Virus record (IMG/VR): IMGVR_UViG_3300025869_000081
Location: 1-26,504 of that record
DNA: 26,504 bases
Direction: 5' to 3' (one strand)
Source of the DNA: a virus
Shown in pieces: positions 1-26,504 of this stretch. A model generated the notes under the pieces. That model saw nothing but the letters and a program-made list of their open reading frames with translations. It was not told the DNA's origin and ran no database searches. Each line of letters starts with the position of its first letter. Positions within the stretch are counted from its first letter, which is position 1. A program made the position numbers and the translations under genes.

Positions 1-576
1 CAAAGCCCATCCAGTTGGAACCTTCGATGCGCCTGCAGCAAAGGCATGAATAGATCCGATTGGGTTAACTCCGCTCATGTAAACGGCAGTATCTCCACCT
101 AGATAGTTACCCACATAGTTTTTAACGATACCCTTGTCTTGTGTTACACCACTAATGTTCACAGATGGGAGACGAACCACAACTGTCTTCAGAACGGATC
201 CTGCGTCGTTTGGTGGGGTGCTGTCCATAATACCTGCGGTAGCAGAACTAAGGAAGAAAACTTCTGCCCCAGTAGAACCAGCAATTGTGTTGTTTGTTGA
301 GAATGTGTTCATAACAATATCACCAGCCATAACGTAACTGAAGATACTATTTGAGATTGTTCCATCTGCAACGACACCACAAACTTCTGCATTGGCTGGA
401 CTATCGGCTTGTGCTAAGGTGTATCCGTTTGACGCAACATCAAAACGGATTACGTTTCCTGCGGTAAACCCGTGTGACGCCTGAACCACATCAACCTTGA
501 GTTGTGATCCAACTTGAGTTACCTCTCCAGCAATAGGAGTACCTGAAATATTTGAACTAGATGTATTACAAGTCAT
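1..576 (-). CDS. Tail collar-domain fibre protein, N-terminal part (cut by window edge)
   Basis: The frame opens at ATG 576-574 and runs without a stop to base 1, giving 192 residues and lacking its C-terminus. The last visible residues (IGSIHAFAAG...PTGWAL) match the opening of the phage tail collar family, whose hallmark is a P-x-GW-x-LCDG segment, so the missing part should carry that domain. Residues about 30-137 form a beta-rich domain that resembles two segments of the neighbouring 909-residue fibre. Its start overlaps the fibre stop as ATGA, implying translational coupling. Position after gp6-gp7-gp8 and two structural genes matches T4 gene 12 (short tail fibre), so a role in host binding at the baseplate is inferred. 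It could instead be a long-fibre tip component. Confidence 0.8.
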   Translation of the reverse strand, partial: MTCNTSSSNISGTPIAGEVTQVGSQLKVDVVQASHGFTAGNVIRFDVASNGYTLAQADSPANAEVCGVVADGTISNSIFSYVMAGDIVMNTFSTNNTIAGSTGAEVFFLSSATAGIMDSTPPNDAGSVLKTVVVRLPSVNISGVTQDKGIVKNYVGNYLGGDTAVYMSGVNPIGSIHAFAAGASKVPTGWAL

Positions 577-3302
577 TCATTGACTCCTGTGTTGAACTCT
601 GAATTTAGAACATAGTGGAAAGCCACCACATCTCCGAATACCCACCCGAACAGTGAATTGAATTTAAATCCTAGTGTGGAGGAAGAGGTTCCACTAACCG
701 AAGCAGTGGCATCCCATGATCGATTGGCACCGTTATAACCGCTAGTTCCTGCAACTCTATTGAATTCTCCACCCGCACTAATATTGAACGCCATATTTGG
801 AGTTCCTGATGGAGCGTAAATCTTAACTGTGGGAATTTTCCTCAACTCAGTAGGAACTCGAACTCTTGTTGTGGATGAACCACTATTCATTGTAATAGTT
901 GGTGTTTCATCACTTGGATTGCCAGGACTTGTTAATGTGTTCTTAGCAACATAATCAGAAAGACTATAAGAGGTCTGGAAGAATTTCTTACATCGTCGCA
1001 GTTCATCATCTACGTCGGTGATTATTGGATCACTTACCTTGTAGCCTGGCTCCATTTGAACCTTGGCAAGAGAAACCTCTCCTGCATAGAGAACATCAGC
1101 AGCACCTGTAGTGCCAGTTATACCTCGGAACCTATATGGGAAAATTGATAGTTGAGCCCAACTTTCATCTCTGTTTATTAGACCTAAACCTGTAGGTCCA
1201 ACCAGAGGAGCAAGGTCGATAGCGTATCTTGTCCATTTATATTCACCATCCAAGTAAACTAAAGGAAGTTGTAAATTACTTGCAGTTCCTCCTGTGGTTC
1301 CTTCCCAATACTGAGTATATTCAAGTGCAAGGAATCCTGTAACTCCAGTTACACCTCTAGCATAAAAGGAGACAACAGCAGGTTGTCCTGCTAGGGTATT
1401 CGCATCTTCAATCACGTTATTCCAAGAGATAAAATCACCACCGTCAACTGCGGTTTCGCCCGCACCTGGCGCAAAGTTTGCTCTAACTCTGGCATAATAT
1501 TCCGGATTACCTCCAACATCAGTTTGACCCTCGGAGAATACACCACGCTCAATCTCTGCTATGTCCTTACCAACAGGAGCAGTTACTCGCTTGTTTCGAT
1601 ACCACCTGTCAGCAAAGTAGGTCTTTTCATTACCTGTGTATATTGAGTCTACCCCAACACCTCTTTGCCAAATATCAAAACCACCATTCACTAGAACATT
1701 TTGAACCCCCGCAGATGGCAGGTCTGAATCTACATATCCACCACCACCAACCGCAGATCCAGTGAGACCACCCGCTACAATTGCTGCGGTGTATGCGTTA
1801 GGATCTCTTTCGACATTAGCCAAACCATCCTCACCGGGGGTATTGTAACCTTGACCTGGCCTAGTATTGAAGAAGAATATTTGATTTGTTGTTCCCAGTC
1901 GAACGGCCATCGGAACGTTACCGACCTGGCCCGCTCTCGACGACAACGTTCCCTGATTGTAGTTACTATAAAAGAGGGCTTCTTCTGCGTTGTATTGTTG
2001 AACGTGGGTCGCTGGATCGAATGTATCTGTTGATTCTGTGACACCATACAATAGCAGTTCGCTATCGTTTACTACAATACCAATTTGTCTTGATGCGTTG
2101 AGTGAACCTTGATTTGCACTATTCAACTTGATATAAGTACCTAGATCATTTTCGCCAATTAAATCACCAACAGCAAATCCACTAGGTTTAGGTATTCTAA
2201 TAGATCGACCGCTACCAGTAGCACCACCTCCACCACCTCCGCCGGCGAATGAATTTACTTCCTGACCTCTGTAGTTTACAAACAAACCTCTGTTTGCTGA
2301 TAGTCCAACGAGAACAGGTTTTGAAACGTGTCCAGGCGTGTTTGGTTCTACCGTTGTAATAAATCCTTTAGTTAAAGGAGAAAGGAAGTATGGACATCCA
2401 ACAGAAAGGGCTGAACCTGCTACGGTGGAGAAGTCTCCTTCGACCTCACCATTAAACGTAACTTCAAAGTCAGAGTCTCCGTTGTCCCTAGAAATCATAC
2501 CAACCGCTTCTGCTAACGTGGCTCCTCCAGCAGAGAACGCTAAAGTAAATCCATTTGCATCGGCACTTGATGCCCTGACTACATTACCAAACTGGAAGTC
2601 GTGCGATACACCTGACACTCTTCTCTTGTTCACACCTCTAAGGATATCAACTCGACCATCGTAGGATCTGATTCTAGCGATCTCACCAGAAAGAGTTGAT
2701 CCTACAGGGATTGTATCTAGAGTGTGACCATTGCCGATTATGAGATCTGTTACGTTCTGCTTAAACGAAAGAGTCTTTCCGTTTGCCTCTCCGAAAAGAA
2801 TCTGCTGCATTGAGGCATTAGCGAATGTTCCTCCACCAATCAACTTCAAGTCTTGGTTAGTAAACCAAGAACCACCAAGGTTCAGTAAGAATGGAGCAGT
2901 TGTTCCTGTGTTGAAGTCTGGTCCAGTATATGATCCTACAACAATACCACCAGTGGCATAACCTGCGACTGGAGTATCATCACCATTTACATTTACAAGT
3001 CCGTTTGGAAAGGAGACTTCACCAGCCGTAGAAAAACTAACATTACCAGTGACAACAAGATCACCACCGATGGTAATACCTTTACCAATCGTGTCAGATA
3101 CAACCATTTCATATGTACCACCAGTTCCCCCGCCGGCAAAACCACCAGTCACAGAGAGACCAGTGCCGGCAGCAATATCATAAACTCTCATTAGGTTCAA
3201 CTTAGCAATAATCTGATCGTTCGTAAGAGTACGCCAATCATTGATTGTATCACCAAGTGACACTTCTGAAATTTGTGAATCATTTTTTGTTATATCAGCC
3301 AT
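573..3302 (-). CDS. Large tail fibre / baseplate-attached structural protein
   Basis: A 909-residue protein. The N-terminus (residues 1-40, with GDTINDWRTLTNDQIIAKLN) resembles the attachment segment of T4-like fibre and gp10-type proteins of marine phages. Glycine-rich beta-repeat sequence follows, then two related domains at about 234-345 and 373-478 separated by a Gly7 linker near 354-360. From about 536 the motif NVLVNGGFDIWQRG begins a segment typical of carbohydrate-binding C-terminal parts of phage fibres, with aromatic-rich strands up to residue 800. The ribosome site is ATAGGA upstream of the ATG. It lies directly upstream of the collar-domain gene in the operon, so host-receptor recognition is the likely role. 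The family assignment of the N-terminus is by pattern only; exact T4 equivalence (gp10 or gp12 type) is uncertain. Confidence 0.75.
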   Translation of the reverse strand: MADITKNDSQISEVSLGDTINDWRTLTNDQIIAKLNLMRVYDIAAGTGLSVTGGFAGGGTGGTYEMVVSDTIGKGITIGGDLVVTGNVSFSTAGEVSFPNGLVNVNGDDTPVAGYATGGIVVGSYTGPDFNTGTTAPFLLNLGGSWFTNQDLKLIGGGTFANASMQQILFGEANGKTLSFKQNVTDLIIGNGHTLDTIPVGSTLSGEIARIRSYDGRVDILRGVNKRRVSGVSHDFQFGNVVRASSADANGFTLAFSAGGATLAEAVGMISRDNGDSDFEVTFNGEVEGDFSTVAGSALSVGCPYFLSPLTKGFITTVEPNTPGHVSKPVLVGLSANRGLFVNYRGQEVNSFAGGGGGGGATGSGRSIRIPKPSGFAVGDLIGENDLGTYIKLNSANQGSLNASRQIGIVVNDSELLLYGVTESTDTFDPATHVQQYNAEEALFYSNYNQGTLSSRAGQVGNVPMAVRLGTTNQIFFFNTRPGQGYNTPGEDGLANVERDPNAYTAAIVAGGLTGSAVGGGGYVDSDLPSAGVQNVLVNGGFDIWQRGVGVDSIYTGNEKTYFADRWYRNKRVTAPVGKDIAEIERGVFSEGQTDVGGNPEYYARVRANFAPGAGETAVDGGDFISWNNVIEDANTLAGQPAVVSFYARGVTGVTGFLALEYTQYWEGTTGGTASNLQLPLVYLDGEYKWTRYAIDLAPLVGPTGLGLINRDESWAQLSIFPYRFRGITGTTGAADVLYAGEVSLAKVQMEPGYKVSDPIITDVDDELRRCKKFFQTSYSLSDYVAKNTLTSPGNPSDETPTITMNSGSSTTRVRVPTELRKIPTVKIYAPSGTPNMAFNISAGGEFNRVAGTSGYNGANRSWDATASVSGTSSSTLGFKFNSLFGWVFGDVVAFHYVLNSEFNTGVNE

Positions 3303-3314
3303 TTATTTTTCCTA

Positions 3315-4103
3315 TTATACTTCTGTTGGCACTGTTGTTGTTTCATTAAAAGCAAAAACAAAGTTATCTTCGCCCAACTTCTTAATAATTGGAACAAAGC
3401 CAGAATACAATTCTCCATCCCCATTCTGTGAAGTAATTGTTGGGTTTCTCTCAAGTCCCACTCGACCTACTACTGGTGATTCTACGGTTCCCTGATTCAC
3501 AATTTCATAGACAAGTCTTCCTGCCCCTATTGCTTGACTGTTTGCATATTCCCTACCTGCGGGATCTCTAAAATCATAGATGTTATCAAATTGATCTGTT
3601 TCTGCTCCATCCCCAGCAACGACCCTAATCAAAACATCAAATCCGAGGAAAGAATTGACTGCCATATCTGTTGGAATTGGAATTGATAATCTACCTAGTC
3701 CGTCGTCATCTAGATAAGGAGGGAAGGTCAACCAGAAACCAGTTGGAATCCACTGAGTCTCTATTGCTGGTGTTGTAAAGTTACAAAATAATTCTGCGTT
3801 TTTGTAAACTCGTAATCGTGCATTCGCACCGAATCCCGATCTTGTAACTGGACTGGACTGAGAATTTTCAAGACTTTCTGTTTCTAAATCTACCCTTGGT
3901 TGTCCATGTCTAAACAAACATCTATTTGTGGTAGATGTTTGATAAGCAAGAATAGTTTGTAGTTCTAGCAATTCTCTTGACTGAAGAGCATAGCCTGGAA
4001 TAAATCCAATAGAAATAGGGTTCTTGGTAGGATCCCAATTGTCTCCATAACCAGAACCTGCTCCAAAAAAGGATGTGTTCCATGAATTGTTAGTCAAAGG
4101 CAT
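3315..4103 (-). CDS. Virion structural protein at the gp9/gp10 position
   Basis: A 262-residue protein with no signal peptide or membrane segment. Residues about 24-55 (WDPTKNPISIGFIPGYALQS and the following RELLELQTILAYQ) recall the opening of baseplate and fibre proteins of marine T4-like phages, where a PG-x-x-LQ-x-REL motif precedes an oligomerising helix. The remainder is beta-rich. The ribosome site TAGGAG lies about seven bases before the ATG. It sits between gp8 and the large fibre gene, the place T4 gives to gp9, the long-fibre socket, so a connector role is inferred from context alone. No direct sequence match to T4 gp9 could be recognised by eye. Confidence 0.6.
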   Translation of the reverse strand: MPLTNNSWNTSFFGAGSGYGDNWDPTKNPISIGFIPGYALQSRELLELQTILAYQTSTTNRCLFRHGQPRVDLETESLENSQSSPVTRSGFGANARLRVYKNAELFCNFTTPAIETQWIPTGFWLTFPPYLDDDGLGRLSIPIPTDMAVNSFLGFDVLIRVVAGDGAETDQFDNIYDFRDPAGREYANSQAIGAGRLVYEIVNQGTVESPVVGRVGLERNPTITSQNGDGELYSGFVPIIKKLGEDNFVFAFNETTTVPTEV

Positions 4104-4116
4104 TTTATACTCCTAA

Positions 4117-5676
4117 TCACAGTGGAATTATAAATCTCGCTGCGTAATGTGTGTCTCTCTGAACATTAAATTGATTCTGTATTATGTATAATATATCCCC
4201 TGAGCCTACTTGAACTTCTGATGGAAATACCTGCTCAACTTCAAAGTCATCGCTTCCTGAAGTTACCGTTTCACCTGCAACTGGCAATGTTTTCTCCCCT
4301 GTTATGAACAGATTTGCTCTAATACTTGAACCAGGCCCTGTAAACTCAAACGGTCTTAGATCAATAGTTGTTGCATCTGTATCTGAGGTACTGAAAGAAA
4401 CTTTTCCATTGACAGGTAGTCGTGGATCGGTGATCTTTTTCGCGGTTGTAAATTCAAATCCAGTGCCGCTATTGTCTTTAATCTGGACCTTTGCTGCCTG
4501 TCTAATGTTCAATCTTGTATCTGTTCCTCTTCCTAGTTCATCGCCAACAATAATTCCCTCATTTGGACCTGTTGCATATACTGGATTGGCAATCAATCCA
4601 AACGATCCCATAACCAGACCATCTGGAAGAGATCCGATTGTGTCGTCGGACTGACTCATGTTACCAATAAACATTAGAGTTCTTGCTTGTAGTGCAATCG
4701 TTGGATCGCTACCAATGTCTTTGTTGGCCCCACCGAAAGATGCCATTGGTTTGATTCGAGATTCTAGATCAGATTTACTTGTGATGTCTGAGTTACTGTT
4801 TGGGGAAACATCCAGTTTTACAGCACCACCAATATAGCCAGTTCCACCTTCTGGAATATTATACCCAGTCAACTTGTAACCCTTCACTGGATCAAATGCA
4901 GTTCCAATGTTTATTTGTCCACCATTTCCCTGACCGATTAGAGTTGCGGTTGGGGGTGTGTCGAAGTAAACATTACTGTTGCCAATATTAATATCGACAT
5001 CATTAATTCTTCCTGCACTAGAATCACCAGCGAGTTGAACTTGATACTGTCTATACTTGGCACTATTTAATCCTGTAGTCGGAGCAGACTTTATTGAAGT
5101 AGGAACGGGCATCCAACTGGTAGTTAAGAAACCAAAAAGTTCATCTGAGATTGAGAATAGATACTTCCAAGTATACCCATCTGCTGTTTCAAATGGTTCT
5201 GTTCCGATACCACTTGGTTCTACTGTTGATGCTGTCTTATCTCTATCCAAACCAGTCGAACTGTTTTTGATACAAACGTAAACATTATAGTTCTCTGTCA
5301 TCACATAGGGCGCCCTATTGTATATAATTGCACCATCGATGCTTACTTCATACTCATAATTATTTTCAGTGGGACTAAAGGGATCGTAAATTGTTCCACT
5401 TGTCCAGTTAATACGGGGAACACAAAGAGCCACATCTTTGGGAGTAACCCTTTCTAGAACAGTAATATTTTCGTATGCAAATTCATCTTGGAGCAGCGAG
5501 TCACCAGAAGCACCAGATGTTCCTGAAACTCCTGAATATGCCGCAAAGAAAAACACTTGATTCTGTTGTAACAAGTTATCAATAGCGTTCTTCGCAACCA
5601 AGTTACGAAACTTTATCGAACTGGTATTTTGAATAGTTCGGTTTGATTTGTTTATGATGTTGCTAGGTGATGCCAT
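4117..5676 (-). CDS. 8: Baseplate wedge protein gp8
   Basis: A 519-residue relative of T4 gp8 (334 residues), a wedge component that bridges gp7 and gp10 in the baseplate. Residues 132-176 carry the clearest match: a YVCIKN strand, a STVEPSG turn, then DGYTWKYLFSI, paralleling T4 gp8 segments WLVYRCL, TIEPGDG and GYVWEYLFEI. The N-terminal 45 residues (a helix with FRNLVAKNAIDNLL, then VFFFAAY) are also typical of marine gp8. The extra length lies mainly in the C-terminal half, which includes a long beta-rich segment. The ribosome site AGAGGA precedes the ATG. It is next to gp7 and gp6, as in T4. Confidence is high because motif and gene order agree. Confidence 0.88.
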   Translation of the reverse strand: MASPSNIINKSNRTIQNTSSIKFRNLVAKNAIDNLLQQNQVFFFAAYSGVSGTSGASGDSLLQDEFAYENITVLERVTPKDVALCVPRINWTSGTIYDPFSPTENNYEYEVSIDGAIIYNRAPYVMTENYNVYVCIKNSSTGLDRDKTASTVEPSGIGTEPFETADGYTWKYLFSISDELFGFLTTSWMPVPTSIKSAPTTGLNSAKYRQYQVQLAGDSSAGRINDVDINIGNSNVYFDTPPTATLIGQGNGGQINIGTAFDPVKGYKLTGYNIPEGGTGYIGGAVKLDVSPNSNSDITSKSDLESRIKPMASFGGANKDIGSDPTIALQARTLMFIGNMSQSDDTIGSLPDGLVMGSFGLIANPVYATGPNEGIIVGDELGRGTDTRLNIRQAAKVQIKDNSGTGFEFTTAKKITDPRLPVNGKVSFSTSDTDATTIDLRPFEFTGPGSSIRANLFITGEKTLPVAGETVTSGSDDFEVEQVFPSEVQVGSGDILYIIQNQFNVQRDTHYAARFIIPL

Positions 5677-5687
5677 TTATATTCCTC

Positions 5688-6986
5688 TTATGCTAACGTA
5701 CATGTACTAACATCCTCTTCAGGATCATTGGGTGTATCGTTATATCCCTTTGCTGCATCTGGTGTGAGATAAACTAAATCGCCCAATCTCATGTCACCAA
5801 ACTGTAGTCCCAGTTCAATCCCATCAGCCCAAGAAGCGGGATGATGGTTAACTACCCAGAATGTATATCCTCTATCTTCTGCTGTAAGGTATGTATCTGC
5901 TGTGTAGGTGTAACCCGCCGCTTCAGCGGACGCACCATAAGTGTAACCAATCGGAAAACCATCAGGATCATGTGCAGGGGTAAAGCAATTTACTGCACCA
6001 TTAAATGGATTGGTTGTGTATGGATTGAAACCACAAGGGAATAAATCAACTAAGTTACATAAATCAGGGAAAGGTTCTCTGGCGTTTAGTGTGGTATCAA
6101 ATCTGTATGCCAGATAGTGTCCAATTATGAGTTTTTCTGAATAACCAGTTTCTATTGGTCCTGGCGGAGCAGGAATATATGAGTCAGGACTAACGTTGTT
6201 GAAAAGTTTAAATCCTGCTGGGTGTGTTATGTCCTTGACTGGTTTTGTTGTGAATTCGTAATTATCTTCAAGGTTACCATCAGAGACACCTTCGTCTTCG
6301 CTGACTGCCGTTATAGAATATGAAAACTCTTGATAGTAGTCGTCCCTAAATCTAACCCCACCACTTAGTGTTTTTCGACTATCTGCCCAATACCCATTGT
6401 AAACGTTACCCAGCGTATCGGTATCGCCTTCTAAGTTTGGAACCCAGATTGAATCGGATAGGATACACAGTTGAACTTTAGGATAATCAAAATCAATTGA
6501 TCCTGCGTTAATTCCAAACAAAGATGAAAGTAAAAATCTAGTTGACTCTTCAGTACCCTTGGTCAAGTAGAACTGTCGAATGAAAGACAAAAAACGACGA
6601 ATATCTACTAGAGAATTTTCAGGATCAGTCCAGTTATAAATTATCTCACCAGTATCATCCGAGACAGAAGTCTCTGGAAAAAGATGAGCAAATAATTCTT
6701 TATGGTGAATTAAAAGATCATTTGGTACGTTGTTTATGTCCACCAGATAAGGAATCTGATCTATATTATTACTAATACCCAACCATTCAAAATAGGTCTC
6801 AATAAACTTTACATACAAGTCATGGTTTTCTAGAATGTGAACAGGAAGTCTGTCACGAACATAGAATGGAAATCTAGGTGTAATAACATCAGGAGATGTA
6901 GAGGTTCTTTCGTTCTGTCTATCGAACGATGTTCTTGCCTTGTTCTCTTCAAAGGTTTTAAATTCTAGATTAGTAGTACTGATCAT
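5688..6986 (-). CDS. 7: Baseplate wedge protein gp7, short form
   Basis: A 432-residue protein matching only the C-terminal part of T4 gp7 (1032 residues). Residues about 44-72 (RDRLPVHILENHDLYVKFIE, then TYFEWLG), 130-157 (RRFLSFIRQFYLTKGTEEST followed by RFLLSSLFG) and a later THPAGFK motif parallel T4 gp7 segments with YSTKGIEASYKFLFKVLY and HPVGFGF. The T4 N-terminal beta domains are absent. gp7 is the core of the wedge and joins gp6 and gp10. Its ATG overlaps the gp6 stop as ATGA, suggesting coupled translation in equal amounts. The C-terminal third is rich in Tyr, Asp and Pro and has no recognised match. Confidence 0.82.
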   Translation of the reverse strand: MISTTNLEFKTFEENKARTSFDRQNERTSTSPDVITPRFPFYVRDRLPVHILENHDLYVKFIETYFEWLGISNNIDQIPYLVDINNVPNDLLIHHKELFAHLFPETSVSDDTGEIIYNWTDPENSLVDIRRFLSFIRQFYLTKGTEESTRFLLSSLFGINAGSIDFDYPKVQLCILSDSIWVPNLEGDTDTLGNVYNGYWADSRKTLSGGVRFRDDYYQEFSYSITAVSEDEGVSDGNLEDNYEFTTKPVKDITHPAGFKLFNNVSPDSYIPAPPGPIETGYSEKLIIGHYLAYRFDTTLNAREPFPDLCNLVDLFPCGFNPYTTNPFNGAVNCFTPAHDPDGFPIGYTYGASAEAAGYTYTADTYLTAEDRGYTFWVVNHHPASWADGIELGLQFGDMRLGDLVYLTPDAAKGYNDTPNDPEEDVSTCTLA

Positions 6987-8695
6987 ACGTTAACATCCAA
7001 TTGATCGATGACCCCTAAACTAAAGGTTGCTTGTTTTTGGGCTTGAACTGCCTTGCTTTTGGGTACTGCTCTAAGGAACAGATCAGATCGTGAAGAGTCC
7101 CAATCCGTAACACCCAGCACAGTTAAATTACCCTTGAGATAATCAACTGTTCCTATTCTATAGTTGATATATTTTCTTGTATTGTTTTCTAGAATAAAGA
7201 ATCTCAAGAAGCCATTTCCATCATCATCAATATATCCTACGTTCTCATCAGCATCTACAAATCTAGGATCACTAATCAACTGGAACTCTCCGCTGACTTG
7301 ATTTTTTACTAAGTTATTGGCAAAAGAGATGTAGAGGTTTCTGTTGTCTGAATCTGCATTTGGATATTCATATCCAAAGAAGGTCTTAGAAAGTTCTACA
7401 CTAAAGTCCACAGATCTAATCGCACTATTTTCATTTACAAGTTCTGATACAATCGTGGAATAAGGAAATATATTTCTAAATCCACAAGCGGGATCATACT
7501 CTCTGATTTTACTAGAGACTATTGCGTTTAAACCAGATCCATCAATACTAACCAATCTATCAAATATGATTTCGCCACTAAGAACATCGATATTGTAGCA
7601 TGTTGGTTGGACAAACTCAGGAAGAATACCGACTACCGTTTTCTCTTGTAGTTTTGCACCAAAAACCGATAGTTCTTTGTCACTGAACGTGCTACCCTCG
7701 GCATCTCTGACGCAGGCTAAAAATAATCTACCATACTGAGGAGGATTATTATCCTCACCACCCCATGCAGTGGCATCAAAGACTTCGGGGTTTTCTACCT
7801 TGAACACAATCTCGGCATCCTCTGCTGTAACTGCTCTGTTCTGTGCTTGGAAGTATGATGGAGCATTTCTTCTAATGCTTTCAATAGTCTCTCGTTCGGC
7901 ACCTCCGAATGAAGGAGTTACTACTTCATTGATTGTGATGGTAGGTTGACCACTAACAGGTTCGCTGGTAAAGTTTTTTTCTCCATTTGCATTGTTGACT
8001 CCATTTGGGGTCAGGTACTCAACGACAACATTAGAGTCTTCAGGAACTGCGACTCCATAGTTACCATCACCGAATGAAACTTCATATGCTCCAGAGTAAA
8101 TTGGATCAACAAAATACACTTGAGACGAAGCAGACAAGACAGAGATTCTATCTGCCTTACTAAATTCAACTCCACCAACTGTTACTTTCAGGGAGGATAT
8201 ATCGGCAGTCTCAGGAACTGTGACTGCACCATTAAAGTAAGTGGTGTTTGATGTTTTTAAACTAGATGAATTTTGAAATACTGTGATTGTCCCAGTGCTA
8301 GTTCCAAGTTCAATATCGTCTTTTACTATGAAGTTAAAACCAGTATCACTTCCCTTAAATACGCGACCTGCCTTTATTAAAGTACCAGTGCTAACCGTTA
8401 CGTTTAGTTCGGCTCTGGCAGCAATTCTAGATTTTGGTGTATATCCAACGAGTCTTGCAAGAGAAACTAGAGAATCTCTCTTTTGTGCTGAGTCTATGAA
8501 ACTTTCGTTTGCTAGGAAGTTTGTGTAGGTTGAAAAGAAAGTTGTGTTGTATGCCAGAAGATCGATTAGCGTAGATAGAGCCGATCCATTAAAATCGTAA
8601 TCACTAAACTCTGCTTTAGTTTTTATAAAATCAGTGAGAGATGTTCTCACCTGATTAAAATCTGTTTTACTAAGGTTGATATAAGAATCTGGCAT
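6983..8695 (-). CDS. 6: Baseplate wedge protein gp6
   Basis: A 570-residue homologue of T4 gp6 (660 residues), which forms the inner iris of the baseplate and triggers sheath contraction. The N-terminal 110 residues show the family pattern: a helix with FIKTKAEFSDYDFNGSALST, then LIDLLAYNT, LANESFIDSAQKRDSLVSLA and RLVGYTP. The central segment with a GG-x-ERETIESIRRNAPSYFQ stretch, AVTAEDAE and the DVLSGEIIF strand matches J-like baseplate proteins. Its start codon shares one base with the gp25 stop (TAATG), and its stop overlaps gp7, so gp25-gp6-gp7 appear to be translated as a coupled set, as expected for the wedge core complex. Confidence 0.93.
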   Translation of the reverse strand: MPDSYINLSKTDFNQVRTSLTDFIKTKAEFSDYDFNGSALSTLIDLLAYNTTFFSTYTNFLANESFIDSAQKRDSLVSLARLVGYTPKSRIAARAELNVTVSTGTLIKAGRVFKGSDTGFNFIVKDDIELGTSTGTITVFQNSSSLKTSNTTYFNGAVTVPETADISSLKVTVGGVEFSKADRISVLSASSQVYFVDPIYSGAYEVSFGDGNYGVAVPEDSNVVVEYLTPNGVNNANGEKNFTSEPVSGQPTITINEVVTPSFGGAERETIESIRRNAPSYFQAQNRAVTAEDAEIVFKVENPEVFDATAWGGEDNNPPQYGRLFLACVRDAEGSTFSDKELSVFGAKLQEKTVVGILPEFVQPTCYNIDVLSGEIIFDRLVSIDGSGLNAIVSSKIREYDPACGFRNIFPYSTIVSELVNENSAIRSVDFSVELSKTFFGYEYPNADSDNRNLYISFANNLVKNQVSGEFQLISDPRFVDADENVGYIDDDGNGFLRFFILENNTRKYINYRIGTVDYLKGNLTVLGVTDWDSSRSDLFLRAVPKSKAVQAQKQATFSLGVIDQLDVNV

Positions 8696-9081
8696 TATCT
8701 TACTCTTTCTAAAGTTATTTCTATTGTGTCCTCATCATCTAAAAAACTATATTCAATTTCTACTTTCAATTCTTGGATGACATCGTTATAGTCAACTAAA
8801 ATTTGTCTTAGAGTAACCCGTGGTTCAAATACTTCAATAGCATCCCTAACCTGACTTCGGACTTCTGACAACATACCAGGCGATGGCTGTTCAAAAAGTT
8901 TGGAAACTACATTAGCACCAAGAGAGGGACGAAACGGTCTTTCATAAAAATTAGTCAGCACGACATTTCTCAAAGCCTGCTTGATTGCATTGTTGTCAAA
9001 TTTACGAGCGACATCTTTCGTTGCTGATTTTGCAAAGTTAAAATCGAGGTCAGAATATCTAAACTTATCTGTTGTAGCCAT
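8695..9081 (-). CDS. 25: Baseplate wedge protein gp25
   Basis: A 128-residue protein, almost the T4 gp25 length of 132. It has the gp25/lysozyme-like fold signature: a helix with NAIKQALRNVVLTNFYERPF, then RPSLGANV and LFEQ, a helix with VRDAIEVFEPRV, and C-terminal strands with VEIEYSF. The EPR motif, diagnostic of the family across contractile machines, is at residues 86-88. gp25 starts sheath assembly on the baseplate and forms the core bundle with gp6 and gp7, whose genes follow immediately. No catalytic lysozyme activity is expected for this family despite the name. A recognisable Shine-Dalgarno is weak, so coupling to the upstream hub gene 15 bases away is possible. Confidence 0.93.
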   Translation of the reverse strand: MATTDKFRYSDLDFNFAKSATKDVARKFDNNAIKQALRNVVLTNFYERPFRPSLGANVVSKLFEQPSPGMLSEVRSQVRDAIEVFEPRVTLRQILVDYNDVIQELKVEIEYSFLDDEDTIEITLERVR

Positions 9082-9096
9082 ATCTTATGTATGCCT

Positions 9097-12000
9097 TTAT
9101 GCTGATGGATCGTATGGTAAACTGTCTCTATTTAATCTTAGTTTCATTGAAGCATTATTGTCTGAATCGAATACTCGGCGAATCCCTGTGACTAGATACT
9201 TACCTGATATCGGATTAACTTTGGAAACCTCACCAACTTCGCCTGGTTCAGGCATATTTGAAGTTGATCGAGGCATCCGAATACCAACGAGTTTTCCTAC
9301 AGACATATCCATGTCGTTTGGTACTGTTATTTCTACTTCCTGTGCTTGGATGAGAGCAACCTGCGCCCTTCGATATACTGGTTGTTCTTTTGGTGTTGAC
9401 CAATATCTGTTCCAAGCATAAGAACAATACTTGGCATATTCGACAGACTTACTTGTGTCTGTTACTTTATTGTCTACACCGACACATGTACCATTACAAT
9501 CTTGGAAGTTCTGCCAATCTTTTGCATTGTAAATCGGTCGAGACTGATCATACAATTGTAGATTTTGATTGGGGAAATAATTACCATTCAAGTAAATTTC
9601 GTTTAGGGTGTCTGCGATGGCAGCAACAGGCTGTGTCCTCTGATCATTTTCTAGAAAATCATCAGAAAAATCTAGATTAGCAACACCTACGCTAAACTGA
9701 CGAAGGAAGTCAGTTAAACCATCTTGAGACAACGAAACAGGAATTGTATTAATCGTACCGATTGAATATGGATTTCCTCTAGTCCAAATTGCTGGCCATC
9801 TAACATTTAGTTCTTCGACTTCATAACTCTCAACATTAAAGGAACTACGATCTCCGGGTCTTATTAATTTAAATTTCTTAATGGTAGGAACTGAAATGGT
9901 CTCTTCGGCGACATTACTATGTCCACATAGTTGAGGAATCGCACAATCTGATACCATTCTATACTTGGGATTGTCGTCGTATATAATCTCAGGATTTCTT
10001 TCAAACGTTCTAGTAGACCCCTCTCCTTCTTCAATAACTTCTCCTGTTTCTGGATCTGGATCAGAAGGAATGTTAGTCAATTCGGTTAGATCAAAATCTA
10101 AACCAGATATTGTAATATAATGTGCTGGAACACCCTCAGTGAAGAGACTACTTATTGTATTGCCATAGTAGTCGTAATTGTAGAAGTAGAATGTACTGTA
10201 CGAATTTGAAATGTAACTACTAAGATTTGCTATCACGCCCTGTGATCCAAAACTATCAGGTAGTGTATCTGCAAAGTCTTTCAGGAACAGATCTTTCTCA
10301 AAGAATTGCTTGAATGTTTCTTTTTGTGGAACCGTATAATCTTGATTAGCAAAGAATCTTCTAAAGTTTCTTATATTAGGTAATCCAAATCTAGGATTTA
10401 CCCAGTAACCATTCCAGAACATACTATTATACCAGTTGATTGGATCGCCATGAACACCCCGAATATTTGGAGAAACATATTCTTTACCAAGATACTGCGT
10501 AATTAAACCACACTCTGATGGTATATTGTTCCATTTTTCTTTCAGTGTTTCGCAGTCTACTGGATCGCCATTGTATGGAAGAAGAGGCTCTTGATTTTCG
10601 CATCGGGGATAAGACTGACCAATATACTCAGACGAAAGTCTTGGAACTTGATCTATTTCGATATCTGGTATATTATCAAAGTATTCGTTCTTTTCCTCGA
10701 AACTGATAATATTACCACCCTGTGACGTTCCCTCTGAAAGTCCTCCGAGCATGAAATATCTTGGATCCTTTGCCGGAGAAGTGCAAGTTAAAAATCTACC
10801 ATAGATAGAATAAAAATCATTAGGTAAACGTCCTACTAGTTGTGTAGGTCTTATTTCACCTAAAATAATTCTATCAATCGTATTCTGATCTGTGATCTCA
10901 TTTTGTTCTATAAAATCAAAAATTATATCTCTATCTTCTTGTGATATAGATGAATTATAAAATGCAAGGATTTCTTCTCTACTAGAACAAAATTCACAAA
11001 ACTCTTGATTTGGACCTCTACCGAGTGTCCCCTCACCAGACTCTAGTGAGTTGAGACCGCTGTCTATTATGAAGTTATGCTCATAGTATAGTCTCTGCAA
11101 ACAAGCAAGATAATATTCTTTCAGTGCTTCAATGATAGGCAGTTTTATGTCATCATGAACTATTCTAAATTTCTCACCAGACAAATCACTTTGTCTTGCA
11201 AATTTTGTCTTGAAGAATTCGTGTGGATTTGTTTGATAGAATGAATTGATTGTGCGATAACTTGAATTATACCAACCATACCAATCCGCATTCAAATCAT
11301 ACGAGGAAGTTCCAAACCAACTGTTACGACCAATGCCTTGGGCCATATAAATTGGTGGAACTTCAAGGAAACTGGGTTTGGTGTAATTCGTAAATTGCTT
11401 ATCTTCAGAACGAATTATAGGGTAAGTCTCTACGCTGTTCCACTTGTCTCTATCCTTCAGATAATCATATTCGAGACTACCCTCAACCACTGCTTGCTGT
11501 TCTATTACGGTATTTCCTATTGAAGAATCCAAACCAGACGGACCAATTACTTTTTGTAGTCCACCTAGACTCGAAGGAAGTGTTGCATAGTACGCAGCGA
11601 AAGGCTCTTCGGGATTCAATTCATAATACACAACCTTAGAAGACAAGGCTTGCTTGTTGAGCAAATCCATATAATCTACTTGCTTCAATACATTCAATTC
11701 AATAATTCTTGTTACTTCCGAATCAGAGTTAGGCCCTGAAATATCGTAAGAATAAACTTGATCAACTTCCTGTTCTCTACCACGAAGATAACTATCGACA
11801 GACCTAAAGTGCCATCCTTTAAGATCATGCCAAACAAAGAAGTTTGCAGCGTTTGAATTTTCTTGTGCTACGGCGTTTTCTGCTAACTCATTCAGTAATT
11901 CAAAAACCTTTCTGGGTCTTGCTTCTGAGTTTTCACTGTTGTTGTAGATTCCCTGTGTGTCGATCCCTAAGAAGTAACCCTCTCCCATAACGTCGGGTGT

Positions 12001-12612
12001 ATTTCTGTCATCGAGATAACCAGGCACATAGTTGATCCAGTTTGCAGTTGGTTCAATGTCTAGTGGATCCTCATCCTGAGTGCCGATGTCCAGTTCAAAT
12101 CCAGCAACATCAAAAATCTTATTTACTAATCCATAATCTTGGTTCGTCAATGAACCTGTACCCTCACCAGACTGGCTAGCAATTGGTCCGATGTGTCTGT
12201 TGCTGAGATGATCCTCAAATTTTAAGGAGTCGATGAGAAATTGATATGTGGTAAAATGAAAGATGTAAACTGTTAATTGATTTGTTTCATCTTGTTTCTC
12301 TACTACCTTATACACTTTAAAACGTTGTGTAACAGTATAGGGTTTTTCTTCACCATCAACATACTGTTTTGCATTGAATGTGATTGTAACCCACTCAGTT
12401 CCCTGAACACCACCTAGTTGACCATCCCACCCTGTGACATTGGCAATCGCAATAGCACCAGACATCGAGTTACGAAACATATCTTCACTAAAGTCGAGAG
12501 CGAGTATATCGCGGTTGGTATCCACAACCACACTAGAACCATTACCTATAACGGAATCATCAGTACCAATTTCTACTTGTGATATACCACCCTTGAATGC
12601 CGAATTACTCAT
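9097..12612 (-). CDS. Baseplate hub protein, gp27-like with a very large central insertion
   Basis: A 1171-residue protein. Residues about 30-135 (ILALDFSEDMFRNSMSGAIA, IANVTG, EWVTITFNA, FKVYKVVE and YQFLIDSLKFE) match the first domain of gp27-type hubs. The last 90 residues (VEITVPNDMDMSVGKLVGIR, then GKYLVTGIRRVFD) match their closing beta-barrel, which carries the central spike. T4 gp27 has only 391 residues, so roughly 600-700 residues, rich in Tyr, Asn and Cys, are inserted between these ends. The ribosome site CAGGAG lies 5 bases before the ATG. It lies between gp53 and gp25. No lysozyme domain of gp5 type was recognised in it, although an enzymatic insertion cannot be excluded by eye. 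Confidence 0.75.
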   Translation of the reverse strand: MSNSAFKGGISQVEIGTDDSVIGNGSSVVVDTNRDILALDFSEDMFRNSMSGAIAIANVTGWDGQLGGVQGTEWVTITFNAKQYVDGEEKPYTVTQRFKVYKVVEKQDETNQLTVYIFHFTTYQFLIDSLKFEDHLSNRHIGPIASQSGEGTGSLTNQDYGLVNKIFDVAGFELDIGTQDEDPLDIEPTANWINYVPGYLDDRNTPDVMGEGYFLGIDTQGIYNNSENSEARPRKVFELLNELAENAVAQENSNAANFFVWHDLKGWHFRSVDSYLRGREQEVDQVYSYDISGPNSDSEVTRIIELNVLKQVDYMDLLNKQALSSKVVYYELNPEEPFAAYYATLPSSLGGLQKVIGPSGLDSSIGNTVIEQQAVVEGSLEYDYLKDRDKWNSVETYPIIRSEDKQFTNYTKPSFLEVPPIYMAQGIGRNSWFGTSSYDLNADWYGWYNSSYRTINSFYQTNPHEFFKTKFARQSDLSGEKFRIVHDDIKLPIIEALKEYYLACLQRLYYEHNFIIDSGLNSLESGEGTLGRGPNQEFCEFCSSREEILAFYNSSISQEDRDIIFDFIEQNEITDQNTIDRIILGEIRPTQLVGRLPNDFYSIYGRFLTCTSPAKDPRYFMLGGLSEGTSQGGNIISFEEKNEYFDNIPDIEIDQVPRLSSEYIGQSYPRCENQEPLLPYNGDPVDCETLKEKWNNIPSECGLITQYLGKEYVSPNIRGVHGDPINWYNSMFWNGYWVNPRFGLPNIRNFRRFFANQDYTVPQKETFKQFFEKDLFLKDFADTLPDSFGSQGVIANLSSYISNSYSTFYFYNYDYYGNTISSLFTEGVPAHYITISGLDFDLTELTNIPSDPDPETGEVIEEGEGSTRTFERNPEIIYDDNPKYRMVSDCAIPQLCGHSNVAEETISVPTIKKFKLIRPGDRSSFNVESYEVEELNVRWPAIWTRGNPYSIGTINTIPVSLSQDGLTDFLRQFSVGVANLDFSDDFLENDQRTQPVAAIADTLNEIYLNGNYFPNQNLQLYDQSRPIYNAKDWQNFQDCNGTCVGVDNKVTDTSKSVEYAKYCSYAWNRYWSTPKEQPVYRRAQVALIQAQEVEITVPNDMDMSVGKLVGIRMPRSTSNMPEPGEVGEVSKVNPISGKYLVTGIRRVFDSDNNASMKLRLNRDSLPYDPSA

Positions 12613-12624
12613 GAAAACTCCTGC

Positions 12625-13575
12625 TTATATCAATGATAAATTGTTTGTATTTGCCGAACGAATGACCGATGTCCTACCTCCAGATGGAGCCTGATCAAGA
12701 AGTGAAACCATAGTTGCAAGTGCTGCATCTTTCAACTCATCAGGAAACACCTTTATTTCTCTTACTGAATCTGATCTATCTTCAAATGAATAAATCAAAG
12801 TTCGCATATATTGTTGAGCAAATTCAGTACCCTCAATCCACTCATATATCAACGTAGTTGTTAATTCAGATAAAGGCGCACCATTAGCGGTAGGATCCAG
12901 TATTTTTTCAATGGGGGTATCAATACCACTTCTCCATGTGAATGGTGAAAGATTTCTACCATCTTGTGTTTCAAATCGATCCACTGTTGTAGATGGATTC
13001 TCTACGCGAGAAACTGGATTTATGTTTTCAATGGTGCCGTTGTTGTTCACACCAAACGTCTCTCCTGCACTTAGTCTGACTCCACTAGAGGCAGGAATAC
13101 TTAAATCAATACCAAAGAAATTAGGTCTTATTCTGGTGATCACTGACGAGTAAGGATTGTCTTCATCGTATGTACCAGAGGCAGTAACACGAACAATTTG
13201 ATCACCAACCTTGTATGGATTTAGTTCTTCATATGAACCTGTTCCGCCAGGAAGGTAGTGAACGGTATCTTCTTTGACAGCAGGTATAATCTGATCATAA
13301 CCATCTCTAGGCCAATCCGTGAATGGATCGCTCAAGTTATTGAAGAGCATAATCAACCAATACCAGTTTGAATCGCCGTATAGTTTAGTAGATACAACGT
13401 CGGGAGTTTCTCCTGCCTTGATTGTATATGTTTTATAGTTTTTGACTGCACCAAAAGTATCCAAGAATCTCACCCGTCTCATAATGTCAACTACTTCCTT
13501 GACATCAGCACTAGGACCATTTACTCCGTTTGGATAAAAGGTGTATGTTGTTTTAGGAAAACTTGAATTAAACAT
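12625..13575 (-). CDS. 53: Baseplate wedge protein gp53
   Basis: A 316-residue homologue of T4 gp53 (196 residues), which clamps neighbouring wedges into a closed baseplate ring. The family signature is at residues about 31-85: IMRRVRFLD, then a LysM-like segment YTIKAGETPDVVSTKLYGDS with NWYWLIMLFNNLSDPF, matching T4's YYIKG...IYGNPQLYWVLLMCNDNYDPY. Another conserved strand, NPYKVGDQIV, follows. A beta-rich insertion at about 130-220 explains the added length. The C-terminal helix (FEDRSDSVREIKVF) also fits T4 gp53. It overlaps the end of gp48 by 8 bases and has an AAAGGA site about 11 bases before the ATG. Confidence 0.88.
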   Translation of the reverse strand: MFNSSFPKTTYTFYPNGVNGPSADVKEVVDIMRRVRFLDTFGAVKNYKTYTIKAGETPDVVSTKLYGDSNWYWLIMLFNNLSDPFTDWPRDGYDQIIPAVKEDTVHYLPGGTGSYEELNPYKVGDQIVRVTASGTYDEDNPYSSVITRIRPNFFGIDLSIPASSGVRLSAGETFGVNNNGTIENINPVSRVENPSTTVDRFETQDGRNLSPFTWRSGIDTPIEKILDPTANGAPLSELTTTLIYEWIEGTEFAQQYMRTLIYSFEDRSDSVREIKVFPDELKDAALATMVSLLDQAPSGGRTSVIRSANTNNLSLI

Positions 13576-14362
13576 CGGGGTTGATATCCTTTGCTGTAGA
13601 AATTCTGATATCTTGGAAAGTGAGAGTCAATTCTATGCCCTGAAAGTAATCGTCAGGAGTGAGAGAAACTCTACCACTTCCTGCATAGTTAGTTGAGATG
13701 CTCGTCAAAAAGGCATCGCTGATACGAGGAAAGGCATTTCTTCCTGCACCGGGGTGCATCTCTACGGAAAATTGTTTGGGGGACTTAAAAATATTTCCGC
13801 CCGACTTAGTGAACAGATCGATAACCTTATTTGCGGTTTCGGAACCCGTATCTATAGTAGCATTCACGGCTGGATATGCGTTTTCTCTAAGTGATTTGAT
13901 TATGTTTGCGATTTCTTCTGCTTCTTGTTTATTCTTTGCAAACATATTAAATGTAAAAGTATGAGTTCGTAAATCAGGACTCTTGAACAATAGTTCTTCT
14001 TTTGGGTTAAATGATCTACCCATCGCAGCCTGCAAAGAACCCCTAACATCAAGTGGATCGGGAATCATCCCTTGTGCTATATTAACAAAGCCTCCAAGAT
14101 CAGTGCCTCCACTTGAAATAGCCTCAGCAAAAGCCTTTCCTTTTAATACACTCTGTTGTTCGTAGGATAGATTGTCGCTGGATTGAACTGTTTGAGGCAT
14201 GAGGAGTCGATACTCTATAATAGGACCACTTCCACTGCCAGATGCAACCTGAGTCAAAGTTTGATACTCTTTGGCTATTATAGATAAAAAGGGAGCCTCA
14301 GAACTCAAAACATTAAGTGGATATGACAGAGAAGGTGTTTGGTTTTGTTGTCCGTATGGCAT
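13568..14362 (-). CDS. 48: Baseplate tail-tube cap protein gp48 (or gp54)
   Basis: A 264-residue protein. Residues 119-165 (NPKEELLFKSPDLRTHTFTF, then NMFAKNKQEAEEIANIIKSL and NAYP) show the pattern of tube-initiator and tube-like proteins that sit between the hub and the tail tube in T4-like phages. The C-terminal half (LTSISTNYAGSGR, then GIELTLTFQDI) is the tube-fold pattern. gp48 and gp54 are paralogues; gp48 is preferred because of length and because it opens the operon ahead of gp53. The ribosome site is AAAGGA, 6 bases from the ATG. It diverges from gp4 with only 27 bases between the start codons, so its promoter must lie within gp4; a CCTATATAC motif on this strand at 14431-14439 is a candidate. 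Confidence 0.75.
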   Translation of the reverse strand: MPYGQQNQTPSLSYPLNVLSSEAPFLSIIAKEYQTLTQVASGSGSGPIIEYRLLMPQTVQSSDNLSYEQQSVLKGKAFAEAISSGGTDLGGFVNIAQGMIPDPLDVRGSLQAAMGRSFNPKEELLFKSPDLRTHTFTFNMFAKNKQEAEEIANIIKSLRENAYPAVNATIDTGSETANKVIDLFTKSGGNIFKSPKQFSVEMHPGAGRNAFPRISDAFLTSISTNYAGSGRVSLTPDDYFQGIELTLTFQDIRISTAKDINPDV

Positions 14363-14389
14363 CTAAAGTCCTTTAGCGAAAGATAAAAC

Positions 14390-14827
14390 ATGGCGTATAA
14401 AACAAAATACTCACCACAAAATCCTCAAAAGTATATAGGTAACCCAAACAATATAATCTGCCGTTCTTTGTGGGAAAGAAGAGTATGTAGATTTCTAGAC
14501 GAGAACACTAAAATTATTCGATGGGGTTCTGAAGAACTATACGTTCCATACTACTCCCCTGTCGATAGGAAGAACCACAAATACTACCCCGACTTCATCC
14601 TTGAGAAGGCAGATGAAAACGGAGAGGTAAAGACCCTTGTCGTGGAAGTAAAACCAGAGAAGCAAACCAAACCACCAAAGCAACCTAAAAAGAAAACTAG
14701 GAACTACCTCCGCGAGTGTATGACCTACGAAACAAATATGGCTAAATGGAAAGCAGCAAAAGAATACTGCGAAAAGAAGGGTTGGGAGTTTATCGTGATC
14801 ACTGAACTAGACATTTTCTCGAAATAA
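14390..14827 (+). CDS. 4: Head completion protein gp4 (nuclease fold)
   Basis: A 145-residue homologue of T4 gp4 (150 residues), needed to finish DNA-filled heads before tail joining. Conserved segments are CRSLWERRVCRFLDE (E29), IIRWGSEELYVPYYSP, KYYPDF (D68) and VVEVKPE (E86, K88). The E...D...E-x-K array is the catalytic pattern of the TnsA/restriction-endonuclease-like fold, so trimming of packaged DNA ends is the usual interpretation for the family. A basic tract (residues 91-104) follows the active site. It starts the plus-strand virion operon, divergent from gp48. The Shine-Dalgarno is weak (GAAAG). Confidence 0.92.
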   Translation: MAYKTKYSPQNPQKYIGNPNNIICRSLWERRVCRFLDENTKIIRWGSEELYVPYYSPVDRKNHKYYPDFILEKADENGEVKTLVVEVKPEKQTKPPKQPKKKTRNYLRECMTYETNMAKWKAAKEYCEKKGWEFIVITELDIFSK

Positions 14828-14852
14828 GGCCTATATACTACGGAGAAAACTA
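14828..14852 (+). promoter_or_regulatory. Candidate TATATA promoter motif and ribosome site before the tube-like gene
   Basis: The 25-base gap after the gp4 stop holds CCTATATAC, with TATATA at 14832-14837, followed by CGGAGAA about 7 bases before the ATG. The same nine bases occur on the minus strand at 14431-14439 upstream of gp48. A T4-like late promoter is a single -10 type element (TATAAATA in T4), so a variant TATATA element is possible. The evidence is only recurrence and position. Confidence 0.3.
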
Positions 14853-15458
14853 ATGTCAGGATTTCAATTCGATCTCAGTCTAATAACCAATGCCAGCGAT
14901 CGTGCTGCGGCCGCAGACGCTAGAAACAAAGCATTTAGAACAACATCTGCTAGATCAAAAACTCCTAGTCAAATTTTTGACAAGTATACTTTTGATATTA
15001 TGATTACTCCGCCAGGAGGTTCTGGTTTAGGTACATTCAGTACGGCAGAAGGAGATTTTCATGCCTTAACCTGTACCACTCCAACAAAGAGAATTGCATC
15101 TGATGAGAAAACCCTTTGGGGTCCAGTTTACAATATTCCATACGCTCGTCTCTACAGTGGTGATTTTGAGATGACTTACCTATACAATCAAGAACTACAT
15201 CAATACCTCATGGACTGGACTGAAGTAGTCGTATCTAATAGTAGAGACAGAGCAGGTTACTATGACGATATCGTAGGGAAAATTGAAATTGATTATCGTA
15301 GTAGGGCAGAAACAGACGCCAAAGTAACCAAATATAAATTGAATGATGTGTTTCCTCTGTCTGTAAATGGTCTTGAACTTGATATGTCTTCTACAAACTC
15401 ATATCAAACAGGAAGCGTATCATTCTCGTTCCGCGATTTTGAATTAACTATAGAATAA
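14853..15458 (+). CDS. Tail-tube-fold protein (gp19 family)
   Basis: A 201-residue protein. The C-terminal half (VTKYKLNDVFPLSVNGLELD, then SSTNSYQTGSVSFSFRDFEL) matches the closing strands of T4 gp19 (IEIKGLWPTNVGELQLDWDS, then IQTFEVTLALDYWE). The middle (FDIMITPPGG, HALTCTTPTKRI, GDFEMTYLYNQE and YLMDWTEVV) also parallels gp19, including the W that precedes the variable loop. It could be the main tail tube subunit or a gp54-like/tube paralogue, because gp18 sheath and the usual gp19 neighbour are not in the window. It has a good GGAGAA ribosome site and precedes the tail chaperone and tape measure genes. Confidence 0.75.
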   Translation: MSGFQFDLSLITNASDRAAAADARNKAFRTTSARSKTPSQIFDKYTFDIMITPPGGSGLGTFSTAEGDFHALTCTTPTKRIASDEKTLWGPVYNIPYARLYSGDFEMTYLYNQELHQYLMDWTEVVVSNSRDRAGYYDDIVGKIEIDYRSRAETDAKVTKYKLNDVFPLSVNGLELDMSSTNSYQTGSVSFSFRDFELTIE

Positions 15459-15472
15459 AAAAGGATTAAGTA

Positions 15473-16198
15473 ATGAAGTTAGGTGAATTGTTGAGATCGG
15501 AATTACCCGATTATAGTGTAAAACTGCCTTCTACTGATAAGGCATTATCGTTTAGACCTTTTCTTGTGAAGGAAGAAAAGACTCTACTGCTAGTTTCTGA
15601 AGAAGGAAATGAAGTAGATGTGCTAAGAGCGATTAAAAATATTCTAGAGAATTGCTTTGAGGATTTAGACTTGAGTTCGATCTCTCTAGGAGAAGCAGAA
15701 TATCTGTTTGTCAAACTACGAGAAAGATCTGTAGGAGAAACTTTAGAACTGGTCTATGGAAAGGGTTTAACCAAGAAGCCAATAAACCTAGATCTTCGCA
15801 AGATAAAAGTTCCAAAGAGAACAGGCAATAAAAAGAGTAAGTTTAACATCACAGAAAACATCTCGGTTACGCTCAGAGAATTGACTTTAGTTGATGTAAT
15901 CAAAAACGAGATCAACATATGGAATTCGGATCAGGATGACTACATCAAGATGATTGCTTCTATCATCGAGACAGTCACACTAAAGGAAGAATCGCTAGGA
16001 TCTACTGATCTATCGCTTGCAGAAAAAGTTGACTTCATTGAAAACATGACCGAGCATCAGTTCACAGAGTTGGCTGAGTTCTTAAAAAATGGACCAAGAT
16101 TATCACACACAGTCAAGGTAGAGCAAGAAGAAGGCGAAGACACAGAAATAGAAATCAATGGGCTAAATGATTTTTTCGGCTTAGTGTCTCTCATATGA
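15473..16198 (+). CDS. 26: Tail/baseplate hub assembly chaperone, gp26-like
   Basis: A 241-residue acidic protein resembling the T4 gp26-type base plate protein family (T4 gp26 is 208 residues). Diagnostic segments are LPSTDKALSFRPFLVKEEKT at about 18-37, then LLLVSEEG, IKNILENCFEDLDL, and EAEYLFVKLRERSVGE, with DFIENMTEHQFTELAEFL near the end. It precedes the probable tape measure, the position of the first tail-assembly chaperone in many tailed phages. The ribosome site AAGGA is 8 bases before the ATG. Just before its stop lies an in-phase TTTTTTC heptamer that would shift ribosomes into the overlapping 55-codon frame, giving a predicted 296-residue fusion alongside the short product. Confidence 0.8.
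   Translation: MKLGELLRSELPDYSVKLPSTDKALSFRPFLVKEEKTLLLVSEEGNEVDVLRAIKNILENCFEDLDLSSISLGEAEYLFVKLRERSVGETLELVYGKGLTKKPINLDLRKIKVPKRTGNKKSKFNITENISVTLRELTLVDVIKNEINIWNSDQDDYIKMIASIIETVTLKEESLGSTDLSLAEKVDFIENMTEHQFTELAEFLKNGPRLSHTVKVEQEEGEDTEIEINGLNDFFGLVSLI
16171..16177 (+). other. Predicted -1 ribosomal frameshift slippery site (T TTT TTC)
   Basis: The heptamer TTTTTTC fits X_XXY_YYZ exactly in the chaperone reading frame: GAT-TTT-TTC, with TTT at 16172-16174 and TTC (F235) at 16175-16177. After a -1 slip reading resumes CGG CTT AGT GTC TCT CAT ATG and stays open to TAA at 16360-16362. The fusion would add RLSVSH and then the 55-residue small protein. This is the arrangement of G/GT tail-assembly chaperones upstream of tape measure genes. 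No stimulatory stem-loop was defined by eye. Confidence 0.65.
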
Positions 16199-16362
16199 AC
16201 TTAGAAGGATTTATGAAACTTGTGTTTCAACTAATCCACCACCATAAGTACTCGTATGGAGACATCATGAAATGGATTCCGTGGGAAAGAGATGTATTTA
16301 TTTATCAGTTACAGGCTTGGTTAAAGGAAGAAGAAAGAATCAAATCTCAAAATAGAAGGTAA
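16195..16362 (+). CDS. Small tail-chaperone partner (T-like part), probably made by frameshift
   Basis: A 55-codon frame beginning at an ATG that overlaps the upstream stop as ATGA. The product starts MNLEGFMKLVFQLIHHHKYS, continues with YGDIMKWIPWERDVFIYQLQ, and ends in an acidic-basic helix (WLKEEERIK). The pattern of a short lead, a Y-x-D-I-M turn, a P-W-x-R-x-V motif and a charged helix is usual for small tail-assembly chaperone segments found next to tape measure genes. No Shine-Dalgarno lies before the ATG, so expression should depend on re-initiation at ATGA or, more likely, on the -1 frameshift at 16171-16177. It ends 4 bases before the next gene. A T4 gp51-like role as hub assembly helper is an alternative name. 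Confidence 0.65.
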   Translation: MNLEGFMKLVFQLIHHHKYSYGDIMKWIPWERDVFIYQLQAWLKEEERIKSQNRR

Positions 16363-16366
16363 ATAA

Positions 16367-18379
16367 ATGGCAGAGCAATCCAACAAAGAACCTATTAAAT
16401 CTGATCCACTAGATGAGACAAATAGAAAATTAACTAGGAAGGTTCTTAAACAACAACTTAAGAGTTATAAGGAAAACCGTCAAGGAGGCAAAAGCAAAGA
16501 TGTCTCCGGTGGACCGTTTAGTCGTAGATCTATTCGTGATATGCGTGCCATGACTCGAAAGGGAAATAAAGAGTTTACACCCGAAACCCAAACAGCGGGT
16601 TCAGCATTTAGAACGTTCAGTGAAAATAAAATAGATGACATAAAGACAGGCATTTTAACAAAAACTCTTGGTCAAGGCATTGGTGGATTTATAAACACCC
16701 GCCGTATGATTAAAAAATCAAAGGAAAAGCAGGTAAAACTAAGAGAGAAATTACTTAAGTTACTAGAAGCAGAGGGTAAAAAAAATCCAAAAGGTTATAC
16801 TGCTTTTACTGGTGCGGTAGAAAAAAGTGTAAAAGGCAAAGCAGATGAATTAACAAAGGCCGCAGTCGATATTCTTATTCAGATGGGTGCGACAACAGCA
16901 AGCAAAATTGAATCTTTCTTAAACGATTTTGGATCTGGTGATTTTGAACTATCTGATCTAGAATCTGAAATAGAAAGTGCAGCATCTGATGCAGGATTAG
17001 AAACAAAGAAGAGTCAATTAGGTCTCAGTTTGAAGAGCAAAGGAATTTCCTCGATAGGTTCAGGTGCCGATGTGTCTCCATCATCTTCTGAATCTGCCGA
17101 AAAAAGTGGTGGTGGTGGTGGTGGTGGCGGTGGTGTTGAGTCTAGACTTGTTCTACAAGAACTATCGACTCAAACTTCTATGCTCAGTAACATTGAAGAT
17201 CTACTGAAACCAAATGCCGGCGATAAAGCAAAAGATAGAGAAGATAAACTCGAAGGCGAAAGAGATGATAAACTAAAAGGTAAACTCAACAGATCTATGA
17301 GTGAACCAGACAAATCATCAGGAGATTCTGCTGATCCCGGTTTCTTGGGTGGAATGATGGATACTTTGATGGACTTTGTTGGAATGGGTGGTGGTGGTGG
17401 TAGAGGAAGACGAGGACGAAGAAAAGGAGCAAGAGCAAGAGCAAGAAGAATGCGTGGTGGTGGTAAAGGAGGTAGAATCTCTCGTCTCTTCGGTGCAGGA
17501 AAAGATCTTGTAGGCAAAGGTCTGGGTGGTGGTAAATCACTACTCGGTAAGGCCGGTGGTTTCTTTGGGAATATGTTCTCGAAGGCAAAGGGTTTAGCAG
17601 GTAGTGCTATTAAGGGCGTAAAAAATGTTGCAGGTAAATTAAATCCTATGGCCGCACTCAGGAAGGGTGCAGGAACCGCACTTAGGGGTCTTACATCAAT
17701 TCCTGGCCTTGGTGCCTTGATTTCAACAGCAATGGCTGCTTATGATATTAGTGGTATAAAATCAGATCCAGAATTATCACCCAAGAAGAAAAAAGAATTA
17801 ATAGGTAGGTCAATAGGTCAGGGACTAGGAGGAGCGTTAGGATCAATTGGTGGTGGTGTTCTAGGATCATTCATTCCAATTCCTGGCGTCGGTACTCTTC
17901 TGGGTGCAATGGGTGGTGGAGCGGCTGGTAGTTTCTTAGGAGATACTATCGCCGAGGCTTTGGGTGGAGAGAAGATTTACAACATAATGGCTGATCTGCC
18001 AGGTCTTGGTAGTTTGATAAGTGTTGATGAGGGAGATTCTGGAGCAGGTACGCTAACACCAAATAGTCAAAACTTAGAAGGTGCTGGAGCATCAAGTCTC
18101 TCAACTAATAATAGTGGTCAATTGCTTGGACCTAGTAGCGCCGCAACTCCAACACTCGCAACACAAGCGTCTGCTACAATTGATGCTAGTGCTAGATCTC
18201 AAGCAATTGCGAGTACTGGCACAAATGTAAATTCAACCAATAATGTTGTTGCACCAACCACCAGTGTTAACACCAACAACACCTTTACTACAATCAAGGT
18301 AGCACAAGAAGAACCCAGTTTCATAGCATCTCAAATGGTGAATAGTGGATCTAAATTCTCTGCTGGTAGATTCTCATAA
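16367..18379 (+). CDS. Probable tape measure protein (gp29 position)
   Basis: A 670-residue protein with a charged helical N-terminal third, a Gly-rich linker (about 248-256), an acidic-basic segment (285-310), an Arg/Gly-rich tract (345-370) and hydrophobic glycine-rich helices at about 390-460 and 478-550 (for example IPGLGALISTAMAAY). The tail end is Ser/Thr/Asn rich, closing with SFIASQMVNSGSKFSAGRF. Hydrophobic helices in a long protein immediately after a two-frame chaperone are the signature of tape measure proteins. At about 0.15 nm per residue the length would set a tail near 100 nm, close to T4 (gp29, 590 residues). No peptidase motif was recognised. Direct similarity to gp29 was not demonstrated, so another structural role is possible. 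Confidence 0.6.
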   Translation: MAEQSNKEPIKSDPLDETNRKLTRKVLKQQLKSYKENRQGGKSKDVSGGPFSRRSIRDMRAMTRKGNKEFTPETQTAGSAFRTFSENKIDDIKTGILTKTLGQGIGGFINTRRMIKKSKEKQVKLREKLLKLLEAEGKKNPKGYTAFTGAVEKSVKGKADELTKAAVDILIQMGATTASKIESFLNDFGSGDFELSDLESEIESAASDAGLETKKSQLGLSLKSKGISSIGSGADVSPSSSESAEKSGGGGGGGGGVESRLVLQELSTQTSMLSNIEDLLKPNAGDKAKDREDKLEGERDDKLKGKLNRSMSEPDKSSGDSADPGFLGGMMDTLMDFVGMGGGGGRGRRGRRKGARARARRMRGGGKGGRISRLFGAGKDLVGKGLGGGKSLLGKAGGFFGNMFSKAKGLAGSAIKGVKNVAGKLNPMAALRKGAGTALRGLTSIPGLGALISTAMAAYDISGIKSDPELSPKKKKELIGRSIGQGLGGALGSIGGGVLGSFIPIPGVGTLLGAMGGGAAGSFLGDTIAEALGGEKIYNIMADLPGLGSLISVDEGDSGAGTLTPNSQNLEGAGASSLSTNNSGQLLGPSSAATPTLATQASATIDASARSQAIASTGTNVNSTNNVVAPTTSVNTNNTFTTIKVAQEEPSFIASQMVNSGSKFSAGRFS

Positions 18380-18386
18380 TAGAAAA

Positions 18387-18410
18387 GGGGAGTGACCGAA
18401 GTCACTCCCC
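18387..18410 (-). terminator. Strong Rho-independent terminator downstream of gp32
   Basis: A perfect 10-bp stem (GGGGAGTGAC with GTCACTCCCC) closes a 4-base loop. Read on the minus strand the loop is C-TTCG-G, the very stable UUCG tetraloop, and it is followed by TTTTCTATT. It lies 21 bases past the gp32 stop. On the plus strand it follows the probable tape measure gene by 7 bases but lacks a U-tract there, so termination of plus-strand transcripts would be weaker. Confidence 0.9.
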
Positions 18411-18431
18411 TGATCATCCCTCTCCTGTTTT

Positions 18432-19310
18432 TCACTCATCATCTGCTGCGAGTTTGTTGAAGAAGGACAAGGCGTCCTCTTCAGTCTCAGCAGTGGGAGC
18501 GGCTGCGGGAGCAGTAGTGACCTCAGGCTCACTAGTCTCTGCGGTTTCAGTAACAGCATCATCCTGAGTAGAACGAATGTCGTTACCGAGAACGTCGTTG
18601 AGACGCGCCTTGAGTTCCTCGTAAGACTTGAACTGATCGGGAGCAATAATCTCAGTAAGAGAGTATTCAGACTTCCACAGATCCTCAAGACGAGAATCGT
18701 CACCATCAAACAAAGCAGACTGCGATTCAAACTCGCTCTTGTCGTAGTTGATGTAACCAGCAACCTTACGAACCTTGAGTTTGAAGTTAGCACCCTTCCA
18801 GAAGTCAAACGGATCGACTGGAGTTTCATCTGCGAATTCAGGCTTCATAGATTCCTGAATCTTATCGAAGATCTTCTTACCATACTTGTAGAGGAAGACC
18901 TTACCCTCATTCTGTGGGTTGCTGGGATCGCTCACCACAAGAATGTTACTGATGTAGGAGAGACGACGCTTACGCTGTCGAGCAATATCCTTATCAGATT
19001 CAAGTCCGCTGTTCCAAAGATCGTTGTTTACCTCACAGAGTGGACACTTGCCACCGATAGTGGTAGGACAGTTCTCAATGAACCAACCACCCTTACCCTG
19101 AAATCCGTGAGTGTAAAGACGAGCGAACGGGAGTTCCTCATCGCCAGGAGCGGGGAGGAATCGAATAACGGCATAACCATTACTCGACTTGTCTAGTTCG
19201 GGACGCCAGTAGCGGTCATCCTTGTAAGACTTCTTGTCGTTCATCTTTTCCATCTTGTCTGAGAGAGCAGATACGTCTCCGCTTCTCTTCTTCATGTCTG
19301 AAAAGCCCAT
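18432..19310 (-). CDS. 32: Single-stranded DNA-binding protein gp32
   Basis: A 292-residue homologue of T4 gp32 (301 residues), which coats ssDNA in replication, recombination and repair. Order of parts: a basic N-terminal segment for cooperativity (KKRSGDVSALSDKMEKM), the OB-fold core with RFLPAPGDEELPFARLYTHG, a zinc site H68-C81-C89-C92 matching T4 H64-C77-C87-C90, and an acidic/Ala-Pro C-terminal tail from about residue 245 that in T4 recruits partner proteins. The start is supported by AAGGAA 8 bases upstream. It is transcribed alone from the promoter at 19383-19410 and ends at the UUCG terminator. A two-hairpin leader suggests autoregulation of the kind known for T4 gp32. Confidence 0.95.
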   Translation of the reverse strand: MGFSDMKKRSGDVSALSDKMEKMNDKKSYKDDRYWRPELDKSSNGYAVIRFLPAPGDEELPFARLYTHGFQGKGGWFIENCPTTIGGKCPLCEVNNDLWNSGLESDKDIARQRKRRLSYISNILVVSDPSNPQNEGKVFLYKYGKKIFDKIQESMKPEFADETPVDPFDFWKGANFKLKVRKVAGYINYDKSEFESQSALFDGDDSRLEDLWKSEYSLTEIIAPDQFKSYEELKARLNDVLGNDIRSTQDDAVTETAETSEPEVTTAPAAAPTAETEEDALSFFNKLAADDE

Positions 19311-19325
19311 ATGCTTTTCCTTTCT

Positions 19326-19342
19326 TTAGGGGTCTACCCTAA
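19326..19342 (-). promoter_or_regulatory. gp32 leader hairpin 2, next to the ribosome site
   Basis: TTAGGG pairs with CCCTAA across a 5-base loop, 15 bases upstream of the gp32 start and just ahead of AAAGGAA. Its position lets it control ribosome access. T4 gp32 represses its own translation by binding a leader with a pseudoknot, so an equivalent operator is plausible here. Confidence 0.5.
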
Positions 19343-19352
19343 TCTTAGTTAC

Positions 19353-19369
19353 GCAAGGAACTACCTTGC
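19353..19369 (-). promoter_or_regulatory. gp32 leader hairpin 1
   Basis: GCAAGG and CCTTGC form a perfect 6-bp stem around a 5-base loop near the predicted 5' end of the gp32 mRNA (start about 19376). Together with the second hairpin it fills most of a leader of about 66 bases, the expected place for an autoregulatory nucleation site. Confidence 0.5.
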
Positions 19370-19382
19370 ACGAGTTATGTTT

Positions 19383-19410
19383 ATTATACCACCCAAAAGT
19401 CATCTGTCAA
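19383..19410 (-). promoter_or_regulatory. Consensus sigma70-type promoter of gp32
   Basis: On the minus strand TTGACA (19410-19405) is separated by 16 bases from TATAAT (19388-19383), both perfect matches. The spacer ends in GTGG, giving an extended -10 (TGG-TATAAT). The -35 box begins directly after the gp33 stop. This is likely an early promoter used by host RNA polymerase. Confidence 0.88.
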
Positions 19411-19629
19411 CTAAATTGGGAGTTTTGCTGAGGTTACTTGAGGCAGGATATTGAGATCTCTGCCTTCGATTTCTAACTTCTCGATGATAGGCTTTGTGAG
19501 AGTCTTTGCAATAAAAACGGGGTCAATATCGTATTCTTCGCAAATACTCAACACTGCCTCGACGTAGGTTCCACCATTTTCTTTCACATAAGTTTCAATC
19601 TCATGTGGGAAGTTTATATCTTCAATCAT
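19411..19629 (-). CDS. 33: Late-transcription coactivator gp33-like
   Basis: A 72-residue acidic protein. The pattern NFPHEIETYVKENGGTYVEA, VLSICEEYDIDP, then a second helix (IAKTLTKPIIEKLEIEG) resembles the short gp33 proteins of marine T4-like phages; T4 gp33 has 112 residues. gp33 binds host RNA polymerase and the sliding clamp and, with the sigma-like gp55, activates late promoters. The short C-terminal end (LNILPQ...SAKLPI) is hydrophobic, as expected for a clamp-binding tail. Location next to gp32 agrees with the T4 cluster 32-59-33, though no gp59 lies between them. The ribosome site AAAGGA is 6 bases before the ATG. Identification rests on length, pattern and neighbourhood. Confidence 0.7.
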   Translation of the reverse strand: MIEDINFPHEIETYVKENGGTYVEAVLSICEEYDIDPVFIAKTLTKPIIEKLEIEGRDLNILPQVTSAKLPI

Positions 19630-19650
19630 TACGAATCCTTTTGGGTGTTG

Positions 19651-19670
19651 GTTACTATTATATATATTAC
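19651..19670. promoter_or_regulatory. AT-rich bidirectional candidate promoter between gp33 and the 492-residue gene
   Basis: The 69-base divergent gap holds a TATATATA run. Minus strand reads GTAATATATATAATAG toward gp33, and plus strand reads ACTATTATATATATTAC toward 19699. Similar GTAATATATAC lies upstream of the SET gene. Both divergent genes need a promoter here, so the tract may serve both. Confidence 0.4.
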
Positions 19671-19698
19671 AGATCAGAATATCATATCGGAGTAGATC

Positions 19699-21177
19699 AT
19701 GGCTGATAACATTATCGTCGCTAGCGGACCTTCAGGTGCCACATATAATATGGCTACAGATGACGGGTTCGGTGTTAGTGCAGACGCACAAGTTCAAATC
19801 ATCAAACCCGTATTTGGTGACACCACCACTTCAACTCGCGTATCAAATACCAATCCTATGCCTGTTCAGTTGTTCTCTGGATACTCCGGAGGATCAACTG
19901 CATCTATTATAGAAGATGGTGAGTTGAAAGTCAAGGGAACATTCAACATCGGTAACTCGATGGCTGTTTACGGAAGCACCGCAGCATACCTCAAGGTAAT
20001 CGTTGCTGGTGGCGTAACGGGAACATCGGGTGGTACAGGTGTTATTGGTTCTACTGGTAATCCAGCAGTATACTCTGCCGTAGAAGTTACTGGAGCGGTA
20101 CAGGGCATCTCTGGTGGACAAGCACTCGCTGTGTCTGCCACTGATCTTGATATTCGCAACCTAACTGGTGGAACAATAGGCTACACAGGATCTACTCTAT
20201 CTGATTATGTGGCTGTTCAGGGAATCTCTGGTGGAATGGCAGTTTCCGTATCTGCCACTGATCTTGATATTCGTAACTTAACTGCCACTGATGTTGTCAC
20301 TGTGGTTGGTACTACTGCCTCTAACGTGGGAGTCACTGGAACCGTTACTGCCATTGCAACTGATCTTGACATACGGGATCTCGCAGCAGGAACGGACTCT
20401 GTAGCGGTATATAACTCTGCTGGAGGTACGACCCTCCCAGTTGATCTCTACGCAGCAGGGACCGCTCTAGGAGTCTCTGGAGACGCACTCAAGGTTGCGT
20501 TCGATAGTGTCACTGGAGTCACGTTCAGCGTCAACGTAGCGAGCGATATCGGGGTCTCCAACACCGCTGGAACCACCCTAGCAGTCGAGGGTAGAACAGG
20601 AATGGTCCCCGTAACGGTCCAAGGAGCGGGAGTAGGAGACTCAGTTATCGTCTCTGCCACCGATCTAGATATCCGCAGTCTAACTGCCACCGATCAGGTA
20701 ACTGTGGTTGGTGATCTGGTAAGCCACGGTGCAACTACTGCGGCACAAATCACACAAGCCAATCAGAAGATCGGCACACTCAACAACACTGTAGTTGGTG
20801 TTGGTGGTAAGGTAGATACGGCAAACACATCCCTCAAGACACTCTCAGATTCTGTAGTTACAGTAGGGAAAGATAAACTAGTCAAGACTAGTATGGATCG
20901 AGTTACACCTCCCAGCGATATTTACGTTGCAAGTGTTAAAGTTTCTGGTGCTGGTAAGCCTCTGGCATCAGCAACACTACAGAATGGTGTAACAATTAAA
21001 TCTTCGACGAGCAATACAGGAACAGTTTATGTTGGTGCAACCAACCTCATCAATAATACAAACAACGGATTCCCACTACTTCCTGGCGAAGAATTGTTCC
21101 TAAGTATTCTAGATCCATCTAAGATCTTCGTTCGTGCAGATACTACATCATCTACAATCCATGTAATAGGTTCTTGA
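19699..21177 (+). CDS. Repeat-containing virion (fibre or head-decoration) protein
   Basis: A 492-residue protein with no signal peptide. Four ATDLDIR motifs occur at residues 147-153, 186-192, 220-226 and 320-326, two of them preceded by VQGISGG repeats, and are joined by Val/Thr/Gly-rich beta segments. Residues about 345-395 look like a helical coiled coil (ITQANQKIGTLNNTVVGVGG, KVDTANTSLKTLSDSVV). The C-terminal 85 residues (VKVSGAGKPLASATLQNGVT, IKSS, NTGTVYVGATN, GFPLLPGEELFLSI and SKIFVRADT) form a compact beta domain common at the ends of phage fibre and head-decoration proteins. The ribosome site is CGGAG. One base separates it from the next gene, so the two are probably cotranslated virion components. 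Which part of the particle it occupies cannot be told. Confidence 0.65.
   Translation: MADNIIVASGPSGATYNMATDDGFGVSADAQVQIIKPVFGDTTTSTRVSNTNPMPVQLFSGYSGGSTASIIEDGELKVKGTFNIGNSMAVYGSTAAYLKVIVAGGVTGTSGGTGVIGSTGNPAVYSAVEVTGAVQGISGGQALAVSATDLDIRNLTGGTIGYTGSTLSDYVAVQGISGGMAVSVSATDLDIRNLTATDVVTVVGTTASNVGVTGTVTAIATDLDIRDLAAGTDSVAVYNSAGGTTLPVDLYAAGTALGVSGDALKVAFDSVTGVTFSVNVASDIGVSNTAGTTLAVEGRTGMVPVTVQGAGVGDSVIVSATDLDIRSLTATDQVTVVGDLVSHGATTAAQITQANQKIGTLNNTVVGVGGKVDTANTSLKTLSDSVVTVGKDKLVKTSMDRVTPPSDIYVASVKVSGAGKPLASATLQNGVTIKSSTSNTGTVYVGATNLINNTNNGFPLLPGEELFLSILDPSKIFVRADTTSSTIHVIGS
20137..20676 (+). repeat. Four degenerate ATDLDIR-encoding repeats
   Basis: Within the 492-residue gene the DNA for (S)ATDLDIR(N/D/S)L recurs at 20137, 20254, 20356 and 20656. 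The first two copies are nearly identical (GCCACTGATCTTGATATTCG), while the fourth uses different synonymous codons (ACCGATCTAGATATCCGC), so the copies have diverged. Spacing is uneven (39, 34 and 100 codons). Confidence 0.85.
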
Positions 21178-21178
21178 T

Positions 21179-22741
21179 ATGAGAAGAAGACCAAAGAGAA
21201 GTACTACTGTAAATAAAAAAGCAGTAGAGACGAGTGATAATCTGATTCGACAAAATAGTGCAACTGTATATGGACTATACTTTGCCTCATCGAATACTGA
21301 TTTTCTTTTAGATGAAAAAAAGACTCGTTTCTCTTTGCGTCCTAGTGTCGTTGTGAAGCCTGATAGAAAAACTGTAATGTTTGACTACTCGCAGGTCACT
21401 GGAGATGAAGCATCAATCTTTGATGGCTTCTTCCGAGGACTTAGTGTTGGTGCTACGCTAACACTAGATGGTGGTATTGAGTCCACTTGCAATTTCATCA
21501 ATGAAGTTACTGGTGTTCCACTAACCAATTTCGCAGACACCTACACGATCTCAACTGTTGATGTTTCAAAGAAAATCTTAGTGGCGACTAAAGGCACTAC
21601 TATATCATCAACAACTGCCTCTGTGTTTGATGGTAGATACTTCATCGATCTACCCCAGTGGACTAAAACTCAAACGAATGAAGACTCCACTTCAATCAGT
21701 AAAATCTTAAACCTACTTCCAAGTCAGTCTATCAGTCACTTGGGTGTTGTACCTGGCTCTGTTTTGGAGTTTGCAAAGACCAGTAAGAACAATAGTAGGT
21801 TTACCGTAGAGAGTGTCTATACTCAAAATGGTATTGAATGTATTGATGTAACAGAACAGGTAGTTCAAGAAGACGCTTCTGATGATCAGGTTATCGTTTC
21901 TGTTTATGGAGAAGAATCAATCAAACCACCCGTAGAAGAAGGTTCATCTCAACCATATACCCCTGCTATTGAATGGTCATCCTCTGGAGTAAATAATTCT
22001 GGTGTATCCGACTGGTGTACTGATCCACCTGAATATAGTGACGAACCTATGCCTAGAGGAGGAGATGCTCATGACATATGGAGGATCAAAGACACGTTTT
22101 GTTGTACATGTCTTGTCTATGCTGAAGGAGAGTGTGATGATGATCAGTGTCAAAAATGTACCGCATGGGTAGCATATAATAGAATACGAAGTAATTATGA
22201 TGGTGACCAATATTTAGGACAGCCAGGACTCACCGGAGGAACTATTCCGCAGTTCAGAGATCCCCCCGGATCCAAGCCGAAGTACCGAAAAGAAGATAGT
22301 TTTTGTGATCAAGCAAGAATGCCTGGTAGATGGGAAGGTGGCTGGGAAGATAAAAAAGGAAATCCGAATAAAAAGTTTAGAGATTGTTTCTGTGTAGACT
22401 GGGATTTAAGATCAGAGGAACTGTGTATAAACAAAGCACAAAGAATATGTGAGTCGATGACAAACTTCCCTGAAGGCATAAGTCCCGGAGTAGATCCTAC
22501 TGGTGGTGCAAACTATTTCTTTCAAAGAGGAAGAGTTCCAGACTGGATGCTCTGTAACTTAAAGAAATCAGCGAATGGTGAACCACCACGATGTAAAAGA
22601 GTTACCGGTGTATGTGCCAATTGTGGAAATGAAATGTTTATTTGCAATAAAATGCCTAAAGCCTGTGACGATTTAGGAGTGACTCCAGATCCACCTAAAA
22701 AATCAGATGGAAGAGATGATACTCCCGTCGTTCCCGCTTAA
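21179..22741 (+). CDS. Probable virion protein with cysteine-rich C-terminal half
   Basis: A 520-residue protein of unknown function. The basic N-terminus (MRRRPKRSTT) leads into a beta-rich region (30-250) with strands such as SATVYGLYFASSNTDFLLDE, where only C104 and C221 occur. From residue 280 to 496 there are 18 cysteines, including CCTC (308-311), CDDDQCQKC (319-327), CFC (403-405) and CANC (479-482), mixed with Trp and Pro; the last 20 residues are Pro/Asp rich. This spacing suggests disulfide-bonded or zinc-binding modules. It follows the repeat protein by one base, so the pair may form one structure on the virion. There is no secretion signal, so disulfides could form only after lysis. 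No family was recognised. Confidence 0.55.
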   Translation: MRRRPKRSTTVNKKAVETSDNLIRQNSATVYGLYFASSNTDFLLDEKKTRFSLRPSVVVKPDRKTVMFDYSQVTGDEASIFDGFFRGLSVGATLTLDGGIESTCNFINEVTGVPLTNFADTYTISTVDVSKKILVATKGTTISSTTASVFDGRYFIDLPQWTKTQTNEDSTSISKILNLLPSQSISHLGVVPGSVLEFAKTSKNNSRFTVESVYTQNGIECIDVTEQVVQEDASDDQVIVSVYGEESIKPPVEEGSSQPYTPAIEWSSSGVNNSGVSDWCTDPPEYSDEPMPRGGDAHDIWRIKDTFCCTCLVYAEGECDDDQCQKCTAWVAYNRIRSNYDGDQYLGQPGLTGGTIPQFRDPPGSKPKYRKEDSFCDQARMPGRWEGGWEDKKGNPNKKFRDCFCVDWDLRSEELCINKAQRICESMTNFPEGISPGVDPTGGANYFFQRGRVPDWMLCNLKKSANGEPPRCKRVTGVCANCGNEMFICNKMPKACDDLGVTPDPPKKSDGRDDTPVVPA

Positions 22742-23308
22742 TCACTCTTCTTCGTTTAGTTCATTCGCCGCGTCAATCGTTTCCTTGATGCCTCTGCTGG
22801 CGGGCTTATCTTCGACTGCTCTGGGTCTGAACTTAATTGCTCCCTCTTCAAACTTTTCAGTCTGCTCGGAGTTTACCAACTTCATGTTTTCCTGAATCTC
22901 GGTAACCTTATCCAACCATTCCTGAAAACCTTGACCGTAGTTCATCACAATCTCTTCCCCTTCCTTGATATCATCAAGGGCAGTTAGAGCAGTAACGGAC
23001 TCGTTGTAATCATGAACTAGAACGGCGTTGGGTTCAAGAGAGTGATTGGTAAACTGACAATAACCAAACGGAATAGCAAAGTTAATGCCTTCCTTCTGAC
23101 ACTTCTCACAGTTACAGTTGATGCCGTAGGAATAGTGGTGAAGGGCGGGGTCGCGGTTCTCGTTCTGCGACCTATGTGTGGTTCGGACGAAGATCGTCTC
23201 TTCAATAACCTCACCCTTTTCGATCGCTTCCTTTGCGAATAGACCGTAGCGGTGTAGATTAGATTGACGAACAGCAACCTTAGTTGAAATCTTTAGTTCT
23301 TCTTTCAT
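22742..23308 (-). CDS. SET-domain protein (putative protein-lysine methyltransferase)
   Basis: A 188-residue protein with a compact SET domain at about 8-126. Visible motifs are the N-terminal strand RYGLFAKEAIEKGEVIEE (20-37), the pseudoknot strand CQFTNHSLEPNA (84-95; N88-H89 contact S-adenosylmethionine in the family) and IKEGEEIVMNYG (114-125; Y124 in the place of the catalytic Tyr). A CNCEKC cluster (65-70) is inserted in the middle and may bind zinc. After the domain come a charged helix and an acidic tail. The family methylates lysines on proteins; a phage or host target is unknown. It ends exactly where the convergent 520-residue gene ends and has an AAAGGA ribosome site. Confidence 0.8.
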   Translation of the reverse strand: MKEELKISTKVAVRQSNLHRYGLFAKEAIEKGEVIEETIFVRTTHRSQNENRDPALHHYSYGINCNCEKCQKEGINFAIPFGYCQFTNHSLEPNAVLVHDYNESVTALTALDDIKEGEEIVMNYGQGFQEWLDKVTEIQENMKLVNSEQTEKFEEGAIKFRPRAVEDKPASRGIKETIDAANELNEEE

Positions 23309-23325
23309 GATGAATATCCTTTAAA

Positions 23326-23335
23326 GTATATATTA
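23326..23335 (-). promoter_or_regulatory. Candidate TAATATATAC promoter element of the SET gene
   Basis: The minus-strand sequence GGTAATATATACTTTAAAGG lies 18-27 bases upstream of the SET start, with its 5' end overlapping the stop codon of the zinc-finger gene. It shares GTAATATATA with the tract upstream of gp33. A single -10 type element would fit a T4-like late promoter. Low confidence because AT-rich runs arise by chance. Confidence 0.3.
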
Positions 23336-23542
23336 CCGTGCCCGAGAATACTCTCGGTTGAGTCGTCGGACGTTTTCCTTACCCTTAGCAATGAACAACT
23401 CACCCGCAGTCTTATGCGAGTAGATCATTCGTGCTACAACGGGCGCCGCGTGCTTGTCCGCACATTTCACGCAGTAGTCAGTTTCGCCAATCGCTTCGAT
23501 GCGAGCAGCAGGAATTTCGTTATTACAATCAAGACAGTTCAT
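23333..23542 (-). CDS. Small DksA/TraR-type C4 zinc finger protein
   Basis: A 69-residue protein whose first 30 residues form the zinc finger: C3-x2-C6, then NNEIPAARIEAIGE, then C24-x2-C27. The IP-x-x-RI-x-A stretch between the pairs is the DksA/TraR family signature. In DksA and TraR this finger supports binding in the RNA polymerase secondary channel, but the coiled coil with the acidic tip is missing here, so a transcription role is only possible. The rest is a basic helical tail (KGKENVRRLNREYSRAR). No Shine-Dalgarno is seen; the start lies 7 bases after the stop of a small upstream frame, suggesting coupled translation. Confidence 0.75.
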   Translation of the reverse strand: MNCLDCNNEIPAARIEAIGETDYCVKCADKHAAPVVARMIYSHKTAGELFIAKGKENVRRLNREYSRAR

Positions 23543-23549
23543 AAATTCG

Positions 23550-23678
23550 TTAGGGTAGGGGCCGTGGTCGGCCCCAGTCCTGATACCTTCCAGATAAATT
23601 AGTAAAGTAGTTTGGGTTGCGGCGGAACCGCTTCAGATATAACCTACGACGGCGAGAAAGCAGGAGTCGTTTTAACAT
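23550..23678 (-). CDS. Possible 42-residue basic peptide
   Basis: An open frame in the 172-base space between the zinc finger and membrane protein genes encodes MLKRLLLSRRRRLYLKRFRR followed by NPNYFTNLSGRYQDWGRPRP and LP. It carries 13 Arg/Lys in 42 residues and no acidic residue but one Asp. Its stop (TAA) lies 7 bases before the next start, which itself lacks a Shine-Dalgarno, so coupling is a reason to believe it. There is no clear ribosome site for this frame (only AGAGA). It may be a real nucleic-acid-binding peptide or a chance frame. Confidence 0.4.
   Translation of the reverse strand: MLKRLLLSRRRRLYLKRFRRNPNYFTNLSGRYQDWGRPRPLP
23558..23575 (-). promoter_or_regulatory. GC-rich hairpin upstream of the zinc finger gene
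   Basis: GGGGCCG and CGGCCCC form a perfect 7-bp stem closing a 4-base loop. On the minus strand it ends 15 bases before the zinc finger ATG and lies inside the last codons of the 42-codon frame. No U-tract follows on either strand, so it looks regulatory or processing-related rather than a terminator. Confidence 0.5.
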
Positions 23679-23681
23679 GTG

Positions 23682-23718
23682 TGGTGTCTCTATTGTAAGG
23701 GGACACCATATATATCAC
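23682..23718 (-). promoter_or_regulatory. Inverted repeat with TATATA motif before the 42-codon frame
   Basis: TGGTGTC at 23682-23688 pairs with GACACCA at 23702-23708 around a 13-base spacer. On the minus strand the stem directly follows GTGATATATATGG (23718-23706), a close relative of the GTAATATATA tracts at gp33 and SET. It could be a transcript 5' hairpin, a protein-binding operator or a weak terminator without a U-tract. Confidence 0.35.
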
Positions 23719-23936
23719 TTCTCCATACGATCGCGGTACTGCTTCGGATTCTCCCAGAGGCGAACATTGCCCATGAGATCCACCTTACACTTCCAGATCA
23801 TACCACACATTGCAAAGAAAGCAAGCGACATTCCGTATTCAATTGGAATAAATCCTGCCACCATTATAATGCCAAGAAAGACATTCATGGTGGTCATAAT
23901 CAAAAGCATAGTCATTGCATATTCTTGTTCACGCAT
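23715..23936 (-). CDS. Small membrane protein with two transmembrane segments
   Basis: A protein of 73 residues from the chosen start (75 from an ATG six bases upstream). The second ATG is preferred because AGGA lies 9 bases before it but only 3 before the first. It opens MREQEYA, then come two hydrophobic segments at about 8-28 (MTMLLIMTTMNVFLGIIMVAG) and 34-46 (YGMSLAFFAMCGMIW) joined by a short FIPIEYG turn, and a charged C-terminal tail. It overlaps the upstream gene. Unknown function; size and topology allow a holin or a membrane anchor. Confidence 0.6.
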   Translation of the reverse strand: MREQEYAMTMLLIMTTMNVFLGIIMVAGFIPIEYGMSLAFFAMCGMIWKCKVDLMGNVRLWENPKQYRDRMEK

Positions 23937-24150
23937 TGTCATTGATCCTATCTAAAAGAAGGTTCCACTTCATCAGTGCCGTTTCGTGTTCGGCAATCTT
24001 ACCCTGAACAATCTTAAGCAGTGTCGGACTGTCGTAATCATACGCACCACCAAGACCATTCATGCCTTCATTCTTAACGAAAACAATATCACGATCGGGG
24101 TGAGTATGAATCTGGTATGGTCCAGCAAAGTCATGAACTTCGCCTTTCAT
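23929..24150 (-). CDS. Hypothetical 73-residue protein
   Basis: The start ATG at 24150 is chosen over an upstream one at 24264 because GGAAGGTGGG lies just before it and because ATGA overlaps the previous stop. The product (MKGEVHDFAGPYQIHTHPDR and onward) contains an HTHPDRD segment, a Gly/Tyr/Asp turn and a C-terminal helix (KIAEHETALMKWNLLLDRIN). No family was recognised. It belongs to a run of small genes joined by 4-base overlaps. Confidence 0.6.
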   Translation of the reverse strand: MKGEVHDFAGPYQIHTHPDRDIVFVKNEGMNGLGGAYDYDSPTLLKIVQGKIAEHETALMKWNLLLDRINDNA

Positions 24151-24407
24151 GGTCCCACCTTCCTTACCTTGTTGTCCTTGCGAGAGAGCATCCACATCAC
24201 GCCGTCGTTGTCTTCCCAGACCCAGTAGACTGGTTGTGACGGATCTTCGATACGAAGCAACCACAACTCGGCGGTTGCGTCCTGAATCTTTCGGTTATCT
24301 TGGAGTTCCTTCTTGGTGTCGTCCCAACGAAAGAACAGAGTCATCGAAATCAAAAGAGAAATGATTGCGATACAAACCAGAAGTTCTAGTGTACTAAATG
24401 CTCTCAT
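24147..24407 (-). CDS. Type IV pilin-like single-pass membrane protein
   Basis: An 86-residue protein beginning MRAFSTLELLVCIAIISLLI. This resembles a class III prepilin N-terminus: a short basic leader (MRA), cleavage point before F4, and Glu at mature position 5 (E8), then a hydrophobic helix to about residue 26. The soluble part is short (about 60 residues), charged and Trp rich, with no disulfide pair. The start is set by the ATGA overlap and AAGGA; an upstream ATG at 24464 would add an Arg-rich stretch. Pseudopilins and pilins build secretion or pilus fibres; a phage copy could interfere with or mimic host pili. It may equally be an inner-membrane spanin or an unrelated anchored protein. 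Confidence 0.5.
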   Translation of the reverse strand: MRAFSTLELLVCIAIISLLISMTLFFRWDDTKKELQDNRKIQDATAELWLLRIEDPSQPVYWVWEDNDGVMWMLSRKDNKVRKVGP

Positions 24408-24685
24408 CGGTATCCTTGCCTCCACTCGTCGTTTGCGGCGTTTGCTTCGTCTTTTGCATACCATTCGCCGTAGATGATCAGAGACTCTGGATCGGGAGCA
24501 GGACCACGGGCGTCTGCTTCGACGATCTCTTGTCCTCGTTCAGAAATCCAACCATCAAACTCGTCGGTCCATCGGGCTCGATCATTCTTACCGATGATCT
24601 TACCAGTAATAAAACAAATGTCTTCCATACCAATCCATTCTTCTACCATACGGGGCAGAACCTTTACCATAGTCTTGTCAGTCAT
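24404..24685 (-). CDS. Hypothetical 93-residue protein
   Basis: The start at 24685 is chosen because it overlaps the previous stop as ATGA; an ATG at 24694, closer behind AGAGGA, would add MAR. The acidic product has a central segment (EDICFITGKIIGKNDRARWT) and ends with YGEWYAKDEANAANDEWRQG. It is Trp and Asp rich with no signal peptide. No family was recognised. Tight overlaps on both sides tie it to the small-gene operon. Confidence 0.6.
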   Translation of the reverse strand: MTDKTMVKVLPRMVEEWIGMEDICFITGKIIGKNDRARWTDEFDGWISERGQEIVEADARGPAPDPESLIIYGEWYAKDEANAANDEWRQGYR

Positions 24686-24870
24686 ACGAGCCATTTTCCT
24701 CTTTTGATAATACGAGTAGTCTGAATACATTCACCGCGAGCGTGCATCTTACGCTGCTTGGTGATGCCTTTACCTAAGCGAGAAGTGGGGATGCCACCGT
24801 GTTGACGAATGGCACCCCCCTCTTTCTCCGCTTCCAAATCGAACTGATCGAGATGTCGCTTCTTGTTCAT
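24682..24870 (-). CDS. First small gene of the operon, 62 residues, probably leaderless
   Basis: A basic protein starting MNKKRHLDQFDLEAEKEGGA, then IRQHGGIPTSRLGKGITKQR and a closing RIIKRGKWLV. The ATG lies 6 bases after the TATAAT of a perfect promoter, where transcription should begin, so there is no room for a Shine-Dalgarno. An upstream in-frame ATG at 24888 overlaps the promoter and cannot be on the same transcript. Function unknown. It overlaps the next gene by ATGA, so the promoter would drive at least four small genes. Confidence 0.6.
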   Translation of the reverse strand: MNKKRHLDQFDLEAEKEGGAIRQHGGIPTSRLGKGITKQRKMHARGECIQTTRIIKRGKWLV

Positions 24871-24876
24871 GCACAA

Positions 24877-24904
24877 ATTATACCACATCTACGATCTTTG
24901 TCAA
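24877..24904 (-). promoter_or_regulatory. Perfect sigma70-type promoter for the small-gene operon
   Basis: Minus strand TTGACA (24904-24899), 16-base spacer, TATAAT (24882-24877), again with GTGG before the -10 box as in the gp32 promoter. The predicted start (about 24870) coincides with the A of the ATG. The -35 box overlaps the stop codon of the upstream gene. Confidence 0.88.
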
Positions 24905-25299
24905 GTCCTGTCGGGTGGATAGGCAGGAATATTTTCCCCCATATCGTTCCACCCATATACTTTCCATACATCACCCACCTGAAAATCTTCAGGCTTTATC
25001 ACTGCTGCCCACCAGACTCCGTTGCCATATTGTCTACTGCCATCTGGTAGTTGAATTTGGTTATATCCATCTGCATTGGCAGAGTCTGTTGCCAACTGGT
25101 GAATGATTTCTCCATCACGGTAGATCTCAACGACCCATTTTGCATTCGGGTTTGCTTCGACCCATTCATCAACAGTCACTTCACCATCAGATAGATTAAC
25201 AGATTGATATCCATAAGTAGATGCTGAAATGGCGGCTGGTCCTCCTGATCCCGTGTCGTCCGTGACATCGAAATCACCCTTGACTAGATCAACCGCCAT
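24901..25299 (-). CDS. Hypothetical acidic 132-residue protein
   Basis: Starts MAVDLVKGDFDVTDDTGSGG and has beta-strand patterns (WVVEIYRDGEIIHQLA, NGVWWAAVIKPEDF, VWKVYGWNDMGE) with seven Trp residues. No signal peptide or membrane helix. It overlaps the end of the dockerin-type gene by 16 bases and therefore belongs to the same transcript. Tryptophan-rich beta sequence could reflect a binding module, but no family was recognised. Confidence 0.6.
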   Translation of the reverse strand: MAVDLVKGDFDVTDDTGSGGPAAISASTYGYQSVNLSDGEVTVDEWVEANPNAKWVVEIYRDGEIIHQLATDSANADGYNQIQLPDGSRQYGNGVWWAAVIKPEDFQVGDVWKVYGWNDMGENIPAYPPDRT

Positions 25300-26114
25300 T
25301 CCGCTTTTGGGACGATGAAATGCCCCCCTCGGGCATTGTCGTTCGGAGTTTCGTTCATAGTCAAGAGTAGAATGTGATCAGCAGATTCCCACAGAGGGTT
25401 GAAGTCTTCGCTGATCTCGACTGGAGGCTCAGGCGGATCGGTGGGGTCAACATCACCCCCACCGTTCGCAGCCTCGATCTGATCCTGCCACGAGTCGGAG
25501 ATGGCTTGGAATAGAAGTTCCATGTCCGCCATGTCTACTACACCATCTTTGTTGAGATCGTATAGAGGATTGTCTGTTCCGAGTGCGTTAATCAGCAGAG
25601 TCTGGTCGAGTTCATCGACCCAACCATCACCATTGAAGTCTGCGAGTTGTCCTTCGAGACGAGTAACGATTTCCCATATAACTGGGACTTCGATGTTCTC
25701 GCCTGCTTCTACACGCTGACTCACGACTGTGATGATTCTCTTTGTGCTGGGTTCCCAACAAACCAAACCAGAATACTGTTCTGGAATAATCGGAATGATA
25801 CCATCACTGAGTTGAACCATAAGACGAATGCTCATGGTACGAGCGACTGATGTGCTGTTGGTCCATTCTACTGTACCGTCCAGTGCAAACGGTCCAACAT
25901 AGTCACCCATTGGTCGTTCGTAAACTGCAACCACCTGTCGATCCCCCACATCTCCTTCAGAAATGGTGAGGATGGACTCTACGCCTTCATCGCTCAACTG
26001 AGGGAGTCTGGTCGTGGTAGTTGGTTTAGGCATTCGCGGAGGACAATCAATGTCCTGTGCAAATGCACTATTACTTGCCAGTACGGCTGCTAGTGTTAAT
26101 GATTTCAAGATCAT
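25284..26114 (-). CDS. Secreted protein with a dockerin type I-like calcium-binding domain
   Basis: A 276-residue protein with a Sec signal peptide (MILKSLTLAAVLASNSAFA, cleavage before Q20). The middle (45-150) is beta-rich and resembles an immunoglobulin-like or surface domain. Residues 159-205 hold two dockerin-type repeats: loops DFNGDGWVDELD (159-170) and DLNKDGVVDMAD (186-197), each with the D-x-N-x-D-G-x-V-D-x-x-D calcium pattern and a following helix. A Pro/Asp linker and a C-terminal domain follow. Dockerins bind cohesin domains in extracellular complexes and are abundant in some bacteria, including Planctomycetes. AAGGGAG precedes the ATG, which lies inside the holin-like gene. Secretion by the infected cell is inferred; the role is unknown. 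Confidence 0.75.
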   Translation of the reverse strand: MILKSLTLAAVLASNSAFAQDIDCPPRMPKPTTTTRLPQLSDEGVESILTISEGDVGDRQVVAVYERPMGDYVGPFALDGTVEWTNSTSVARTMSIRLMVQLSDGIIPIIPEQYSGLVCWEPSTKRIITVVSQRVEAGENIEVPVIWEIVTRLEGQLADFNGDGWVDELDQTLLINALGTDNPLYDLNKDGVVDMADMELLFQAISDSWQDQIEAANGGGDVDPTDPPEPPVEISEDFNPLWESADHILLLTMNETPNDNARGGHFIVPKAEWRLI

Positions 26115-26343
26115 CTGCTGCTCCCTTCGCTGATACCTTTACCCATGCTCGACTCCAAATGTAACTACACATCACTGCACCTGCGACACTCCACATGGCG
26201 ATCTCTCCACCCTCTGTGATGGGCCAATTCTTAAACCAACCCGTGCCTTCAAGAAGCGGAAGTCCACCAATTCCAATTGCTGCCCAAAACTCGGTGGACT
26301 TCACACCTGGCTTTGGATCTGTCGTTGTCTTTACTGTAGCCAT
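26071..26343 (-). CDS. Holin-like small membrane protein
   Basis: A 90-residue protein with two hydrophobic segments, about 17-33 (TEFWAAIGIGGLPLLEG) and 46-66 (GEIAMWSVAGAVMCSYIWSR), a polar N-terminus and a charged C-terminal tail. Small two-helix proteins with a K-S-x-E-F-W start are commonly annotated as holins or membrane proteins in marine phages. The ribosome site AGGAG is ideal. The dockerin-type gene starts within its last 15 codons. Holin function is suggested by topology only; no endolysin is present in the window. Confidence 0.5.
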   Translation of the reverse strand: MATVKTTTDPKPGVKSTEFWAAIGIGGLPLLEGTGWFKNWPITEGGEIAMWSVAGAVMCSYIWSRAWVKVSAKGAADDLEIINTSSRTGK

Positions 26344-26352
26344 AATAATCTC

Positions 26353-26504
26353 CTATTGTTTTTTGATTTCCCATTCATCCTCATTTGGATTTGCGGGTTT
26401 TCTTTCTTGTGCTGGTGGTGGTGGGTTCTCTGGATCGTAAGTTACCATTTCGGCAGTTACGCCCCACGCGGCAAAGATCTGCCCCATATCACCCGAATCA
26501 ATTC
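26353..26504 (-). CDS. C-terminal end of an unidentified gene
   Basis: An open frame enters from the right edge and stops at TAG 26355-26353. The visible 49 residues include IDSGDMGQIFAAWGVTAEMV, a run of four prolines, and an acidic-basic end (ANPNEDEWEIKKQ). The start lies outside the window. It ends 10 bases before the holin-like gene, so it shares that operon. No family could be recognised from this fragment. Confidence 0.55.
   Translation of the reverse strand, partial: IDSGDMGQIFAAWGVTAEMVTYDPENPPPPAQERKPANPNEDEWEIKKQ

Follow-up and report, generated by a model that had tools for sequence, protein, structure and literature searches.

In phage lambda, whose G/GT tail chaperone frameshift, of the type found in long-tailed phages, is reviewed in PMC5009743, one domain of the tail assembly chaperones is assigned to binding of the tape measure and the other to binding of the tube protein, and the two-domain roles considered below are taken from there. 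In Vandenendeviridae and Andersonviridae a -1 shift has been predicted at a T-rich site that precedes the tape measure gene, and annotations regularly enter the resulting extension as a hypothetical gene of its own (PMC12846349). For T4-like phages the frameshift idea is likewise already in the literature: PMC12846349 credits poly-T slip signals in the short gene to Vladimirov, Gautam and Davidson (2022, Virology 566:9-15), and PMC10885494, citing the same work, states that in some T4-like phages one short and one longer fusion gene replace frameshifting. The 2022 study is cited here as these two papers represent it.

The locus described here lies in a 26.5-kb viral record of a T4-related marine myophage that contains a gp32-like protein as well as tail genes of T4-like type, as determined by profile matches; this whole stretch of 26,504 nucleotides is hereafter called the window. 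By homology its chaperones resemble those of T4-like phages, with the same protein family (PF12322, phrog_150 and phrog_634) and the same short/long pair, but T4 and its close relatives have two genes of which gp51 is an in-frame fusion, whereas the window has one gene and a predicted -1 frameshift. The likeness to lambda G/GT would include a minor long product; the lambda products are proven, whereas the fusion in the window is a prediction from sequence. The lambda slip heptamer is different from that of the window. Vandenendeviridae and Andersonviridae are other phage families and have another motif, a conserved GTTTTT. The initial annotation had presented the frameshift as unifying the T4 and lambda-type systems; the arrangement is supported, but the idea is not new, being credited to Vladimirov et al. 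(2022) in the papers cited above. The window adds a new, divergent member to a chaperone system already described in kind, but no new principle.

Table 1. Features of the chaperone locus, in positions of the window
Feature	Position	Strand	Evidence or remark
Tail-tube-like gene upstream of the gp26-like ORF	14853..15458	+	phrog_45 1.9e-14
gp26-like short chaperone ORF	15473..16198	+	241 aa; PF12322 T4_baseplate 1.4e-46; phrog_150 1.9e-49
Slippery heptamer T_TTT_TTC, X_XXY_YYZ phase	16171..16177	+	sequence; conserved in relatives
-1 frame C-terminal extension (RLSVSHMNLEGF...NRR, stop included)	16177..16362	+	phrog_634 (gp51 family) 7.6e-20 when read from the heptamer; hhalign with the C-terminus of T4-type gp51 5e-13
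Predicted long stem, possible stimulator	16184..16265	+	82 nt; starts 6 nt past the heptamer
55-codon ORF within the -1 extension	16195..16362	+	phrog_634 1.6e-17; ATG overlaps the gp26 stop (ATGA)
Presumed tape measure gene, next downstream	16367..18379	+	670 aa; position only, compared with Cr30

The AlphaFold2 model of the gp26-like protein has a pLDDT of 89.8, and it has viral structural matches among annotated baseplate hub proteins; in a structure search for a tail chaperone fold, the HK97 chaperone 2OB9 ranks third by E-value but is non-significant (E 1.2, probability 0.30). The 670-aa ORF downstream gave no informative profile match and none naming a tape measure; the gene at the corresponding place in Cr30 is the annotated tape measure. 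When relatives were scanned for with the presumed tape measure protein, two fragments only were found, both near-identical to the window.

Several other genes of the window, all on the minus strand, were recorded. A 188-aa SET-domain protein (22742-23308; PF00856, 3.4e-14) occurs in this T4-like phage contig, as do a 69-aa DksA/TraR-type zinc finger protein (23333-23542; PF01258, 8.4e-7) and a 72-aa phage late-transcription coactivator (19411-19629; PF16805, 9.8e-18) that adjoins the gp32-like gene. The 105-aa protein at 24147-24464 weakly matches a prepilin N-methylation motif (PF07963, E 0.035), short of the curated cut-off. At 25284-26114 a 276-aa protein combines a signal-peptide-like N-terminus with a type I dockerin domain (PF00404, 9.2e-9); the genome scan gave only two relatives, both covering the dockerin part only at 39-40% identity and both in Phycisphaerales metagenome-assembled genomes, which is a weak hint of a possible planctomycete host.

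At the end of the gp26-like gene the run aatgaTTTTTTCggc sets the heptamer with 0-frame codons GAT TTT TTC, followed by six sense codons (ggc tta gtg tct ctc ata) and the TGA at 16196-16198. The -1 frame reads FF-RLSVSH-MNLEGF... and has no stop until 16360-16362; its 61 codons and the 235 upstream residues make up a predicted fusion of 296 aa, the junction falling after F235. The extension is homologous to the C-terminus of T4-type gp51. No Shine-Dalgarno-like stretch was found in ttcggcttagtgtctctcat, the sequence preceding the ATG of the 55-codon ORF. The initial annotation had described these same features, namely an in-phase TTTTTTC six codons before the stop, a -1 frame that stays open through the overlap and leads into a small frame lacking a Shine-Dalgarno of its own, and a junction at F235-RLSVSH, and the sequence agrees with it on each. 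Among the roughly 7,100 in-phase positions in the large ORFs of the window, T_TTT_TTN turns up three times, and the chance of one within the final eight or so codons of any particular gene is about 0.3%, before conservation is counted. Another in-phase heptamer, TTTTTTA, is found 52 nt upstream of the end of a 128-aa gene (8695-9081, minus strand) and is probably there by chance.

We consider it very probable that a programmed -1 frameshift at T_TTT_TTC makes a short and a long tail assembly chaperone from this one gene, a reading that the initial annotation had predicted and that comparison with relatives supports. Regarding slippage, product ratio and assembly roles, we infer the following. 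Most ribosomes would end at the gp26-like stop and release the 241-aa short form, while some would slip back one base at the heptamer with two tRNA-Phe in the P and A sites and read on through the -1 codons, giving the long form with its gp51-type C-terminal domain. If the roles follow those in lambda G/GT, the N-terminal domain common to both forms would coat the tape measure protein, and the C-terminal domain found only in the long form would recruit tail tube subunits.

The initial annotation had suggested looking among relatives for loss of the heptamer or for a stop in the -1 frame, and the comparison did not overturn its prediction. An in-phase T_TTT_TTN within an open -1 overlap is present in all 80 relatives collected from viral contigs, which are 28-37% identical to the gp26-like protein of the window and related to each other; the heptamer sits 7 to 16 nt ahead of their gp26 stop. 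In the seven nearest relatives, whose small frame is 75-85% identical to that of the window, T_TTT_TTC, its distance, the open -1 frame and the ATGA are kept without exception (7/7). Fifteen named phages with a single gene were also compared (phiN3, Cr30, Melnitz-2, YB07, DLP_6, EniLVp02, nt-1, OLIVR5, S-PM2, S-SSM7, C48C1, Aeromonas P19, Cronobacter S13, ValKK3 and K448), spanning Kyanoviridae, Straboviridae, Pootjesviridae, Emdodecavirus, Menderavirus and others, and 14 of them have both the heptamer and the open -1 frame. The exception, Vibrio phage K448, has a gp26-like gene (L089:2435-3175) whose stop overlaps an ATG (TAATG) and a 58-codon gp51-like -1 frame, with no canonical heptamer; a scan of viral contigs found no relatives of this gene. 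All 41 of the -1 frames tested matched phrog_634. The initial annotation had called the small frame conserved-looking; the -1 frame encodes a protein domain that is conserved between phage families.

The heptamer could be incidental to a conserved C-terminal Phe-Phe, with the -1 frame being a separate gene or a relic; and indeed Phe234 is invariant and Phe235 nearly invariant in the gp26 alignment. However, the codon choice at this site is far from that at other Phe-Phe pairs. Counting the window, 72 non-redundant loci were compared: a T stands ahead of the first Phe codon in 72/72 and the codon itself is TTT in 72/72, whereas both together are expected at 0.30 per locus from codon usage of the same genes; the naive joint probability of 1e-37 ignores the relatedness of the loci and overstates the evidence. 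These genes use TTT TTC at 63/72 slip sites versus 5/70 of their other Phe-Phe pairs. Judged by this codon usage, the Phe-Phe peptide alone cannot account for the choice, and with a conserved domain encoded in the -1 frame an incidental heptamer is exceedingly improbable.

Another route to the gp51-like domain, with no frameshift, would be translational coupling, in which ribosomes that finish gp26 start again at the ATG overlapping its stop (ATGA), yielding a free 55-aa protein. This overlap is shared by the window with its seven nearest relatives, stop-start overlaps are likewise seen in Cr30, YB07, EniLVp02 and nt-1, and the small frame, where annotated, is written as a separate gene; a joined-CDS flag is carried by this gene in none of the 15 annotated records of the named single-gene phages. 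Start codons are not a constant feature of the frame, however: 27 of the 86 non-redundant loci have no ATG, GTG or TTG in its first 12 codons, and a Shine-Dalgarno-like stretch of four bases precedes the first start in only 2 of the 59 loci that have one. The first -1-frame start lies 89 nt past the gp26 stop in Aeromonas P19 and 50 nt past it in Cronobacter S13, and in both the small frame is unannotated. Conservation of the -1 residues at and just after the slip (FF invariant, R in most) extends to loci that lack a start upstream of them, T4-type phages fuse the same domain in frame, and under re-initiation there would be no reason for the heptamer to be fixed. Re-initiation in place of the frameshift is thus unlikely, though within the window's own clade it could add some free C-terminal domain.

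Sequence elements that may stimulate the programmed frameshift were found around the heptamer. A Shine-Dalgarno-like match of at least 4 nt precedes 87% of slip sites versus 24% of control windows, mostly ending 8-10 nt before the heptamer, and a Glu codon at this position is GAG in 48/58 cases versus 29% elsewhere; upstream of the heptamer of the window itself the element is absent. Downstream, 60-nt windows starting 3-6 nt past the heptamer fold more stably than shuffles, with a mean z of -1.5 to -1.75, and those at +20 to +40 have a z of about 0. A set of cyanophage-type loci, partly chosen for good folding, has an 11-bp hairpin that starts 5 nt past the heptamer and covaries (21 double-change cells versus 7.2 in shuffles, 0/500 as high; covariation score 0.227 versus 0.146). 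The Shine-Dalgarno-like element accompanies this 31-nt hairpin in many cyanophage-type phages, and some other loci have hairpins of 56-66 nt at a similar distance. In the window the predicted stem has an MFE of -29.1 kcal/mol for 16178-16270, with a z of -4.30 and 0/200 shuffles reaching this stability. It was not retained as decisive evidence, since the nearest relatives keep the stem only partly or not at all.

These elements also bear on slippage of RNA polymerase on the T run, which would give length-changed mRNAs and the same fusion with no ribosomal frameshifting. Six T, and eight in Melnitz-2 and C48C1, are a possible slip site for a polymerase; yet the 63 sites with TTC keep C as the seventh base and the run has not been lengthened, and the Shine-Dalgarno-like element and downstream hairpin of many relatives would act on ribosomes. 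Polymerase slippage is therefore very unlikely as the source of the fusion.

T4 has gene 26 and gene 51 back to back, one on each strand. PF12322 is found in both gp26 (8.8e-64) and gp51 (3.9e-52), the two proteins are similar by BLASTP (2e-6), and by these matches they are paralogues; the phrog_634 domain is found in gp51 alone and not in gp26. The initial annotation had noted that in T4 these functions are usually described as separate genes; they are not two halves of one chaperone, gp51 being a paralogue with both domains. A profile of predicted fusions aligned with a profile of seven gp51 proteins at an E-value of 2.7e-25 over columns 16 to 292, crossing the slip junction unbroken. Judged from these alignments, the short form has its T4 counterpart in gp26, and the long form has a hard-wired one in gp51. 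The C-terminus of T4 gp26, GLKEFFELL, keeps the GLxxFF motif and has no in-phase slip heptamer at this end. In the window's own record, a 26.5-kb fragment, there is one match to the gp26-like protein, and no T4-type pair of separate short and long genes was seen. RB43 has a long gp51-type and a short gp26-type gene in tandem on one strand (L094:3001-4294), unlike T4.

In an unrooted tree of the shared domain, single-gene and two-gene phages fall on either side of a branch supported at 99/99, with the gp51 proteins grouped together (100/99). The frameshift arrangement is also found within Straboviridae, in nt-1, ValKK3, P19 and S13. With the tree unrooted, the ancestry of the frameshift state is argued from its wide distribution. 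As a tentative scenario, somewhat doubtful as a whole, the heptamer may be essentially fixed across several phage families while stimulators turn over by lineage, and one duplication in the T4 branch may have hard-wired the short/long pair, after which the frameshift was lost there.

Given its wide conservation, the codon test and the candidate stimulators, the frameshift is directly testable with a reporter. For T4-related phages of marine and other bacteria, it would provide the expression mechanism of a small frame that existing records list as an independent gp51 gene or leave unannotated.
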